Source: Mesorhizobium sp. M4B.F.Ca.ET.058.02.1.1
Lineage (GTDB): Bacteria; Pseudomonadota; Alphaproteobacteria; Rhizobiales; Rhizobiaceae
Assembly (NCBI RefSeq): GCF_003952505.1
Contig: NZ_CP034450.1
Span: forward strand, 1,612,001 to 1,676,000
Reading direction: 5' to 3'
DNA length: 64,000 bases
Both the position numbers and the translations under genes were made by a program. Numbering within the stretch: position 1 is the stretch's first letter; every line of letters starts with the position of its first letter. Shown here piece by piece: positions 1 to 64,000 of this stretch. A model generated the notes under the pieces. It was not told the origin of the DNA. It made no database searches and was given only the letters and a program-made list of their open reading frames with translations.

Positions 1-186
1 GCTCATCGCGGCTTTCGCCAGCAGCGTGCGGCCGAACACGGCATGGCTGGTGCGGCGGGTGACGCCGCGCCTCAGCTCGGCATGGCGGCGCTCGACCTCG
101 CGCGCGGCCAGCCTCAGCGGAAAGGCGGCCAGCGCGCCGACGACGCCATACACGGCGCCGGGGACGATGACTGACCCTGCCGTCAC
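1..186 (-). CDS. Hypothetical small protein, cut by window edge
   Basis: An open minus-strand frame of 62 codons runs to the window edge without a stop. It would start with GTG, and that codon overlaps the TGA stop of the upstream ku gene (GTGA), which suggests translational coupling. The N-terminus has a Gly/Val/Ala-rich hydrophobic stretch (VPGAVYGVVGALAAF) that could be one membrane helix, followed by a basic segment. I do not recognise the family. The support is the coupled start and the uninterrupted frame in ku-like codon use. Confidence 0.45.
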   Translation of the reverse strand, partial: MTAGSVIVPGAVYGVVGALAAFPLRLAAREVERRHAELRRGVTRRTSHAVFGRTLLAKAAMS

Positions 187-1091
187 TTCTTGCTCTTGCC
201 GACGGCCTTCAACAGGTTCGCCTTCAGCGGATTTTCGGGCGCGCCGCCGGCAGCCGCCTTCTTGGCTGGCTTGGCCGGCGCCTCGTCGGCCTTGCTCTTC
301 GACTTGGCTGGCGGCTTGGCCGACTGCGACAGGCTCGCCTTCAGCGCATCCATCAGATTGATGACGTTGCCGCGCTCGGGCGCGGCCGCAATGATCGGCT
401 TGTGGCCCTTCAGCTTCTCGCGGATCATCGCCATCAGCGCCACCTCGTAGCGATCCTCGTAGTTCTTCGGATCGAAGGCGGTTTCCTTCTGCTTGATCAG
501 CGCCTCGGCGAGCTGCAGCATTTCCGGGTCCGGCTTGCCGGCCGGAATGTTGCCGAAATATTCAGCCGTGCCGCGCACTTCGTTGGGATTCCTCAAGGTG
601 CAGACGAACATGCCGTTCTCGCGCGCGCCGATCGTCACCACGCGCTCGCGGCTGGAGAGCACGAGCCTGGCGATCGCCAACTTGCCGGATTTGCGCATCG
701 CCTCGCGCAGCACCGCGAAAGTTTCCTCCGCCATGGCGCCGTCGGGGGCAAGGTAATAGGGTGAGTCCTGATAGATGACGTCGACCTCGCCCTCATCGAC
801 GAAGGCCTCGATGTTCATCGTGTGGTTGGATTCGATCCTGACCGCATCGAGGTCGGCGTCATCGATGATGATGTACTGCTTGTCCTCGTACTCGTAGCCC
901 TTGACCAGGTCCGAGCGCTCGACCAGCCCGAGCTCGGGATCCACGGGCTTCATATTGATGCGGTTGTGGGTCTTCTTGTGCAGCTGGTTGAATGTGATGC
1001 GTTCGCTCGCGCTGGTGGCCGGATAGAGCCGGACCGGACAGCTGACGAGGCTGAGCTTGAGGTAACCTTTCCAACTTGCCCTGGGCGCCAT
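183..1091 (-). CDS. ku: Non-homologous end-joining protein Ku
   Basis: Bacterial Ku forms a homodimeric ring that threads onto DNA ends and recruits LigD for end joining. The 302-residue protein has the usual length. It begins with the family signature (MAPRASWKGYLKLSLVSCPV), carries the Ku core with the conserved region around residues 35-60 (HKKTHNRI, then a KGYEYEDKQY segment), and ends in a Lys/Ala/Pro-rich tail from about residue 250, typical of the DNA-binding extension of bacterial Ku. A ligD remnant lies about 280 bp upstream on the same strand, the usual ku-ligD neighbourhood. A small ORF overlaps its stop. Confidence 0.95.
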   Translation of the reverse strand: MAPRASWKGYLKLSLVSCPVRLYPATSASERITFNQLHKKTHNRINMKPVDPELGLVERSDLVKGYEYEDKQYIIIDDADLDAVRIESNHTMNIEAFVDEGEVDVIYQDSPYYLAPDGAMAEETFAVLREAMRKSGKLAIARLVLSSRERVVTIGARENGMFVCTLRNPNEVRGTAEYFGNIPAGKPDPEMLQLAEALIKQKETAFDPKNYEDRYEVALMAMIREKLKGHKPIIAAAPERGNVINLMDALKASLSQSAKPPAKSKSKADEAPAKPAKKAAAGGAPENPLKANLLKAVGKSKK

Positions 1092-1327
1092 GATGAACTC
1101 CTACGCGGCCATGCACTGACAGTTACTTGCAGCGCTCCCGCTCAAGGACGGTTGGCGCCGTGGAAATCCTACACCGACCCTTGATGGTACTGCCGAATTC
1201 CTGACGAAGTGTTTTCTGGGGCGGGTTTGGTGGGAGAATAGTTCAAATTGTAGCAAGCGTCGATGGAGATGGGGTTGAGACGCTGGCGGGACGCTGACGA
1301 TTGGCCGGAGGCCTCGATGCTTCGTCA

Positions 1328-1373
1328 TCCTAGGGCGGAGCAAGGAGCGAAGCGACGCGCGCAGACCCTAGGA
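1328..1373. repeat. Interspersed rhizobial-type palindromic repeat
   Basis: TCCTAGGG (1328-1335) and CCCTAGGA (1366-1373) form an 8-bp perfect inverted repeat around a sequence rich in GGAGC and GCGAAGCGACGC units. The stop codon of the ligD/GIY-YIG chimera lies inside the right arm. The layout suggests a short interspersed palindromic element associated with the GIY-YIG remnant. That association is an inference from position. Confidence 0.5.
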
Positions 1374-2273
1374 TCCATGCCGGAACGTGCGAGCGCCGCA
1401 ACGGTGCAAAACAAAGAGCTCGAACCATTCCGGATTGGTCTTCTCGATCAAGTCGACCTTCCACTGACGTGGCCAGCGCTTCAACGACTTTTCGCGCTGG
1501 ATGGCGCCGTCGAATTTTATCTCGTGCAGCCAGAGTTGACCGGTGTGCTCCGCGGGATCATTGCCGCCCGGCGGCTTCGGAACCTGTGTGGCAAGCTGTG
1601 GCTCGATGCGGCCAGATGGCGGCGCTTTGACAGCACCGGGCAACGCGTCGGGCTTGAAGGAGCCGGGTTTCGGCGGCAGGCGCTCGCGCTTCTTCGGCGG
1701 CGCCACCAGTTCCTCGATGCGGCGGCCGGTTTTCACGCTCTCCGGCCGTTGGCTGAGGATGTCGCGGCTGGTGTCCGAAGCGAGGTCGCGCTCCTTGAAC
1801 AGGAGCCAGTTCTTCTTTGCCTCGTCCTCGCCGGGCTTCGGCTTCAGCCGCGTCAACATCCAGCCGCCATTCAGCTTCTGGCCGGCCAGCCGGAACTTGA
1901 AGGCGCCGGTTCTCAGGCTTTTCTCGACGTCGTCCATCGGCGCCCAGGTGCCGGTGTCCCAGACGATCATCGGCCCGCCGCCATATTCGCCCTCGGGGAT
2001 GACGCCCTCGAAGTCGATATATTCGACCGGATGGTCCTCGGTCTCGACCGCCAGCCTTTTGTCGGCCGGGTTGAGCGAAGGCCCGCGCGGCACCGCCCAG
2101 CTCTTCAGCACGCCGCCGACCTCGAGCCGCAGATCGTAGTGGTCGGCGGTGGCGTGGTGCTTGTGGACGACGAAGCGGTTGCCCTCACTGCTCGCAAGCC
2201 CGCCCGCGGGTTCCGGCGTGCGGGAGAATTCGCGCTTGGCGCGGTAGGGTTTGAGTTTGGAGGGAGGCGGCAT
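1368..2273 (-). pseudogene. ligD: Truncated ligD: 3'-phosphoesterase domain fused to a GIY-YIG nuclease tail
   Basis: Residues 1-160 are a typical LigD 3'-phosphoesterase (PE) domain: HKHHATADHYDLRLE, SWAVPRGPS, then IPEGEYGGGPMIVWDTG. PE trims 3' ends before joining. A linker leads to the start of the ligase domain at LWLHEIKFDG, which holds the adenylation lysine, and homology stops there. From about position 1508 the frame continues as AIQREKSLKRWPRQWKVDLI and NPEWFEL, the conserved C-terminus of single-domain GIY-YIG nucleases. The ligase and polymerase domains are missing, so this locus cannot make a working LigD. PE activity might survive. Deletion or recombination at the GACGGC junction is the likely cause. 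Confidence 0.85.
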
Positions 2274-2327
2274 CGGTCAGGCGCCAAGGCGCAGAGCGGA
2301 CAATGGCAAAGGCCGCGTTCCTTCGCG

Positions 2328-2480
2328 CCCCCCTCTGTCCTGCCGGACATCTCCCCCACTTGGGGGAGATTGGCAGTTCGAGCGCCGGTGCTCCCCTTGT
2401 AACGTCGGCGATTGGCGAAAGCGGCAACTGCATCTGATCTCCCCCCTTGAGGGGGAGATGGCCGGCAGGCCAGAGGGGGG
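2328..2480. repeat. Long inverted repeat, rhizobial intergenic element
   Basis: Left arm 2328-2370 and right arm 2436-2480 are near-perfect reverse complements built on CCTCTGTCCTGCCGG and CATCTCCCCC/GGGGGAGAT modules, separated by about 65 bp. The same modules recur at 17447-17525, 18437-18514 and 63691-63839. This is the RIME-like class of palindromic repeats seen between genes in rhizobia. No gene is seen in the 246-bp gap it occupies. Confidence 0.7.
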
Positions 2481-2519
2481 TGCTGTCCCGCCAGCCTTGC
2501 CATGATCATCCGTGAAAAC

Positions 2520-2744
2520 TCAATCGTCGGCGGCCGGCGTGAGCTCGAGCTCAGCCGGGGTCAGCCCTTGCCTGAGCTGGCTCAGCCGGAACTCGTCGAC
2601 CCAATAGGCCTCGCCGTCGACCAGCACGCGCGCGCTGTATGTGCCGCCGGAGAAGCTCTGCGCGGTGACATAGACCTTGTGGCGCTCGAGCGCCTTCTTC
2701 ACCGCGGCGCGGCGGGAATTTTCTCTGGCGGCGGAACTGGCCAT
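2520..2744 (-). CDS. Conserved-looking small hypothetical protein
   Basis: A protein of about 74 residues when started at MASSAARENSRR; an upstream ATG at 2789 would add 15 residues of poor quality. It has a basic N-terminus, then a compact segment (KVYVTAQSFSGGTYSARVLVDGEAYWVDEF), and an acidic C-terminus ending PAADD. No family is recognised. It sits between the ligD relic and groEL on the same strand. Confidence 0.55.
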   Translation of the reverse strand: MASSAARENSRRAAVKKALERHKVYVTAQSFSGGTYSARVLVDGEAYWVDEFRLSQLRQGLTPAELELTPAADD

Positions 2745-2854
2745 GGCCTCACTCGAAACACGCTGCCGCAGGGATAGCGGCAGCCCCAAGGATGGCGGAG
2801 AGCGGCGGGGGAGTCAATTTGGGGAATGCCTCCCCTCTCCCGCCAGCGGAGCCC

Positions 2855-4524
<1,670 letters not shown>

Positions 4525-4534
4525 ACGCTTATCG

Positions 4535-4562
4535 AACTAGTCGGGCACCAATGGGTTTCAAG
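4535..4562 (-). promoter_or_regulatory. Candidate RpoH-type promoter for groEL
   Basis: On the minus strand CTTGAA (4557-4562) is followed, 16 bases after that hexamer, by CTAGTT (4535-4540), about 50 bases upstream of the groEL ATG. The CTTG-type -35 box fits alphaproteobacterial heat-shock sigma factor promoters. The -10 box is only a partial match, so this is an inference. Confidence 0.35.
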
Positions 4563-4805
4563 GGCGGCAGCCGAGAATCTTTCAATCTGCCGGTACTGCA
4601 ACGCCCTGTAATCACGATGTTATTCAGGATCGCGCAAGCGCAGGACGGTCGGTCCCGAGGGCGGAGAGAGCTTGTGCGGCGCAGCATCGGAACAGTTCGC
4701 CGCGTCCACCCGTTCGGAAGGGGCCAGCGGCGCTGGCGAGCGGCCTTGCCAGGTGGGCGCTTGGGCTGCAGTAGTTGGCGTGCGCCGCGCCGGCGACAGA
4801 GGACG

Positions 4806-5309
4806 ATGGAAATGGTCCAGATCAGGGCAATGACGAAAGGCGACCTGGCTGCAGTGTCGCAGTTGCTCGGCCAATCCTGGCGGCGGACCTATTCGCCGAT
4901 CATGGGCGCGGAGACCACGGCGCGGCTTTCCGACGACAAGCACGCGCCGGACAAGCTGGCGGCGGAACTTGCAGACGACGACAAGATGTCCTTCGTCGCC
5001 GAGCGGCCCGACGGGTCGATCGCCGGCTACGCCATGGCGGCGATGGATGATCGCGGCGACGTCATGCTCGACCGCCTGCATATCGAACCGGAAGAGTACG
5101 GCAGCGGGCTGGCGACCGACCTCTTGCACGCCGTGCTCGCCGCCCATGCCGGCATCGCCTCGATCGCGCTCGAAGTGATCGAGGGCAACGACCGGGCGAT
5201 CGCCTTCTATCGCAAGCACGGTTTCGAGGTGGTCGAGCGGCGACCCGCCGCGCACGGGGTCGGCGGCCATGCCTCGCTGATCATGCGCAGGCCGCTGCCG
5301 AGGGCGTGA
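4806..5309 (+). CDS. GNAT family N-acetyltransferase
   Basis: A 167-residue protein with the GNAT fold: an N-terminal RAMTKGDLAAVSQLLGQSW segment, beta strands around FVAERPDGSIAGYAM, a variant acetyl-CoA loop EEYGSGLATDLLHAV (usually Q/RxxGxG/A), and the C-terminal NDRAIAFYRKHGFEVVER motif typical of the family. The substrate cannot be told from sequence. The frame is open upstream into groEL, but homology begins at the ATG at 4806. It is divergent from groEL. Confidence 0.85.
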   Translation: MEMVQIRAMTKGDLAAVSQLLGQSWRRTYSPIMGAETTARLSDDKHAPDKLAAELADDDKMSFVAERPDGSIAGYAMAAMDDRGDVMLDRLHIEPEEYGSGLATDLLHAVLAAHAGIASIALEVIEGNDRAIAFYRKHGFEVVERRPAAHGVGGHASLIMRRPLPRA

Positions 5310-5461
5310 GGCCCGGCGGGCATTGCCAGCGCGGCGGTGCGGGTGGTTCCTGTAGCGGCCGTCCGGAGTCCTTCGGCCGGAACCACCCGCCCGCCTCGCG
5401 TCCCTCCCAAGACAATCGCAGACTACGATCCTTGCCGTCGGGTAGTGTCTCAGTTTGAAAT

Positions 5462-5825
5462 TCAGAGCTTGTATTCGAATTCCCATAGCCCGACCCGCGA
5501 AAGCTCACAGGCTATCTCATTCCAGCTATTGCCCTTAGCCGAAGCGCATCGAGCGATGAGAAATTTTTCCAGTTGAAGGTGATCGAACGTCCGCATGAAA
5601 ATTACGCCTTCACCAGAAAAGGCCGCTTCTGTGTGGGACCGAAGAAACCATGCCGGCGAACACACCGTGGCCGTGAAAGCATCTGAGCCTTCTTTTACCC
5701 TCTTCTCCCGCATAGAAATCAATGGTGAGCGAAAAATCAGTTGGATCAGACGGACGCCATGTAGAGAGATCGAACGCGAGCTTATCGGCGTCCACAATCC
5801 TATGACCCTTATACTCCGCTTTCAT
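5462..5825 (-). pseudogene. Imm8-like immunity protein, IS passenger, frameshifted
   Basis: Read through one frameshift near 5690-5705, this gives a protein of about 120 residues: MKAEYKGHRIVDADKL, FSLTIDFYAGEEG, then SDAFTATVCSPAWFLRSH, a VIFMRTFDHLQLEKFLIARC segment and the ending LSRVGLWEFEYKL. The C-S/T-P-x-W motif, the GxxW segment and the closing WEFE follow the pattern of Imm8-family immunity proteins, which protect cells from cognate polymorphic toxins. The ATG at 5825 overlaps the 3' end of the transposase gene. No toxin gene is nearby. The family call is from memory of the pattern. Confidence 0.6.
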
Positions 5826-6453
5826 GAAACTCGCTTTCCTGCTTCTTATAGGGACCGCGCTTGCCCGGCTTCGGCGCAACGGCGTCCATCTTCTCGCAAA
5901 GGTCTTCCATCGACCAGAGCGTCTGTAGATCGCGACCATGTGGACATGGTTGTCAAACTTCTTTGAGAAGGCATTGGTAAGGCGTGAAGCGACGGTTCGC
6001 CATGCGCATCGTGAGATTGGCGCGTTCGATATGCGATGTGCCGGGTTGCCTTCAACGCGCGTCTTGACGGCACCAGTGCAGACGACGGGGCTATAGCGGC
6101 TCTCTGGCGACTTGTTGCTTTCCGGCTCGCCAGGTGCCCATCGGTCGTGAGCTGGACGCGGTTGGCAAGGCGGTCTTTCACGTCATCCATGAAGGCCAGC
6201 GATATTCGCCGTCACGGCCGCCGACCAGCCATGACACGATGAGGTTGCTATCGCTGTCCAAAGCGGTCCAGGTCCATACGTCGCCAGCGCCTTCGACCGG
6301 CTGCTTCATGGTCGAAACGTTCTTGGCTTTCGCGGCGACAAACGACCAGATTTCATCACATTGAATACGCTTGGAGGTGACGTTGCGAACTTCGCGGTCG
6401 TGCAGATCGGCGCAGAACTTGCCGACATCGACTGTTGATCGACACATCGGCAA
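5809..6453 (-). pseudogene. IS1-family transposase remnant
   Basis: Pieces of one transposase appear in shifted frames: FCADLHDREVRNVTSKRIQC followed by DEIWSFVAAKAKNV (the catalytic DDE-type core start), GDVWTWTALDSDS, then MDDVKDRLANRVQLTTDGH, and after internal deletions a tail read as QTLWSMEDLCEKMDAV and KPGKRGPYKK ending at 5809. At least two frame changes and a missing middle make it inactive. The intact tail is also seen at 17883-18068 and 33970-34107. Confidence 0.85.
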
Positions 6454-6576
6454 CGCGCGAGATCGACCGCATCGAACTACCCCCGTAGGCGGTTCCGCCT
6501 ATGGGAGCAAACGCCGCGGGGCGCTATCGCCTAGCGATCAAATTCAAACTGAGACACTACCTGCCGTCGGCTTCCC

Positions 6577-6635
6577 TTGATCTCGATCAAGCACCTGCCT
6601 GTCCGGCTGGACGGCTTACCGCCCTGCCCTATAAT
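6577..6635 (+). promoter_or_regulatory. FNR/FixK-type box and -10 box upstream of the aldo/keto reductase
   Basis: TTGATCTCGATCAA (6577-6590) is a perfect FNR/FixK consensus (TTGAT-N4-ATCAA). A perfect TATAAT lies at 6630-6635. With a start site about 7 bases after TATAAT, the box centre would be near -59 to -61, the usual class I activator position. The insertion of the IS1 relic ends only 15 bp upstream. Confidence 0.6.
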
Positions 6636-6639
6636 TTAG

Positions 6640-7677
<1,038 letters not shown>

Positions 7678-7684
7678 GCCTGTT

Positions 7685-8713
7685 TCACGCCGAGCTGCGC
7701 AGCATCAGCTCGGCGTTGAGCAGGATGCGGGCGTCACCGCGCTTGGCCGAGGACTTTTCGTCCAGCCGCTCGAGCAGCAACTCGATCGCCAGGCGGCCGA
7801 TCTCGTTGTAGTTCTGCGCCACCGTCGTGATCGGCGGGCAGGCGTAGCGCGACAGCGGATGGTCGTCGTGCCCGGCGACCCTCAGATCGCAATCGGCGCC
7901 ATGTCCCACCTTGAGGCCGAGCTGAAAGGCGGCGCCGAGCACGCCGAAGGCGACGCGGTCGTTGGCGCACAGCACGGTCCTGGTCGGAAAGCCGCCGGCC
8001 TTCAGGATGCGCGTCGCCTCGTCAAAGCCGAACTTCTCGAAATCCCAGGAGCGCGCGTCCTCGACCGGCACGATGCGCGGCGTCATCTTGAACTGCTGCA
8101 TGGCCTCGACATAGGCCTCCTGCCTGGCCGAAGCGTTGTTGTTGACCAGCGGCATGGCGAAGTAGCAGGGCGGCTCGCCGGAGCGGCAGAGATAGTCGAC
8201 GATCAGCCTGAAACTCTGCCGGTTGTCGGTGCCGACGAAGGAGGAGGTCTCGTCCAGCGGCGAGTCGACATAGATCAGCGGGATCGAGGCGCCGAGCTCA
8301 GCGAGGATCCGGTGGTGCGAGCGCACGCCGAGCGGCGCGATGATGGCGCCCGCGATGTTCATCGAGCGGAACGTCTGGATCGCCTGGTCCTCCATCTCGG
8401 CGCGCCCGTCGGAGGACAGCACGAAAGCCAGGAAGCCGGCCTCGTTGGCGATCAATTCGATGCGGCGCGTCAGCGCCATGTAGAACGGGTCCGTCGAATT
8501 CGGGATGATGACGCCGAGGATGTTGCTGCGGCGCCGATTGAGGTTGACCGCGAACATGCTCGGCCGGAAATCGGATTTCTTCAGCGCCGCCTCGATGGCG
8601 CTGCGCGTGTTCTTCCGCACCGAATTGGGATCGTTGAAATATTTGGAGACAGTCGTGCGAGACAAGCCGACGAAGTCAGAGAAATCCTCCATCGTCCTGA
8701 TCGTCTTTGCCAT
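7685..8713 (-). CDS. LacI-family transcriptional regulator
   Basis: A 342-residue regulator with an N-terminal helix-turn-helix (MEDFSDFVGLSRTTVSKYFN, then a NRRRSNILGVIIPN hinge) and a periplasmic-binding-protein-like sugar domain (LIYVDSPLDET, RVAGHDDHPLSRYACPPIT). It lies at the 3' end of the polyol gene set on the same strand and probably represses it. The direct repeats at 12190-12211 and 12334-12355 are the candidate operators. The effector is likely a polyol or ketose. Confidence 0.92.
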   Translation of the reverse strand: MAKTIRTMEDFSDFVGLSRTTVSKYFNDPNSVRKNTRSAIEAALKKSDFRPSMFAVNLNRRRSNILGVIIPNSTDPFYMALTRRIELIANEAGFLAFVLSSDGRAEMEDQAIQTFRSMNIAGAIIAPLGVRSHHRILAELGASIPLIYVDSPLDETSSFVGTDNRQSFRLIVDYLCRSGEPPCYFAMPLVNNNASARQEAYVEAMQQFKMTPRIVPVEDARSWDFEKFGFDEATRILKAGGFPTRTVLCANDRVAFGVLGAAFQLGLKVGHGADCDLRVAGHDDHPLSRYACPPITTVAQNYNEIGRLAIELLLERLDEKSSAKRGDARILLNAELMLRSSA

Positions 8714-8836
8714 TCACAGGCCCCTGTTCGACCCTTCCCGTCACTCTCTACGTGAGTCACCATCTTGCGCAAAGCTGCAACGCTTCGACCGTGCCAGGCG
8801 AGTTTCCGGGTCGATGGGAGTGCCGCGCGTTTTCAC

Positions 8837-9850
8837 TCATATATCCGCCGAAAACTGCACCTTCATCGTCGCCGGATCGCCACCGCTCTTGGCGAAGAAG
8901 GGCAAAAGTTCCGCAAGCGGCAACCGGTGGCTCACCAACCGTGCCATGGTGCCGTCGTCGCGCCTCAGAATGTCGAGCGCTTGCGGGATGTTGCGGTTCA
9001 ACGAATGCGAACCGGCCAGCCTGATCTGGCGGCGGAAGATCTCGAACGGCGCGACCGAGATCCTGGCGTCGGGCGCGCAGATGCCGAAGACGAGCGCAGT
9101 GCCGCCATCGGCTGTGAAGCCGATCATGCCTTCGACCACCCTGGCAACGCCGGTGGCGTCGGCAACGAAATCGAAGCCTTTCGTCCTTGCCACCAGCGCC
9201 TGCGATCCGGACAGCAGCGGCACCAGCCCGAGCGCCTCGGCGAAGGCAAGCCGCTGCTCGCTGATGTCGGCAACCGCGACGCTCGCCACCCCCCTCGCCT
9301 TCAGCGACAGCGCAAGCAGCAGGCCGATCGGGCCGGCGCCGAAGACCAGCGCGGTGCCGGGCACGCGTGCGCCTGGCTCGATGCCGGCCGCGCTGAGACC
9401 GTTCAGCACGCAGGCGAGCGGCTCGGCGAGCGCGGCGGTAGCGAAAGCGAGATCGCCGATGTCATGCAGATGATCGACGCCGACGAGGCTGAATTCGGCG
9501 AAGCCGCCGTTGGCGGTCACGCCGTAGGCTTTGAGCGAGGCGCACAGATTGGTGAGGCCCTTGCGGCAGGCGGCGCAGTGTCCGCAGGCAATGTTGGGAT
9601 CGATGGCGACGCGGTCGCCGGGCTTCACGGTCGTCACGTCGGCAGCGACAGCCTCGACCGTGCCGGCATATTCATGGCCGGGAACCAGCGGGAACGCGCC
9701 TTCGCCATAGCGGCCTTGCAGGACCTCGATGTCGGTGTGGCAGAGCCCGGCGGCGCGGACCCTGACCAGAGCGTGCCCCGGTGCGATCTCCGGCATGTCC
9801 AGCTCCGCCATGCCGGCAACGCCCGCGGCGGCAAATCGGATGGCTTTCAT
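8837..9850 (-). CDS. Zinc-dependent polyol dehydrogenase, candidate D-altritol 5-dehydrogenase
   Basis: A 337-residue medium-chain dehydrogenase (PF08240/PF00107). Catalytic zinc ligands are visible in GLCHTDIEV and PGHEYAGTVEAV, the four structural-zinc cysteines in CGHCAACRKGLTNLC, and the nucleotide loop in VFGAGPIGLLLAL. In Agrobacterium a PF00107 enzyme in an equivalent cluster with PF00294 kinase and PF08013 protein oxidises D-altritol to D-tagatose. The neighbours here (SDR, solute-binding protein, kinase, PF08013 protein) match that pathway. L-iditol or sorbitol specificity is the main alternative. Confidence 0.85.
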   Translation of the reverse strand: MKAIRFAAAGVAGMAELDMPEIAPGHALVRVRAAGLCHTDIEVLQGRYGEGAFPLVPGHEYAGTVEAVAADVTTVKPGDRVAIDPNIACGHCAACRKGLTNLCASLKAYGVTANGGFAEFSLVGVDHLHDIGDLAFATAALAEPLACVLNGLSAAGIEPGARVPGTALVFGAGPIGLLLALSLKARGVASVAVADISEQRLAFAEALGLVPLLSGSQALVARTKGFDFVADATGVARVVEGMIGFTADGGTALVFGICAPDARISVAPFEIFRRQIRLAGSHSLNRNIPQALDILRRDDGTMARLVSHRLPLAELLPFFAKSGGDPATMKVQFSADI

Positions 9851-9874
9851 GTCATTCTCCGTGCGGGCAACGCC

Positions 9875-10645
9875 TCAGCTCATCCAGTTGCCGCCGTCGA
9901 CATTGTAGGTCTGGGCGAGGATGTAATCACTGTCGGACGAGGCGAGGAAGACGGCGAGCCCGGCAATGTCCTCCGGCCGCGCGAAGCGCCCGATCGGCAC
10001 GGACTTCGCCACCGCCGCCTTCTTCTCGCCAGGCTTCAGGCCCTCCCAGCGGGCGAAATGGGCGTCGACGACGTCCCAATGCTCGCCGTCGACGACGCCG
10101 GGCGCGATCGCGTTGACGTTGATGCCGTGCTTGACCAGCGCCAGTGCTGCCGACTGCGTGGCCGAGATGATCGCCGCCTTGGAGGCGCAATAGAGCGTCA
10201 CCAGCGCCTCGCCGCGGCGGCCGGCCTGGCTCGCCATGTTGATGATCTTGCCGCCACGGCCGCGCGCGATCATCAGATTGGCCACCGCCTTCATCATGAA
10301 CAGCGGCCCCTTGAGGTTGATGCCGAAGACCTTCTCGTAGCTCGCCTCGGTGATGTCGGTGATCGGCGCCATGTCAAAGATGGCGGCGTTGTTGACGAGG
10401 ATGTCGATGCCGCCGAACTCGCGGTCGACCTCGGCGGCAACGCTCTCGATCGCGGCGAGATCGCTGACGTCGAGCTTCTTCGCGCTGGCCGCCGGACCGG
10501 TCGCGGCAGCCGCCTGCGTCGCGCGTTCGAAGTCGATGTCGGCGATCACCACTTTTGCGCCCTCGCGGGCATAGGCCTGAGCGAAGCCGAGGCCGATGCC
10601 GCGCGCGCCGCCGGTGATGAGGGCAGTCCTGTTGTTCAGTTTCAT
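9875..10645 (-). CDS. SDR-family polyol dehydrogenase, candidate galactitol 2-dehydrogenase
   Basis: A 256-residue short-chain dehydrogenase starting at MKLNNRTALITGGARGIGLG (Rossmann TGGARGIG motif). NNAAIF, a catalytic Ser in INMASQAG and YCASKAA (YxxxK) are all intact, and it ends VDGGNWMS. It resembles sorbitol/galactitol dehydrogenases of the SmoS/PolS type, which oxidise a hexitol to a ketose with NAD. The chosen ATG at 10645 is where homology starts; the longer frame from 10720 adds an unlikely N-terminus. It lies 25 bp upstream of the zinc dehydrogenase in one transcription unit. Confidence 0.9.
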   Translation of the reverse strand: MKLNNRTALITGGARGIGLGFAQAYAREGAKVVIADIDFERATQAAAATGPAASAKKLDVSDLAAIESVAAEVDREFGGIDILVNNAAIFDMAPITDITEASYEKVFGINLKGPLFMMKAVANLMIARGRGGKIINMASQAGRRGEALVTLYCASKAAIISATQSAALALVKHGINVNAIAPGVVDGEHWDVVDAHFARWEGLKPGEKKAAVAKSVPIGRFARPEDIAGLAVFLASSDSDYILAQTYNVDGGNWMS

Positions 10646-10716
10646 GTCCAACTTTCCAAAATTCGACAACGATTTCCGGGCGGCCGCGAAAGCTTGCCTG
10701 TCAGCCGGCGCGGAAC

Positions 10717-10750
10717 GCACGGACCCGCTTTGCCCTTGCGGGATCCGTGC
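10717..10750 (-). terminator. Hairpin between binding-protein and dehydrogenase genes
   Basis: GCACGGA+CCCGC (10717-10728) pairs with GCGGG+TCCGTGC (10738-10750) with one bulged A, giving a 12-bp stem and a 9-nt loop. No T-run follows. It may attenuate or stabilise the mRNA so that the binding protein is made in excess. Confidence 0.45.
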
Positions 10751-10794
10751 ATCCTCCGGGCCCGCTGCAACGGGAGGTCTGGGCAGGCCGGATC

Positions 10795-10824
10795 GCCAGG
10801 GGCGGCACGCTTTGCGCCCCTGGC
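10795..10824 (-). terminator. Hairpin just after the solute-binding-protein stop
   Basis: GCCAGGGGCG (10795-10804) and CGCCCCTGGC (10815-10824) form a perfect 10-bp stem with a 10-nt loop, 11 bases past the stop codon of the binding-protein gene. Lacking a T-run, it is more likely a partial terminator or 3'-end stabiliser. Such stems are common after the first gene of binding-protein operons. Confidence 0.5.
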
Positions 10825-10835
10825 TTGTTAGGGTG

Positions 10836-12155
10836 CTATTTGATGTAGCCCGCTTCCGTCATGGTGCGCTCCACCTCGGCCTGGACGCCATTCAGCGCAT
10901 CGTCGACCGACTGCTCGCCGGTGACCGCGGCGGCAACGGCCTGGCCGACCTGCGTGCCAATGCCCTGGAATTCAGGGATGGCGACGAACTGGATGCCGGT
11001 ATAGGGCACCGGATCCTTGGTCTGCTTGGTCGGATCGGCGGATTCGATCGCCGAAAGCACCGTCGCGGCGAAGGGCGCCGCCTTCTGGTAGTCGGCGCTG
11101 GCATAGGTGGACTTGCGGGTTCCGGGCGGCGCCGCCACCCAGCCTTCGGTCTCGCCGACGCGCTGGACATAGGCCTTCGAGGTCGCCCATTTGACAAAGG
11201 ACTTCGCCGCGTCCGCCTTCTTGGTCGAGGCCGGGATGGCGAGGCTCCAGGCCCAGCCCCAGGCCGAACCGTTGGGGGTGACCGCGACCGGCGCCTTGGC
11301 GAAGGCGACCTTGTCGGCGACCTTGCTCTGCTTCGGGTCATAGACGCGGCCCGCCGCGGACGTGGCGTCGATCCACATGGCGCAATGGCCGGAAGCAAAC
11401 AGCGTCTGGTTCTCGTTGAAGCCGTTGGAGCTGATGCCCGGGGGTCCATCCTTCTTCATCGTGTCGACATACCAGCCGATCGCCTTCTTCCAGGCGTCGG
11501 AATTGATCTGCGGCTTCCAGTCCATGTCGAACCACTGGCCGCCGAATGTGTTCACCAGCGTGCCGACGAAGGCCATGTTCTCGCCCCAGCCCGGCTTGCC
11601 GCGCAGGCAGAGCCCGTACTGCTCCTTCGACTTGTCGGTGAGCTTGTCGGCAAATTCGGTGATCTGGTCGTAGGTCGGCTGCTCCGGCATCTTCAGGCCG
11701 GCGGCGTCGAACAGGTCCTTGCGGTAGAGCGTGAACGAGCTTTCGGCGTAGAACGGCACTGCGTAGAGCTTGCCGTCGACGGTCAGGCCGTTGCGAACCG
11801 GCGCGATCAGGTCGTCATAGTCGTAGTCGTCGCCGAGATCGTTGAGCGACGTCAGCCAGCCTGCCTTGCCCCAGATCGGCGTCTCGTAGCCGCCGATGGT
11901 GAGCACGTCGAACTGGCCGCCCTTGGTGGCGATGTCGGTGGTGACGCGCTCGCGCAGCACGTTCTCCTCAAGCGTGACCCAATTGACCTTGTTGCCGGTC
12001 GCCTTCTCCCACTCCGGCGACAGCTTCTGCATGATGATCATGTCGCCGTTGTTGACCGTGGCGACGGTGATTTCCGTGGCGAGCGCCGTGCCTGCCGCCA
12101 GCGCCGAGGCGGTGACCGATACGGCGAGAATCCCGAAAAGCTTACCCGTTGGCAT
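10836..12155 (-). CDS. Extracellular polyol-binding protein of an ABC importer (SmoE-like)
   Basis: A 439-residue family-1 extracellular solute-binding protein. It starts at MPTGKLFGILAVSVTASALA, a signal peptide with cleavage near ALA-TEITVATVNNG, preceded by an AGGAGG ribosome-binding site; an in-frame ATG at 12182 is less likely. It resembles sorbitol/mannitol-binding SmoE proteins (NKVNWVTLEENVLRERVTTD, GEQSVDDALNGVQAEVE). No permease or ATPase gene follows, so it is an orphan here and must work with membrane components encoded elsewhere or be a relic of a larger operon. Confidence 0.9.
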   Translation of the reverse strand: MPTGKLFGILAVSVTASALAAGTALATEITVATVNNGDMIIMQKLSPEWEKATGNKVNWVTLEENVLRERVTTDIATKGGQFDVLTIGGYETPIWGKAGWLTSLNDLGDDYDYDDLIAPVRNGLTVDGKLYAVPFYAESSFTLYRKDLFDAAGLKMPEQPTYDQITEFADKLTDKSKEQYGLCLRGKPGWGENMAFVGTLVNTFGGQWFDMDWKPQINSDAWKKAIGWYVDTMKKDGPPGISSNGFNENQTLFASGHCAMWIDATSAAGRVYDPKQSKVADKVAFAKAPVAVTPNGSAWGWAWSLAIPASTKKADAAKSFVKWATSKAYVQRVGETEGWVAAPPGTRKSTYASADYQKAAPFAATVLSAIESADPTKQTKDPVPYTGIQFVAIPEFQGIGTQVGQAVAAAVTGEQSVDDALNGVQAEVERTMTEAGYIK

Positions 12156-12189
12156 TTCGTCTCCTCCTTTACGAATGCGCATGTGTAAA

Positions 12190-12355
12190 TGGACATGCGT
12201 ATATATTCTATCGCGCTACAGAAAATTTGAGTCAAGCCGCCTGTCGCCTGATTTTCTGAGCTCCTGTCTCGCCAGGCCGGTAAATTTTCTCCAAATGATG
12301 CACATAAGAAGGCTGCGTGCGCATTGATATAAGTGAACATACGTATAGTTTCTGT
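12190..12355. promoter_or_regulatory. Paired operator-like direct repeats in the divergent polyol promoter
   Basis: Two 22-bp direct repeats (12190-12211 and 12334-12355; 17 of 22 positions equal) read TGRACATRCGTATA-NN-TTCTRT. The right copy contains AACATACGTATAGTT (12336-12350), a near-palindrome with a central CG as in LacI-family operators. A TTGACT hexamer begins at 12355. They flank the gap between the divergent binding-protein and kinase genes, so one regulator, probably the LacI protein at 7685-8713, may control both directions. Confidence 0.55.
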
Positions 12356-12465
12356 TGACTTCAGCTCCGCCGCGATTTACCCCGGCTGCAGCCCGGCGCT
12401 ATCGTGCGGCCGGTGCGCGCCGAAATCAGCGCCTGGCAAGGCTGGGGAGAGAAGGAATTGCAGGA

Positions 12466-13446
12466 ATGAGCCGCCGAAGGGAGATCGCCGCCGAAGGCGC
12501 GGGGCCGACGATTGTCGCCGGCGAGATCCTGGCCGAGATCATGGCGACGGAGCCAGGTCTCGGCTTCCTCGAGCCGCTGACGCTGATGGGGCCCTATCCG
12601 AGCGGCGCGCCGGCGATCTTCATCGACCAGGTGGCGAGGCTAGGCGGCGGCGCCGGCATCGTCGCCTGCGTCGGCCGCGACGATTTCGGCATCATCAATC
12701 TGGAACGGCTCAAGCGCGACGGCGTCGATGTCTCGGCCGTGTCGATCAGCGACCGCTATCCGACCGGAAGCGCCTTCGTGCGCTACAGGCCGGACGGCGG
12801 CAGGGACTTCGTCTACAACATCGCCGAATCCGCCGCCGGGCAGATCCGCCTCACGCCGGAGGCGCGGCGACTGGCGGACGGTGCCGGCCATCTGCATGTC
12901 ATGGGCTCGACCCTGTCGGTAGCGGGGCTGAAGGAGATCGTCGCCTATGCGGTGAAGGCGGTGCGGGCGCGCGGCGGCTCGACCTCCTTCGACCCGAATG
13001 TGCGCAAGGAGCTGATCGACGGCGCCGACGGCGCGCTGCTTTCCGCCCTTGTCGACGACGCCGATCTCCTGCTGCCTTCCGGCGACGAGCTGCTTGCCGC
13101 GGCCGGCGTCAACGACGAGGAACAGGCTGTGGCGGCGCTGATCGCCAGGGGCGTTGGCGAGATCGTGCTGAAGCGCGGCGCCGCCGGCTCAACCCGTTTC
13201 GGCGCCGACGGCAGCCGGATCGACTGCGCCGGCTTCCTGGTCGAGGAAGTCGACCCGACCGGGGCCGGCGACTGTTTCGGCGCCACCTACCTCACCTGCC
13301 GGCGCAAGGGGATGGAGCCGGCCAAGGCGCTGTTCTATGCCAATGCCGCGGGCGCCCGCAACGTGACGCGGCGCGGGCCGATGGAAGGCCTTGCCGGTCT
13401 CGACGTGCTTGACGACTTCATCGCCGGGACGGCGCGAGCGACATGA
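12466..13446 (+). CDS. PfkB-family sugar kinase, candidate D-tagatose kinase
   Basis: A 326-residue ribokinase-fold kinase. It starts at [20 protein letters not shown] after AGGA. The PfkB signatures are present: [20 protein letters not shown] near the N-terminus and [18 protein letters not shown] with the catalytic Asp near residue 265. In Agrobacterium a PF00294 kinase in the matching locus phosphorylates D-tagatose to D-tagatose 6-phosphate. Its stop overlaps the start of the GatZ-like gene, and the two form an operon divergent from the dehydrogenase genes. Confidence 0.9.
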
Positions 13447-14720
13447 TGACCAATCCGCTGACAGGCCTCGCCACCGCGCGCAGAAACGGGTCGCCCTATG
13501 GCATCACCTCGATCTGCTCGGCGCATCCGCTGGTGATCCAGGCGGCGATCCGGCGCGCCGTCGCCGACCCGGATTTGATGCTGCTGATCGAGGCGACCTG
13601 CAACCAGGTCAACCAGTTCGGCGGCTATACCGGGATGACGCCCGACCTGTTCGTCGCCTTCGTCAAGGAGATCGCCAGCCGCGAGGGGCTCCAGCCCTCG
13701 CGCATCATCTTCGGCGGCGACCATCTCGGGCCCAATCCATGGCGCTCCGAGCCGGCGGCGCAGGCGATGGCCAAGGCCGAAGCCATGGTCACGGCCTATG
13801 TCTGGGCCGGCTTCAGCAAGATCCATCTCGACGCCTCGATGGGCTGCGCCGGCGAGCCCGCAGCCCTCGACGACGAGACCATCGCGACGCGGGCCGCCCG
13901 GCTCGCCAAGGCGGCCGAGAAGGCGGCGCGGGCCAAGGACGGCGCGCTGCCGCTCTACATCATCGGCACCGAGGTTCCCGTCCCCGGCGGCGCCGATCAC
14001 GCGCTCAGCGACCTGAAGCCAACCGAAGCGGCGGCAGCGCGGCGCACGATCGAAATCCATCGCGAGATTTTTGCGCGCGAGGGCCTCGGTGAAGCGTTCG
14101 GCCGCGTCATCGCTTTGGTCGTGCAGCCGGGCGTCGAATTCGGCAGCGAGAACGTCATCGCGTACAAGCCGGAAGCACCGAAAGCGCTGACCGCACTGCT
14201 CGATGAACAGCCGTCGCTCGTCTACGAGGCGCACTCCACCGACTACCAGAGCCGCGCGGCGCTGACGGCGCTGGTCGCCAACGGCTTTCCGATCCTCAAG
14301 GTCGGCCCGGGCCTGACCTTCGCCTTGCGCGAGGCGCTCTACGGGCTCGACCTGATCGCCGCGGAAATGGTCCCCGGCTATGGCGAGCGCTCGCTTGCCC
14401 GCGCGATGGAGCGCGTGATGCTGGCGGCGCCCGGCCATTGGCGCAGTCATTATCATGGCGGCGAGACCAGCCTCTATCTGCAGCGTCACTACAGCTACAG
14501 CGATCGCATCCGCTACTATTGGAGCAATCCCGCGGCAAGCGTCGCCGTCGGCCGCCTGCGCGAGGTGCTTACCGGCGTCGGCATCCCCGAAACGCTGATG
14601 CGGCAGTTCCTGCCGACGCTGCCGGCAGGCCTCGGGCCGGCGAGCGATCCCGAAGCCATCCTGCTCGCGGCGGTCGATGCGGTGCTGGCGGATTACGAGG
14701 CGGCGTGCCGGGGCGGGTGA
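13443..14720 (+). CDS. GatZ/KbaZ-like protein (PF08013), candidate D-tagatose 6-phosphate 4-epimerase
   Basis: A 425-residue PF08013 protein: [61 protein letters not shown] and STDYQSR are the conserved blocks. Enterobacterial GatZ/KbaZ is described as a non-catalytic subunit of tagatose-bisphosphate aldolase, but no GatY/KbaY partner is encoded here. The Agrobacterium homologue in a locus of this make-up epimerises D-tagatose 6-phosphate to D-fructose 6-phosphate. That would feed the polyol route into glycolysis. The start at 13443 overlaps the kinase stop. Confidence 0.9.
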
Positions 14721-14758
14721 GCTGAGGACCTAAACCGGAGATGCCGGCGGGACAGCTC

Positions 14759-15001
14759 CTACTCAAACCCCGCCGCCGGCGCCCGCGGCCCGTCGTCCTC
14801 CTCCGGCGGTTGGAGGATCTCGATCAGCCGCGCCACCCGCGTGCCCGGCAAGTGGCGGCCCTCATTGACCAGCGCCTCGTCGGCGCCGATCCAGGCGAAG
14901 GCCTCGCGCAGTTCGCCGAGGCTGGCGCCGGTCAGCGCGATGTCAGCGAGGACGGCCTCGTCCACCGGACCCAGCACTGAAATGATGTCGTCGCGTGTCA
15001 T
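14759..15001 (-). CDS. Hypothetical small acidic protein
   Basis: Eighty residues beginning MTRDDIISVLGPVDEAVLADIALTG. The sequence is helical and acidic with no signal peptide or membrane segment, and has a Pro-rich tail (PPEEDDGPRAP). Codon use matches the neighbours, and the gene fills the gap between the convergent GatZ-like and GST genes. Family unknown to me. Confidence 0.6.
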   Translation of the reverse strand: MTRDDIISVLGPVDEAVLADIALTGASLGELREAFAWIGADEALVNEGRHLPGTRVARLIEILQPPEEDDGPRAPAAGFE

Positions 15002-15131
15002 GGTTGCCTCCGCGCCGGCCTGGCACCGAAGGGCCCGGCCCTGGTGACGGAATCTGGGGCGCGAAATCGGATAAGCAATGGCAGAGCCGGGTTTGGCGCG
15101 GATTCGAAACGCGGTCCTCGGCGAGCGGGCG

Positions 15132-15761
15132 TCAGGCGCCGGAATGTGGATCGATGCTGTAAGGATGGACGGGATAGTCGGGACCGATCGCGTCCCGCAC
15201 CCGGCCGATCCACGCCGTCACGAACGGATAGTCCGCGAGCTTAAAGCCGCAATCCTCGGCGCGGTGGCTGTAGGCATAGACGGCGATGTCGGCAATGGTG
15301 AGAGTGTCACCGACAAGGAACGCCCCGTCGGCGAGGCTGCGCTCCAGCGCCGCCAGCGTACGGGCGCCGGCTTCGCGCTTGCCCGAAACCATCGCCTGAT
15401 TGCGCTCGAGCCGCCCGGTCAGGACCCAGTACCGCAGCGAGCCAATCACCGGCTCGACATAATACTGCTCGAAGAACAGCCATTGCATCACCTTGGCGCG
15501 GAGAAGCCGGTCTGCCGGCAGATAGGATGTGCCCTCCGCGACGCAGACGAGGATCGCGTTGGACTCGGCGATCGCCTGCCCATTCTCAACGGCGAGCACC
15601 GGCACGGCGCCGGCCGGGTTGAGCTTAAGGAAAGCCTCCGTGTGGCTCTCGCCCTCGAAAATCGAGACGACGCGGGTTTCGTAGGCGATGCCGAGCAAGC
15701 CGAGCAGGACCCTCACCTTCCAGCCATTCTGCGACGGCAGATAATCGTAGAGCGTGAGCAT
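15132..15761 (-). CDS. Glutathione S-transferase
   Basis: A 209-residue cytosolic GST. The N-terminal thioredoxin-like domain (MLTLYDYLPSQNGWKVRVLL, NPAGAVPVLAVENGQAIAES with the cis-Pro and the ES glutathione-binding pair) is followed by an all-helical domain (LVGDTLTIADIAVYAYSHRA, the family N-capping motif). The likely catalytic Ser/Asn is in SQNGWK. The ATG at 15761 gives the standard start; the upstream ATG at 15818 is disfavoured. Substrate unknown. Confidence 0.92.
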   Translation of the reverse strand: MLTLYDYLPSQNGWKVRVLLGLLGIAYETRVVSIFEGESHTEAFLKLNPAGAVPVLAVENGQAIAESNAILVCVAEGTSYLPADRLLRAKVMQWLFFEQYYVEPVIGSLRYWVLTGRLERNQAMVSGKREAGARTLAALERSLADGAFLVGDTLTIADIAVYAYSHRAEDCGFKLADYPFVTAWIGRVRDAIGPDYPVHPYSIDPHSGA

Positions 15762-15823
15762 GGTGGGCCCTTTCGTCCAATCGGGACCGGCTTCGCATAG
15801 CGCAGGGGTATGGTCCACCCGAT

Positions 15824-16240
15824 TTATGCTAGGCCCCGAAGCGGCTCTAAACAGCCGCCGGCGATGTCAATCAGCGGGTGTAACGATCCGAACGACGACC
15901 ATCGAATCGAGCCCCAGCACGCGAGCGAGGGCCAGTGCATTCGGCACCAATATGGGGAGTCTGCGTCGAAGGGAGCATTGCTGTGCGTCAGGTTGAAGAG
16001 CGCCTTTGCGCAGACCTCTTCGAACATATACTGGGCCAAAGCCTGCACATCGTTCGCCTTTTCGGCCCGCAAGGTCTTGTGCCGGATATGATCGAAAAGG
16101 TGATGTGCTTTCAGCCAGGCCCCGCGATCTTTGACCATCGTGCGAAGGCGATCGAGAGTCTCGGTGTCGCGGACGTGCGGACCGAAGAACTCAAAGAGCT
16201 CCTGCATCTGTCGCAGCATGTCCCAACCTCTGGTCGGCAT
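15824..16240 (-). pseudogene. Hypothetical protein with a C-terminal frameshift
   Basis: The frame from MPTRGWDMLRQMQELFEFFG is well formed (helical, with MVKDRGAWLKAHHLFDHIR and MFEEVCAKALFNLTHSNAPF) up to DADSPY near 15950. After that the in-frame reading turns Trp/Ser-rich, while the next frame reads LVPNALALARVLGLDSMVVV and RIVTPAD then stops. One base inserted or lost near 15950 explains this. Family not recognised; it is not likely to be functional as read. Confidence 0.5.
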
Positions 16241-16275
16241 GAATGTCGTATGTCCCTCCTCGTCGGAAGCCGCCC

Positions 16276-17376
16276 TCACCCCCGCTTCTCGATATCGGCA
16301 GCCACAGCCATCGCTTCCAGGCCGATCTCGCGCAGCAGGCCGGTGACCGGGTTGTGGAAGCCGACGAGGTAGAGGCCGAGCTCCGAGGCGCGGGCGTTGA
16401 CGCCGCTCTTCTGCGGCCTGAGCTCCGCCGGCAGGAACTTGTCGTAGGCGGGGCGGTAGCCGGTGGCGAGGATGACGGCGTCGAAGTCTTCCTGCCGGCC
16501 GTCGACGAAGGTGGCGTCACCCTCGCCGAAGCGCTTGATGTCGGGCGCGACCTTGATCCTGCCGGCCTTGATCGCCGCCACCGTGCCGACATCGATGACC
16601 GGGATGCGGCCGGCGTCGATCTGCTTCAAGATGCCCTCCTTCGGCCGGACAAGGCCGTATTTCTCGAGCTTGCCCAGCGCCAGGTCGAGGATGATCGGGA
16701 ACATCCGGTCGTTGAGGCCCTGCGGCATCGGCCGGCTGGCGATGCCGACCATCTGGATCGGCACGCCGAACAACTGGCGCGGCACGATGTGGACGCCCTT
16801 GCGCACCGACAGCGTCGGGTCGGCGCCGCTCTCGGCAAGGTCGAGCGCGATCTCGGCGCCGGTGTTGCCCATGCCGACGACCAGCACCTTCCTGCCGATG
16901 AAGGGCGCGGCCTCGGTATAGTCGGCGCTGTGCAGCACCTTGCCCTTGAAGGTCTCGATGTCGGGAAAGCTGGGAACGATGGGCTCGGCATTGTTGCCGC
17001 TGGCGACCACGACATGGCGCGCCGTCAGCGCGTCGGATCCGATCTCGACCCGGAAACCGTCCTTGTCGCGGCGGATGGTGTCGACCGTCACGCCGAAGCG
17101 CGGCCTGAGCTCGAAACGTTCGGCATAGGCATCGAGATAGGCCACGACCTTCTCGCGCGGCACGTAGCGCGGATGGTCGCTCGGAAACGGCACGAAGGGC
17201 AGCGAGGAGAACGACTTCACCGTATGCAGATGCAGCCGCCGATAGTGCCGCCGCCAGGCCGGCGCCACCTGATCGGCCTTTTCGAGCATGATGAAATCCA
17301 CCCCGGCCCGGCGCAAGCAAGCGCCGACGGCAAGGCCGGCCGGCCCGGCGCCGACAATCACGACATTGGTATCCAA
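16276..17376 (-). CDS. Flavin-containing monooxygenase, YUCCA-like
   Basis: A 366-residue class B flavoprotein monooxygenase. It has the FAD loop VVIVGAGPAGLAVGACLRRA (residues 5-24), the FMO fingerprint FKGKVLHSADY (exact FxGxxxHxxxY), the NADPH loop VVGMGNTGAEIALDLAE, and the closing ILATGYRPAY. The short 366-residue architecture matches bacterial relatives of plant YUCCA enzymes, which decarboxylate indole-3-pyruvate to the auxin IAA. An IAA role in a plant-associated bacterium is attractive but unproven. It is a single gene. Confidence 0.88.
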   Translation of the reverse strand: MDTNVVIVGAGPAGLAVGACLRRAGVDFIMLEKADQVAPAWRRHYRRLHLHTVKSFSSLPFVPFPSDHPRYVPREKVVAYLDAYAERFELRPRFGVTVDTIRRDKDGFRVEIGSDALTARHVVVASGNNAEPIVPSFPDIETFKGKVLHSADYTEAAPFIGRKVLVVGMGNTGAEIALDLAESGADPTLSVRKGVHIVPRQLFGVPIQMVGIASRPMPQGLNDRMFPIILDLALGKLEKYGLVRPKEGILKQIDAGRIPVIDVGTVAAIKAGRIKVAPDIKRFGEGDATFVDGRQEDFDAVILATGYRPAYDKFLPAELRPQKSGVNARASELGLYLVGFHNPVTGLLREIGLEAMAVAADIEKRG

Positions 17377-17855
17377 GCGGTTTCCTCCCCTCCCAGGTCA
17401 TGGCAGGCTATGCCGGGAGGTGTGGGCGGGACAAGTGGGGGTGCCCATCTCCCCCCTTGTGGGGGAGAAAGCGATTTCAACATCTTAGCGAAGCTAAGTG
17501 TTAGAAATCGCAAGAGAGGGGATTTGCTTGGGAGCTCCCTTTGCGGACTTCGGCCAGGATTGTCAGGCAAACGCCGTCGATGTTTCGCACCACTTCGTCG
17601 TTCCAGAAGCGCAGGGTCCTGAAGCCTTTCATCGCAAAATGCCGGTCGCGCCGGCATCCCGTTCCGACTCTGAATGCTGGCCGCCGTCGACCTCGACGAT
17701 CAGCCGCGCCTCGAAGCAGACGAAGTCGAGAATGTAGCCGTCAAGTGGCACCTGCCGCTTGAACTTCAGACCCTCGAGCTGCCTGTTGCGCAGCACCTGC
17801 CACGGGATGTTCTCGGCCTTCGTCGCATCGGCACGCGGTAGTGTCTCAGTTTGAA

Positions 17856-18068
17856 ATTTGAGCGGGTATCGCCAGCCATAAGGTCGCGATCTACACCGTC
17901 TGGTACAACTTCATCAAAATGCACAAGACGTTGAAGATGACGCCTGCAATGGCCGCTGGCGTGTCGCAAACTCTGTGGTCGATGGAAGACCTTTGCGAGA
18001 AGATGGATGCGGTTGCGCCGAAGCCGGGAAAGCGTGGGCCGTACAAGAAACGTGTCGCGACCGACTAG
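17856..18068 (+). pseudogene. C-terminal fragment of IS1-family transposase
   Basis: The frame reads SHKVAIYTVWYNFIKMHKTL, KMTPAMAAGVSQTLWSMEDL and CEKMDAVAPKPGKRGPYKKR, ending VATD and a stop at 18066-18068. This is the conserved C-terminus of the transposase relic in copy 1. The rest of the gene, including the catalytic aspartates, is absent. Confidence 0.85.
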
Positions 18069-18325
18069 CCGTCATCTTCGATGGTGCCGCCGACCGTATC
18101 TCGGAGCAATCGCAGCAGGCGCAATACGACCTGATCCTTAGAGTGGTGCCTACCGCTAACATCGACTTGGACATCCCCGTTGCCTTCCAAACTGACGTAG
18201 GCGATAGCGTCGCTTCCGCCTAGAGTGGGCAGCACCCAAGGATGCCGTTGGCCGGGGAGTTGTCGGTCCAACTCCGCTTCAGTTTGTGCCTTCCCTATCG
18301 TTCCAACCAAGAAATATGACTTCAT
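18065..18325 (-). CDS. Passenger ORF inside the short IS1 derivative, unknown function
   Basis: An 86-residue ORF from MKSYFLVGTIGKAQTEAELD (95 residues if started at 18352), with GGSDAIAYVSLEGNGDVQVD and VVLRLLRLLRDTVGGTIEDDG. It is convergent with the transposase fragment, and the two stop codons overlap by 2 bp. It fills the element up to the right terminal repeat, the same cargo position that holds an Imm8-like gene in copy 1. No family is recognised; an immunity-type role is only a guess by analogy. Confidence 0.5.
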   Translation of the reverse strand: MKSYFLVGTIGKAQTEAELDRQLPGQRHPWVLPTLGGSDAIAYVSLEGNGDVQVDVSGRHHSKDQVVLRLLRLLRDTVGGTIEDDG

Positions 18326-18560
18326 GCATTCTGATAGGATGACCGGTCCCAAATTTCAAACTGAGACACTACCCGGCACGCATGGCTCTTGCAAAGACAC
18401 GGCGCTGTGGCGGAACCTGTTGGCGCATGTGCGTGAAAATCCCCTCTCTTGCGATTTCTAACACTTAGCTTCGCTAAGATGTTGAAATCGCTCTCTCCCC
18501 CACAAGGGGGAGATAGGCGCCTCAACCCCTGACCTCCTCACCGCCCGGCCTTTCTTCCCC

Positions 18561-20006
18561 TCAGCCCAGCCCCGCCAGCTTCGCCGCATCCCGGATGGCC
18601 CTGACGGCCTCCGGGTTGGTCACGGGATAGCCCGAGATGAAGCCCTCGACGGAAAAGTCGGGGAACTCGGCCGCGAGCCGCGCCACGAATCCGGCCGCCT
18701 CGGCGCCCTCGCCCGACGCCGCATGGGAAAGCGCCAGGAACATCAGCACATTGGGCGAGTCCGGCGTGCTTCGGCGCAAGGCCGCGATGGCTTCCCGGTG
18801 CCTGCCGGCGCAGAACAGGACGCGGCCCTGCATGCCGAAATACCAGGGCGGGGCGAGCGGGTTGAGACGCATGGCGCGCTCGATGAGCGGGATCGCCTCG
18901 GCCGGATCGCCTGCGACCAGCGCCTTGCTGCCGGCAAGCAGCGCCAGCGTGTCTGCATGGTTGGGGCCACATTCATAGGCTCTTTTGTAGGCGCGCTCCG
19001 CGGCATCGAGGTCGCCGAGGCATCCCATGAGATCGCCGAAGCAGTTGCAGGCGCTGCTGTCGAAGGGATCGAGCCGGATCGCATTTTCGACCGCCGCGCG
19101 CCATTTCTCGATCGATGCCCGCGGATCGCGGCCAAAGCAGTTGCCGGCTTCGATCGAATAGGCGTAGGCGAGCTCGGTCCAGGCCCTGACCAGCGTCGGG
19201 TCGAGTTCCAGCGCGCGTGAAAACAGCCGGATCGCTTCCGCGTTGCCGGCGCGGCTGAAGGTGTTGTGCTGCTCGACGCCAAGCAGATAGAGATCATAGG
19301 CGCGCAGGCTGGCCGGCGGCTTGCGGCGAACCGCGTTGCGCCCGATCGTGGCGATCGTCCCGAAACAGCCGGCGAGCACATTGATGACGCTTTCGGTCAG
19401 ACTGTCCTGCAGCGCGAAGATGTCCTCGACCGGACGGTCGTAGCGCTCACTCCACAGGCTGAGGCCGCTTCCCGCGTCGGCAAGCTCCATCGTCAGCCGC
19501 ACCCGCCGGTCGTCGGCGCGTAGCTGGCCCGACACGATGTAGGCGGCGCCCAGCGCCTTGCCGTCAGCGGCGAAGTCGGCCGGCTTGCTGCCCAGCGCCT
19601 TCATGGTGTGGAAGGCGATGACCGGAAGGCCCGCGTAGCGCGCAAGGTCGACGGTGATGTCCGACGACAGGCCGTTGGCGAAGCGGCGCCAGCGCTCTTC
19701 ATCGCTCAGGCATTCGATCGGGAATATCGCCAGCACCGGCGAAGCGCCGGGCAAGGCCGACGGCTTGTCCGGCGGCAAGCTGGCAATGCCATTGAGGTGC
19801 GCGGCAAGCGCCACTTTGTTGCGCACGCCGAGCTTCTCGTAGATCGCGGCGAGATGGGTGCGCACGGTCGATGGCGCGATGAACAGCGCCTCGCCGATCT
19901 GGCGATAGGTCAGGCCAGCCGCGAATTTCTCCGCCACGGCGCGCTCGCGCTCGGACAGCGCCGGCGAAGACGCTGAAGAGGTGGCCGCTGTCGCGTTGTG
20001 GTTCAT
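18561..20006 (-). CDS. LuxR-type HTH regulator with TolB-like and TPR domains
   Basis: A 481-residue single-component regulator. Residues 17-75 are a LuxR/GerE helix-turn-helix (LSERERAVAEKFAAGLTYRQ, IAPSTVRTHLAAIYEKLGV). A TolB N-terminal-like beta domain follows (VLAIFPIECLSDEERWRRFA, YIVSGQLRADDRRVRL), then about six TPR units from residue 245 (GNAEAIRLFSRALELDPTLV, NHADTLALLAGSKAL). This plan occurs in Rhizobiales cyclase-like and adaptive regulators. Targets are unknown. A relative with a different DNA-binding domain lies at 20931-22463. Confidence 0.85.
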   Translation of the reverse strand: MNHNATAATSSASSPALSERERAVAEKFAAGLTYRQIGEALFIAPSTVRTHLAAIYEKLGVRNKVALAAHLNGIASLPPDKPSALPGASPVLAIFPIECLSDEERWRRFANGLSSDITVDLARYAGLPVIAFHTMKALGSKPADFAADGKALGAAYIVSGQLRADDRRVRLTMELADAGSGLSLWSERYDRPVEDIFALQDSLTESVINVLAGCFGTIATIGRNAVRRKPPASLRAYDLYLLGVEQHNTFSRAGNAEAIRLFSRALELDPTLVRAWTELAYAYSIEAGNCFGRDPRASIEKWRAAVENAIRLDPFDSSACNCFGDLMGCLGDLDAAERAYKRAYECGPNHADTLALLAGSKALVAGDPAEAIPLIERAMRLNPLAPPWYFGMQGRVLFCAGRHREAIAALRRSTPDSPNVLMFLALSHAASGEGAEAAGFVARLAAEFPDFSVEGFISGYPVTNPEAVRAIRDAAKLAGLG

Positions 20007-20163
20007 GCCGATTCCCTGCCCGCGGACGTGCGCACTATCAACGCCTGCCGTGGCAAAATACTACAAATGCAGGACCTAAAACACCGCATCTGGCCGATCC
20101 CCTCGCAGGCGCACCGGGTGCAAGCTCCCTTGCAGCGAGAGGCTGCAATCACGGGAGGTTTCC

Positions 20164-20469
20164 ATGCGGAGCGTTTCCATAGGACTGGCGTGCGCGATCC
20201 TGGGCTTTTCTTCCCCGTCGCCGTCATTGGCCAGCGGCTGCAGGCAGATGCTGGAATCGGACGTGAAAATCGCCAGCATGCGCCTCTATGCCGACATACT
20301 GGCCAATGCCGCCCGCAATGGCTGGGACTACGCGCCGGATGCGATCGCCAGCGGCTCGAAGCGGCATTTCGAGGAGATGAAGCTGGAATTGATCGCGGCC
20401 GGATATGAGATCGTCCCCGTCGGCGCCCGGCCGCGCTGTCCCCACTTCGACGCGCTGGCGAGCGAATAG
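20164..20469 (+). CDS. Small exported hypothetical protein
   Basis: A 101-residue protein with a clear signal peptide (MRSVSIGLACAILGFSSPSP, cleavage near SLASG) and two cysteines in the mature part (GCRQML and RPRCPHF) that could form a disulfide. GGGAGG precedes the ATG. Mature sequence is helical (ADILANAARNGWDYAPDAIA). Family unknown. Confidence 0.65.
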   Translation: MRSVSIGLACAILGFSSPSPSLASGCRQMLESDVKIASMRLYADILANAARNGWDYAPDAIASGSKRHFEEMKLELIAAGYEIVPVGARPRCPHFDALASE

Positions 20470-20623
20470 CAACGAAAAGGCCGGGGTCGCCGGGCCGCGG
20501 CGCCGAGAGCCGATTTCAGCAAAATATCAGCAGCCGTTCAGGACGGCGAGCGCGCGTTGCGGCAATGCTGAAGCAATACAGGCCTCGGAGCGACTGGGAA
20601 ACCACTGATCCTGGAGATCGATC

Positions 20624-20866
20624 ATGCGTGAGAAAGCTGAAGGAGCGCTTTGGCCCTCGATGCTGGCGCAGGAGGAAACGCAGCGCATCCTGTCGATGGG
20701 CGTTGCCGGGTTCATCTGCGGCGAAGCCAATGAGATGCTGGCCTATTTCGAGCGGCAGTCGCCGTGCGATCCGGCACCCCGGTCCGGCGGGCGGCCGAGC
20801 CTATGGCTCCGGATTCGCCCAATCCTTCCGCACTTCATTTTTCCGGGCGGCTTCTTTCGGACTTGA
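20624..20866 (+). CDS. Possible small hypothetical protein
   Basis: An 80-residue ORF (MREKAEGALWPSMLAQEETQ, then RILSMGVAGFICGEANEMLA) with a GGAG ribosome-binding site about 8 bases upstream. The first 50 residues have natural composition; the Pro/Phe-rich end (FPGGFFRT) is less convincing. It lies between two regulator genes and may be coding only in part. Confidence 0.35.
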   Translation: MREKAEGALWPSMLAQEETQRILSMGVAGFICGEANEMLAYFERQSPCDPAPRSGGRPSLWLRIRPILPHFIFPGGFFRT

Positions 20867-20930
20867 CCTTGCGGGCATTCTGCCGCTCCGATAATCGCCG
20901 CGCGAAGGTGCGCGACGATGGGGCAAGGGC

Positions 20931-22463
20931 TTGTCGCAACAGATCGGCAGCGCGGTTCTCGATCTTGACCTGGGCACGCTCAGGCGTGACGGCGAGATCG
21001 TGCCGGTCCGGCCGAAAACCTTCGAGCTTCTGGCGTTCCTGATACGTAATTCCGGCAGGGTGCTGAGCAAGGACGAATTGTTGCGGGCGGTCTGGCCGGA
21101 CACCATGGTCACCGAGGATTCGCTCACCCAGTGCATTCGCGACGCGCGCAAGTCGATCGGTGACGAGGCGCAGGCGCTGATCCGTACCGTCCCCCGACGC
21201 GGCTATCTGTTCCAGGCCGCCGAAATGCAGGCCGCGGATCCGCTGGCACAAGCGCCGGTTCAGCCGCGACGGGCGGCCGAACCGATGGTCGCCATCCTGC
21301 CGTTCCGCGTTGAGACGTGCGACGCGCCCGGCAAGGTGCTGTTCGACGGCGCGGTCGAGGAGATCACCAACGCGCTGTCCCACTTCAAGACCATAGCGGT
21401 GATGGCACGCCACTCGGCCTTCGCGCTCGCCGAGCATTGGACGGAGGATATCAACGCGACCGCCGTACGGCTCGGCGCCGACTACATAGCGGAAGGGGTC
21501 GTGGAATCCGCTGGAGGCGGCTACAGCGCGCGCGTCGTGCTGACCGAGACGGCATCCGGCCGTCGCGTCTGGTCGCAAGGCTTCACGTTCGTCAAAGGCG
21601 ATATCTTCGCCTTCCAGAAAACGGTCGCTCAGCGGATCGCGACCGCGCTGGTCACCAACGTCGAAAGCGCGGTCATGCGGCGTGGCCAGCCCGCATCCAC
21701 CGCCAATGTCGAGGCCTACCTCCATCTGCTGCGCGGCATGGCTCTGCTGCGCAGCTATGGCGATGGAGTGAACGAGGAGGCACGCGAGCATTTCCTCAAG
21801 GCGCTGGAACGCGATCCGGAATCAGGCCTTGCGCATGCCTATCTGGCGCTTGCCGACATGATCATAGGAGGCTGTTCCGCCGCGCCGCGTGCCGTGCTCG
21901 ATCAGGCGCGCGACCGGGCGCTGCACGCAATCGCGGTCAGTCCCGACGAGGGGCGATGCCACAGGATCCTGGCACTGACGCTGCTCTGGCGGGGCTGCGA
22001 CGAATACGAAGCCGCCGAAAAGCACTTCGCTCGCGCGCTCGACCTCAATCCCTACGATGCCGACACGCTCGCCCAGACCGGTTACTTCAGGGCGCTGCGA
22101 GGCGATGGCGAAGCCGGGCTGGCGCTGCTCGACCAGGCCATCCAGCTCAACCCGATGCATCCGAGCTGGTATTATTTCGACCGCGGCGTAGCCTTGTTCA
22201 TCGCCGGCCGCTACCGTGAGGCCGCGGCTTCCTTCTCCTGCCTGCCGCTCAAGGGCGTCCGGCAATGGGCGCGACTGGCGGCGTGCCACGCGCTCTGCGG
22301 CGACACCGAGAAAGCCAAGGCTTGCGTTAGGGAAGGCCGCGCGCTGGATTCGGGCCTGACCGTGGCGGATATCCTTGCAGACCTGCGCATAGAGTGCGCC
22401 GAGAACTGTGACCGGTTGCGAACCGGTCTCGAGCGCGCCGGCTGGGACAACACGCCGGCATAG
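20931..22463 (+). CDS. OmpR-type winged-helix regulator with TolB-like and TPR domains
   Basis: A 510-residue protein that starts with TTG (MSQQIGSAVLDLDLGTLRRD). Residues 1-100 form a winged helix of the Trans_reg_C type (VRPKTFELLAFLIRNSGRVL, SKDELLRAVWPDTMVTEDSL, IRTVPRRGYLF). Then comes a TolB-like domain (MVAILPFRVETCDAPGKVLF, YIAEGVVESAGGGYSARVV) and TPR repeats from about residue 265 (EAREHFLKALERDPESGLA, FARALDLNPYDADTLAQTGY). This CadC-like soluble layout resembles adenylate-cyclase-associated TPR regulators. It shares the sensor half with the protein at 18561-20006. Confidence 0.85.
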   Translation: MSQQIGSAVLDLDLGTLRRDGEIVPVRPKTFELLAFLIRNSGRVLSKDELLRAVWPDTMVTEDSLTQCIRDARKSIGDEAQALIRTVPRRGYLFQAAEMQAADPLAQAPVQPRRAAEPMVAILPFRVETCDAPGKVLFDGAVEEITNALSHFKTIAVMARHSAFALAEHWTEDINATAVRLGADYIAEGVVESAGGGYSARVVLTETASGRRVWSQGFTFVKGDIFAFQKTVAQRIATALVTNVESAVMRRGQPASTANVEAYLHLLRGMALLRSYGDGVNEEAREHFLKALERDPESGLAHAYLALADMIIGGCSAAPRAVLDQARDRALHAIAVSPDEGRCHRILALTLLWRGCDEYEAAEKHFARALDLNPYDADTLAQTGYFRALRGDGEAGLALLDQAIQLNPMHPSWYYFDRGVALFIAGRYREAAASFSCLPLKGVRQWARLAACHALCGDTEKAKACVREGRALDSGLTVADILADLRIECAENCDRLRTGLERAGWDNTPA

Positions 22464-22540
22464 CCGGTCCGCCGCGCAGCGGGCATGATGGCCGGCGATC
22501 GCCCGCCGACTCGGGCTCCATTGCCAATCCGCGGGGGCGC

Positions 22541-23152
22541 ATGAAACCAGCCATCCTCTTGCTTTTGCTCGCGGCCATGCTGCCGTCCACATCGGCGCGG
22601 GCCGGCGACTGGAAGCCGGTCGAAAAGGTCGAGACCTATGCAATCTCAGGCCGGACCGCGCCCGAGCTCTATGCCTCGATCGGCGAGAAAGGCCCGGTGA
22701 TCGGCAAGGACAGTGCAGGCAACGAACGGCGCGTCATCGCGCATACCAATTTCAAGCTGACCTGGCAGCGCGACTACCAGCCTGAGGGCGGCGCCTGCGT
22801 GCTGAAGACGGCGCGGCCGAAGCTCACCCTCACCTACACGCTGCCGAAGCCAGCCACGCCGATGCCGGCGGGTTTGCAAAAGCGCTGGGACAGTTTCGCC
22901 GCCGGCCTCGCCGCGCATGAGAAGGTGCATGGCGCCCAGATCGTCGACATGGTGCAAAAGATCGAGGCGCTGAGCGTGGGCTTCACGATCGCCGACGACC
23001 CCGGCTGCAAGAAGATCAGGACCGAGCTCACCGCACGGCTTGCCGAACTTTCACAAGCGCAGCGTCAGGCCAGCCGCGATTTCGACCGCGTCGAGTTCGG
23101 ACCGGGCGGGAATTTGCAGAGGCTGGTGCTGGCGTTTGTGAATGGGGAATGA
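22541..23152 (+). CDS. DUF922 family secreted zinc-dependent protease-like protein
   Basis: A 203-residue exported protein with signal peptide MKPAILLLLLAAMLPSTSARA. The body has ETYAISGRTAPELYASIGEK and HTNFKLTWQRDYQ, and the metalloprotease-type HExxH motif in LAAHEKVHGAQI near residue 126, all typical of DUF922 proteins predicted to be zinc proteases. Substrate unknown. Monocistronic, downstream of the TPR regulator. Confidence 0.82.
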   Translation: MKPAILLLLLAAMLPSTSARAGDWKPVEKVETYAISGRTAPELYASIGEKGPVIGKDSAGNERRVIAHTNFKLTWQRDYQPEGGACVLKTARPKLTLTYTLPKPATPMPAGLQKRWDSFAAGLAAHEKVHGAQIVDMVQKIEALSVGFTIADDPGCKKIRTELTARLAELSQAQRQASRDFDRVEFGPGGNLQRLVLAFVNGE

Positions 23153-23410
23153 GCCCAGCTCAGCCAAGGTCATCCGAACATTTGCGATGATCGATCTCCA
23201 CCCCGGCGAGAAAATCGGCAGATCCGTGATTCGAAGGAGTGCGGTGCCATTCAAGCATTGGCCTATAAAACCCCAGCGAGCTTACCAGTAGATCGATACA
23301 CGCTGGAATAGCACAGCATGCGTGGACTTCCGTCTAAGGCCTATCGACGTTCATTGAGCCTGAGCGATTAGGCAGATCTGGCTTCTCACCGCCGCTTTAC
23401 ACGCAGGGTT

Positions 23411-23422
23411 GGTAGCGCTACC
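23411..23422. promoter_or_regulatory. Palindromic LacI-type operator upstream of the sugar ABC operon
   Basis: GGTAGCGCTACC is a perfect 12-bp palindrome inside TTGGTAGCGCTACCGTT, about 160 bp before the ATPase start. The central GCGC with flanking GGTA/TACC fits a LacI-family site for sugar operons. The regulator gene is not adjacent. No gene was found in the rest of 23153-23582. Confidence 0.55.
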
Positions 23423-23582
23423 GTTTGCCCAGTCGCGTGACCAAGGGGGGAGCCTTGGTAGCTGTCGCCGGCTGGTGTGGTGGATTGAGGTTCCCGCCGT
23501 TTTAACGGGATCCGCTTCAAGGCCATGTCAGAAAGAAAATGGAGTCTTGCGGACGTCGCAGGACCCAGCCGGGAGGATTTCG

Positions 23583-24665
23583 ATGGCGTCTGTCGCGATT
23601 GCCGATGTCTACAAGTCATTCGGAAGCGTCGAGATCCTTCACGGCGTCAGCGTGGACATAGAGGACGGTGAATTCGTCACCCTGGTGGGGCCATCCGGCT
23701 GCGGAAAATCCACCCTTCTCAGGATGATCGCCGGCCTGGAAAAGATCTCGCGCGGGCAGATCGCAATCGGCGAGCGTGTCGTCAACAACGTCGCGCCAAA
23801 GGAGCGCGACGTTGCCATGGTGTTCCAGAACTACGCGCTCTACCCGCATATGACGGTTGCCGAGAACATGGCGTTCTCGCTGATGCTCAAAGGTGTCTCG
23901 AAGGCAGAAAGCGAAGCCGGCGTCCGGCGCGCGGCCGAGATCCTCGGGCTGGTGCCCTTGCTGTCGCGCTATCCGCGCCAGCTTTCAGGCGGCCAGCGCC
24001 AGCGCGTCGCCATGGGCCGGGCGATCGTGCGCAATCCGGCCGTCTTCCTGTTCGACGAACCGCTCTCAAACCTCGACGCCAAGCTCCGGGTGCAGATGCG
24101 TGCCGAGATCAAGGAGTTGCACCAGCGGCTGAAGACCACGACGGTCTACGTCACACACGACCAGATCGAGGCGATGACCATGGCCGACAAGATCGTCGTC
24201 ATGCATGACGGCCTCGTCGAGCAGATCGGGCCACCGCTGGAACTCTACGACCGGCCAAACAATCTCTTCGTCGCCTCCTTCATCGGCTCGCCCGCCATGA
24301 ACCTGCTCAAGGGCGGGCTTGCGACCGATGGCTCGCCATCCTTTCGCGGCGCAGGCGAGATTTCCGTGCCTTTGGCGGCGACGCCGTCGATCAGCAATGG
24401 CGAACCCGTGGTGCTGGGAATACGGCCCGAGCACCTCAGGCTGTCCGACGCGGGGATTCCGGTCACTGTCGCGGTGGTCGAGCCGACCGGCTCGGAGGTG
24501 CAGCTCATCGGCCGGACAGAAGGCGGCGAGGAGATCGTCGCGAACTTCCGGGAGCGCCATTCCTTTACGCCAGGTGAAACCGTCCGGCTCTCGGCCGAGC
24601 CCGGCCTCATCCATCTCTTTCACGGCGAAACCGGAAAGCGGTTCGAGATGCGCACCAGGCCGTAA
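23583..24665 (+). CDS. Sugar ABC transporter ATP-binding protein (MalK/UgpC type)
   Basis: A 360-residue ATPase starting at MASVAIADVYKSFGSVEILH after GGAGG; the frame upstream to 23409 is not coding-like. Walker A GPSGCGKSTL, Q-loop VFQNYALYPHMTV, ABC signature LSGGQRQRVAMGRA, Walker B VFLFDEPLSNLDAKL and H-loop TVYVTHDQ are intact. A C-terminal TOBE domain (VVLGIRPEHLRLSD) marks the CUT1 sugar group. It energises import by the two permeases that follow. Confidence 0.95.
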   Translation: MASVAIADVYKSFGSVEILHGVSVDIEDGEFVTLVGPSGCGKSTLLRMIAGLEKISRGQIAIGERVVNNVAPKERDVAMVFQNYALYPHMTVAENMAFSLMLKGVSKAESEAGVRRAAEILGLVPLLSRYPRQLSGGQRQRVAMGRAIVRNPAVFLFDEPLSNLDAKLRVQMRAEIKELHQRLKTTTVYVTHDQIEAMTMADKIVVMHDGLVEQIGPPLELYDRPNNLFVASFIGSPAMNLLKGGLATDGSPSFRGAGEISVPLAATPSISNGEPVVLGIRPEHLRLSDAGIPVTVAVVEPTGSEVQLIGRTEGGEEIVANFRERHSFTPGETVRLSAEPGLIHLFHGETGKRFEMRTRP

Positions 24666-24703
24666 GAACGACTGAGCGAGGAAACCGACAGGAGGAGACC
24701 ACC

Positions 24704-26029
24704 ATGAAATTCACCAGACGTGACGTGATCCGCACGACCGCCGGCGTGGCGGCGGGCGCCTTGGGAAGCCGGTTCGTCGGCTCTCCCGCCCTGGCCCAGG
24801 AAGGCCTGAAATACAAGCCGGAGGACGGCGCGAAGCTCAGGCTGCTGCGCTGGTCGCCCTTCGTGCAGGGCGATGAGGACCAGTGGCTGGCCAACACCAA
24901 GCGGTTCACCGAGGCGACAGGCGTCGAGGTTCGCGTCGACAAGGAAAGCTGGGAAGACATCCGTCCCAAGGCGGCGGTCGCCGCCAATGTCGGTTCCGGT
25001 CCCGACCTGATGTTCGTCTGGTTCGACGACCCGCATCAATACCCCGACAAGCTGCACGACGTGACCGAGCTGGGTGAGTATCTGGGCTCGAAATATGGCG
25101 GCTGGTACGACGGACCGAAGCAGTACGCGACCCGGGAAGGCAAATTCCTCGGCCTGCCGCTCGCCACCATCGGCAATGCCATCGTCTACCGCGAAAGCTG
25201 GGTGAAAGAGGCCGGATTCGCGGAATTTCCCAAAGACACGGCGGGCTTCCTCGAGCTCTGCAAGGCCTTGCAGGCGAAGGGACATCCTGCCGGCTTCACG
25301 CACGGCCACGGCGTCGGCGACGGCAACAACTATGCGCACTGGCTGCTCTGGAGCCATGGCGGCCAGATGGTCGACGAGAGCGGCAAGGTGGCGATCAACA
25401 GCCCCGAGACGTTGAAGGCGATCGAATACGCGCAGCAGCTCTACAAGACCTTCATTCCGGGCACCGAGAGCTGGCTCGACGTCAACAACAACCGTGCCTT
25501 CCTGGCCGGCGAAGTGAGCGTCATCGCCAATGGCATTTCCGTCTACAACACGGCCAAGGTCAACAAGGACAAGGATCCGAAACTGGACGAAATCGCCAAG
25601 GACATGCGCACCACCAACCTGCCGATCGGTCCGGTCGGAAAGTCCGTCGAGCTGTTCCAGGTGACCAGCGCCGTCATCTTCGACTACACGCCCTACCCCA
25701 ACGCAGCCAAGGCCTATCTGCAGTTCATGTTCGAGGATCCGCAGATGGCGGACTGGATCACCTCCTCGTCGGCCTATTGCTGCCAGACGCTCAAGGCTTT
25801 CGACAACAATCCGGTGTGGAAGGCCGACCCGAACAACGCCGCCTACGCGAAGGCCTCAGCGACGCTGCGCCCCAACGGCTTTGCCGGGCCGCTCGGCTAC
25901 GCCTCGGCCGCGACCATGGCCGACTATGTGCTGGTCGACATGTTCGCCAAGGCAGTGACCGGCCAGGCGACGCCAAAGGAGGCGATGGAAGAGGCGGAGA
26001 AGCGCGCCAACCGCTACTATCGGGTTTGA
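24704..26029 (+). CDS. Sugar ABC transporter substrate-binding protein, Tat-type signal
   Basis: A 441-residue family-1 solute-binding protein. The N-terminus MKFTRRDVIRTTAGVAAGAL has twin arginines followed by a hydrophobic stretch and an ALA-QE cleavage site, so Tat export is likely. The binding fold is seen in TEATGVEVRVDKESWEDIRP, GPDLMFVWFDDPHQYPDKLH and FLAGEVSVIANGISVYN. The substrate is probably an oligosaccharide or polyol. It follows the ATPase by 38 bp with a GGAGG site. Confidence 0.93.
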   Translation: MKFTRRDVIRTTAGVAAGALGSRFVGSPALAQEGLKYKPEDGAKLRLLRWSPFVQGDEDQWLANTKRFTEATGVEVRVDKESWEDIRPKAAVAANVGSGPDLMFVWFDDPHQYPDKLHDVTELGEYLGSKYGGWYDGPKQYATREGKFLGLPLATIGNAIVYRESWVKEAGFAEFPKDTAGFLELCKALQAKGHPAGFTHGHGVGDGNNYAHWLLWSHGGQMVDESGKVAINSPETLKAIEYAQQLYKTFIPGTESWLDVNNNRAFLAGEVSVIANGISVYNTAKVNKDKDPKLDEIAKDMRTTNLPIGPVGKSVELFQVTSAVIFDYTPYPNAAKAYLQFMFEDPQMADWITSSSAYCCQTLKAFDNNPVWKADPNNAAYAKASATLRPNGFAGPLGYASAATMADYVLVDMFAKAVTGQATPKEAMEEAEKRANRYYRV

Positions 26030-26138
26030 TCACCGCCCGGCCGGGCAGCCGCGACCGCGCGCTGCCCGCTGAGGGGTGCGCAACCGGGCGGCGGCCGCCT
26101 TGGCCGCCACGCAACCACATCTGATGAGGAGCCACCGC

Positions 26139-27077
26139 ATGGCCGTGCCGTCCGTTGCCGTCGAGCAGCGTTCTTCGATCCTGTCGCGCCTGAGCGAAAG
26201 CCGCAACGCGCTTGGCTTCGGCTTCATGCTGCCGGCGGCGGCGCTGCTCCTGGTGTTTCTGACCTATCCGCTCGGGCTCGGCGTCTGGCTCGGCTTCACC
26301 GATGCCCGCATCGGCCGCCCCGGCATCTTCATCGGTATCGAGAACTATCAATACCTTTGGAGCGACGGCGTCTTCTGGCTCTCCGTCTTCAACACCCTGC
26401 TCTACACGATCAGCGCCTCGATCCTGAAGTTCATGCTCGGCCTCTGGCTGGCGCTCATCCTCAACGAGAACCTTCCCTTCAAATCGTTCTTCCGCGCCGT
26501 GGTGCTGCTGCCCTGGGTGGTGCCGACGGTGCTGTCGGCGATCGCCTTCTGGTGGATCTACGATTCGCAGTTCTCGATCCTGTCCTGGGCGCTGCAGCAG
26601 ATGGGCCTGATCGACCATCGCATCAATTTCCTCGGCGACCCGACAAACGCGCGCGCCTCGGTCATCGCGGCCAATGTCTGGCGCGGCATTCCTTTCGTCG
26701 CCATCACCCTGCTTGCCGGCCTGCAGACGATTCCCCAATCGCTTTACGAGGCCGCCACGCTCGACGGCGCCAGCCGCTGGCAATTGTTCCGCCATGTGAC
26801 GCTGCCGCTGTTGACGCCGATCATCGCCATCACCATGACCTTTTCGGTGCTGTTCACCTTCACCGATTTCCAGCTGATCTATGTGTTGACCCGCGGCGGA
26901 CCGGTCAACGCCACCCACCTGATGGCGACACTGTCCTTCCAGCGCGGCATTTCAGGTGGCCAGCTTGGCGAGGGCGCCGCTATCGCGGTCGCCATGATCC
27001 CCTTCCTGCTGGCGGCGATTCTGTTCAGCTATTTCGGCCTGCAACGCCGCAAGTGGCAGCAAGGCGGCGGAGACTGA
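26139..27077 (+). CDS. Sugar ABC transporter permease (MalF type)
   Basis: A 312-residue membrane protein with six predicted helices (first: FGFMLPAAALLLVFLTYPLG). It carries the EAA loop EAATLDGASRWQLFRHVTLP that docks on the ATPase. The start at 26139 (MAVPSVAVEQRSS) follows GAGGAG; the longer ORF from 26076 has no good site. It is one base upstream of the second permease. Confidence 0.93.
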   Translation: MAVPSVAVEQRSSILSRLSESRNALGFGFMLPAAALLLVFLTYPLGLGVWLGFTDARIGRPGIFIGIENYQYLWSDGVFWLSVFNTLLYTISASILKFMLGLWLALILNENLPFKSFFRAVVLLPWVVPTVLSAIAFWWIYDSQFSILSWALQQMGLIDHRINFLGDPTNARASVIAANVWRGIPFVAITLLAGLQTIPQSLYEAATLDGASRWQLFRHVTLPLLTPIIAITMTFSVLFTFTDFQLIYVLTRGGPVNATHLMATLSFQRGISGGQLGEGAAIAVAMIPFLLAAILFSYFGLQRRKWQQGGGD

Positions 27078-27078
27078 A

Positions 27079-27971
27079 ATGGCCGCGATCAAGAGACCGA
27101 GACGTCCGGAAACCGATGAAGGCGGCATGGGCTACCTGCAAAGCCTGCCGCGCCGCGTGGTGACGGTCTATCTGCCATTGCTGGTGTTCATCATCGTGCT
27201 GCTGTTTCCGTTCTACTGGATGACGATCACGGCGGTTAAGCCCAATGTCGAGATGACCGACTACGCCAACTTCAATCCGTTCTGGGTCGTGCATCCAACG
27301 TTGCAGCACATCCGCTATCTTCTCTTCGAGACGTCCTATCCCGGTTGGCTGCTCAACACCGTCATCATCTCCACCGCCGCCACGTTCCTGTCGCTGCTGG
27401 CGGCGGTGCTGGCAGCCTATGCGATCGAACGGCTGAGGTTTTCGGGAGCGCGGCAGGTCGGTCTCGCCGTCTTCCTCGCCTATTTGGTGCCGCCCTCGAT
27501 CCTGTTCATTCCGCTGTCGGTGATGGTGTTCAACCTCGGGCTCTACGACACGCCGTTCGCGCTGATCCTCACCTACCCGACGTTCCTGATCCCGTTCTGC
27601 ACCTGGCTGCTGATGGGCTATTTCCGCTCCATCCCCTTCGAGTTGGAGGAATGCGCGCTCATAGACGGAGCGACGCGGCTGCAGATCCTCACCAAGATCG
27701 TGCTGCCGCTGTCGGTGCCGGGCCTGATTTCCGCCGGCATATTCGCATTCACCCTGTCCTGGAACGAGTTCATCTACGCCCTGACGTTCATCCAGTCGTC
27801 GGAGAACAAGACCGTGCCGGTCGGCGTGCTGACCGAACTTGTGCGCTCCGACGTCTACGAGTGGGGGCGCTGATGGCGGGCGCGCTGATCGGCTCGCTGC
27901 CGGTCGTGGTGCTCTACTCGTTCTTTGTCGAGCACTACGTTTCCTCGATGACCGGCGCGGTGAAGGAATGA
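27079..27971 (+). CDS. Sugar ABC transporter permease (MalG type), frameshift near the C-terminus
   Basis: The frame from 27079 gives 264 residues of a six-helix MalG-type permease with EAA loop EECALIDGATRLQILTKIVLP. It stops early at 27871-27873, reading SDVYEWGR. The family ending continues in the next frame as ALMAGALIGSLPVVVLYSFF and VEHYVSSMTGAVKE, stopping at 27971. A five-G run (27863-27867) should be six G's. The lost part is the last transmembrane helix, so the protein as read may be non-functional. A sequencing error is possible. Confidence 0.85.
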
Positions 27972-28044
27972 CGGCCTGCCGCGAGCGGCTTGCCGCCAAT
28001 GCGCAACGGCAGGCCGGGCGCATCCCCCCGCGGGCCGATGGGCG

Positions 28045-28749
28045 TCAGATCGCGGCGATGATGCCGCCGTCGACGCGGATGTTCTGGCCGGTGATGTAGC
28101 CGGCGCCGTCGGAGGCGAGGAAGGCGATGGTCGCGGCGATCTCTTCGCTGGTGCCGTAGCGCTGCATCGGCACGCTGTCACGGCGCTCCTCGGTGGCGGG
28201 CAGGCTGTCGATCCAGCCGGGCAGCACGTTGTTCATGCGCACATTGTCGGCGGCGTAGGTGTTGGCGAAGATCTTGGTGTAGGCGGCAAGGCCGGCCCGG
28301 AACACCGCCGAGGTCGGAAACATCGGGCTCGGCTCGACCACCCACGCCGTTGAGATGTTGATGATGGCGCCGGCCTTCTGCCTGACCATGTGGGGCGCCA
28401 CGATGCGCACCGGCCGGATGACGTTCATCAGGTAGACGTCGAGCCCGGTGTGCCATTGTTCGTCGGTGATCTCGAGGATCGGCGCGCGCGGTCCGTGGCC
28501 GCCGCTGTTGACCAGCACGTCGATGCGGCCGAAGCGTTCGAGCGTCAGGTCGGCAAGACGCTGCAGATCCTCGTTCGACTGGTTGGATCCGGTGACGCCG
28601 AGCCCACCGAGTTCCGTGGCGAGCGCCTCGCCCTTGCCGGACGACGACAGGATCGCAACCTTGAAGCCGTCGGCGGCCAGGCGCTTTGCCGCCGCCGCGC
28701 CCATGCCGCTGCCGCCGGCAACGACGACCGCTACTTTTTCTACACTCAT
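28045..28749 (-). CDS. SDR-family protein lacking the YxxxK pair
   Basis: A 234-residue Rossmann protein from MSVEKVAVVVAGGSGMGAAA (cofactor loop) through INISTAWVVEPSP to VDGGIIAAI. Where SDR enzymes have Tyr-x-x-x-Lys, this sequence reads SAVFRAGLAAYTKIF, with Ser and Arg in place of Tyr and Lys by alignment. The active site is therefore atypical. It is divergent from a LysR regulator with a perfect palindrome between them, so that regulator probably controls it. Confidence 0.85.
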   Translation of the reverse strand: MSVEKVAVVVAGGSGMGAAAAKRLAADGFKVAILSSSGKGEALATELGGLGVTGSNQSNEDLQRLADLTLERFGRIDVLVNSGGHGPRAPILEITDEQWHTGLDVYLMNVIRPVRIVAPHMVRQKAGAIINISTAWVVEPSPMFPTSAVFRAGLAAYTKIFANTYAADNVRMNNVLPGWIDSLPATEERRDSVPMQRYGTSEEIAATIAFLASDGAGYITGQNIRVDGGIIAAI

Positions 28750-28821
28750 TGCGTCTTCCTTCCGGATTGGTTTCGGCCCGTACCAGCATCGATCACAACG
28801 TGTTATATTCGACTTTCGCCG

Positions 28822-28835
28822 CTGGTTCGAACCAG
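28822..28835. promoter_or_regulatory. Perfect palindrome between divergent SDR and LysR genes
   Basis: CTGGTTCGAACCAG is a perfect 14-bp palindrome in the 120-bp gap between the divergent genes, 34 bp upstream of the lysR ATG. It is a strong operator candidate, for the LysR protein or another repressor. Confidence 0.55.
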
Positions 28836-28869
28836 AAAGCCTGAAATCGGACTGTAGAAAAACTGCACG

Positions 28870-29763
28870 ATGCCCGAAGCCTTCCTGCGCTTGCCGCCGC
28901 TCAATGCGCTGCGCGCCTTCGAGGCGTCGGCGCGGCATCTCAACTTTCGGCTCGCCGCGCATGAGCTCAACGTGACGCAGGGCGCGGTGGCGCAGCACAT
29001 CCGGGGTCTTGAGGCCAGCCTCGGCGCGAAGCTGTTCGAGCGGCTGCCGCGCGGCCTGGCGCTGACCGACGAGGGCCGCGCCTATGTGCCCAGTATCCGG
29101 CGCGCCTTCGAGCTGATCTCGGAGGCGACCGCGCTGCTGCGGCCGGAACCGGCGCGGCTGACGATCAGCGTGACGCCCAGCTTCGCCACCAAATGGCTGA
29201 TCCCGAAACTGCCGGACTTCGTCGCACACAATCCGCTGGTCGACCTGCGCATCCTTGCCACCGAAAGCCTGTCGAGCTTCCAGGCCGACGGCGTTGACAT
29301 CGCGGTTCGGCAGGGCCGTGCGCCCTTCGGTCCCGGCCTCGTCGTCGACCTCCTGTTCCCGCAACAGGTCATCGCCGTCTGCAGCCCTGGCCTGCTGCCG
29401 CCCGGCGCCTGCGCAATCGCTACGGCGGAAATCCAGCATCATATGCTGCTGCACGATGCCCACAATCTGTGGCCGGAGTTCATGGAAAAGGTGCTCGGCC
29501 TGAAGATGGCGACGGAGGCCAAGCGCATGCGCTTCAACCAGACGGCCCTGGCGATCGACGCCGCCATCGCCGGCCAGGGCATCGCGCTTGCCAGCCGCTT
29601 CCTCGTCGCCGCCGACCTTGCCGCCGGACGGCTGGTGCAGCCAGTCCAGGGAGACATGCGCGGCACCCAGGATTTCCATGTCGTCATGCCGCGCAAGCAG
29701 CGGCATCCAGAACCAACGCAAGCCGTCCGGCAATGGCTGCTGGATGCGAGCGATGCGGGCTGA
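28870..29763 (+). CDS. LysR-family regulator, GcvA-like
   Basis: A 297-residue LysR protein. The winged helix (LPPLNALRAFEASARHLNFR, VTQGAVAQHIRGLEASLGAK, LFERLPRGLALTDEG) and the effector-binding domain (RLTISVTPSFATKWLIPKL, DVDIAVRQGRAPF) match the GcvA/AmpR group. It is transcribed away from the SDR gene at 28045-28749, its likely target. Confidence 0.93.
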   Translation: MPEAFLRLPPLNALRAFEASARHLNFRLAAHELNVTQGAVAQHIRGLEASLGAKLFERLPRGLALTDEGRAYVPSIRRAFELISEATALLRPEPARLTISVTPSFATKWLIPKLPDFVAHNPLVDLRILATESLSSFQADGVDIAVRQGRAPFGPGLVVDLLFPQQVIAVCSPGLLPPGACAIATAEIQHHMLLHDAHNLWPEFMEKVLGLKMATEAKRMRFNQTALAIDAAIAGQGIALASRFLVAADLAAGRLVQPVQGDMRGTQDFHVVMPRKQRHPEPTQAVRQWLLDASDAG

Positions 29764-29787
29764 AACTTCAAGGCCTGGGTGACAGAC

Positions 29788-30207
29788 CTAGAAACTGATC
29801 TCCACCGCGGCAGCACTCCGCTTCGCCTCGCCATGGAACACCGCCTCGATGTTGTTGCCGTCAGGGTCGAGCAGGAAGGCGGCGTAGTAGCCGGGGTGGT
29901 AGGGCCGCTCGCCAGGCGCGCCGTTGTCCTTGCCGCCGGCCGCAAACCCCGCCTTGTACCAGGCGTCGACCATGGCGCGGTCCTTGGCCTGGAAGGCAAG
30001 ATGATGGCGGCCGGTAAGCACGCCCTGGGCGGCGCGGCTGTCGACGCTGGAGACGAAGAGTTCATCGGCCCAGAAATAATCCTCGGCCTCGCCGCCGACC
30101 GGAATGCCCAGCACCTCGAGCACCGCGCCGTAGAAACGCCGGCTCGCCTTCAGGTCGCGCACCACCAGCTGGATGTGGTCGATGAGCCGGCCGCGATAGA
30201 GTTCCAT
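29788..30207 (-). CDS. VOC family protein (glyoxalase/bleomycin resistance fold)
   Basis: A 139-residue single VOC protein starting at MELYRGRLIDHIQLVVRDLK after AGGAGG; the ORF from 30237 adds 10 unneeded residues. Paired beta-alpha-beta units with metal ligands at HIQLVV and HHLAFQAKD and the C-terminal GYYAAFLLDPDGNNIEAVFH segment are seen. The reaction is unknown; members range from glyoxalases to resistance proteins. Confidence 0.88.
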   Translation of the reverse strand: MELYRGRLIDHIQLVVRDLKASRRFYGAVLEVLGIPVGGEAEDYFWADELFVSSVDSRAAQGVLTGRHHLAFQAKDRAMVDAWYKAGFAAGGKDNGAPGERPYHPGYYAAFLLDPDGNNIEAVFHGEAKRSAAAVEISF

Positions 30208-30500
30208 GGTGTCCTCCTGGTTTGACTGGTCAATCATCTAGAAGGGACCAACCTCCGGTCAATGTCGGGTATTGCATGCTACTGACACTAGAGAAGACGG
30301 TGGGGCACAGGAGCTGTGAAGCAACGCAACTTTTCAGGCGGCAGCAAAAATCACCCGTGCCAAAAATCTGATTAAAAAATGCAACCGGATTGTCGGATCG
30401 GCCCTGGCACCAACGTCCTTGGGTCGCAAACGGCGTGACGAAGCTCGAAAAACGGTTGCGCTGTGTCGACAAACTCTAGCTTCCGGCATGGGAGAAGAAC

Positions 30501-31709
30501 ATGAAGCTTTCCTATCGTTGGGTCATCGTCGCGGCTGGCGCGCTGATGACTTGCGTCGCCATCGGCGCGATGTTTTCGCTGGCGATCTTTCTCGAGCCGA
30601 TGTCGCTCGACACCGGCTGGTCGCGCGCCGGCATATCGAGCGCGATGACGCTGAATTTTCTGGTGATGGGTCTCGGCGGCTTCGCCTGGGGCACCATCTA
30701 CGATCGCGTCGGCGCCCGCCCCGTCGTCTTCGCCGGCGCGCTGCTGCTGGGGCTGGCGCTGGTGCTGGCCAGCCGCACCGGCTCGCTCATCGTCTTCCAG
30801 CTCACCTATGGCGTCCTGGTCGGGCTTGCGGCCAGTGCCTTCTTCGCGCCGATGATCGCGCTCACCACCGCCTGGTTCGACACCAACCGCAGCCTCGCCG
30901 TGTCGCTGGTATCGGCCGGCATGGGCGTGGCGCCGATGACCATCTCGCCCTTCGCGCGCTGGCTGATCACCGCCTATGACTGGCGCACCGCCATGTTTGA
31001 CATCGGCGTCATGGCCTGGGTGCTGCTTCTGCCTGTGGCCTTCCTGGTGCGCCAGCCGCCGGCCGCCGCCGCAGCAGCCGATGGTACGCCGGCGGCCGTC
31101 ACGGATGATCCCGGCCTGAGCGTCGGCCAGGCGCTGCGCTCGCCGCAATTCCTCGTGCTGGGCATGACCTTCTTCGCCTGCTGCGCGGCGCATTCGGGAC
31201 CGATCTTCCACATGGTGAGCTATGCCATGGCCTGCGGCGTGGCACCGATGGCCGCCGTCTCGATTTACAGCGTCGAGGGGCTCGCCGGGCTCGGCGGCCG
31301 ACTGCTCTACGGCGTGCTCGGCGACCGTCTCGGCGTCAAGCCGGTGCTGATCACCGGGCTCGTCATCCAGGCCGCGGTGATCGCCGCCTATCTCACGGTC
31401 GGCAGGCTCGAACAGTTCTATGTGCTGGCCGTCATCTTCGGCGCCACCTATGGCGGCGTCATGCCACTCTACGCGGTGCTGGCGCGCGAATATTTCGGAC
31501 CGCGCATCATCGGCACCGTATTCGGCGCCGCCACCATGCTGTCCAGCCTCGGCATGGCGTTCGGGCCGCTGGCCGGCGGCATGATCTATGACGCCTATGC
31601 CAGCTATTCCTGGCTGTTCATCGGCTCGGCGCTGGTCGGGCTGGGGGCCGCCGGCATCGCGATTGCCTTCCCGCCGCAGCCGAGCCGGCAGCGGCTGCAG
31701 ATGGCGTAG
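30501..31709 (+). CDS. MFS transporter
   Basis: A 402-residue 12-helix MFS permease starting MKLSYRWVIVAAGALMTCVA. It has the cytoplasmic loop GTIYDRVGARPVVFAGALLL between helices 2 and 3 and a related loop LYGVLGDRLGVKPVLITG in the second half. The style is that of OFA/monocarboxylate-type carriers. The 290-bp gap before it holds no clear gene. GGAG precedes the ATG. Confidence 0.9.
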   Translation: MKLSYRWVIVAAGALMTCVAIGAMFSLAIFLEPMSLDTGWSRAGISSAMTLNFLVMGLGGFAWGTIYDRVGARPVVFAGALLLGLALVLASRTGSLIVFQLTYGVLVGLAASAFFAPMIALTTAWFDTNRSLAVSLVSAGMGVAPMTISPFARWLITAYDWRTAMFDIGVMAWVLLLPVAFLVRQPPAAAAAADGTPAAVTDDPGLSVGQALRSPQFLVLGMTFFACCAAHSGPIFHMVSYAMACGVAPMAAVSIYSVEGLAGLGGRLLYGVLGDRLGVKPVLITGLVIQAAVIAAYLTVGRLEQFYVLAVIFGATYGGVMPLYAVLAREYFGPRIIGTVFGAATMLSSLGMAFGPLAGGMIYDAYASYSWLFIGSALVGLGAAGIAIAFPPQPSRQRLQMA

Positions 31710-31843
31710 TCCTCAAAGGCGCCCGGCGGTCCCGATCATCGGGATCGCCGGTCCGTTGGCGTGAAATCCAATTGCCGGACGCCGGCGAGTATGAAAGACT
31801 CCGCCAAGGGCCGATGCATGCCGGCGCGGGTCGGCGTGATCCC

Positions 31844-32500
31844 ATGATTCCGGGGGACATTGCAGTGACCGCAGGCTTGGAAGCCGAAGACGCCAGGGGT
31901 TGGTCCGATCTGCTGGCCGCAGCCGAAAGAGGCGACGCCGAGGCCGTGCGCACGGAGCTGGCGGCCGGGGCGGACATCAACCAGACCGATGAAGGCGGCT
32001 GGTCGGCGCTGCACCTTGCCGCCCACAATGCCCGCATGGCGGCTCTCGAAGCCCTGATCGCGTATCCGGCGATCGACGTCAATTCCCGGAATAAATGGAA
32101 GAGCACGCCGCTCAGCCTGGCCGCCGCCAAGGGTCACCTCGAATGCATCCAGGCGCTGGTGAAACATCCGCAGATCGATATCAACGCGCGCGCCGACTAT
32201 TACGGCAGGACGGCGCTGATCGAAGCGGCGAGGAACGGCCATCTCGACGTCGTCAGGCTGCTGGTCGAGCATGGCGCCGACGTCAATCTGGCCGACAAGA
32301 CCGGACGGAACAGCGCGCTCATCGAGGCCATCAAGGGACGGCACTACGAGGTCGCGGAGTATCTGCTGGCGACCAGGCAGGTGAACTTCCTCAACAAGGA
32401 GATGCGGCTCAATGCGCTGATCTGGGCCGGCAGCACCCGCAACGCCCTGTTCATCGAGACATTGGACGCGGCGATCCACAGCTTCTTCGAAGGCAAGTGA
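31844..32500 (+). CDS. Ankyrin-repeat protein
   Basis: About 218 residues from MIPGDIAVTAGLEAEDARG (an upstream ATG at 31772 would add 24). It contains about five ankyrin repeats: LLAAAERGDAEAVRTELAAG, GGWSALHLAAHNARMAALEA, KSTPLSLAAAKGHLECIQAL, GRTALIEAARNGHLDVVRLL, and NSALIEAIKGRHYEVAEYLL. No other domain or signal peptide is present. Ankyrin stacks bind partner proteins; none is suggested by the neighbours. Confidence 0.85.
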   Translation: MIPGDIAVTAGLEAEDARGWSDLLAAAERGDAEAVRTELAAGADINQTDEGGWSALHLAAHNARMAALEALIAYPAIDVNSRNKWKSTPLSLAAAKGHLECIQALVKHPQIDINARADYYGRTALIEAARNGHLDVVRLLVEHGADVNLADKTGRNSALIEAIKGRHYEVAEYLLATRQVNFLNKEMRLNALIWAGSTRNALFIETLDAAIHSFFEGK

Positions 32501-32580
32501 GCGCAGGACCGACCGCGATCCACATGTTCTGACGCAGGCCGGCGCCGACGAACCCGCCGCGCACTGTTCGGTGGCAGGCG

Positions 32581-32877
32581 TCAGGCCGGCGGCACGCCCT
32601 CGGTCGCGATGATGCGCGTGTTGGCGCAGCGGAAGCGGATCTGCTTCAGCCGCTCGTACTCAGGCGAGTCGTACCAGGCGGTCAGCGCCGCCATGTCGGG
32701 GAATTCGATGATGACCAGACGGTGCGGCTCCCAGTCGCCCTCCAGCACCCGGGTCACGCCGCCGCGCGCCAGGTACCGCCCGCCATGACGCGCTTCCGTC
32801 GCCGGAACCTCGCGCCGGTATTCATCGAACATGGCGGCGTCGGTGACGTCGACATCGGCAATGAGATAGGCAGCCAT
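32581..32877 (-). CDS. DUF1330 domain protein
   Basis: A 98-residue ferredoxin-like (dimeric alpha-beta barrel) protein: MAAYLIADVDVTDAAMFDEY, ATEARHGGRYLARGG and HRLVIIEFPDMAALTAWYDS are the family blocks. Function unknown. It lies 15 bp downstream of the GNAT gene on the same strand, so the two may be co-transcribed. Confidence 0.88.
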   Translation of the reverse strand: MAAYLIADVDVTDAAMFDEYRREVPATEARHGGRYLARGGVTRVLEGDWEPHRLVIIEFPDMAALTAWYDSPEYERLKQIRFRCANTRIIATEGVPPA

Positions 32878-32892
32878 TCCAGTCCCTCCTTC

Positions 32893-33429
32893 TCAAATCG
32901 TCTTCCACATCATCAGGATCGGCACCGGCGCGCCGCCGCGATCGTCGAGGATCCTCTCGCCCGGCTGGTAGCCGCAGGCCCGGTAGAGCGGCTCTCCAGC
33001 CATAGTCGCGCCGAGCTCGACACGGCGAAAGCCCTCTGCCCTCGCCGCATTTTCGCAGAGCGAAAGGATGAGGCGGCCGACGCCGCGCCGCACGAAATCG
33101 GGATGCGTGTACATCGCCCTGACGCGCGCCGCGTCGGTGGCGGGATCGAGCAATGCCGCGCTGCGCCCCGGCGTCCTGTCGCCGCCATAAAGGGTGGCGC
33201 GCCGGCTCCAGCCGCCGCAGCCCGCCAGCGCTCCTCCGCAGGTGACGACAAAATAGGTTCCGTCGTCGATAAGCTGCGTGTCCAGGCCCATGATGGCGCG
33301 GCTGGATTCGATCTGTGCATCATTCAGGAAGGGTTTTTGCAGCTCGCCGATCGCCAGCGCCATCAGCGCCGAAATCGCCGTGATGTCGTCGCGCGTCGCA
33401 GTCCGGTACTGCAGCTCCTGGTCAGCCAT
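32893..33429 (-). CDS. GNAT family N-acetyltransferase
   Basis: A 178-residue GNAT protein starting MADQELQYRTATRDDITAI, with acetyl-CoA loop RRGVGRLILSLCENAARAEG and the C-terminal ATMAGEPLYRACGYQPGERI. Substrate unknown. Transcribed with DUF1330 downstream. Confidence 0.88.
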   Translation of the reverse strand: MADQELQYRTATRDDITAISALMALAIGELQKPFLNDAQIESSRAIMGLDTQLIDDGTYFVVTCGGALAGCGGWSRRATLYGGDRTPGRSAALLDPATDAARVRAMYTHPDFVRRGVGRLILSLCENAARAEGFRRVELGATMAGEPLYRACGYQPGERILDDRGGAPVPILMMWKTI

Positions 33430-33480
33430 CTGCCGAATGCCACGTGCCGTTCGGGGGCGTTATTTTATATTAGAAGACAC

Positions 33481-33957
33481 TCATGTTAAAATGGATTCAG
33501 CGGGTTGTTTCTCCCGGACATAGGTCACTTCGTGGACAACCTCGCGCCCGTCGAACGGATTTTGGGCGGGGGCAGAGGTGTAAGTCAGCGTATCTTCGTC
33601 GACGTTGCAGAACCGCACCTGCTCCGTGCCGCTCCATGCTTCATTCCAGCTCATGTCGACATGATGGACGACCCGATCCGGCTCGACCGTGTAGCTGCCC
33701 GAATAGGCGAACATCGTGTCGAACAACGCAATCTTGTCTTCGTCCGATGGCTGCAACCGCTCGGGCCGTTTGCGGCTGTTCCTGAGGATAAAGAAAATGA
33801 CGCGCTCATGTGTATAGATGACGATGCCTCGGGGATGCTGGCCGAGCGCCTCTCGCCGCTCCCCGGTCGCAACGTCTCGCGTCATCCAGGACGTCATCTT
33901 CCAGCTTCCAAGCAGCAGATCGCGGTTAAGCGGCCTGACTGGCGTAACCTGAACCAT
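33481..33957 (-). CDS. Lipocalin-like (PF13924-type) protein, possible IS passenger
   Basis: A 158-residue beta-barrel protein of the Lipocalin_5 type: LLLGSWKMTSWMTRDV, HPRGIVIYTHERVIFFILRN, YSGSYTVEPDRVVHHVDMSW and GTEQVRFCNVDEDTLTYTS. Its start is 12 bp downstream of a transposase C-terminal fragment on the same strand. Its stop lies in GACACTCATGTTAAAATG (33473-33490), which matches the inner part of the IS1 terminal repeat at 11 of 18 positions. This is the position the Imm8-like gene holds in copy 1, so it may be cargo of a third, decayed element. Confidence 0.78.
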   Translation of the reverse strand: MVQVTPVRPLNRDLLLGSWKMTSWMTRDVATGERREALGQHPRGIVIYTHERVIFFILRNSRKRPERLQPSDEDKIALFDTMFAYSGSYTVEPDRVVHHVDMSWNEAWSGTEQVRFCNVDEDTLTYTSAPAQNPFDGREVVHEVTYVREKQPAESILT

Positions 33958-33969
33958 CGTCTACCTCCG

Positions 33970-34107
33970 CTATTTCCTGGCAGCGCGCTCCTCATACGGC
34001 CTGCGTCGTCCTTGCTTCGGCGCTGCCGCGCCCATCTTGTCGCAAAGGCCATCCATTGCCCAGAGCGTTCGCGACACGCCGGCGGCCATTGCAGGCGTCA
34101 TCTTCAT
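33970..34107 (-). pseudogene. Third IS1-family transposase C-terminal fragment
   Basis: Reads MKMTPAMAAGVSRTLWAMDG, LCDKMGAAAPKQGRRRPY and EERAARK then stops, clearly homologous to the transposase tails at 5809-5940 and 17883-18068. Upstream homology ends at 34107, close to the neighbouring GNAT gene, and no right terminal repeat is seen, so the element is truncated on that side. Confidence 0.82.
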
Positions 34108-34135
34108 CGACCAGCCGGAGGCGGAAGCCAAGCCT

Positions 34136-34702
34136 TCAAGCGCCCGACGCCACCATCCTTTCAACTACCCAGCGGTGCTTGCCGATCCGGCGGGCGCGCT
34201 GAAAGCCCTGCTTTTCGAACATCGCGAGCGTGCCATTGTGCAGGAAGGCGCCGGCGACCTTCCGGCCTTGCGCGTCCTCGGGATAGCTTTCCACCGTGCC
34301 GCCGCCCAGGCGGGCGATTTCGCCGAGCGCACCTGCCAGCGCGGCGGCGGCCACGCCTTCGCCACGACGCGCCTTGTCGATGAAGAAGCAGGTGATGCGC
34401 CAGTCCGGAAGGTTTGTCAGCCCTTCTTCATAGGCGCGCCGGTGCTTGATGCGCGGCAGTTCACCGGTCGGCCCGAATTGGCACCAGCCGACGCAGGCCG
34501 CGCCGTCGAAGACAAGCGCGGCATGCGTGCTGCCGTTCCGGACCCTTGCCTGCTTGGCGGCGCGGTTGCCGCCGGCGCCGTTGCCCTTGGCATGGAAGGC
34601 CATGCACCAGCAGCCGCCCCAAACGCCATTGTGGCGCTCGACCAGCGCAGCGAAATCCGCCCAGCTTGTTTCGTCGAGGGGTTTTACGCTGAAGCTCATC
34701 AT
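34136..34702 (-). CDS. GNAT-fold acetyltransferase-like protein
   Basis: A 188-residue protein (MMSFSVKPLDETSWADFAAL, then VWGGCWCMAFHAK with two cysteines, WRITCFFIDKARRGEGVAAA as acetyl-CoA loop, and LAMFEKQGFQRARRIGKHRW). It matches the group of GNAT proteins with a GGCWC-type motif. Its ATG overlaps the stop of the antiporter gene, so they are likely coupled. Confidence 0.85.
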   Translation of the reverse strand: MMSFSVKPLDETSWADFAALVERHNGVWGGCWCMAFHAKGNGAGGNRAAKQARVRNGSTHAALVFDGAACVGWCQFGPTGELPRIKHRRAYEEGLTNLPDWRITCFFIDKARRGEGVAAAALAGALGEIARLGGGTVESYPEDAQGRKVAGAFLHNGTLAMFEKQGFQRARRIGKHRWVVERMVASGA

Positions 34703-37143
34703 AGTTCCTCAAAGCCAGCGATAGCCGTTTTGAAGGTTCGCGCCTCAGTTCCGGAACAGGCGGCAAATCCCGACATCATCAGCGTCGTCCCTTCGATCGG
34801 GTAAAGCGAATGAAGGCGTCGACAATCGGGACGCGGGCTGGGCCTGTCAACCGCTGATGGAGCGCCCCGCCTCCCGGTCCTCGTCGTCGCGGGCTGCCGC
34901 GAATCGGAGATCAGCAACACCGGGCACGGACAGTGCTGCAGCACACCGCTCGTCGTCTCGCCGAAGATGAGCTCGTCGCCCGGCCGCCGCGCCACGCCCA
35001 TGACAATCAATGCCACGCTCCTGCCAGCCTGGCGGGCGATGGCATCGGCGGCGGCGGCCCTGCTGCGGATGGCAGTCTCGATCTCGACGCCATAGCGGTC
35101 GGCAAGCGCGACGATATCCTTCAGCACAGCCTCCCTGCGGCGATGCGAGACGGTGTCGCGCGGTTCGTCGCGGCCGACCCGCGCAACATAGAGCATCTTG
35201 ACCGGCGCGCCGGTGACAGTGGCAATGGCAAGTGCCAGTTCGGCGCCACGGCGGGCGACCGACGTACCGTTGACCGGCACCAGGATCCGGCCTGACTGGG
35301 GGCCTAGCCTCGGCATATGCCGCCCGGCGCCCGTCGGCTTCAGCACCAGGCAGAGCGAGCCGTTGAAGGCGCCGGCAACCTCGTTCAGCCGGCGCGAGAA
35401 TCCGCCTTTCGCAGTCACCCCGCGGCCGAGGCCGATGAGGAGCATGCCGTAGCCCTTGCGCGCCTCCTTGGCGACCGCCTCGGCGGAGAGCTGGACCTCG
35501 TGCCGGCGGCGGGTCAGCGGCGCCACGCGCACCGGCTCCTCGTCGGCTTCCTTCGCCGCCTCGCGGCCCTCCTCGGCGCCCCGCTCGATCTCGTCCAGAT
35601 GCGCCGCCTCGTCGGGCTCGGCTTCGCTTTCGCCGCTGGCATGCAGCACCGTCATCGGCTTGCCGGCTCCGATCACGCCGGCAAGGTAGGCGGCGAAGCG
35701 GCCGACCACGCCCTCGTCGACGACCACAAGCAGCCGCTCCAGATTGGCGATGAAGCCGCGCTGGTCGACCTCCTCGCGCTCCAGCCGCTTCTTCTCAGAC
35801 TCGCCGATCGACAGGCGCCCCAGCGCCCAGCGTAGCGTCGGCGGCATGGCCAAAGTGGTGATGACGGCCATGGTCACGATCATGGTGAAGAGGTTGTGCG
35901 AGAGCACGCCTATCGACAGGCCGATCGAGGCGACGATGACTTCGGTCGAGCCGCGCGCGTTCATGCCGCAACCGACGGCAATGCCCTCGGCACGGCTCAT
36001 GCCGGCGACTTCCGCGCCGATGAAGGCGCCGCCGAACTTGCCGATGCTGGCGATCGCCACCAGCGCCACCGTGAGCAGCGCGAGCTGAGGGTCGACGAGC
36101 ACGGTGAGGTCGGCCGAGAGGCCAGCGACGCCGAAGAACACCGGCATGAACAGCGCGGTGATGACGCCACGCAACTGCCCCTCGATGTGGCGCGACAGGA
36201 TCGGCGACTCGCCGACCAGTATGCCGGCGACAAAGGCGCCGAGCACGGTGTGGACGCCGATCAGGTCGGTGATCAGCGCCATGGCGCCCATGATGGCGAG
36301 GATGATGGTGACGACGGCATATTCGCTGTGGAAGGTGTCGTTGGTCCAGCGGATGGCGTCGAAGACGATGCGGCGGCCGAGCGTGAATGAAAAGGCCATG
36401 AAGGCGGCGACGCCTAGTATCGTGAAGGCAAGGCTGCTCACCTCGACGCGGCCATGCGTAGCGATGCCGATGGTAATCGCGATGATCACCCAACCGATCG
36501 TGTCCTCGATGATTGCCGACGAGACGATGACCTGGCCGAGGTCGCGGCGCATGAAGTTCATCTCGCGCACCACCATTGCGACGATCTTGACCGAGGAGAT
36601 CGACAGCGCCGTGCCGAGGAACAGGCCGGCGACGAGGCGCTCGCCGCCGCTGGCGAGCAGCGATTCCGGCATGAACTGCGCCGCCACGAAGCCGAGCATG
36701 AAAGGCACCGCAACGCCGGCGGCGGAGATGGAAAAGCAGGCGCGGCCGACCCGGCGCACCAGCCTGAGATCGGTCTCCATGCCGGTGAGAAGCAGAAGCA
36801 TCAGCACGCCGAGCTGGGCGATGGCATTGATCATCGATTTCTGCGCGGCGTCCCCGGTAAAGACCAGCCGCTCCGCCGCCGGCCATAGCCAGCCGAGCAA
36901 GGAAGGACCAAGCAGGATGCCGCCGATGAGCTGCCCCATCACCGCCGGCTGACCGATGCGCTCCAGCAATTCGCCGATGCCGCGGCCGACAAGCAGCAGC
37001 AGGATCACTTCCAGGACGAAGATGCCTTCGCTGGACATGCCGCTTTTTTCGGCGGCGAAGGCGACTGCCGTCATTGGAAGGAACGCCGCCGCCGCAAGCG
37101 CGATCGTCCAGCGCCGGCTGAGTATGAAGGACAATTTCTGCAC
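34699..37143 (-). CDS. CPA2-type cation/proton antiporter with C-terminal universal stress domain
   Basis: An 814-residue inner-membrane protein. After a signal-like helix, about 12 helices follow (IFVLEVILLLLVGRGIGELL; LMLLLLTGMETDLRLVRRVG; FMPVFFGVAGLSADLTVLVD; GMNARGSTEVIVASIGLSIG) that fit KefB/NapA-like CPA2 exchangers. Residues from about 620 form a UspA domain (RILVPVNGTSVARRGAELAL, LIVMGVARRPGDELIFGETT). The last 60 or so residues are Arg/Pro-rich and not homology-like, suggesting a late readthrough past the usual UspA end. The exchanged ion is unknown. Confidence 0.9.
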   Translation of the reverse strand: MQKLSFILSRRWTIALAAAAFLPMTAVAFAAEKSGMSSEGIFVLEVILLLLVGRGIGELLERIGQPAVMGQLIGGILLGPSLLGWLWPAAERLVFTGDAAQKSMINAIAQLGVLMLLLLTGMETDLRLVRRVGRACFSISAAGVAVPFMLGFVAAQFMPESLLASGGERLVAGLFLGTALSISSVKIVAMVVREMNFMRRDLGQVIVSSAIIEDTIGWVIIAITIGIATHGRVEVSSLAFTILGVAAFMAFSFTLGRRIVFDAIRWTNDTFHSEYAVVTIILAIMGAMALITDLIGVHTVLGAFVAGILVGESPILSRHIEGQLRGVITALFMPVFFGVAGLSADLTVLVDPQLALLTVALVAIASIGKFGGAFIGAEVAGMSRAEGIAVGCGMNARGSTEVIVASIGLSIGVLSHNLFTMIVTMAVITTLAMPPTLRWALGRLSIGESEKKRLEREEVDQRGFIANLERLLVVVDEGVVGRFAAYLAGVIGAGKPMTVLHASGESEAEPDEAAHLDEIERGAEEGREAAKEADEEPVRVAPLTRRRHEVQLSAEAVAKEARKGYGMLLIGLGRGVTAKGGFSRRLNEVAGAFNGSLCLVLKPTGAGRHMPRLGPQSGRILVPVNGTSVARRGAELALAIATVTGAPVKMLYVARVGRDEPRDTVSHRRREAVLKDIVALADRYGVEIETAIRSRAAAADAIARQAGRSVALIVMGVARRPGDELIFGETTSGVLQHCPCPVLLISDSRQPATTRTGRRGAPSAVDRPSPRPDCRRLHSLYPIEGTTLMMSGFAACSGTEARTFKTAIAGFEEL

Positions 37144-37429
37144 CCCTCAATTATGCCTGGCGATAACGGTTTGGCGAGAGCTTCGGTTGCACGCAAGACA
37201 TCCTTCCCCGCCCGACGGCAGTGTGGGAGAGGCGGACCGGCGAAGTCGAGACAGAGAGGGGCAGCGCCCCGCGAAGCCCCCTCTCCGTCCGCTTTGCGGA
37301 CACCTTCCCTCGCTTTGCGGGGGCGAGGAAGGCTCCCTACAATTCGATTCAAATGCGGCTGTGGATGTTTGCATTCGGGTAAAGCGACTCGAGCATCTTC
37401 GCGACACGGCGGGCAATAAGGAGAAGCTA
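37144..37429. repeat. Intergenic stretch with a palindromic repeat
   Basis: No gene is seen here. The central part (about 37200-37345) is a composite rhizobial-type repeat with the arms CTTCCCTCG and CGAGGAAG around GCTTTGCGGGGG and a CCGTCCGCTTTGCGGAC hairpin. An AAGGAGAAG ribosome-binding site for the next small gene lies at its end. Confidence 0.5.
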
Positions 37430-37618
37430 ATGAAAAGCGACTTTGCCGCCGCTCGTCTGCACCTCGAGCGGGCCGGCCACTATCTGCGCGGCGATGACGA
37501 GACCAGCCACACGACGCTTGCGGCGCTCGATCTCTTGGTGGAGGCGATCACGGTGGCCCAGTATGCGCGGCCCGTGGCCGAAATCGTGCCGTTTCCGAAG
37601 GCCGCCGGGCAGAGATAG
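37430..37618 (+). CDS. Small hypothetical protein
   Basis: A 62-residue protein from MKSDFAAARLHLERAGHYLR, with TTLAALDLLVEAITVAQYA and a basic end. It has a strong AAGGAGAAG ribosome-binding site 4 bases before the ATG and a clean stop. It is helical and soluble, with no known domain. Confidence 0.7.
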   Translation: MKSDFAAARLHLERAGHYLRGDDETSHTTLAALDLLVEAITVAQYARPVAEIVPFPKAAGQR

Positions 37619-37647
37619 GCAGCAGGCCGAGCGGCGGCCAGTCATGT

Positions 37648-38544
37648 TCAGCCGGGGCCGATCAAGTCCGTCATTGCCTCGATGACTTTGCCCGCCGCCG
37701 CTCCGGTCGCTGACCGGTCATTGACCAGGATCGAAGTGCGAAACGGTATGTCGAGATCGATCTCTTTCAGCACCAGCCCGAACTCGGAATAGAAGCCCGC
37801 TGTGAACGGATCGACGACCGCGAGCGAAGGACTGCCCCTGACTAGCGCGCAGGCCAGGAAAGACTGGAAGATGTCGGCGACCGTATTGGCGGCGGTCGCT
37901 TCCAGCAGCTTGGCGCCGTCGCGGTTGCGCCGGAAATAGAGCTCGCCGAGCGAGACGAAGGGATAGAGCTTGAAATCCTCGAGCCGGATCCGCTCGCGAC
38001 CGGCAAGCGGATGGGTTTCATCCATCACGCACACACTGTTGCGCCCGAAGGTGGCCACGCATCTGGTGTCCAGGAAGGAAACGCCGGCGTCCACCACCCC
38101 GACGTCGGTCAGGCGTGAGGCGACGGAGGCGACGATCTCCGTCGAGCTGCGCACCGCGATCGTGGTTCTCGCTTCCGGAAAACGGGTTCTCAACTGCCGG
38201 ATTGCTTCCGGCACGATGTGGAAGGACAACGCCGCCAGGGTGCCGATGCGAACGACGCCGCGCTTCAGCTCGCGGATCTCCTGCGCGGCCATGATCAGGT
38301 TGCGCGCACCGTGGAAGGTCTTGCCGACCTCGCCATAGAACAGCAGGCCCTGCTCGGTCGGCACCAGCCGGCCGTGCGAGCGGTCGAACAGGCTCAGCCC
38401 GGTATCGATCTCCAGTTCCTGCAGCAGGCGGCTGACGCTCGGCTGCGATATGTTGAGCGCCGCCGCTGCGCCCGACACCGAGCCGGCCACCATCGTTGCC
38501 TCGAAGGCCTCGAGCTGGCGAACGCTAAGTCCGGAAAAGCGCAT
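37648..38544 (-). CDS. LysR-family regulator of the adjacent sulfatase operon
   Basis: A 298-residue LysR protein started at MRFSGLSVRQLEAFEATMVA; the ORF upstream to 38679 crosses the promoter. The helix-turn-helix is SVSGAAAALNISQPSVSRLL. The effector domain has GVVRIGTLAALSFHIVPEAI and KLYPFVSLGELYFRRNRDG, the style of opine/OccR-NocR-like regulators. It is divergent from the sulfatase gene, with a perfect LysR-type inverted repeat in the 79-bp gap. Confidence 0.92.
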   Translation of the reverse strand: MRFSGLSVRQLEAFEATMVAGSVSGAAAALNISQPSVSRLLQELEIDTGLSLFDRSHGRLVPTEQGLLFYGEVGKTFHGARNLIMAAQEIRELKRGVVRIGTLAALSFHIVPEAIRQLRTRFPEARTTIAVRSSTEIVASVASRLTDVGVVDAGVSFLDTRCVATFGRNSVCVMDETHPLAGRERIRLEDFKLYPFVSLGELYFRRNRDGAKLLEATAANTVADIFQSFLACALVRGSPSLAVVDPFTAGFYSEFGLVLKEIDLDIPFRTSILVNDRSATGAAAGKVIEAMTDLIGPG

Positions 38545-38553
38545 CTCTTTCTC

Positions 38554-38578
38554 CCGGTATAGGTTTAGCACATACCGG
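38554..38578. promoter_or_regulatory. LysR-box: perfect 7-bp inverted repeat with T-N11-A
   Basis: CCGGTAT (38554-38560), 11 bases, then ATACCGG (38572-38578). This is the textbook T-N11-A arrangement of LysR recognition sites, ten bases from the lysR start and 46 before the sulfatase start. It probably serves both autoregulation and activation of the sulfatase operon. Confidence 0.75.
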
Positions 38579-38623
38579 ACGAAAATCTTGATCTTTGATT
38601 CCGCTCGGTTTCCGGCCCTAGCT

Positions 38624-40177
38624 ATGCGCCAGGCAGAAACGGACGGAGCCGTCGTGAAGCGAGCCAACCTCATCTTCATCTGCGCCGATCAGATGCGCTA
38701 CGACGCTCTCTCGGTCACCGGCAATCGCGTTGCCCACACGATCAACATCGACCACATAGCGGCGCGCGGCGCGACCTTCCACCGCCACTTCACCCCCAAC
38801 CAGATCTGTTCGCCGAGCCGCGCGACAATGGCGACCGGGCTCTATCCGCGCCACCACGGCCTGTGGCGCAACGGCGTGGCGCTCGACGAGCGGCTGCCCA
38901 ATCTGTGGCAGGCGCTGGCGCGTGCGGGATACGCGACCAGGGGCGTCGGCAAGCTCCACTTCCAGCCGCTGCTTGCGCCCGCCGAACGCGACATGCCGGA
39001 ATCGCTCGCCTATTGGGAAAGGCCCGGCAGCGAGGACTGGAACGGCCCCTATTTCGGCTTCGACGGCGTCGACCTCGTCATGGGCGAGGCCAATGAATCC
39101 ACCCGCGCCGGTCACTACGCGGCCTGGCTCAGGCGGAACCATCCCGAGGTGGTGGACCTCTACGAGCCGGAAGCGGACGGAGAGAGCCGGGCCGACGACC
39201 TGAAGGAAGTGTGGAAAAGTGCGGTGCCGCCGGAACTGCACTACACCAGCTGGATCGCTGACCGGGCCATTGACTTCATCGAACGCCAGGGCAGACGGTC
39301 GGAGCCGTTCGGCCTGTTCGTCTCGTTTCCGGACCCGCATCACCCGTTTTCTCCTCCCCGGCCCTATTGCGACCTGTTCCGGCCGGAGCGGATGCCGAGG
39401 CCGGCCATCCGAGCGGGCGAGTTGGAGCGCATGCCGGCCTATCTCGGCGAAGGCGACGATCCACGTAAGGAGCCTTACATCGCCAGCGGCGAGCCGCCGC
39501 GCGAACAGGGTTTCCTGGTGCGCACCGACGCTATTTCCGGCGCGACGCTGGCCACCGCGATCGCCCACACACATGGCATGATCCAGATGATCGACGATGC
39601 CGTCGGGCGGCTGCTGGAGGCGCTGGCCGACGCCGGCGTGCTGGAGAACACCTATGTCCTGTTTACTGCCGATCACGGCGAACTGTTGGGTGACCACGGA
39701 CTGTTGCGCAAGGGGCCGCCACCCTATCGCCAGTTGCTGCAGGTGCCGCTCGTGCTGTGCGGCCCGGGAATTCCCGCCGGCACCAGCCTCGATGCACTCA
39801 CCAGCCATCTCGACCTGTTCCCGACGGTCGCGTCGCTGCTCGGCCTGCCGGCGCCTACCTCCGACGGCGTCGACCTCACGCCGCTAATCGACGGGCGGGC
39901 GAGTGACGTGCGTGATTTCCTGTTCGCCGAATACCATCCCCGCCGGGATCAATGCCTCTACAACCAGTCGATCATTTCCAGGGAGTGGCGGTTCACCCGC
40001 TACCCGAACCAGCCGGCATGGGGCGAGCTTTTCGATCTTCGTGAAGATCCCTGGGAGCATTGGAATCTGTTCGCAGAGAAAGGCTTCAGCGACCGGGCGC
40101 ACACGCTGAATGCGGTTCTCGATCAAAGGCTGCCGCCGCGGCCGCTGATACCGAATGAAGTTCTCGGCGCCTACTGA
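38624..40177 (+). CDS. Type I sulfatase (arylsulfatase/choline-sulfatase group)
   Basis: A 517-residue alkaline-phosphatase-superfamily hydrolase. Metal ligands appear in NLIFICADQMRYDALS. The formylglycine site is CSPSRATMATGLYP (Cys-x-Pro-Ser-Arg), needing maturation by a formylglycine-generating enzyme encoded elsewhere. The second metal site is VLFTADHGELLGDHGLL. No signal peptide is seen, so it is likely cytoplasmic and would act on an imported sulfate ester. A GTG at 38654 is an alternative start. It is followed by an ABC binding-protein gene 20 bp on. Confidence 0.92.
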   Translation: MRQAETDGAVVKRANLIFICADQMRYDALSVTGNRVAHTINIDHIAARGATFHRHFTPNQICSPSRATMATGLYPRHHGLWRNGVALDERLPNLWQALARAGYATRGVGKLHFQPLLAPAERDMPESLAYWERPGSEDWNGPYFGFDGVDLVMGEANESTRAGHYAAWLRRNHPEVVDLYEPEADGESRADDLKEVWKSAVPPELHYTSWIADRAIDFIERQGRRSEPFGLFVSFPDPHHPFSPPRPYCDLFRPERMPRPAIRAGELERMPAYLGEGDDPRKEPYIASGEPPREQGFLVRTDAISGATLATAIAHTHGMIQMIDDAVGRLLEALADAGVLENTYVLFTADHGELLGDHGLLRKGPPPYRQLLQVPLVLCGPGIPAGTSLDALTSHLDLFPTVASLLGLPAPTSDGVDLTPLIDGRASDVRDFLFAEYHPRRDQCLYNQSIISREWRFTRYPNQPAWGELFDLREDPWEHWNLFAEKGFSDRAHTLNAVLDQRLPPRPLIPNEVLGAY

Positions 40178-40197
40178 ACCAGCAAAGGGGGAATGAC

Positions 40198-41763
40198 ATG
40201 CACGATCAGATCACGTCCTTGATCCAGGGCGGCATGGACCGCCGCCGCTTCCTGCAGACCGCGGCCGTCACGGCGCTCGCCACGGCGGCGTTCCCACGTG
40301 CTGGCCTTGCCGAGGCGCCGCGCAAGGGCGGCGTGCTGCGCCTGGGCCTCAACGGCGGCAGCTCCGCCGACACGTTCGATCCGACGCAGCTGATCGGCAC
40401 CTTCTCCATCAATGTCTCGCGCCAGGTCTACAACACGCTGGTCGAGATCGGCGACGACGGCAAGCCGGCGCCGGAACTGGCCGCAAGCTGGGAAACCAGC
40501 GACGGCAACAAGCGCTGGATCCTCAACCTGAGGCCCGGCGTGCAGTTCCACAACGGCAAGGCCTTCGACGCCGAGGACGTCAAATATTCGCTCGGGCTGC
40601 ATCTCGGCGAGAAGACCAAGTCGAAGGCGAAGGGCCTGGTCGCCGACATTGCCGATGTGCGGGCGGCCTCGCCGAGGCAGGTCGAGATTCTGCTCAAGTC
40701 GCCCAATCCCGACATGGACTATGTGCTGTCGGACCTGCATTTCGCCATGGTCCCGGCGGGCTTCGCGGACTGGTCGAAGCCGGTCGGCACCGGGCCGTTC
40801 AAGCTCACCGCCTTCCAGCCGGGCGTGCGGGCGACGGCCAGCCGCAACGAAGCCTACTGGAGAAGCGACCGCGGCCATGTCGACACGGTCGAGTCCGTGG
40901 TGATCAACGACATGACGGCCCGCGTCTCGGCGCTGCAGGGCGGCTCGGTCCACATCATCAACGGCGTCGACTACAAGATCGCGCCGCTGCTCAAGAAGGA
41001 TCCCCGCGCCTATCTGGTGGTCACCGAAGGCAAGCAGCATTTCTCGCTGCCGATGGACGCGACCAAGGAGCCGTTCAACAACCCCGACATCGTGCTGGCG
41101 CTGAAGCACGCGCTCGACCGCAAGCAGATGGTCGATCTTTTGATGGCCGGCTATGGCCGCGTCGGCAACGACCATCCGATCGCCGCCAGCGATCCGAATT
41201 TCAACCCGAACATCGAACAGCGCGCCTACGATCCGGACAAGGCTCGCTTCCACCTCAAGAAGGCCGGCAAGAGCGAGCTGACGCTCGAACTGCACGCCGC
41301 CCCGGTGGCGTTCGAGCAGGCGGTCAGCACGGCCGAGCTCTTCGCCCAGTCGGCCAAGCCCGCCGGCATCACCGTCGGCGTCAAGCGCGAGCCCGACGAC
41401 GGCTATTGGGCGGAGGTGTGGATGAAGAAGCCCTGGGTCGCGTCCTTCTGGGCCGGACGGCCGTCGGCCAGCATGATGTTCTCCTCGGTCTATGCGTCAG
41501 GCGCGCCGTGGAACGAGACCCACTGGAAGAACGAGGACTTCGACCGCAAGCTCGCCGAGTCGCGCTCGTTCGCCGATCCGGCCAAGCGCCGCGAGGTCTA
41601 TTTCGAGCTGCAGCAGACGATCCATGATACGTGCCCCACCATCATCCCGGCCTTCGCCAGCTGGGTCGACGCGGCGCGCGCGGAGGTCAAGGGCTTCACC
41701 CCAAATCCCAACTTCCTGCTCAGCGACCATCGCGTGGCAGAGCGCGTCTGGCTGGAGGCGTGA
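40198..41763 (+). CDS. ABC transporter substrate-binding protein, family 5, Tat signal
   Basis: A 521-residue SBP_bac_5 protein. MDRRRFLQTAAVTALATAAF is a Tat-like signal. The fold blocks NVSRQVYNTLVEIGDDGKPA, VQFHNGKAFDAEDVKYSL and VGTGPFKLTAFQPG are typical. These proteins normally bind peptides, but many bind other solutes; next to a sulfatase, a sulfated compound is plausible. No permease or ATPase genes follow, so it depends on parts encoded elsewhere. Confidence 0.92.
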   Translation: MHDQITSLIQGGMDRRRFLQTAAVTALATAAFPRAGLAEAPRKGGVLRLGLNGGSSADTFDPTQLIGTFSINVSRQVYNTLVEIGDDGKPAPELAASWETSDGNKRWILNLRPGVQFHNGKAFDAEDVKYSLGLHLGEKTKSKAKGLVADIADVRAASPRQVEILLKSPNPDMDYVLSDLHFAMVPAGFADWSKPVGTGPFKLTAFQPGVRATASRNEAYWRSDRGHVDTVESVVINDMTARVSALQGGSVHIINGVDYKIAPLLKKDPRAYLVVTEGKQHFSLPMDATKEPFNNPDIVLALKHALDRKQMVDLLMAGYGRVGNDHPIAASDPNFNPNIEQRAYDPDKARFHLKKAGKSELTLELHAAPVAFEQAVSTAELFAQSAKPAGITVGVKREPDDGYWAEVWMKKPWVASFWAGRPSASMMFSSVYASGAPWNETHWKNEDFDRKLAESRSFADPAKRREVYFELQQTIHDTCPTIIPAFASWVDAARAEVKGFTPNPNFLLSDHRVAERVWLEA

Positions 41764-41875
41764 ACGCGCCAGGCCAGGGGCAGGCCGGAGGGAACGTTTC
41801 GGCCCGCCGCGCGTTGTTGTCATCGGGGTGATGGCCGGCCATTTCCGCCGGCCATTGCATTTGGATGGCAAGGGG

Positions 41876-42607
41876 ATGTCCAAGGTCGAGACCATCAAGC
41901 CCGTCGAGGCGGCGGCAGCGCCGCGGGCCTCGGATGCGTTCGCGCTGAAGCTCACCTCCTCCGAACTGGCGACGACCATGTCGCATTTCCACCGCGCCGA
42001 GATCGCCCGCATGGCCGGCTGGCGCGACCGGCTCGACCGGACGAGCAACTGGGCGATCACCGTCGCCGCCGCCATGCTTTCGGTCTCGCTGTCGACGCCG
42101 AGCTCGCATCACGGCGTGCTGCTGTTCGCCATGCTGCTGATCACGCTGCTCTTGTGGATCGAAGCGCGGCGCTACCGCTTCTTCGACGTCTACCGCGCGC
42201 GGGTGCGCCAGTTCGAGCGCTATTATTTCGCGCAGATCTTCTCGCCGCAGCCCGACTTCGCCTCCAACTGGCTGGCGATCGTCGGCGAAGGCCTGCGCTC
42301 GCCGCGCTTCCTGATCTCGCAGCGCGCGGCGCTGGTCCGCCGGCTGCGCCGCAACTACATCTTCATGTACACGATCCTGATGCTGGCCTGGGTGCTGAAG
42401 ATCACGACGCCCAGCCTGCAGCGCGAAGGCTCGCCGATCGGCTTCGGCGCCTCGTTCCTCGACGCGATGCGGGTGGCCGCGCTCGGCCCGGTGCCCGGCA
42501 TCGTTGTCGCGTCCATTGTGGCGCTGTTCTATGTCGGCCTGCTCGCCGCCGCCTTCCTGGTCAACAGCGAGGAAGGCGAGCTTTCGCATGGCACCGTGCA
42601 TGTCTGA
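41876..42607 (+). CDS. DUF2270 membrane protein
   Basis: A 243-residue protein with a cytoplasmic N-terminus and four predicted helices (WAITVAAAMLSVSLS, VLLFAMLLITLLLWIEARRY, NYIFMYTILMLAWVLKI, IVVASIVALFYVGLLAAAFL). The RRYRFFDVYRARVRQFERYY segment is a strong DUF2270 marker. Function unknown. AGGGG precedes the chosen ATG. Confidence 0.85.
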   Translation: MSKVETIKPVEAAAAPRASDAFALKLTSSELATTMSHFHRAEIARMAGWRDRLDRTSNWAITVAAAMLSVSLSTPSSHHGVLLFAMLLITLLLWIEARRYRFFDVYRARVRQFERYYFAQIFSPQPDFASNWLAIVGEGLRSPRFLISQRAALVRRLRRNYIFMYTILMLAWVLKITTPSLQREGSPIGFGASFLDAMRVAALGPVPGIVVASIVALFYVGLLAAAFLVNSEEGELSHGTVHV

Positions 42608-42794
42608 ACCGCAATCTGAGGCAATCCAGCCGCTGCTTTCGAAGAAAGCAGGCGCCCGCCCAATGCCTTGGCGGGACAACCTCCGAGCGGGCCACCGTTA
42701 GCACGTTGATAAGCAATTGGTAATAAAAGGTCATGGATGAGAGATCGACCTCAATCCGCGAACAGAAAAGCGCCGTCACCGGCAGGGCCTTGCC

Positions 42795-45014
42795 GTGCGC
42801 ATTAGGAGCCAGATCATCCTGAGCATGGTCGGCGCCGCGGCGCTGATCGGATTGGTCGGCGGCGTCGCGGTCTTCACGCAGATGGCGGCGACCAAATATC
42901 TCGGGCTGACCGAAGCGACCAATGTCGCGCGCGAGCTGGCCGACACCATAGTCTTCGAACCGTCCGCGGGGACGCCTTCGCTGCTCGAGCAGCCCGAGGT
43001 GCTCAAGCAGTTCCTGGAGCAGCAGCACCGGCGCTCGCAGCGGGATTTCATCGTCGTCGACCGCAACAAGGTAATCGTCGCCCATGCCGCCGACGAGGAG
43101 CACAAGGCCGGCGAAAAATTCGACCACGACCCCGGCAACGAGGTCGGCCGGACGCTGCAGGACGGCGTCCCGCGCAGGTTCATCGACCCGGAGGAAGTGA
43201 ACGCCATCCTGGCCGTTCCGATAGAACAGGGCGAGGACACGATCGTCGGCGCCGTGCTGCTGGAATATGATGCGGTGCTGCATGCCGCCGAGCAGCGCAC
43301 CAACAGCCTGCTGTGGATGGTCGGCCTCAGCACCGCCGCCGCCATGCTGGTCGCGGCTGGCTTCGCCTGGGTGCTGCTCCGCCGTTTCGGCGCCGGGCTC
43401 TCGGACATGATGAACGGCATGCAGGCGCTGGCGCAGGGCGACGTCTTGACGCGCATCCGCCACGTCCGCAAGGACGAATTCGGACAACTGGCCGACGGCT
43501 TCAACACGATGGCCGACCAGCTCGCGTCGGCGCGGGCGCATATCGAGGACATCGTCGAGACGGCGGCCGAGGGCATCGCGGTGCTCGACGGCGACGGCCG
43601 CATCGCCAGCGTCAATCCCGCCGCCACGACGATAATCGGCCGGCGCGCCGACAAGATCGTCGGCCTGCAATGGGACGCGGCGCTGAAGCTGCAAGACCCG
43701 AGAGGCGGCGACTTCGCCAGCGGAACGTCGCCCGTCGAGATGGCTTTGGCCACCGGACGCCAGCACCAGGGCGAAGTCCGGCTGACCAGGTCGGACGGCT
43801 CGCAATTGCCTGTCATCGCCAGTTGCAGCCCGCTGAGCCGGTCGGAGGGCGGCCTGGTGCTGACGCTGAACGACATCAGCGAGCTGCGCCGCGCCGAAGG
43901 GGTCGTCAACGAGCGCGCCGACCAGCTGGCGGTCCTCAATCGCGAGCTGCACGAGAAATCGGAGACCACGACGCGGCTGGTCAAGCTCGGCGAATTGCTG
44001 CAGGCCTGCGTGACCTTCCCCGAGGCCTTCTCGGTGGTCGGCACGGCGATGACCGAGTTCCTCGGCGGCTTGAGCGGCAGCGTGCACCTGACCAGCGCCT
44101 CGCGCAACCTGGTGGAGGAGATGGCGCATTGGGGCGACGTCCGCTCGAGCGTCAACCAGTTCGCGCCGGAGGACTGCTGGGCGCTGCGGCGTGGCCAGGA
44201 GCATGTCGCCGGCCCGGGCATGCTGACGCCGCGCTGCGCCCACATCACCGAGAACGGCAAGAAGGGCTATGTCTGCATGCCGCTGGCGGCGCAAGGCGAG
44301 ACGCTGGGCATCCTGCATCTGTGCGAGCCGAACGCAGCCGAAAAGCCGCAATGGCTGGCCGAGCGGCAGCAGATCCTGCGCGGCGTCGTCGACACGCTGG
44401 CGCTGGCGCTGGCCAATCTGCGCCTGCGCGAGACGCTCAGGCAGCAATCGATCCGCGATCCGAACACCGGCCTGTTCAACCGGCGCTATCTGGAGGAAAC
44501 CAGCAGCCGCGAACTCAGGCGCATGGAGCGCTCGAGCCAGCCGCTGGCGATCATCATGCTCGACGTCGACCACTTCAAGCAGTTCAACGACACGTTCGGC
44601 CACGAAGCCGGCGACCTCGTGCTGAAGCAGGTCGCCGCAACGCTCATCGAGCATGCCCGCGACAGCGATGTCGTGTCGCGCTATGGCGGTGAGGAATTCG
44701 CGCTGGTCATGCCGGGAGCATCGCTCGAAGAGGGCGCCCAGCGCGCCGAGGCGCTGCGCCAGGCGATCAAGCAGCTGCATCTGGCGCATCGCGGCCGCAC
44801 GCTCGGCACCGTGACGGCCTCATTCGGCGTCGCCGCCTATCCCGAGCATGGCGCGGGCTGGGCCGAGCTCACCAACGCGGCCGACCACGCGCAATACGAT
44901 GCCAAGGCCGAAGGCCGCGACCGCGTCGTCGTCGCCAGGACCAATGCGCCGGGCGAGCGCCCGGCGATCCAGCTGGTGGCATCGGTGAAGGCGGGCGCGG
45001 ACACCAAGGGTTGA
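42795..45014 (+). CDS. Diguanylate cyclase with extracytoplasmic sensor, HAMP, PAS and GAF domains
   Basis: A 739-residue inner-membrane protein starting with GTG (MRIRSQIILSMVGAAALIGL). It has a first helix at residues 5-27, an extracytoplasmic sensor to about 175, a second helix (LWMVGLSTAAAMLVAAGFAW), a HAMP segment, a PAS domain (EDIVETAAEGIAVLDGDGRI), a coiled linker, a GAF-like domain, and a C-terminal GGDEF domain with SRYGGEEFALVMPG. GGEEF is an active-site form, so it should make c-di-GMP. The stop lies within a 63-bp repeat found again after the next gene. Confidence 0.92.
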   Translation: MRIRSQIILSMVGAAALIGLVGGVAVFTQMAATKYLGLTEATNVARELADTIVFEPSAGTPSLLEQPEVLKQFLEQQHRRSQRDFIVVDRNKVIVAHAADEEHKAGEKFDHDPGNEVGRTLQDGVPRRFIDPEEVNAILAVPIEQGEDTIVGAVLLEYDAVLHAAEQRTNSLLWMVGLSTAAAMLVAAGFAWVLLRRFGAGLSDMMNGMQALAQGDVLTRIRHVRKDEFGQLADGFNTMADQLASARAHIEDIVETAAEGIAVLDGDGRIASVNPAATTIIGRRADKIVGLQWDAALKLQDPRGGDFASGTSPVEMALATGRQHQGEVRLTRSDGSQLPVIASCSPLSRSEGGLVLTLNDISELRRAEGVVNERADQLAVLNRELHEKSETTTRLVKLGELLQACVTFPEAFSVVGTAMTEFLGGLSGSVHLTSASRNLVEEMAHWGDVRSSVNQFAPEDCWALRRGQEHVAGPGMLTPRCAHITENGKKGYVCMPLAAQGETLGILHLCEPNAAEKPQWLAERQQILRGVVDTLALALANLRLRETLRQQSIRDPNTGLFNRRYLEETSSRELRRMERSSQPLAIIMLDVDHFKQFNDTFGHEAGDLVLKQVAATLIEHARDSDVVSRYGGEEFALVMPGASLEEGAQRAEALRQAIKQLHLAHRGRTLGTVTASFGVAAYPEHGAGWAELTNAADHAQYDAKAEGRDRVVVARTNAPGERPAIQLVASVKAGADTKG

Positions 45015-45053
45015 GTTGCTTTCATCCGTCGGCCGACCACCTATGTCATGGCG

Positions 45054-45113
45054 GACGGTTACGCGATCGGCGCCCTGTCGGCCGGCATAATCGCCGACCT
45101 GTTCGGCCTAGCT
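45054..45113 (+). pseudogene. Fragment of an MFS transporter gene
   Basis: Reads DGYAIGALSAGIIADLFGL, nearly identical to GYAIGALSAGLIADRFGLSW in the MFS protein at 47080-48330, about 2 kb away on the other strand. Homology ends on both sides, so it is a 20-codon relic. The rest of 45015-45275 holds no gene. Confidence 0.65.
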
Positions 45114-45275
45114 GGACAATCGGTTCTGTCGCCGCACCAGCTTTCCTTTCCGGTACAGAAGTTGCGGTCGCCATGGCGGAGCGCTAACGCTGGCGCGCTT
45201 GCTTTGCGCTTGGGTCATTCACTGAATTCTCGTCATGCAGTATCCTGTCGAAAGGAGGGGTACAGGGAGGAGGAA

Positions 45276-46058
45276 ATGACCAGCGCAGCGAGCGTGCCCT
45301 TCGATCCGAAGGACCTGGAGTCAAAAGTCAAGGCCATGTACCGCGACGTCGCCACGAACCCGAAAGGCGAGTTTCATTTCGAGATGGGTCGATCGCTGGC
45401 GGAGCGGTTGGGCTACAGCACTGAAGACCTCGATCGGATACCGGCAGAGGCGATCGAATCGTTCGCTGGTGTCGGTTACTTTTTTCATCTCGCCGACGTG
45501 AAGCCGGGAGAAACTGTGATCGATCTCGGCAGCGGCTCCGGTATGGATACCTTCATCGCGGCGTTGCGGGTCGGCGCGACGGGGAAAGTGATCGGCGTGG
45601 ATATGACCGACGAACAGCTCGCGAAAGCATCCCGCCTGCGCGACAGTCACAGCTTCGATAACATCACTTACATGAAGGGTTATATCGAGGACGTTGAACT
45701 GCCCGCAGGGATTGCCGACGTGGTCATCAGCAACGGGGTGATCAATCTTGCAACCGACAAGCAGGCTGTCTTTCAGGAAACAGCTCGACTGTTGCGCGCC
45801 GGCGGCCGTCTCGCCATCTCCGACATCGTCACCGAGGTGCAACTGCCGGAAAATATCGTGTGCAACTCGACGCTGTGGGCCGCGTGCATCGGCGGTGCCG
45901 CGCAGCAGGACGACTATTGCACGAAGATCGAACACGCCGGCCTTCGCGTGGTCAAGCGCGAGGACAATCCGGCCTACGAGTTCATTTCGCAGAACGCGAA
46001 GGGGGCTAGCCGCAAGTTCGGAGTCAAAAGCGTGTCGATCCTTGCCGCCAAACCCTGA
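45276..46058 (+). CDS. SAM-dependent methyltransferase, ArsM/UbiE-like
   Basis: A 260-residue class I methyltransferase from MTSAASVPFDPKDLESKVKA, after a strong GGAGGAGG site. The SAM loop is VIDLGSGSGMDTFIAAL, followed by VIGVDMTDEQLAKA and RAGGRLAISDIVTEV. It resembles arsenite methyltransferases, but the usual Cys before VINL is Gly (VVISNGVINLATDK), while CNSTLWAACIGGA keeps C-terminal cysteines. Arsenic methylation is therefore doubtful. It lies between 63-bp direct repeats. Confidence 0.85.
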   Translation: MTSAASVPFDPKDLESKVKAMYRDVATNPKGEFHFEMGRSLAERLGYSTEDLDRIPAEAIESFAGVGYFFHLADVKPGETVIDLGSGSGMDTFIAALRVGATGKVIGVDMTDEQLAKASRLRDSHSFDNITYMKGYIEDVELPAGIADVVISNGVINLATDKQAVFQETARLLRAGGRLAISDIVTEVQLPENIVCNSTLWAACIGGAAQQDDYCTKIEHAGLRVVKREDNPAYEFISQNAKGASRKFGVKSVSILAAKP

Positions 46059-46144
46059 AAGCTGGCGCGGGCACCAAGGGCTGTTAAGCTTTCACATATC
46101 GGCCGACCACCTATATGCCTAGAGGAAAAGCATGGGAGATGGTG

Positions 46145-46789
46145 ATGGGCGCTCAATGCTGCGGAGCCGATCACGACAATCACCCGGCTACGGATGAAGA
46201 CGCATCATACAGGCGTGTTCTCTGGGCGGTGCTGGGTATCAACTCAGCAATGTTTGCGGTCGAGATCGGCGCTGGCGTTGCGGCTGGCTCTGCCTCGCTA
46301 CAGGCCGATGCGCTCGATTTCCTTGGCGACGCCGGCAACTACGCGATCAGTCTCTTTGTGGTTGGCATGGCGCTTCGCTATCGCGCCCTCGCAGCGCTGG
46401 TCAAAGGCGCAACCATGGGACTGTTCGCAGCCTGGGTCATAGGGATAGCGGTTTGGAACACGGTTCACGGCACGCTGCCAGGGGCCTTCACGATTGGCGC
46501 AGTCGGCTTTGCTGCCTTGCTTTCGAACGCTGCTTCATTTGGTCTTCTATGGGCCTACAGGAGCGGCGATGCGAATATGCGCTCTGCGTGGATTTGCACT
46601 TGCAACGACGTACTCGGCAACCTCGCTGTCCTGGCTGCCGCCGCTGGTGTCTTTGGAACCGGCTCCGGCTGGCCTGACGCAGCTGTCGCCGGCATCATGG
46701 CACCGCTCGCTATTCAAGGTGCAATCGTTGTCACCAGCCAGTCGCTTGCCGAGTTGAACAGCCGTCGCCCTATGTCGCCAGCTGAATAG
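46145..46789 (+). CDS. CDF-like cation transporter with altered metal sites
   Basis: A 214-residue membrane protein. The start at MGAQCCGADHDNHPATDEDA follows GGAGAT; ATGs at 46115 and 46139 are less likely. The N-terminus is Cys/His-rich. About five or six helices follow (LWAVLGINSAMFAVEIGAGV; GNYAISLFVVGMALRYRALA). The CDF transport sites are only partly kept: DALDFLGDAGN in helix 2 retains both Asp, but helix 5 reads CTCNDVLGNLAVL, losing the usual His/Asp pair. No C-terminal cytoplasmic domain is present. Metal and direction are uncertain. Confidence 0.8.
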   Translation: MGAQCCGADHDNHPATDEDASYRRVLWAVLGINSAMFAVEIGAGVAAGSASLQADALDFLGDAGNYAISLFVVGMALRYRALAALVKGATMGLFAAWVIGIAVWNTVHGTLPGAFTIGAVGFAALLSNAASFGLLWAYRSGDANMRSAWICTCNDVLGNLAVLAAAAGVFGTGSGWPDAAVAGIMAPLAIQGAIVVTSQSLAELNSRRPMSPAE

Positions 46790-46901
46790 GAGAACACGCT
46801 AGCCGAACTTCGGCTAGAGGCGCCCTGGCATTCGAAAACTGTGAATCGACAAGCGCGCCACTTCCTCGCCTGCTGACCCGGCAAACCAGGGAGGCGTAGA
46901 T

Positions 46902-47083
46902 ATGGCCTATTCATATCGGTGCAAGGACTACCCTGGAATGGATGCCTGTCCAGGATCGTTCACGGCTGAGACTGAACTCTGGAAACACATCGAGCTTCAC
47001 GCCGCCATCGCTCATCAGGAGAACCCGAGCAGTGGTCGCCGGAAGACCGGCAACAGGTGAAAAAGATCATTCAGGCCAGCTAA
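46902..47083 (+). pseudogene. DUF1059 small protein, frameshifted
   Basis: MAYSYRCKDYPGMDACPGSF and TAETELWKHIELHAAIAHQE are the DUF1059 blocks, after a GGGAGG site. The in-frame reading ends early as NPSSGRRKTGNR at 47060. The next frame reads EQWSPEDRQQVKKIIQAS and stops at 47083, the normal family ending. One base near 47030 is missing or extra. Its end overlaps the convergent MFS gene by 4 bp. Confidence 0.78.
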
Positions 47084-48330
47084 CCCTTGGCGGTCTGCTG
47101 CATTGCGATGGCAACAATCGCACCGGAGAGAAACGTCAAAGCGGCGATCGACGTGATCGCCCATGAGAGCCCGAAGCGATCGGCGATGAGGCCCGCGGAG
47201 AGCGCGCCGATCGCGTAGCCGAGGTCGCGCCAGAACCGATAAACGCTGAGCGAGCGGGCGCGCCAGCTTGGATGCGAGGCGTCGGAAACCGCGGCGATCA
47301 GGCTTGGATAGACCATTGCCGTTCCAAGGCCGAGCAGAAGGCTGCCGACGAGCCACCACTCGAACCGGCTGGTAGCCGCGGTGAGAAACAGGCCGCCGGC
47401 CTGAACCCACATTCCGGCGACGATCAGGCCTTTGCGACCCCAGCGATCGCTCAAGGGGCCGGTGACGATCTGCAGGATTCCCCAGGTCGCGGGGTAGATC
47501 GCCTTCAGGATGCCGATGCGCTCGACGCCAAGCCCGAAGGAGGCGAAGAACAATGGGAAAATACCCCAACTCATGCCGTCATTGAGATTGTTGATGAGGC
47601 CCGCTTGCGATGCCGCGAACAGATTGCGGTCCCTGAACGAGGTCAGTGCAAATACCTCCCGGAAGCTGATCGGCGCGGATTGTTGTCTGTGAGCGGATGC
47701 CTCCAGCCGGAGGTGGTCGCGCGTGTCGCGGATGAGCACGATCGACAGCACGGCGCCGATTACGGCGTAGCCTATGCCGAGATAGATGGGCACGGGACGC
47801 AGACCGTACCGCGAGGCAAGATAGCCGGTGAGAAACGCCGTCACGCCGACCGCCAGGTAACCGGCAAATTCATTGAGGCCGACGGCGAGGCCGCGCGATT
47901 TCGGGCCGACGAGATCGACCTTCATGATGACCGTCATCGACCAGGCGAGCCCCTGGTTGATGCCGAGCAGCGCATTGGCCGCAATCACCCATCCCCAGCT
48001 CGGGGCCCAGATGATCATGAACGGAACCGGCAAGCCGACAACCCAGCCGAGGACGAGAACGCGCTTGCGTCCCCAGGTGTCCGCGAGTTGGCCCGAGACC
48101 AGATTGGCAAGCGCCTTGACCACGCCGAAGCTGACGATGAAGGAGACGACGAGTGTCGTCGAGGCGATGCCGAACTCTTCCGACCCGATGAGCGGCACGA
48201 CTGTTCGTTCGAGCCCGACCATGCCACCGACGAAGGCGTTCACCAGCATGAGCAGGGCAAACTGCCGCCAGTTTTCCTTGAGCCCAAGCCTGACAGTCGA
48301 GCCTGGCGAAACTGATGCCCCCTCGTTCAT
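47080..48330 (-). CDS. MFS transporter in the persulfide-stress operon
   Basis: A 416-residue 12-helix MFS permease (FALLMLVNAFVGGMVGLERT; SGQLADTWGRKRVLVLGW as the family loop; GPLSDRWGRKGLIVAGMW in the second half). It starts 3 bp after the stop of the MBL-fold gene on the same strand, so both belong to one operon. In such clusters MFS or TauE carriers are thought to export sulfite or related ions; the substrate here is not shown by sequence. A short relic of a near copy lies at 45054-45113. Confidence 0.9.
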   Translation of the reverse strand: MNEGASVSPGSTVRLGLKENWRQFALLMLVNAFVGGMVGLERTVVPLIGSEEFGIASTTLVVSFIVSFGVVKALANLVSGQLADTWGRKRVLVLGWVVGLPVPFMIIWAPSWGWVIAANALLGINQGLAWSMTVIMKVDLVGPKSRGLAVGLNEFAGYLAVGVTAFLTGYLASRYGLRPVPIYLGIGYAVIGAVLSIVLIRDTRDHLRLEASAHRQQSAPISFREVFALTSFRDRNLFAASQAGLINNLNDGMSWGIFPLFFASFGLGVERIGILKAIYPATWGILQIVTGPLSDRWGRKGLIVAGMWVQAGGLFLTAATSRFEWWLVGSLLLGLGTAMVYPSLIAAVSDASHPSWRARSLSVYRFWRDLGYAIGALSAGLIADRFGLSWAITSIAALTFLSGAIVAIAMQQTAKG

Positions 48331-48333
48331 TGC

Positions 48334-49074
48334 TCAGGCCGCGGCGGCGGCGAGACCCGCGTTGGCGGCACGGTTGCGCGCCGCCTCCGGCGGCGGGGGC
48401 GGTATGTCCGCGATCATCGTGGCGACGAAAGTGTCCTCGTCATCAATGCGGAACGCCTTGTTGAAGCGCTTCTCGAAGCCAATCGTCGATGTCGGCTTGC
48501 CGCTGAGCGAGCGCCCGCAGACCGAGCCGGAGTAGGCGCCGGGCAGCACTTCGACGTGATCCGGCAGTTGCTTGAGGCGGCGCACGCTCGAAAACAGCGT
48601 CCGCGCGCCGTCCTCGGCACTGGTTGCAAGTTCGGTTCGTCCGAGATCGCCAACCATGAGAGTGTGGCCCGTCAGCACGAACCATGGCTCGGCCGCGCGT
48701 GTCCTGTCCGTGACCAGGAGCGAGATGTGCTCCGGCGTGTGCCCTGGCGTGTGCATGACGGTCATGGTCACGTTGCCGAGCTCGACTACCTCGCCGTCCT
48801 TGGCGCGTCGAAATGGGAAACCGGCTTCCGCGCCCTCGAACAGCATGTATTCCGCGCCGGAGGCTGCGGCGAGCGTCCGCCCGGCGGAAATGTGGTCGGC
48901 GTGGATGTGCGTATCGACCACATAGAGAATGCGCATGCCGGTCGCCTCGGCAACTCGAAGATAGGGCGCGATATCGCCTACCGGATCGACGACGGCGGCT
49001 GCCGACTTGCCTCCGCATCCGAACAGGTAGGATGCAGCGACGGGATCGGAATGGAGGAACTGACGGAGGATCAT
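48334..49074 (-). CDS. MBL-fold persulfide/sulfur dioxygenase (ETHE1/Blh type)
   Basis: A 246-residue metallo-beta-lactamase-fold enzyme. MILRQFLHSDPVAASYLFGC is the start; ATG at 49113 is disfavoured because it would overlap the operator. Metal ligands: DTHIHADHISAG (HxHxDH), HTPGHTPEH, and GDLGRTEL. The CGRSLSGKPTSTIGFEKRFN block is typical of persulfide dioxygenases, which oxidise glutathione persulfide to sulfite. It is divergent from an ArsR-rhodanese regulator and co-transcribed with an MFS carrier. Confidence 0.88.
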   Translation of the reverse strand: MILRQFLHSDPVAASYLFGCGGKSAAAVVDPVGDIAPYLRVAEATGMRILYVVDTHIHADHISAGRTLAAASGAEYMLFEGAEAGFPFRRAKDGEVVELGNVTMTVMHTPGHTPEHISLLVTDRTRAAEPWFVLTGHTLMVGDLGRTELATSAEDGARTLFSSVRRLKQLPDHVEVLPGAYSGSVCGRSLSGKPTSTIGFEKRFNKAFRIDDEDTFVATMIADIPPPPPEAARNRAANAGLAAAAA

Positions 49075-49104
49075 GACTCTTGCACTCCCTGCCTCGCCCG
49101 AGAT

Positions 49105-49130
49105 AACATTCAATTATTCTGCTGAATGTT
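49105..49130. promoter_or_regulatory. Inverted-repeat operator between the persulfide operon and its regulator
   Basis: AACATTCA (49105-49112), 10 bases, then TGAATGTT (49123-49130), a perfect 8-bp inverted repeat in the 72-bp gap between the divergent genes. AT-rich dyads of this kind are bound by ArsR-family persulfide sensors such as BigR and SqrR. Confidence 0.75.
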
Positions 49131-49146
49131 CCATCGAGAAGAATGC

Positions 49147-49815
49147 ATGTCAAGCATCGGACCAAAACAGGCGGTTTTCGCCAGCCTTGCCGAAGTGGCT
49201 CAAGCTCTCGGGCATGCGCACCGGCTGGAGTTGCTGGAGCACCTCGCCCAGGGTGAACGGAATGTCGAGGGGCTTGCGGCACGGGCGGGCCTCAGCTTTG
49301 CCAACGCCTCGCGCCACCTTCAGATCCTCCGGCGCGCGCACCTTGTCGAGGCGCGGCGGCACGGCAAGCATGTGCTTTACCGTCTTGCCGGAGATACCCA
49401 GGTGGTTGAGTTGATGAAGGCCTTGGGGCGCGTGGGCGAGAGGAACGTCGCCGAGGTCAATCGCGTCATGGCCGACTACTTCCACGCACGCGACGCGCTG
49501 GAGGCTGTGTCGCGCGAAGACCTTGTCTCAAGACTGCATGACGGTCTTGTCACGGTTCTCGACGTCCGGTCGGAGGACGAATTTGCGCTTGGACATCTTC
49601 CGGGGGCGCTCAACATTCCGCTCGCTGACCTTGAACGCCGGCTGGCGGAGCTTCCCGCCAACCGGGAGGTCATCGCCTATTGCCGCGGTCCTTATTGCGT
49701 TCTGTCCTTCGAGGCTGTCGCGTCATTGCGGGCGCGTGGGTATGTCGTTCATCGGCTCGAGGACGGCTACCCCGAATGGAAGGCTGCGGGCCTTCCGGTT
49801 GAGGTGGCGGCCTAA
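49147..49815 (+). CDS. ArsR-family regulator fused to a rhodanese domain
   Basis: A 222-residue fusion. The start at MSSIGPKQAVFASLAEVAQA is chosen over the ATG at 49126, which lies inside the operator. Residues 10-95 are an ArsR winged helix (LSFANASRHLQILRRAHLVE). Residues 125-222 are a rhodanese domain with VLDVRSEDEFALGHLPGALN and active loop CRGPYC. The ArsR part has no cysteine, unlike BigR/SqrR, so persulfide sensing would have to use the rhodanese cysteines. It probably represses the divergent dioxygenase-MFS operon. Confidence 0.9.
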   Translation: MSSIGPKQAVFASLAEVAQALGHAHRLELLEHLAQGERNVEGLAARAGLSFANASRHLQILRRAHLVEARRHGKHVLYRLAGDTQVVELMKALGRVGERNVAEVNRVMADYFHARDALEAVSREDLVSRLHDGLVTVLDVRSEDEFALGHLPGALNIPLADLERRLAELPANREVIAYCRGPYCVLSFEAVASLRARGYVVHRLEDGYPEWKAAGLPVEVAA

Positions 49816-49850
49816 GGTGGCCCCGCACCCTTGGGCCTTGTCCGGGACGG

Positions 49851-50498
49851 CTACGCCGGGATGGGCGCGGAATATTTGGCCTTCAGCCATGTGTTCGACG
49901 GTCCGCTGCTGTAGTGGCTGTCGGCGCGCTTCGAGACGATGCCTTCGAGCCCCATCTTCTCGGTGGCGCGGATGATCGCCAGCGCACTGCCCGCGAAATG
50001 CTCGCTGTACCGGATCTTGCCGAGGCCCGGCTCGACCAGTTGCCACAGCGCCTGCTTTCGCTGCAGCAGGGGCAAGGAGGCCAGATCGCGACCGTCGAGA
50101 TGGAGGATGTCGAAGGCGACGAACACCAGCCGGCTCGGCTCGTTCCAAATCGCGGCTTCCAGCGCAGGGCAATCGGGAGCGCCCTGCTCGCCTGGCACAA
50201 TGACCTCGCCGTCGATAATGGCAGCCCGGCATGGCAGCTCGACTTCCAGCGCGATGGGCCAGTATTTCGTGGTCCAGTCGCGGCCGTTCTTGCTGTAGAG
50301 GCGCACGCCGCCACTGTCGATGATGATCTGCGTCCGGTAGCCGTCGAGATAGACCTCGTGAACCCATCCCTCATCTTCGGGCGGCTGCTCGACCCGTGTC
50401 GGGATCTGCGGCGGAATGAACTCCAGCCGGCCGCTTTTGACCTTGGCTCGCTTACTCAATGACGCCACCTTTGACCGCCAGCGGCGGCTGATCGGCAC
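49851..50498 (-). CDS. LigD-like DNA ligase domain without the catalytic lysine
   Basis: A 215-residue protein matching only the adenylation domain of LigD ligases: FVAFDILHLDGRDLASLPLL (motif III region), EGIVSKRADS (motif IV) and TWLKAKY (motif V). Motif I, normally E-V/I-K-x-D-G-Y-R, reads VHEVYLDGYRTQ, so the lysine that takes AMP is replaced by Tyr. The OB-fold domain is absent. It should be unable to ligate. It may be a relic or a regulatory pseudoenzyme. No ku is adjacent; the ku/ligD relic is at the other end of the window. Confidence 0.85.
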   Translation of the reverse strand: MPISRRWRSKVASLSKRAKVKSGRLEFIPPQIPTRVEQPPEDEGWVHEVYLDGYRTQIIIDSGGVRLYSKNGRDWTTKYWPIALEVELPCRAAIIDGEVIVPGEQGAPDCPALEAAIWNEPSRLVFVAFDILHLDGRDLASLPLLQRKQALWQLVEPGLGKIRYSEHFAGSALAIIRATEKMGLEGIVSKRADSHYSSGPSNTWLKAKYSAPIPA

Positions 50499-50788
50499 AG
50501 GCAGCCGGACATTCCCCCAACCGGAACGCCTGCCGCCTGTGCCGAGCCCCCGCTAAGCCACTGTGGCCGAGCCCCCGCTAAGCCATCTCGAACATCTACG
50601 AACGAGGCCGGATTGTCGTTAGCTTCGCATCCCAATACTTATCCTGGCGTACATATCTTGCTCGGCACGGCGCTCCAGCGCCGTCCCGACTGGCCTGTGC
50701 CATCCAGGATTGCCGCAGGCCCCGCTCAGTCCCTTGGACAATTCGGGCGTTGGTCTTCCGGTAATGCCGGCCTGAAAGCCAATAGGCC
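50499..50788. other. Intergenic region with a short tandem duplication
   Basis: No gene is seen. GCCGAGCCCCCGCTAAGCCA occurs twice in tandem (within 50539-50560 and 50563-50585). The rest is unremarkable. Confidence 0.55.
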
Positions 50789-51145
50789 CTAGTCCATCAA
50801 AAGCACCAGGGCCGGATGCAGCTTCTTCAGATTCGGCAATGATTTCGATTGCCAGGGTATGTCGGGCGTTCCGCGCACGACGAGTCGAACATCGGGATGC
50901 TTGCGCACCTCGATGGTAAATTTCGCAAGCAGGTTGATGCCGGAAGAGTTGAGAAAGTGAAGGTCCTTCAAATTGAGCGTAATGGACGCGGGATTTGTGG
51001 CGAGAACGCCGGTCGCCAAAGCCATGATAGGCGCGCCGGCCTGTGAACTGGCGAGCCGCATTGAACCGTCGAAAAAAATATCGCTTCCTTCAATCCACAC
51101 GCGGTAGTCGTCGGTTTTGATTTCCATAGCCTGGCTTCGTTTCAT
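50789..51145 (-). CDS. STAS-like anti-sigma-antagonist-type protein (slr1659 family)
   Basis: A 118-residue single-domain protein: [20 protein letters not shown], then [20 protein letters not shown] with the Ser-Ser-Gly phospho-acceptor motif of partner-switch proteins, and [20 protein letters not shown]. It resembles cyanobacterial slr1659-type regulators, thought to be phosphorylated by the adjacent slr1658-type kinase and dephosphorylated by a PP2C phosphatase. It is the last gene of the operon and starts directly after the kinase stop. ATG at 51127 is an alternative start. Confidence 0.8.
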
Positions 51146-51706
51146 CTAGTTTTGAGTTTGCGAGATCGGTATGGAGGCATATGTCTCCAGGCAAACCCGA
51201 TCGCTTTCGTCCGCTGAGCTGAATATCCAGGCCAGGCGTGCGCCATAGTCGCTCATCAAAGTCAGCAGTCCGAGCCCGGAGCCCGACATGTCGGGGTTCG
51301 CGGCATTCGCTTCTATTCGCTGTATCAGCAGGTCCTTGGGATCGCCAACCGTGATGTCCGCCAGTAGACTTTGGAATTCGGATACGTTTTGACCGTCGAC
51401 GTCATTCGACACCTTGAGCTTGAAGCATTCCGAATCCATCGACGCCTCGATCACGATCTCACCTGGCGCGCGGAATTTGACAGCATTTTCGATGAGCTCG
51501 TTGACCAGATATCCGATGCTATGACGCACTTCCATGTAGTCATTGCGAGACGACTGAAAGCGCAACGCGAAAAGATCGGCGATGAAGTCCGAGGTTGTTG
51601 CGCAATGACGCCAACTCAGGTCGAGAGGTCCGTCGAACAGCCGCACGCGACTGACGTTCTCCCTCATCCCGATTGCAATGTCAGGGGTACCGAATAGCGC
51701 TGTCAT
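51146..51706 (-). CDS. GHKL-fold kinase-like regulator (slr1658 family)
   Basis: A 186-residue protein with a Bergerat ATP-binding fold: N-box YLVNELIENAVKFRAPGEIV near residue 68, and G-box NPDMSGSGLGLLTLMSDYGA near 140. There is no histidine-acceptor domain, as in anti-sigma kinases such as SpoIIAB/RsbW and SiaB-type kinases. It probably phosphorylates the downstream STAS protein. It starts 3 bp after the phosphatase stop. Confidence 0.82.
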   Translation of the reverse strand: MTALFGTPDIAIGMRENVSRVRLFDGPLDLSWRHCATTSDFIADLFALRFQSSRNDYMEVRHSIGYLVNELIENAVKFRAPGEIVIEASMDSECFKLKVSNDVDGQNVSEFQSLLADITVGDPKDLLIQRIEANAANPDMSGSGLGLLTLMSDYGARLAWIFSSADESDRVCLETYASIPISQTQN

Positions 51707-51709
51707 TGC

Positions 51710-54076
51710 CTACGTGTGCCTTATGATCACTAGGGTGATGTCGTCGTGGATCTTCTGGATTCCGATATGGGCCATCAGATCGTCGATGATACCGGTTTTG
51801 ATTTCCTCGGCGCTCCTGCCGTGACGTCTTTGCACGCTCTGGGAGAGCCGCTCGAACCCGAACAGTCTTTTGTTTTGGTCTTCCGCCTCGGTCACACCGT
51901 CGGTGTGCAGCACGATCACGTCGCCGCTCCCGAACTGGATGTCACGCGTGTCGATGAACTGCGAGATGTCGCTCTCCAGACCAACCGGCAGACCCAGATC
52001 AAGCGTATCAATGCGTTCGACTTCCCCATCCGCGCGCACGACGAGAACGTCCTCATGCTGGCCGGATAGCGTTACCCGCTCATCCTCGAAGTCAAGAAAG
52101 GCCAGCGAGAGATGCTTGTCGGTGTTGGTCCGCTCGATGTTCTTGTAGATTGCTTTGTTCAGCCGATTCAGAAACTGGTGCGGATCCGCTTCGTTGGTCT
52201 CCTGCAGCGCGCGCGCAACCGATTGGACCATCAGCATCAGCACGCCGCTCTCGAGACCATGGCCGGTCACGTCGCCGATGCCGATCTTGACCCGCGATCC
52301 GTTCCGCAGGACGTCGTAGTAGTCCCCGCCGACCTCGTCGGCCGGCCGCATGTAGGCTGCGATCTCCAGCCCCGGAATCGCTTCGAGTTCGAATGGTTTC
52401 GGCAAGACCATCATCTGGATCTGCCGGGCTACCGCGAGTTCGGCACCGAGGCGGACGTTCTCGTCCCGCAGCTTTTCGTTGAGCGCGGAAATCTCCAGAT
52501 TTGCGTCGCCGAGCTCCCTGGTTCGTTCGTCGACGAGTTGCTCGAGGTTCTCGGTATGAAAGCTGATCTCCTCAGCCATGCGGTTGAAGGCGATGCCTGC
52601 CGCTCCAACCTCGTCGCGCGTTGGAATGCTCACGCGCACGGAATAGTCCTTGGACTGGAGCCGCTGGGCGGCGCTGGCAAGCGACCTGAGGCCGGCGGTG
52701 ATGCGCTTCGAAATCCCGAGCACGGCCGCAAAGACAATCAGAAGCGAAACGACGATCGCGGCGACCTGGAAGATCAGGATACGATTGGTTGCGCGGGAAA
52801 TACTCTGTTGCGCGGCGACGAGAGACGCATAGATCTCCCGTTCGGGGACGACGATCCCGACCGACATCATTTCGGACTTGATCGGTCCCGAACTCCACAG
52901 ATTGGTCGGCTTCAACCTCTTGAGGACGACAATGTAGGGGACGCGTTCGCCGTTGTTGTCGAGCAGGATATGCTGAATGACACCGTCATTGTTCTGGTCG
53001 AGGGGCAGCGACGCGATGGCGGGCTGCGTGCTGCCACGCAGCGACCTCTCCAGGCCGGTGACGCCCTGCGTGCCTGCATCGCTCGATGAAGTCAGGCCGA
53101 TGATCGCCTGGCCCGACGGATTGATCGCCACCACGTTGCCGGTCGACATTGTGAGGAAGCCGAACCCGGTTTCGGCGATTTTCACACGTTCGACGACTTC
53201 CGCGAGCTGATCGAGCGTGATATCCGCCCCCGCCGTACCGGCGATACCGGTGCGATCTTGCGTCCACAACGGCTGGAAAAAGCTGACGATCAGCTTTCCC
53301 GTGATTGCATCGGTGTAAGGCGCTGTCTGGGTTATGTCGTCAGGGACCGGACGGGAGGCTGGATCCCTGGCCCATTGCTGCCACGACCCATAGATTCCCG
53401 GAAAGAAGAACTCCCAGAACTCCGCCTTGTTGTGGCCCGGATAGAGCCGGTCGAAGGTCTGTGCCTGGTCCGTATAGGGCACCGTCCTGAAGATCGGCCG
53501 TTCCTTTGGACCAATATAGTACATCTGCAGTTTGGACGCCCCGCTGGCCATGAGGGTCGGCGCGACGAGATCGATCACGGTACTGTCTTCTATTTCCTTC
53601 TCGACGCCCGGCAACGGATTGTGGTCGGCCCCCAATAGGTAACCCCAGACACTTATCACGGATGGCGAGCCCGGCAGATTCTGCGCCCAATCGCCCTTGG
53701 TGTCGTAGACGACCTTCACGGAGCCGGGCGCCTGATGCGACAGCGTCGCTCCGACCTGTTGCTGCCTGCCTGGGTCGTCGATCTGGGCCTGCAGCACGCC
53801 GGCCAAGGCCTTGACGTCCCCGTGAACGCGATCGAGCAGCAGGTCGACACTTAAGGCCGTCGATTCGGCATAGGAGCGAATGTATTCCTGGTTTGCGGTC
53901 GTCAGGCCCTCACCGACTTCCGACGTGGCATCGCGCGACAGCTTTTGAACGTTCCAAAGCGCCAGGCCACCGCTCATCAGGAGGTCGAACAGCACCGCGC
54001 CACCAACGACCAGTACGAATTTCGCTCGAAAGGAGCGCATGCCGAAGCGTGGTGTAGGCTCAGCGTCGGCTTTCAT
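51710..54076 (-). CDS. Membrane sensor PP2C (SpoIIE-type) phosphatase
   Basis: A 788-residue protein. MKADAEPTPRFGMRSFRAKF leads into helix 1 (FVLVVGGAVLFDLLMSGGLA). An extracytoplasmic dCache-like sensor spans about 45-390 (GYLLGADHNPLPGVEKEIED; VSFFQPLWTQDRTGIAGTAG). Then come helix 2 (ILIFQVAAIVVSLLIVFAAV), HAMP, a short coiled coil (EQLVDERTRELGDANLEISA) and the PP2C/SpoIIE domain with VGGDYYDVL, IGIGDVTGHGLESGVLM and VLHTDGVTEAED. This is the SiaA plan: a signal drives dephosphorylation of a STAS partner. Its ATG overlaps the preceding methyltransferase stop (ATGA). Confidence 0.9.
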   Translation of the reverse strand: MKADAEPTPRFGMRSFRAKFVLVVGGAVLFDLLMSGGLALWNVQKLSRDATSEVGEGLTTANQEYIRSYAESTALSVDLLLDRVHGDVKALAGVLQAQIDDPGRQQQVGATLSHQAPGSVKVVYDTKGDWAQNLPGSPSVISVWGYLLGADHNPLPGVEKEIEDSTVIDLVAPTLMASGASKLQMYYIGPKERPIFRTVPYTDQAQTFDRLYPGHNKAEFWEFFFPGIYGSWQQWARDPASRPVPDDITQTAPYTDAITGKLIVSFFQPLWTQDRTGIAGTAGADITLDQLAEVVERVKIAETGFGFLTMSTGNVVAINPSGQAIIGLTSSSDAGTQGVTGLERSLRGSTQPAIASLPLDQNNDGVIQHILLDNNGERVPYIVVLKRLKPTNLWSSGPIKSEMMSVGIVVPEREIYASLVAAQQSISRATNRILIFQVAAIVVSLLIVFAAVLGISKRITAGLRSLASAAQRLQSKDYSVRVSIPTRDEVGAAGIAFNRMAEEISFHTENLEQLVDERTRELGDANLEISALNEKLRDENVRLGAELAVARQIQMMVLPKPFELEAIPGLEIAAYMRPADEVGGDYYDVLRNGSRVKIGIGDVTGHGLESGVLMLMVQSVARALQETNEADPHQFLNRLNKAIYKNIERTNTDKHLSLAFLDFEDERVTLSGQHEDVLVVRADGEVERIDTLDLGLPVGLESDISQFIDTRDIQFGSGDVIVLHTDGVTEAEDQNKRLFGFERLSQSVQRRHGRSAEEIKTGIIDDLMAHIGIQKIHDDITLVIIRHT

Positions 54077-55251
54077 TGCGGTCGCCGCCCCGATGCGACC
54101 CAGATCGGCCAGCCCGCGTAACCCTTGGGGTGGAGCGCAGCGAAAATGTGGTCCTGGAAGCCCTGCCGGAACCGTGCAACGAACTCCGGTCCGTCGCCAC
54201 GTCTGGTCGCCATCTCGCCTGCATAGACATCCGCCCAAGCTACAATGACATCGGCGAAGTCCTGCGGGTCGCCGTCCAGGTTGGTGACCATGAAGGTCTC
54301 GACACGGATGTCTTCGAATCCGGTTTCGAGCAGGTATCGCCTGCTTTTGGGCCCAAGTTCGACGTCCATCTCGAAATGCCCGAACAGCTTCGCCACCTCG
54401 TTGTAGGTCCAACGAATGCTTTCGGCGCGCGGCTCGCCGAGGCAGTGCGAATTCTTCTCGTTGGTAATGTAAACCCGCCCGCCTGGCTTGCAAATGCGGT
54501 AGAGCTCCTTGAGGATAAGTTCAGGTCGATTGAAGATTTGAAGGGAATGTCGGCAGGTGACCAAATCGAACTGCGCTTCGTCGAGCAGCATTTCCGACGC
54601 ATCGCCATAGGTATATTCGATACCCCGGATGTCGAATTCCTGCATCACCTGTCGAGCATAGTTCAGGCTTGATATGGAGTGGTCGAGGGCGACGATCCGC
54701 GATGGCTGGAACTCCTTCTGCACGAGCACGGCGAAATCACCGATCCCGCAACAGATGTCGGCCATGACGATCCCAGGCCTCATGCCGTGTCGCGGCAAGA
54801 TCGCGCGCTCGTGGCGCCAGGTCATCTTTGTCTGTGTGCGCAGGATTGGAACAAAACCGCCTTCCTCAAGGAAGCCCTGTCCCGGATAGAATTGGCTGTC
54901 ATACTGCTCGACCGTGATGTTCGGTTCGATTTTGCTCAAGCGCCCGAATTTTCGCGAGGTCCATCCAACGACGCTTGATGTGATGACGACGAATTTGAGA
55001 TCGGGTCGAGCGCGGCAGGCGTCGATGATGATCCTCGAGAAGGCGTAAAATGCAGCGTTGTTCATCTGCGTCAGGCGCCTGACGTTGACATAGAGAACGC
55101 CGCGCACACGGCCGATCGCATCACGAAGCAATGCCAGGCTCGTCCCAAGCTCATCGATCGCCTGAGGCCGGACCACCCCCGATATGGAGAACTCCTGGTT
55201 GTTGGCGTCGTATTGCGCCTTGAAGCGCGGGAGAAGGTTGTAAGGGCTCAA
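54073..55251 (-). CDS. STAS-like domain fused to a SAM-dependent methyltransferase
   Basis: A 392-residue fusion that starts with TTG overlapping the upstream stop (TTGA). Residues 1-125 align with the slr1659-type STAS protein: RPDLKFVVITSSVVGWTSRK then LSKIEP, matching [19 protein letters not shown] and LKKLHP there. The phospho-acceptor NSSG is replaced by MNNAAF, so this STAS part should not be phosphorylated. Residues 165-390 are a class I methyltransferase (MADICCGIGDFAVLVQKEF, VALDHSISSLNYARQVMQEF, VTCRHSLQIFNRPELILKEL). The methyl acceptor is unknown. The fusion suggests methylation controlled by partner switching. Confidence 0.85.
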   Translation of the reverse strand: MSPYNLLPRFKAQYDANNQEFSISGVVRPQAIDELGTSLALLRDAIGRVRGVLYVNVRRLTQMNNAAFYAFSRIIIDACRARPDLKFVVITSSVVGWTSRKFGRLSKIEPNITVEQYDSQFYPGQGFLEEGGFVPILRTQTKMTWRHERAILPRHGMRPGIVMADICCGIGDFAVLVQKEFQPSRIVALDHSISSLNYARQVMQEFDIRGIEYTYGDASEMLLDEAQFDLVTCRHSLQIFNRPELILKELYRICKPGGRVYITNEKNSHCLGEPRAESIRWTYNEVAKLFGHFEMDVELGPKSRRYLLETGFEDIRVETFMVTNLDGDPQDFADVIVAWADVYAGEMATRRGDGPEFVARFRQGFQDHIFAALHPKGYAGWPIWVASGRRPQ

Positions 55252-55769
55252 TGTTGCAGGCCCTCAAGCGGAAGATCCACGATAAGTGTGATCGCATCGC
55301 CGTCGGCTTCCTCGACCCTGAGCGTCGCGTTGTAGTCGACAGCCAGTTCCAGCAGTACGACCTCCCGGCTGGGCGCGAGATCTCCGGAAACAGAATTAAG
55401 GTATCGTTCCCTGGCCTCGTATCCCGTGACCTGGCTTACGGCTTCCTCGTAGAATTGGCGCTCCTCCGGCACGCAAGGAAATGTCAGTTCGATCCGGTCC
55501 GTCGCGCCATGGCGAGACACCCTGCACGCCAGTTCGCCGTCGGCATGGCGCGTACGAAAGGCGATTTCCAGCAATTCGTTGAAGGCAGAGGAAAAGAGAT
55601 TTGAATGGCGGACCGAGTCGGATCGATTTTGACTGATCATGCGGGCCATATATGTCGAGACGTAGTCGCAGTGTCTCCAGGCGGAGACGAAAGTCCTGAT
55701 CTCCATGTCGATCTGGATCATCGGCTCGAAAGTCGGCTCGCCAGCCAAGTCATGATGAACGGATCCCAT
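55248..55769 (-). CDS. Degenerate GHKL-like protein, first gene of the partner-switch operon
   Basis: A 173-residue protein (MGSVHHDLAGEPTFEPMIQI; MEIRTFVSAWRHCDYVSTYM). The segment LFSSAFNELLEIAFRTRHAD sits where slr1658-type kinases have their N-box, but the catalytic Asn is missing (NELLEIA against NELIENA), and no G-box glycines are seen. It ends with a beta hairpin (ATLRVEEADGDAITLIVDLP). It may be a non-catalytic partner of the STAS domain of the next protein. A start at MIQIDMEIR is possible. Confidence 0.65.
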   Translation of the reverse strand: MGSVHHDLAGEPTFEPMIQIDMEIRTFVSAWRHCDYVSTYMARMISQNRSDSVRHSNLFSSAFNELLEIAFRTRHADGELACRVSRHGATDRIELTFPCVPEERQFYEEAVSQVTGYEARERYLNSVSGDLAPSREVVLLELAVDYNATLRVEEADGDAITLIVDLPLEGLQH

Positions 55770-55898
55770 CGGCGTCCTCTCTTATTCCATCCGTAGTTGA
55801 GCCTGGTGGCGCGATGAGCCGGTTCCGCACGCAGGAATTGCGCGGCACGGGCCTCGTTGGTTTTTTACCACTCTCCGCTTTACAAAGGGTGCAAGGCG

Positions 55899-57641
55899 CT
55901 ACACTGCCCGATTTGATCCCTCCATCGCCCGTATCCCCTTCGGCGGGGACCTCCTGATGAAATCGCTTGTTGCCTCGGCACCGAGCGGCCGGCCGAGGAA
56001 ATTGCCCTGCAGGCAATCGCAATTCTCCTTGATCAGCCACCGTGCCTGTGCCGACGTCTCAACCCCCTCGGCGGTGACGCTTATTCCCAAGCCGTGCGCC
56101 AGATTGATGATCGATCGCACGATCGTCTGGCCTTTGAGATCGGTCTCCAGGTCCGCGATGAAGTATTGATCTATCTTCAAAGTGTCGAATGGAAAATTCT
56201 TAAGATAGCTCAATGATGAATAGTATGTTCCAAAATCGTCGAGCGAAATTCGTATTCCCAATACGTTCAGAGTATTCAACGTGTCGATATTGTCGATTGT
56301 CCTCTCAAGAAGAACCGTCTCGGTTATCTCAAGTTCAAGTCTGTCGGCTCGAATTCCAACCTCGTCGATGATCTGAGCGACGGTATCTGTCAGCGAACCG
56401 CTGAGGAACTGAGCCGGCGACAGGTTGACTGCGACCGTCAGCGAAGAAGGCCAACTCAATGCCTGGCGACAGGCTTGCTCGAGCACCCATCGACCGATCT
56501 CATCCATCAGACCGTCGGCTTCGGCGATCGGTATGAACACGCTGGGTGGAATGACCCCGATCTCGGGGTGCCGCCACCGCAGCAGCGCTTCGAAGCCGAT
56601 CACCGACGAAGGAGGCCGAATGAGCGGCTGATACTCCAGATAAAGCTCGTTCCGCTCCAGCGCGGTTCGAAGGCTGCGCCTCAGATTTTCGCGTTGCTCG
56701 AGCAGGAGCAGCATCGAGCGGTTGAACGTTCGAGCGCAGCCGCGTCCATCTGTCTTGGCTGCATAAAGAGCAATGTCGGCGGCTTTCATCAGTTGCTCGC
56801 CATCTGTCCCGTGCTCCGGCCCGAGAGCAATTCCGATACTCGAGCCGACGAAGACAGGAATGCCGTTGATGACGAACGGCTCCTTGAACGCGTTGACCAG
56901 CGATCCGGCGAGGCGCTCGGCTTCCGCGGGCTGCTCCTTGCCCAATTGAATGACGGCGAACTCATCGCCGGCATACCGGTAGGCGGATTCGCCGTCCTGC
57001 AGCGCGTCACGAATTCGACCTGCCGCAAGTTGAAGAAGCGTGTCACCTGCTCCATGGCCGAGCGTGTCGTTGACCGCTTTGAAATCATCAAGGTCGATTT
57101 GCAGCAAGGCGGCCTTCGGCTTTGATCCGCCTATGACCGTCAGCGCTTGCTGCAGCCGCTCGCCGAATCGCCGCCGATTCTGCAGTCCGGTCAGCACGTC
57201 GTGCGTCGCCTGATGGAGCAGAATTACATGCTCCTGCTCATCCGCCGCGCTCCGCCCGCCGCGCTCCCTTGATTCGATGATTCCCGCACCATCTGCTGTG
57301 CCGAAGACGAAAACGGACCGGGGCGCTTCGCCCGCCGATCGCGGCAAGTCGATGCTTGCCGGAGAACCGCCCTGGAACACCCGAAGAAATTCGTCGCGAC
57401 AGCTCGCATCGAGGAAGCTCGGGTAGATCTCCCAGATGGCGGCGCCCAGCGCCACCGCGCTTCCGTATATGCGTTTGAGGCTGGCTGCGTAGTGCGTCAG
57501 ACGGAAGTCGCGATCATAGAACGACATAAGTTCGGTCGTGTTCGCCAAAAGGTCTGGGAGAAGCGCCTCGCCGGCACGTGGAACATCGCTTGAGGAAAGC
57601 CCCTCGTTCTCCGTACCGACGCCTGATGCCTCTGGGCGCAA
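55899..57641 (-). CDS. PAS-GGDEF-EAL protein, c-di-GMP turnover
   Basis: A 580-residue cytoplasmic protein. An N-terminal PAS-like domain (LLANTTELMSFYDRDFRLTH), a GGDEF domain with SAYRYAGDEFAVIQL (AGDEF variant), and an EAL domain with IGFEALLRWRHPEIG, ELEITETVLL, KIDQYFIADL and VTAEGVETSAQAR. The loop-6 motif reads SLDDFGTYYSSLSYL, with Tyr for the second Gly of DFGTGYSS, so phosphodiesterase activity needs testing. It is 129 bp upstream of the partner-switch operon on the same strand, as SiaD is linked to SiaABC. Confidence 0.88.
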   Translation of the reverse strand: MRPEASGVGTENEGLSSSDVPRAGEALLPDLLANTTELMSFYDRDFRLTHYAASLKRIYGSAVALGAAIWEIYPSFLDASCRDEFLRVFQGGSPASIDLPRSAGEAPRSVFVFGTADGAGIIESRERGGRSAADEQEHVILLHQATHDVLTGLQNRRRFGERLQQALTVIGGSKPKAALLQIDLDDFKAVNDTLGHGAGDTLLQLAAGRIRDALQDGESAYRYAGDEFAVIQLGKEQPAEAERLAGSLVNAFKEPFVINGIPVFVGSSIGIALGPEHGTDGEQLMKAADIALYAAKTDGRGCARTFNRSMLLLLEQRENLRRSLRTALERNELYLEYQPLIRPPSSVIGFEALLRWRHPEIGVIPPSVFIPIAEADGLMDEIGRWVLEQACRQALSWPSSLTVAVNLSPAQFLSGSLTDTVAQIIDEVGIRADRLELEITETVLLERTIDNIDTLNTLNVLGIRISLDDFGTYYSSLSYLKNFPFDTLKIDQYFIADLETDLKGQTIVRSIINLAHGLGISVTAEGVETSAQARWLIKENCDCLQGNFLGRPLGAEATSDFIRRSPPKGIRAMEGSNRAV

Positions 57642-57737
57642 GAGCCACCTCCATAGGCGGTGAAAATTTCCACGTCCCCCAGTTTAGAAATAGCATAACC
57701 GTCAAGCTTGGCAAAACTTTCAGCTCACTGTCTTAAC

Positions 57738-57777
57738 AAGCGCCGCATGCAGCGCAATTGCGATGCATGCGGCGCTT
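57738..57777 (-). terminator. Long perfect hairpin downstream of the araC-type gene
   Basis: AAGCGCCGCATGCA (57738-57751) and TGCATGCGGCGCTT (57764-57777) form a perfect 14-bp stem. The 12-nt loop holds a further CGC-AATT-GCG mini-stem. It follows the AraC gene by about 170 bp on the minus strand and precedes the GGDEF-EAL promoter. TTGTT follows, so it could end transcription; it could also be a protein-binding site. The rest of 57642-57945 has no gene. Confidence 0.55.
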
Positions 57778-57945
57778 GGATTGGCGGCAAGTTATCGATA
57801 ACGATGAACAGTTACGATTCGTTAATAAACGGAAATCGGCGGCAATTTAGCTATGTGACTGATGGCGCGGTGGTGGCGATTCGAAATATTGTGCGCCATG
57901 AGGCGAAGCAGCCTCCCCCCGGCAAGCTCCGTTTTGACCCTGGAC

Positions 57946-59088
57946 TCAGCTTCCGAGCGCCTTGAGCCAACCTTCAAAGGACGGGGCCTTGTGGTGTTCA
58001 GCAAGCGAGACAGACTGGGCGAGGCGCGGCAACGCCACGGAACTTCGGACTTCGCGGGGGCTGTAACCGAATTCCTTGCTGAATGCCCGGCTGAAATTGG
58101 CGGCTGAGCTAAACCCGACGGCTTCCGCAATATCGACAATGCGCCGGCTGTCCGCCGGATCGCCAAGCGCAGCATGGGCTGCCAGAAGTCGGCGACTTTG
58201 TATGTAGTGGAGGACACCACCGCTCGGCTCGAACAACTGATAGAGACGGGAGCGCGAGACGCCGAGCGCCCGGCACATTGAATCCGGCGTCAGATTGGCC
58301 GCATCCAGATTGTTGTGGACGTATCGACGCGCCCGCTCCATCAGCGCGACACTCACCAATTGTTCGGTGGCTGCCGTATGTTCCGCCTGGGGCGAGAGGC
58401 AGGCAATGATCATGCTGCGCGTTGCGTGCACGATACGAGGCAGATCGTCAGCCGTGAGACTGCGCAGCCTTGCTTCTATGCTGTTGAGGTAGTCGAGCAA
58501 GAGGTTGGCAAAGTTGCCGGATAGAATTGAATTGTTCTTTGCATCCAGGGTTGCCGTCGCATCGGCGAACAAATCACGCGGCAAATAGAGAAAGAGACTT
58601 TCGGATTCCGTTGTCCGCCCGCGAAACGGGTAGCCAAGCGATCTGATCTCCAATTTGCCGGGCTCGTTTTCCGCAACGCGACGATCGACCTCCGTCCACG
58701 ACCGGCCAGTACGTGGCAAGGCGATATACCAATGATCGATCGAACTCGACCGAAGCTTGGCGGCGGAACGCATATAGCTATGCGCTGGTGCACGCTGTTG
58801 GACGATCAGCATGCCGCCGAAGTTCCAGGCCGTATGCTCGGCGGGAAAGCCGTCGTCGAGCGATTTGTCATCCGGCAGCCTGACCTCGACAAGCGGTGCC
58901 ATATGCGCCTGCCAAGCGGCGAATTGATGCTCTGGCGCCAGATCGAGCGTTGAAAATGGCAAGGGGTCGAGCGCCGGCGCCAGTGACCCGGCAACCTCAT
59001 GGTGAGGTTGAGCTTCGCGCGGCCAACGACGTCGCTCACGCTCCGGCGCCTGCCTCGAACGCGCCTCGTCCTGCTTCTTAGCATCCAT
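57946..59088 (-). CDS. AraC-family transcriptional regulator
   Basis: A 380-residue regulator from MDAKKQDEARSRQAPERERR; the frame to 59334 is not convincing. It has an AraC-binding-like sensor domain (FSTLDLAPEHQFAAWQAHMA, SSSIDHWYIALPRTGRSWTE, then EIRSLGYPFRG) and a C-terminal double helix-turn-helix (ANLTPDSMCRALGVSRSRLY; RRIVDIAEAVGFSSAANFSR; AFSKEFGYSPREVR). Targets unknown. It lies upstream of, and on the same strand as, the c-di-GMP and partner-switch genes. Confidence 0.88.
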   Translation of the reverse strand: MDAKKQDEARSRQAPERERRRWPREAQPHHEVAGSLAPALDPLPFSTLDLAPEHQFAAWQAHMAPLVEVRLPDDKSLDDGFPAEHTAWNFGGMLIVQQRAPAHSYMRSAAKLRSSSIDHWYIALPRTGRSWTEVDRRVAENEPGKLEIRSLGYPFRGRTTESESLFLYLPRDLFADATATLDAKNNSILSGNFANLLLDYLNSIEARLRSLTADDLPRIVHATRSMIIACLSPQAEHTAATEQLVSVALMERARRYVHNNLDAANLTPDSMCRALGVSRSRLYQLFEPSGGVLHYIQSRRLLAAHAALGDPADSRRIVDIAEAVGFSSAANFSRAFSKEFGYSPREVRSSVALPRLAQSVSLAEHHKAPSFEGWLKALGS

Positions 59089-59324
59089 CGCAGGGTACCA
59101 TATCCGAATCCGGTATACCCATGCGCCCACGTCAATCATGTGGTGTATCACAGGCACTTGGCAAGACTGGCGGAACTCAAGTCCACAGAAGCGGCCATCA
59201 TCACGCTGGATTACAGTAAGAAATGCATTCCGAGACAAGTTTATGGATGTGACGATAACGACACTCTTCAACCCGGTGCGTATAGAATCCGGCATCGTGA
59301 AAGCGTAGTTGAGGAGGCCACGAG

Positions 59325-59627
59325 ATGAACGCAAAGCTCAAAGCGGAAGCTCGCCGCAAGATCATTCTTGACGGGTACGTTAACAATGAACCCCTGAAAG
59401 ATATTGCGGCCAAGATCGGATGCTCCCTGGCGAGTTTAAAGGTCAGCGCCAGCAAACTCGGGTGCACCAGGACGCCAAAGGAGGCGGCCGCATTTCGACG
59501 CGGCTTTCGTGTCCCGGAAGAAAAACGGCGTGATTACTATCAATTGATGATTGCCGGGCAGTACAAGGCCCACGAGTGCGCGCGGATCTTGGGCCTGCTA
59601 ACGATGCAATTGCCTGGCCCAGAGTAG
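59325..59627 (+). CDS. Small HTH-like hypothetical protein
   Basis: A 100-residue protein with a resolvase/sigma-like helix-turn-helix: YVNNEPLKDIAAKIGCSLAS then LKVSASKLGCTRTP, and a second repeat-like segment YYQLMIAGQYKAHECARIL. GGAGG lies 8 bases before the ATG. It is probably DNA binding. The gene is divergent from araC. Confidence 0.65.
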   Translation: MNAKLKAEARRKIILDGYVNNEPLKDIAAKIGCSLASLKVSASKLGCTRTPKEAAAFRRGFRVPEEKRRDYYQLMIAGQYKAHECARILGLLTMQLPGPE

Positions 59628-59740
59628 TCGTATGACAATACTGTTGCCGATATTGTTACTCGGGCTTTTCATCGCCTCGGCAGTTCCTCAGTAAAAGCCC
59701 GCCGCAAGCACGGGCGGCGGGCCCTGAAAGGTTCGCTCAA

Positions 59741-59971
59741 ATGCCCCGTCGGCGCTTCAATCACACCTGCTTCTGCCCGCACGATCTGGCCATTTGCGAA
59801 CGCGTGTTCGATCAGGTTTGCGTGGATGAACATCTCGACCCTTTGGGGCCGGATACCGAAATTCTGGCGGAAATGGTTGTGGCCATTTTTCGAAATGCCC
59901 ACACCGGCGAGCGCGAACTGCTGGAGGCGGTCAGGTCTCGCTGGCGAAAGGTCGCGGGAACTGCGCATTAG
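59741..59971 (+). CDS. Small hypothetical protein
   Basis: A 76-residue ORF: MPRRRFNHTCFCPHDLAICE, then RVFDQVCVDEHLDPLGPDTE and a basic end. The N-terminal third has three Cys and two His that could bind a metal. Composition is natural but no family is recognised. Confidence 0.45.
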   Translation: MPRRRFNHTCFCPHDLAICERVFDQVCVDEHLDPLGPDTEILAEMVVAIFRNAHTGERELLEAVRSRWRKVAGTAH

Positions 59972-60047
59972 AGCAATTCCGGGAAAGTGCAGCGGTTTTC
60001 CGTCCGGAATTGACGTCGATCTCGCCATCGCCTGAAGAGTTCGGTGC

Positions 60048-60650
60048 CTATTTCAGCGAAAACGCCGAACGGAATTCCTTCGTGTTGTTGCGGTTGGGAT
60101 AGGCCTGGTCGGGCACCGGAACGCCGAGATGGGCGCAGAGCGGTTGCCAGCCGTCGCCCAGCCGGTGGACCAGCAGCCGCTCGCGCGGTACGGCCGCCAT
60201 CACTGCCTCGACATTGGCTTCGTAGACGGCGATCGCATGCGCCCGGTCGTGCGGACGGCCGCCGAACACCTGCCTGGCGATCAGGGTAAGGCCGAGCGCG
60301 TCCTGGTCCTCGATCTGGCCGATGCCGGCCAGGATGGTCTTTTCGAAACTTTCCCACCAGCTTTCCGGCGAGCGCCAGGTGAGGATGACGCGGGCGTCCG
60401 GATAGGCCTTGATCAGCTCTGGCCAATAGTGCGCCGACGGCCAGTCCATGCAGGAATTGTAGCCCGAGAACAGTTCTTTCCAGTCCGGCGCCGCCCCTTT
60501 CGCCAGCGCGCGCCACAGCCGCTTCTGCTCCTCCTTGGCCATGACCTCGGACATGTGATGGCAGGGGCCGAAGCCGAGGATGGTCAGCGCCTCGCGCATC
60601 GAATCCGTTCCGGTCCGGCCAAAGCCGGTGCCGATGACCTTGATCGACAT
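60048..60650 (-). CDS. Sulfotransferase-family protein
   Basis: A 200-residue P-loop protein starting MSIKVIGTGFGRTGTDSMRE, whose GxGRTGTxS loop matches the 5'-phosphosulfate-binding loop of the PF17784-type sulfotransferases. LSGYN-like and ARVILTWRSPESWWESFEKT segments (3'-phosphate loop region) follow, and WQPLCAHLGVPVPDQAYP closes it. Donor is probably PAPS; acceptor unknown. It lies 32 bp downstream of the VOC gene in the same direction. Confidence 0.85.
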   Translation of the reverse strand: MSIKVIGTGFGRTGTDSMREALTILGFGPCHHMSEVMAKEEQKRLWRALAKGAAPDWKELFSGYNSCMDWPSAHYWPELIKAYPDARVILTWRSPESWWESFEKTILAGIGQIEDQDALGLTLIARQVFGGRPHDRAHAIAVYEANVEAVMAAVPRERLLVHRLGDGWQPLCAHLGVPVPDQAYPNRNNTKEFRSAFSLK

Positions 60651-60682
60651 TTCCGCCCCTCCCCGCGTTTGGACCACGTGTA

Positions 60683-61582
60683 TCAAATGCCGGCCACCAC
60701 CATCCGCAGGCGATTGCCCTCCGGATCGGCGCAGTCCAGCCTGCCGGCCGCCTCGGCGAAGGGCACACCCGCCTTGCCGAGCCGTCCCGCCACAGCGGCA
60801 AGCTCGTCGGCGCCGGCAAGCACGACCGTGAAGCGCTCCAGCCCGGCCGCGCCGGGCGGCGGTTCGGTCAGCTCGTCGCGGGTCCAGATGTTGAAGGCGA
60901 CCATGTGGCGGCGCCGATCGGTGCCGCAATCGAACAGACCGAAGGTGCGCGACTGGATGTGCGGCCTGAAGCCGAGCACGTCGACATAGAACGCCATCAG
61001 CGTTTCGGGCGAGCGGGCGCGCATATGGATGTGGCCAATGAAGGCATCCGCCGGCAGCCGCGGCTCGATCCGGCCGGAATCGCCAAGCGAGCGCGACAGG
61101 TTCGCAAGGTCGAGCGGCTCCAGCCCCGAATGCGTGCTGCCGTCCGTGGCGAGGAGCAGCACACGGCCGTCCGTCGTCTCCTCCCTGCCGGCCAAGCGTT
61201 CGGGTGTGTCGAAACAGATCTCGATGCCGTTGCCCGACGGATCGGAGACGTAGAGCGATTCCGAGACCAAATGGTCCTGGGCGCTGTATCTGAGGCCGGA
61301 AGCCTTGAGCCGGGCGGCGGCATGCGCAAGGTCGCGGCGCGTCGTGACATGGATGGCAACATGGAAGAGATCGCGCGCCTTCTGTGGCAGCGCGACCGCA
61401 GCACCTTCATGCAGCACGATCAGCGCCTTGCCGTCGACGCCGAGCCCGGCCACCGCGTCATCCTCGCCAAGCAGCGAGAGCCCGACCGCATCGCGCCATA
61501 CGGGCAAGGCCGCCGCGATGTTGACCACCCTCAGATGAACCGGCCCGAGATGAGTGGCGCCTGCCAGCAATCCTTCGCTCAT
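60683..61582 (-). CDS. Two-domain VOC protein, extradiol dioxygenase-like (CatE type)
   Basis: A 299-residue protein with two VOC modules: LGPVHLRVVNIAAALPVWRD to YVSDPSGNGIEICFDTPERL, and FIGHIHMRARSPETLMAFYV to LDCADPEGNRLRMVVAG. Metal ligands are suggested by H in GPVHL and GHIHM and by E in GIEI; the second module ends NRLRM without the Glu. The layout is that of CatE/YwbC-like ring-cleaving dioxygenases. Substrate unknown. Confidence 0.85.
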   Translation of the reverse strand: MSEGLLAGATHLGPVHLRVVNIAAALPVWRDAVGLSLLGEDDAVAGLGVDGKALIVLHEGAAVALPQKARDLFHVAIHVTTRRDLAHAAARLKASGLRYSAQDHLVSESLYVSDPSGNGIEICFDTPERLAGREETTDGRVLLLATDGSTHSGLEPLDLANLSRSLGDSGRIEPRLPADAFIGHIHMRARSPETLMAFYVDVLGFRPHIQSRTFGLFDCGTDRRRHMVAFNIWTRDELTEPPPGAAGLERFTVVLAGADELAAVAGRLGKAGVPFAEAAGRLDCADPEGNRLRMVVAGI

Positions 61583-61630
61583 CGGCGAATATTAGCTGTG
61601 AACGATATGGCTGTCAGCAAGATGGAGGGG

Positions 61631-61757
61631 AGTAAGGCAGTAAGGGAGTAGGGCAGTAGGGGAGTAACGGAGGCATGGCTCTGATGCTCCCCAGTGCCTA
61701 GTGCCTAGTGCCTAGTGCCTAGTGCCCTACTGCCCTACTGCCCTACTCCCCTACTCC
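61631..61757. repeat. Short tandem repeats in inverted arrangement
   Basis: 61631-61672 holds octamers of the form AGTARGGS (AGTAAGGC, AGTAAGGG, AGTAGGGC, AGTAGGGG, AGTAACGG). 61694-61722 holds four GTGCCTA heptamers, and 61722-61757 holds CCCTACTG/CCCTACTC octamers complementary to the first block. The two blocks could fold into a long imperfect hairpin between the amidase stop and the VOC start. Confidence 0.7.
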
Positions 61758-61762
61758 CTCCC

Positions 61763-63148
61763 TCATATCCCCGGTGGCCGCACATACCCATCCGTCAGCC
61801 TCGCCAGCGCCTTGGCGGCGGCAAGCAGCCTGAGGTCGCAGTGGCGACGGCCGACAAGCTGGGCGCCGATCGGCAGGCCATCGCGGTCGAGGCCGATCGG
61901 GATAACGGCGGCCGGATGGCCGGTCAGGTTGAAACGGCAGGCATGGCTGAGCGCCGTCCAGTAGGGCGTCTCGACGCCGTCGACCGGGATCGGCGTGCCC
62001 GTCTCGCGATGCTTGAAGGCGGTGCACATCATTGCCGGGCACACCAGCACGTCCCAGTCGCCGAAGAAGCGCTCCCAGGCGTGGATGAAGTCGTCGCGCC
62101 GGTTGAGCGCCGCGAGATAGGTAGCGAGCGTTGGCGAGTCTTGCAGCGGTGCCTGGAAGGCCTGCGAGTACCAGGTGATGAAGTCGGAGAACAGCGCCCG
62201 TTCGGCGGCGAAGTCATGCGAAGGCAGGGCCTCGCCCACCTTTGCGCCGGCGACGTCGATCGCGCCGGCAAAACCGGTAATCGCATCGGCGATGTCGCGG
62301 GCGATCGGCACGCCCGGGAATTCGGGCGCGAAGGCGACCCGCAGCCGCGACAGCGGCGGCTCGGGCGCCTCGTCGGTCGCTGCCGGCGGCACCTCGGTGT
62401 CCTGCCCGTCGGCGCCTGCAATAACGCGGTGGGCAAGGATGAGGTCGTCGACATCGCGCGCCAGTGGCCCGATGTCGAACAGCAGACGGAAGCTGCGCGG
62501 CATGTCGGGCGGATCGGCATAACTGCCGGTGATCGGCACCGTCGATTGCGTCGGCTTGAAGCCGCATATGCCGCACAGATGCGCCGGCACGCGGATCGAG
62601 CCGCCGGCATCGCTGCCGATATCCAGCGGCACCAGACCGGCCGCGACGGCCGCCGCGGCACCGCCGCTGGAGCCGCCCGGCGTGCGGGCGACGTCCCAGG
62701 GATTGCTCGTGCGGCCGAAGATCGGGTTGACGGTCTGCAGGTCGCGCAGCCGGGGTGGCACATTGGTCTTGCCGATGATGATCGCGCCCGCCTTGCGCAA
62801 GCGCGCGGCAATCGTGCTGTCGGCCGTCGGTACATGGTCGGCCCAGGCCGTCAGCCCGACCGTGGTGCGCATGCCCGCCGTGGCGTGGCCGTCCTTCAGG
62901 GTGACCGGCACGCCATGCAGCGGCCCGACGGCCTCGCCGCGCGCCAGGGCATCGTCGGCGGCCCTCGCGCCCTCGCGCGCCGCCTTCTCGTCAAGCGTGA
63001 TGATGGCGTTGAGCAGCGGGTTGACGGCGGCGATGCGCTCCAGCTGCGCCTCCATCGCCTCGCTGGCGCTGACGCGGCGCTCGCGGATCGCGGCCGCCAG
63101 TTGCATGGCGGTGAGGAAGGTGGTGTCGGCGGTCAGGGCGTTTGTCAT
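61763..63148 (-). CDS. Amidase (amidase-signature family)
   Basis: A 461-residue Ser-cisSer-Lys hydrolase. The start MTNALTADTTFLTAMQLAAA is preferred over ATG at 63190. Catalytic Lys is in PVTLKDGHATAGM, and the signature is GGSSGGAAAAVAAGLVPLDI with GSDAGGSIRVPAHLCG. Amidases of this group hydrolyse varied amides; substrate not evident. No gene partners are seen. Confidence 0.93.
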   Translation of the reverse strand: MTNALTADTTFLTAMQLAAAIRERRVSASEAMEAQLERIAAVNPLLNAIITLDEKAAREGARAADDALARGEAVGPLHGVPVTLKDGHATAGMRTTVGLTAWADHVPTADSTIAARLRKAGAIIIGKTNVPPRLRDLQTVNPIFGRTSNPWDVARTPGGSSGGAAAAVAAGLVPLDIGSDAGGSIRVPAHLCGICGFKPTQSTVPITGSYADPPDMPRSFRLLFDIGPLARDVDDLILAHRVIAGADGQDTEVPPAATDEAPEPPLSRLRVAFAPEFPGVPIARDIADAITGFAGAIDVAGAKVGEALPSHDFAAERALFSDFITWYSQAFQAPLQDSPTLATYLAALNRRDDFIHAWERFFGDWDVLVCPAMMCTAFKHRETGTPIPVDGVETPYWTALSHACRFNLTGHPAAVIPIGLDRDGLPIGAQLVGRRHCDLRLLAAAKALARLTDGYVRPPGI

Positions 63149-63384
63149 GCGCGCATCCTCCCCGGATTGGCCTTCGCCAATCGCCAGCACGGCAGCCTAT
63201 CAAAATCGGGTTGCCCCATGGCCTTTCCCCCTGCCCTCATCCTACCACAAACGACAGGATGCGGTGAGGGGCCGGAAAGTTCGGTGGTTCAGTCGATCTT
63301 GTGTGGCCTTCCGGCGGAAAACGAACAACAATGGCCTGCCGCCACGCCGCACGATGGCGGAAAGAGTAGCAGGAGGAGATGCGA

Positions 63385-63684
63385 ATGGACGAGCCCGATC
63401 GCTGGCGCAACATGGCAAGCGCGCCGAGGGATGGCAGCCGGATCCTGGTCACGGTGCGGCCGACCGAGCAGGGGCCGGCCGAGGTCGACATGGCCTATTG
63501 GTCGCGCGCCGACCAGCATGGCGAGGAAGGCTGGCGCTCCTCCGACTCCCAGCCGGGCCGCGTGGTCGAATATGCCGACCCGGAACTGAAATGCTGGATG
63601 CCGCTACCATCAGCCGGAAGAGGCTCGATGCCGAGCCCGTGGGAGGGCGACGAGGTGCCGCTGCTGGACGGGTCGGGGATTTAG
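63385..63684 (+). CDS. Small hypothetical protein
   Basis: A 99-residue protein from MDEPDRWRNMASAPRDGSRI. AGGAGGAG abuts the ATG at 63379, so the ATG at 63385 has the proper spacing. The VYADPEL-like core (RVVEYADPELKCWMPLPSAG) and YWSRADQHGEEGWRSSDSQ look conserved. It is a soluble protein of unknown function. Confidence 0.65.
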   Translation: MDEPDRWRNMASAPRDGSRILVTVRPTEQGPAEVDMAYWSRADQHGEEGWRSSDSQPGRVVEYADPELKCWMPLPSAGRGSMPSPWEGDEVPLLDGSGI

Positions 63685-63687
63685 GGC

Positions 63688-63840
63688 CAGTCTCCCCCCT
63701 TGAGGGGGAGATGTCGCCGAAGGCGACAGAGGGGGTCGCCGCGCGTGGAGCGCCAGCCTTGATCCGCCGCAGGAGGTAGAGCCCAGTCGAACCGACCCCC
63801 TCTGCCCTGCCGGGCATCTCCCCCACAAGGGGGGAGATGG
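63688..63840. repeat. Inverted repeat of the rhizobial intergenic type
   Basis: The left arm (about 63691-63739) and right arm (about 63791-63839) share reverse-complement modules CTCCCCC/GGGGGAG and ACAGAGGGGGTCG/CGACCCCCTCTG, with GCCCTGCCGGGCATC in the right arm. It is the same class as 2328-2480. It lies between a small gene and the Rieske gene end. Confidence 0.65.
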
Positions 63841-63853
63841 CAGCTTCAACGGC

Positions 63854-64000
63854 TCACCCCACCGCCACCAGCACCTCCCCTGCCTCAACCTTCGCCGGGT
63901 AGGTCCTCAGATTGATACATGGCGGCAGGCGCCTGGCTTCGCCTGTGCGGTAGTCGAAGGCGCCGGAGTGTTTCGGGCATTCGACCTCGTAGTCCATCAC
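63854..64000 (-). CDS. Rieske [2Fe-2S] ferredoxin, C-terminal part, cut by window edge
   Basis: Forty-eight codons ending at the TGA at 63854-63856. ECPKHSGAFDYRTGEARRLP carries the second cluster-binding box (Cys-x-x-His), and INLRTYPAKVEAGEVLVAVG is the usual C-terminus of dioxygenase-type Rieske ferredoxins. The first cluster box and the start lie outside the window. Confidence 0.88.
   Translation of the reverse strand: MMDYEVECPKHSGAFDYRTGEARRLPPCINLRTYPAKVEAGEVLVAVG

Follow-up and report, generated by a model that had tools for sequence, protein, structure and literature searches.

The closest described relative of the locus studied here is the bgrRSTUWV operon of Sinorhizobium meliloti, for which the accessible parts of the literature present BgrR as a diguanylate cyclase and BgrSTUWV as a switch (PMC8457831, citing Baena et al. 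2019, doi 10.1111/1462-2920.14624), BgrU and BgrW as a phosphatase/kinase pair acting on BgrV (PMC7647112) and BgrV as the controller of BgrR (PMC8457831 and PMC7647112, citing Baena et al. 2019). The same excerpts link the bgr switch to mixed-linkage glucan (PMC7647112). No literature on BgrS or BgrT singly was found among the best 15 of 513 and the best 15 of 179 matches, and the BgrS/BgrT name matches among the best 15 of 513 were, by title, unrelated acronyms. A second system of similar layout is SiaABCD of Pseudomonas aeruginosa, which also combines a HAMP-PP2C phosphatase, a GHKL kinase, a phospho-target and a c-di-GMP enzyme.

The window analysed here, a stretch of 64,000 nucleotides from the Mesorhizobium sp. 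M4B.F.Ca.ET.058.02.1.1 contig NZ_CP034450.1, contains six minus-strand genes whose classes match the letters bgrR-S-T-U-W-V position by position. On S. meliloti 1021 pSymB (NC_003078.1, approximately 458-466 kb), all six have orthologues (55-74% identical) with unchanged order and strand; the genes are unlabelled in the pSymB record, and the bgr name was assigned from their content and order. The two operons are thus alike in all six genes, their order and strand and, as far as the available excerpts describe them, in their diguanylate cyclase, phosphatase, kinase and STAS roles, whereas the S. meliloti operon lies on pSymB and the present one on one contig of 6.46 Mb. Taken whole, this operon is therefore already known, the window copy being very probably an orthologue, and the earlier note's statement that no characterised system has the full set has to be withdrawn.

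The operon starts with the bgrR orthologue (55899..57641), which encodes a GGDEF-EAL protein of 580 amino acids with an AGDEF form of the first motif (Pfam GGDEF, 6.7e-42; EAL, 1.2e-72). It had been described as a PAS-GGDEF-EAL gene directly upstream of the others; the GGDEF-EAL architecture and the position, 129 bp upstream of bgrS, hold, but no PAS domain was detected in Pfam at E values up to 1. The five genes that follow abut or overlap exactly as previously claimed: bgrS (55248..55769) overlaps bgrT (54073..55251) in TTGA, bgrT starts with TTG and overlaps bgrU (51710..54076) in ATGA, 3 bp separate the PP2C gene bgrU from the start of the GHKL gene bgrW (51146..51706), and 0 bp lie between bgrW and the start of the STAS gene bgrV (50789..51145). 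The start of bgrU was placed at the ATG at 54076, as an alternative TTG at 54493 falls within the upstream gene. Promoter and terminator scans gave matches no commoner than in shuffled sequence (2 compared with 2.8, and 4 compared with 6.8, respectively), and we therefore claim no transcript boundary.

To assess conservation, we searched with the STAS-methyltransferase fusion encoded by bgrT and kept 80 out of 212 loci. Relatives that are 94-96% identical point to Mesorhizobium as the genus of the window. The core was in order in 79/80 of these, with bgrR no more than 600 bp upstream in 78/80, although loci retrieved with the fusion as query do not reveal how often the live kinase/STAS pair (BgrW and BgrV) occurs without it. 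Genome-wide at an E value of 0.001, two slr1658-type and two slr1659-type matches were obtained, all four at this locus. As the order is conserved across genera and all of these matches fall here, a chance neighbourhood is ruled out, which bears out the linkage expected in the earlier note. In separate samples, drawn without regard to the fusion, ten different genomes had an slr1659 protein above the cut-off. Nine of them carried the fusion; the tenth (G719, locus L138) has the live pair and a SiaD-like c-di-GMP synthase without it. One further genome, G396, gave a weak slr1659 match to an ORF that resembles a conventional STAS protein with a GHKL neighbour, and was left uncounted.

The phosphatase, kinase and target of the switch appear intact. 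BgrU is a sensor phosphatase with SpoIIE (PP2C; 3.2e-40) and HAMP (5.6e-12) domains above the Pfam cut-offs and a possible Cache-like domain (dCache_1, 27.1 bits, under the cut-off of 45). BgrW, a GHKL kinase, and BgrV, a STAS phospho-target, score 184.7 and 133.8 bits against the curated slr1658 (NF047703) and slr1659 (NF047705) superfamily models respectively, both with a cut-off of 100. These assignments confirm the reading of the locus as a partner-switching operon beside a c-di-GMP enzyme, with a SiaABCD-like layout. Motifs were compared in 94 rows, one of them that of the window (92 in the case of BgrV), drawn from 79/80 loci L019-L098 (77 in the case of BgrV), 13/14 loci L108-L121 and L133, with L062, L119, L007-L018 and lengths outside 85-115% of the window protein left out; the rows are not independent, because closely related Mesorhizobium strains supply many of them and, judged by length, a single Labrys contig is represented as both L080 and L114. 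The GGDYYD and GDVTGHG motifs of BgrU and the N-box of BgrW (N-E-L/I-x-E-N-A) are present in all 94 rows, the G-box-like S-G-L-G of BgrW in 93 or 94 at each position, and the NSSG motif of BgrV in all 92.

Given the orthology and these intact motifs, from which the switch logic is derived, we consider it highly likely that this operon is the Mesorhizobium bgrRSTUWV orthologue, in which BgrV phosphorylation, as set by BgrU and BgrW, would control BgrR and hence c-di-GMP. The BgrU-type phosphatase and BgrW-type kinase would set the phosphorylation of BgrV, probably at NSSG, and the state of BgrV would in turn determine the activity of the GGDEF-EAL protein. In S. meliloti, unphosphorylated BgrV reportedly restrains BgrR, i.e. 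the sign is inhibitory. BgrR of the window is 59% identical to the pSymB gene at the same place. In its EAL domain, the loop DFGT-x-YSSL carries Y, H, F, R or E at position x in the six commonest variants, which account for 82/86 rows (proteins of 500 residues or fewer and weak matches having been dropped), whereas active EAL enzymes presumably carry G at this position.

The c-di-GMP made by BgrR in S. meliloti is said to feed glucan synthesis by BgsA, a glucan synthase downstream of the switch. In contrast, we found no BgsA-like protein in the present genome, where the best match was 26% identical over 250 residues (E 1.2e-10), nor in eight genomes of the same genus, within a sample of 26 hand-picked genomes or loci (16 with the fusion and 10 without). 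The S. meliloti output is therefore not transferable to this strain, a difference that affects the enzyme acting after the switch and leaves the gene content of the operon untouched.

The likeness to SiaABCD raises the question of whether this is simply such an operon with an accidental methyltransferase neighbour. The component classes are the same, the phosphatase scores 127.7 bits against the SiaA model, and the predicted structure of BgrS is closest to SiaB, albeit with a high rmsd (7.3), followed by kinases of the SpoIIAB, UsfX and RsbW type. However, the NCBIfam Sia models all score far below their cut-offs (SiaA, 127.7 against 700 bits; SiaB, 18.9 against 85; SiaD, 93.8 against 290), which rules out strict membership. 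BgrV exceeds the slr1659 cut-off. No SiaC (DUF1987) match was listed for it at E values up to 1, which carries weight only if a SiaC model is among those searched. In addition, the operon differs from SiaABCD by its EAL domain, its extra GHKL protein and its STAS-methyltransferase, and in 9/10 genomes of the fusion-blind samples mentioned above the live pair is again linked with the fusion. We thus regard a strict SiaABCD operon beside an accidental methyltransferase as extremely improbable.

We then considered the two genes that SiaABCD lacks. BgrS (173 amino acids) matches the slr1658 superfamily model with 48.1 bits (E 8.7e-13), and the N-terminus of BgrT, where a STAS domain (approximately residues 10-116) is fused to a UbiE-like class I methyltransferase (approximately 120-392), matches the slr1659 model with 33.7 bits (E 3.6e-8). 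Both scores lie below the cut-off of 100, so the two are related to these superfamilies but are not members by curated score. A further comparison of the BgrT STAS region with the slr1659-type protein gave an E value of 4e-6 over 60 residues, and the BgrT model places strands and helices in STAS order; the profile match, alignment and model together substantiate the proposed relationship of the fused STAS domain to the slr1659-type protein. Judged by sequence, BgrS together with the STAS domain of BgrT constitutes a predicted second kinase/STAS pair. Its motifs, unlike those of the live pair and the phosphatase, are altered. An N-box asparagine and a glycine-rich box are hallmarks expected of an active GHKL kinase; in BgrS the asparagine is replaced by V, I, T, M or L and the SGLG box is absent, in 94/94 rows in both cases, and BgrS is probably a pseudokinase. 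At the NSSG site of BgrT the window row has N and A, with no Ser/Thr; a Ser or Thr is kept at one of the two positions in 50/94 rows and at neither in 44/94, so that phosphorylation by the live kinase may still occur in the former.

In the phylogenetic tree each of the two pairs forms one group, and the same four loci (L108, L109, L112 and L116) split off in both (UFBoot 89 and 87), as expected with joint descent of the pairs; the second-pair branch is very long, at 3.27 substitutions per site, which limits what it says about the origin of that pair. A second kinase/STAS pair with a dead-looking kinase next to a live pair is described neither in the available excerpts of the S. meliloti literature nor among the papers listed.

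The loss of kinase motifs in BgrS, together with the fact that bgrS and bgrT are linked with the live pair at every complete locus examined, would suit a passive role for both proteins, as a scaffold or stabilizer of the BgrU-BgrW-BgrV complex in which the methyltransferase fold is no longer enzymatically relevant. We think this unlikely, as the SAM-binding motif of BgrT and its C-terminal portion rank among the best conserved segments, and a decayed enzyme should drift. The ADxCCGxGDF-type motif is present in 94/94 rows. BgrT scores 62.9 bits against the UbiE/MenG equivalog (cut-off 216), which reflects a shared fold and does not imply a substrate. The best structure matches for residues 120-392 were 3mgg, UbiG, OxaG and phosphoethanolamine methyltransferases; as these are uncharacterized or diverse, we propose no substrate. 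A role in anti-phage defence was also rejected, since the PADLOC mad2 match (E 3.6e-17) is confined to BgrT residues 149-300, within the methyltransferase, and the three other proteins searched with it (BgrS, BgrW and BgrV) matched nothing.

Alongside the c-di-GMP switch, we suggest that BgrS may hold BgrT as a clamp that binds without catalysis, with BgrV as a possible competitor for BgrS, so that one phospho-switch would serve both c-di-GMP and the methyltransferase; our confidence in the c-di-GMP branch does not extend to these steps. A stronger version, in keeping with the methylation output that the earlier note considered, makes the methyltransferase the output shared across this operon family: BgrT would be held by BgrS and freed when dephosphorylated BgrV competes, the duplicated kinase/substrate pair would serve as an actuator that responds to the live pair and gates methylation, and the c-di-GMP enzyme would be a second, clade-specific output, added or kept only in the clade comprising rhizobia and Labrys. 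This would agree with the recurrence of the fusion in the fusion-blind sample and its invariant SAM-binding motif, and with three families (f23, f41 and f126) in which the core including the methyltransferase stands without a bgrR-like gene nearby in 8/8 loci, the whole fusion remaining 61-62% identical even in f126. Such loci outside rhizobia and Labrys are likewise described neither in the excerpted S. meliloti literature nor among the papers listed. Nevertheless, the absence of bgrR in the eight loci concerns the neighbourhood only, and the reported S. meliloti output, in the sources as available, is BgrR. Because the tenth genome (L138) couples a live pair to a SiaD-like enzyme without the fusion, and because half of the BgrT rows keep Ser/Thr, we put this proposal forward only tentatively, behind the c-di-GMP switch as our preferred reading. 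Were the methyltransferase the output, partner switching would govern a class of enzyme that is not known to be under such control.

Two loci with kinase and STAS proteins of the live type, carrying NELLENA and LNSSG, illustrate the simpler arrangement: L139, on a Kovacikia plasmid, and L138, which in addition to its SiaD-like diguanylate cyclase also carries a PP2C protein. Unlike the present operon, neither has a second pair or a STAS-fused methyltransferase within the 14-16 kb read. A coil is common to a soluble PP2C protein near bgrR-less operons and the diguanylate cyclase of L138, although this may be mere coiled-coil composition. On its opposite strand, L138 does encode two methyltransferases of the FkbM type, neither of them fused.

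The six minus-strand genes that the earlier note had placed at 50789–57641 were real, and a check of open reading frames and junctions left their positions unchanged. The first gene, bgrR (55899–57641), is an open reading frame whose product matches GGDEF and EAL in Pfam; the PAS domain also attributed to it was not seen at E values up to 1. It is followed by bgrS (55248–55769), a degenerate GHKL protein and a sub-threshold NCBIfam relative of the slr1658 superfamily; bgrT (54073–55251), a STAS-methyltransferase fusion with an N-terminus that is a sub-threshold relative of the slr1659 superfamily; bgrU (51710–54076), an open reading frame encoding a HAMP-PP2C phosphatase; and the kinase bgrW (51146–51706) and STAS protein bgrV (50789–51145), which NCBIfam assigns to the slr1658 and slr1659 superfamilies respectively. 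From bgrS to bgrV, the junctions are two 4-bp overlaps, 3 bp and 0 bp. Beyond BgrS, BgrT, BgrW and BgrV, no further matches to these two families were found in this genome at E 0.001.

When the fusion protein was searched against the plasmid collection, 120 records were obtained, 80 of them from Sinorhizobium, including pSymB of S. meliloti 1021. This plasmid carries all six genes in identical order and strand, with identities of 59% (BgrR), 55% (BgrS), 74% (BgrT), 72% (BgrU), 61% (BgrW) and 59% (BgrV). Excerpts of two papers citing Baena et al. 2019 (PMC8457831 and PMC7647112) describe the S. meliloti system as a diguanylate cyclase, BgrR, and a switch, BgrSTUWV, in which BgrU and BgrW are a phosphatase/kinase pair acting on BgrV. 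The same six genes thus being present on pSymB and published, as far as these excerpts go, the proposal of the earlier note that the operon has no characterised counterpart fails. Because genes are unlabelled in the pSymB record, the bgr name used here rests on a one-by-one match of the gene order to R, S, T, U, W and V. On these comparisons, the operon is very probably an orthologue of bgrRSTUWV. For its second half, bgrS and bgrT, we found no description in the literature searched.

Conserved linkage of the five core genes, bgrS to bgrV, was borne out by a genome scan using the fusion as query: among the best 80 of 212 confirmed loci, the core was in order in 79, and 78 had a GGDEF-EAL gene on the same strand within 600 bp upstream. 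The exceptions are the cluster of Mesorhizobium sp. LNHC252B00, which is cut by a contig end and has split matches in several genes, and locus L087, with an inverted GGDEF-EAL gene. The cluster, or the fusion, was seen twice within one strain in Ensifer aridi (L082 and L087) and S. meliloti GR4 (H20 and H27). The distribution of the fusion, again as query, was patchy: 12/297 genomes of the order, 5/385 of the class sample (the fifth a partial match to the methyltransferase alone) and 6/398 of the phylum sample, including three of the nine same-genus genomes listed. With the kinase alone, 119 plasmid records were recovered, of nearly the same make-up as the 120 obtained with the fusion, plus one cyanobacterium (Kovacikia). 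In searches made without the fusion, an slr1659 protein exceeded the cut-off in 7/398 and 4/385 genomes (10 distinct), nine of which also encode the fusion; the exception is G719.

Orthology and motifs suggest that BgrU and BgrW would act on BgrV, and BgrV on BgrR, as excerpts report for S. meliloti (PMC8457831 and PMC7647112). BgrS may serve as a binding-only clamp on BgrT, a putative clamp that BgrV would relieve. The SAM motif of the methyltransferase is kept in 94/94 aligned rows, which argues for a working enzyme. That methylation is the output of the operon is unlikely. A region of G719, L138, has in succession (4485–9140) a SiaD-like diguanylate cyclase, slr1658 and slr1659 proteins, a PstS-like protein and a PP2C, with no fusion, which speaks against an original output through the methyltransferase, although the region also contains, on the opposite strand, two genes for unfused FkbM-type methyltransferases (685–1569 and 9805–10695). 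The L138 set is a simpler relative of the bgr system, and its PstS-like protein, of phosphate-binding type, may be part of the sensor.

Fourteen longer regions were also fetched, and 13 contained the five-gene core, L119 giving only a partial methyltransferase match. A bgrR-like gene was absent from eight of the 13 (L108–L112 and L116–L118) within the 14–19 kb read in each; these eight are all the regions of families f23, f41 and f126, and the f126 fusion has as its nearest named relative a 98% identical protein labelled Rhodospirillales. In the other five (L113, L114, L115, L120 and L121; families f1 and f50, the latter including Labrys) bgrR lies upstream. A soluble coil-PP2C gene was observed approximately 0.5–2.6 kb from the core in six of the bgrR-less loci (L108, L109, L110, L116, L117 and L118), and at E 1e-20 was found neither in L111 and L112 nor in any of 86 other loci searched. 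Its coil resembles that of the L138 cyclase (E 5e-6 in that one comparison), and this PP2C may be a further partner in the switch.

Within the GGDEF-EAL family, the six commonest variants of the GGDEF site have AGDEF (49/86 rows), and at the EAL loop position where active enzymes have glycine, the six commonest variants carry another residue (82/86 rows), a pattern that would be in line with a cyclase role. BgsA, the enzyme downstream of BgrR in S. meliloti, was identified on pSymB as a 669-residue open reading frame (L134:27636–29645), in which R605, D608, Y633, G635 and R656, residues taken from an excerpt of PMC5567048, all fit at a single offset of 5. Among 26 chosen genomes, full-length BgsA (78–79% identity) was present in three, which belong to a single genus within the same family (3/16 genomes with the fusion compared with 0/10 without), and six further genomes gave partial matches only (32–38%). 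At E 1e-40 there was no BgsA match in the window's genome or in eight others of the genus, and at E 0.001 the window's genome gave only distant matches (26% over 250 residues).

Elsewhere in the window, at 47080–49815, Pfam identified an ArsR-rhodanese fusion and, divergent from it, an MFS transporter together with a protein of metallo-beta-lactamase fold, perhaps a sulfur-stress set.
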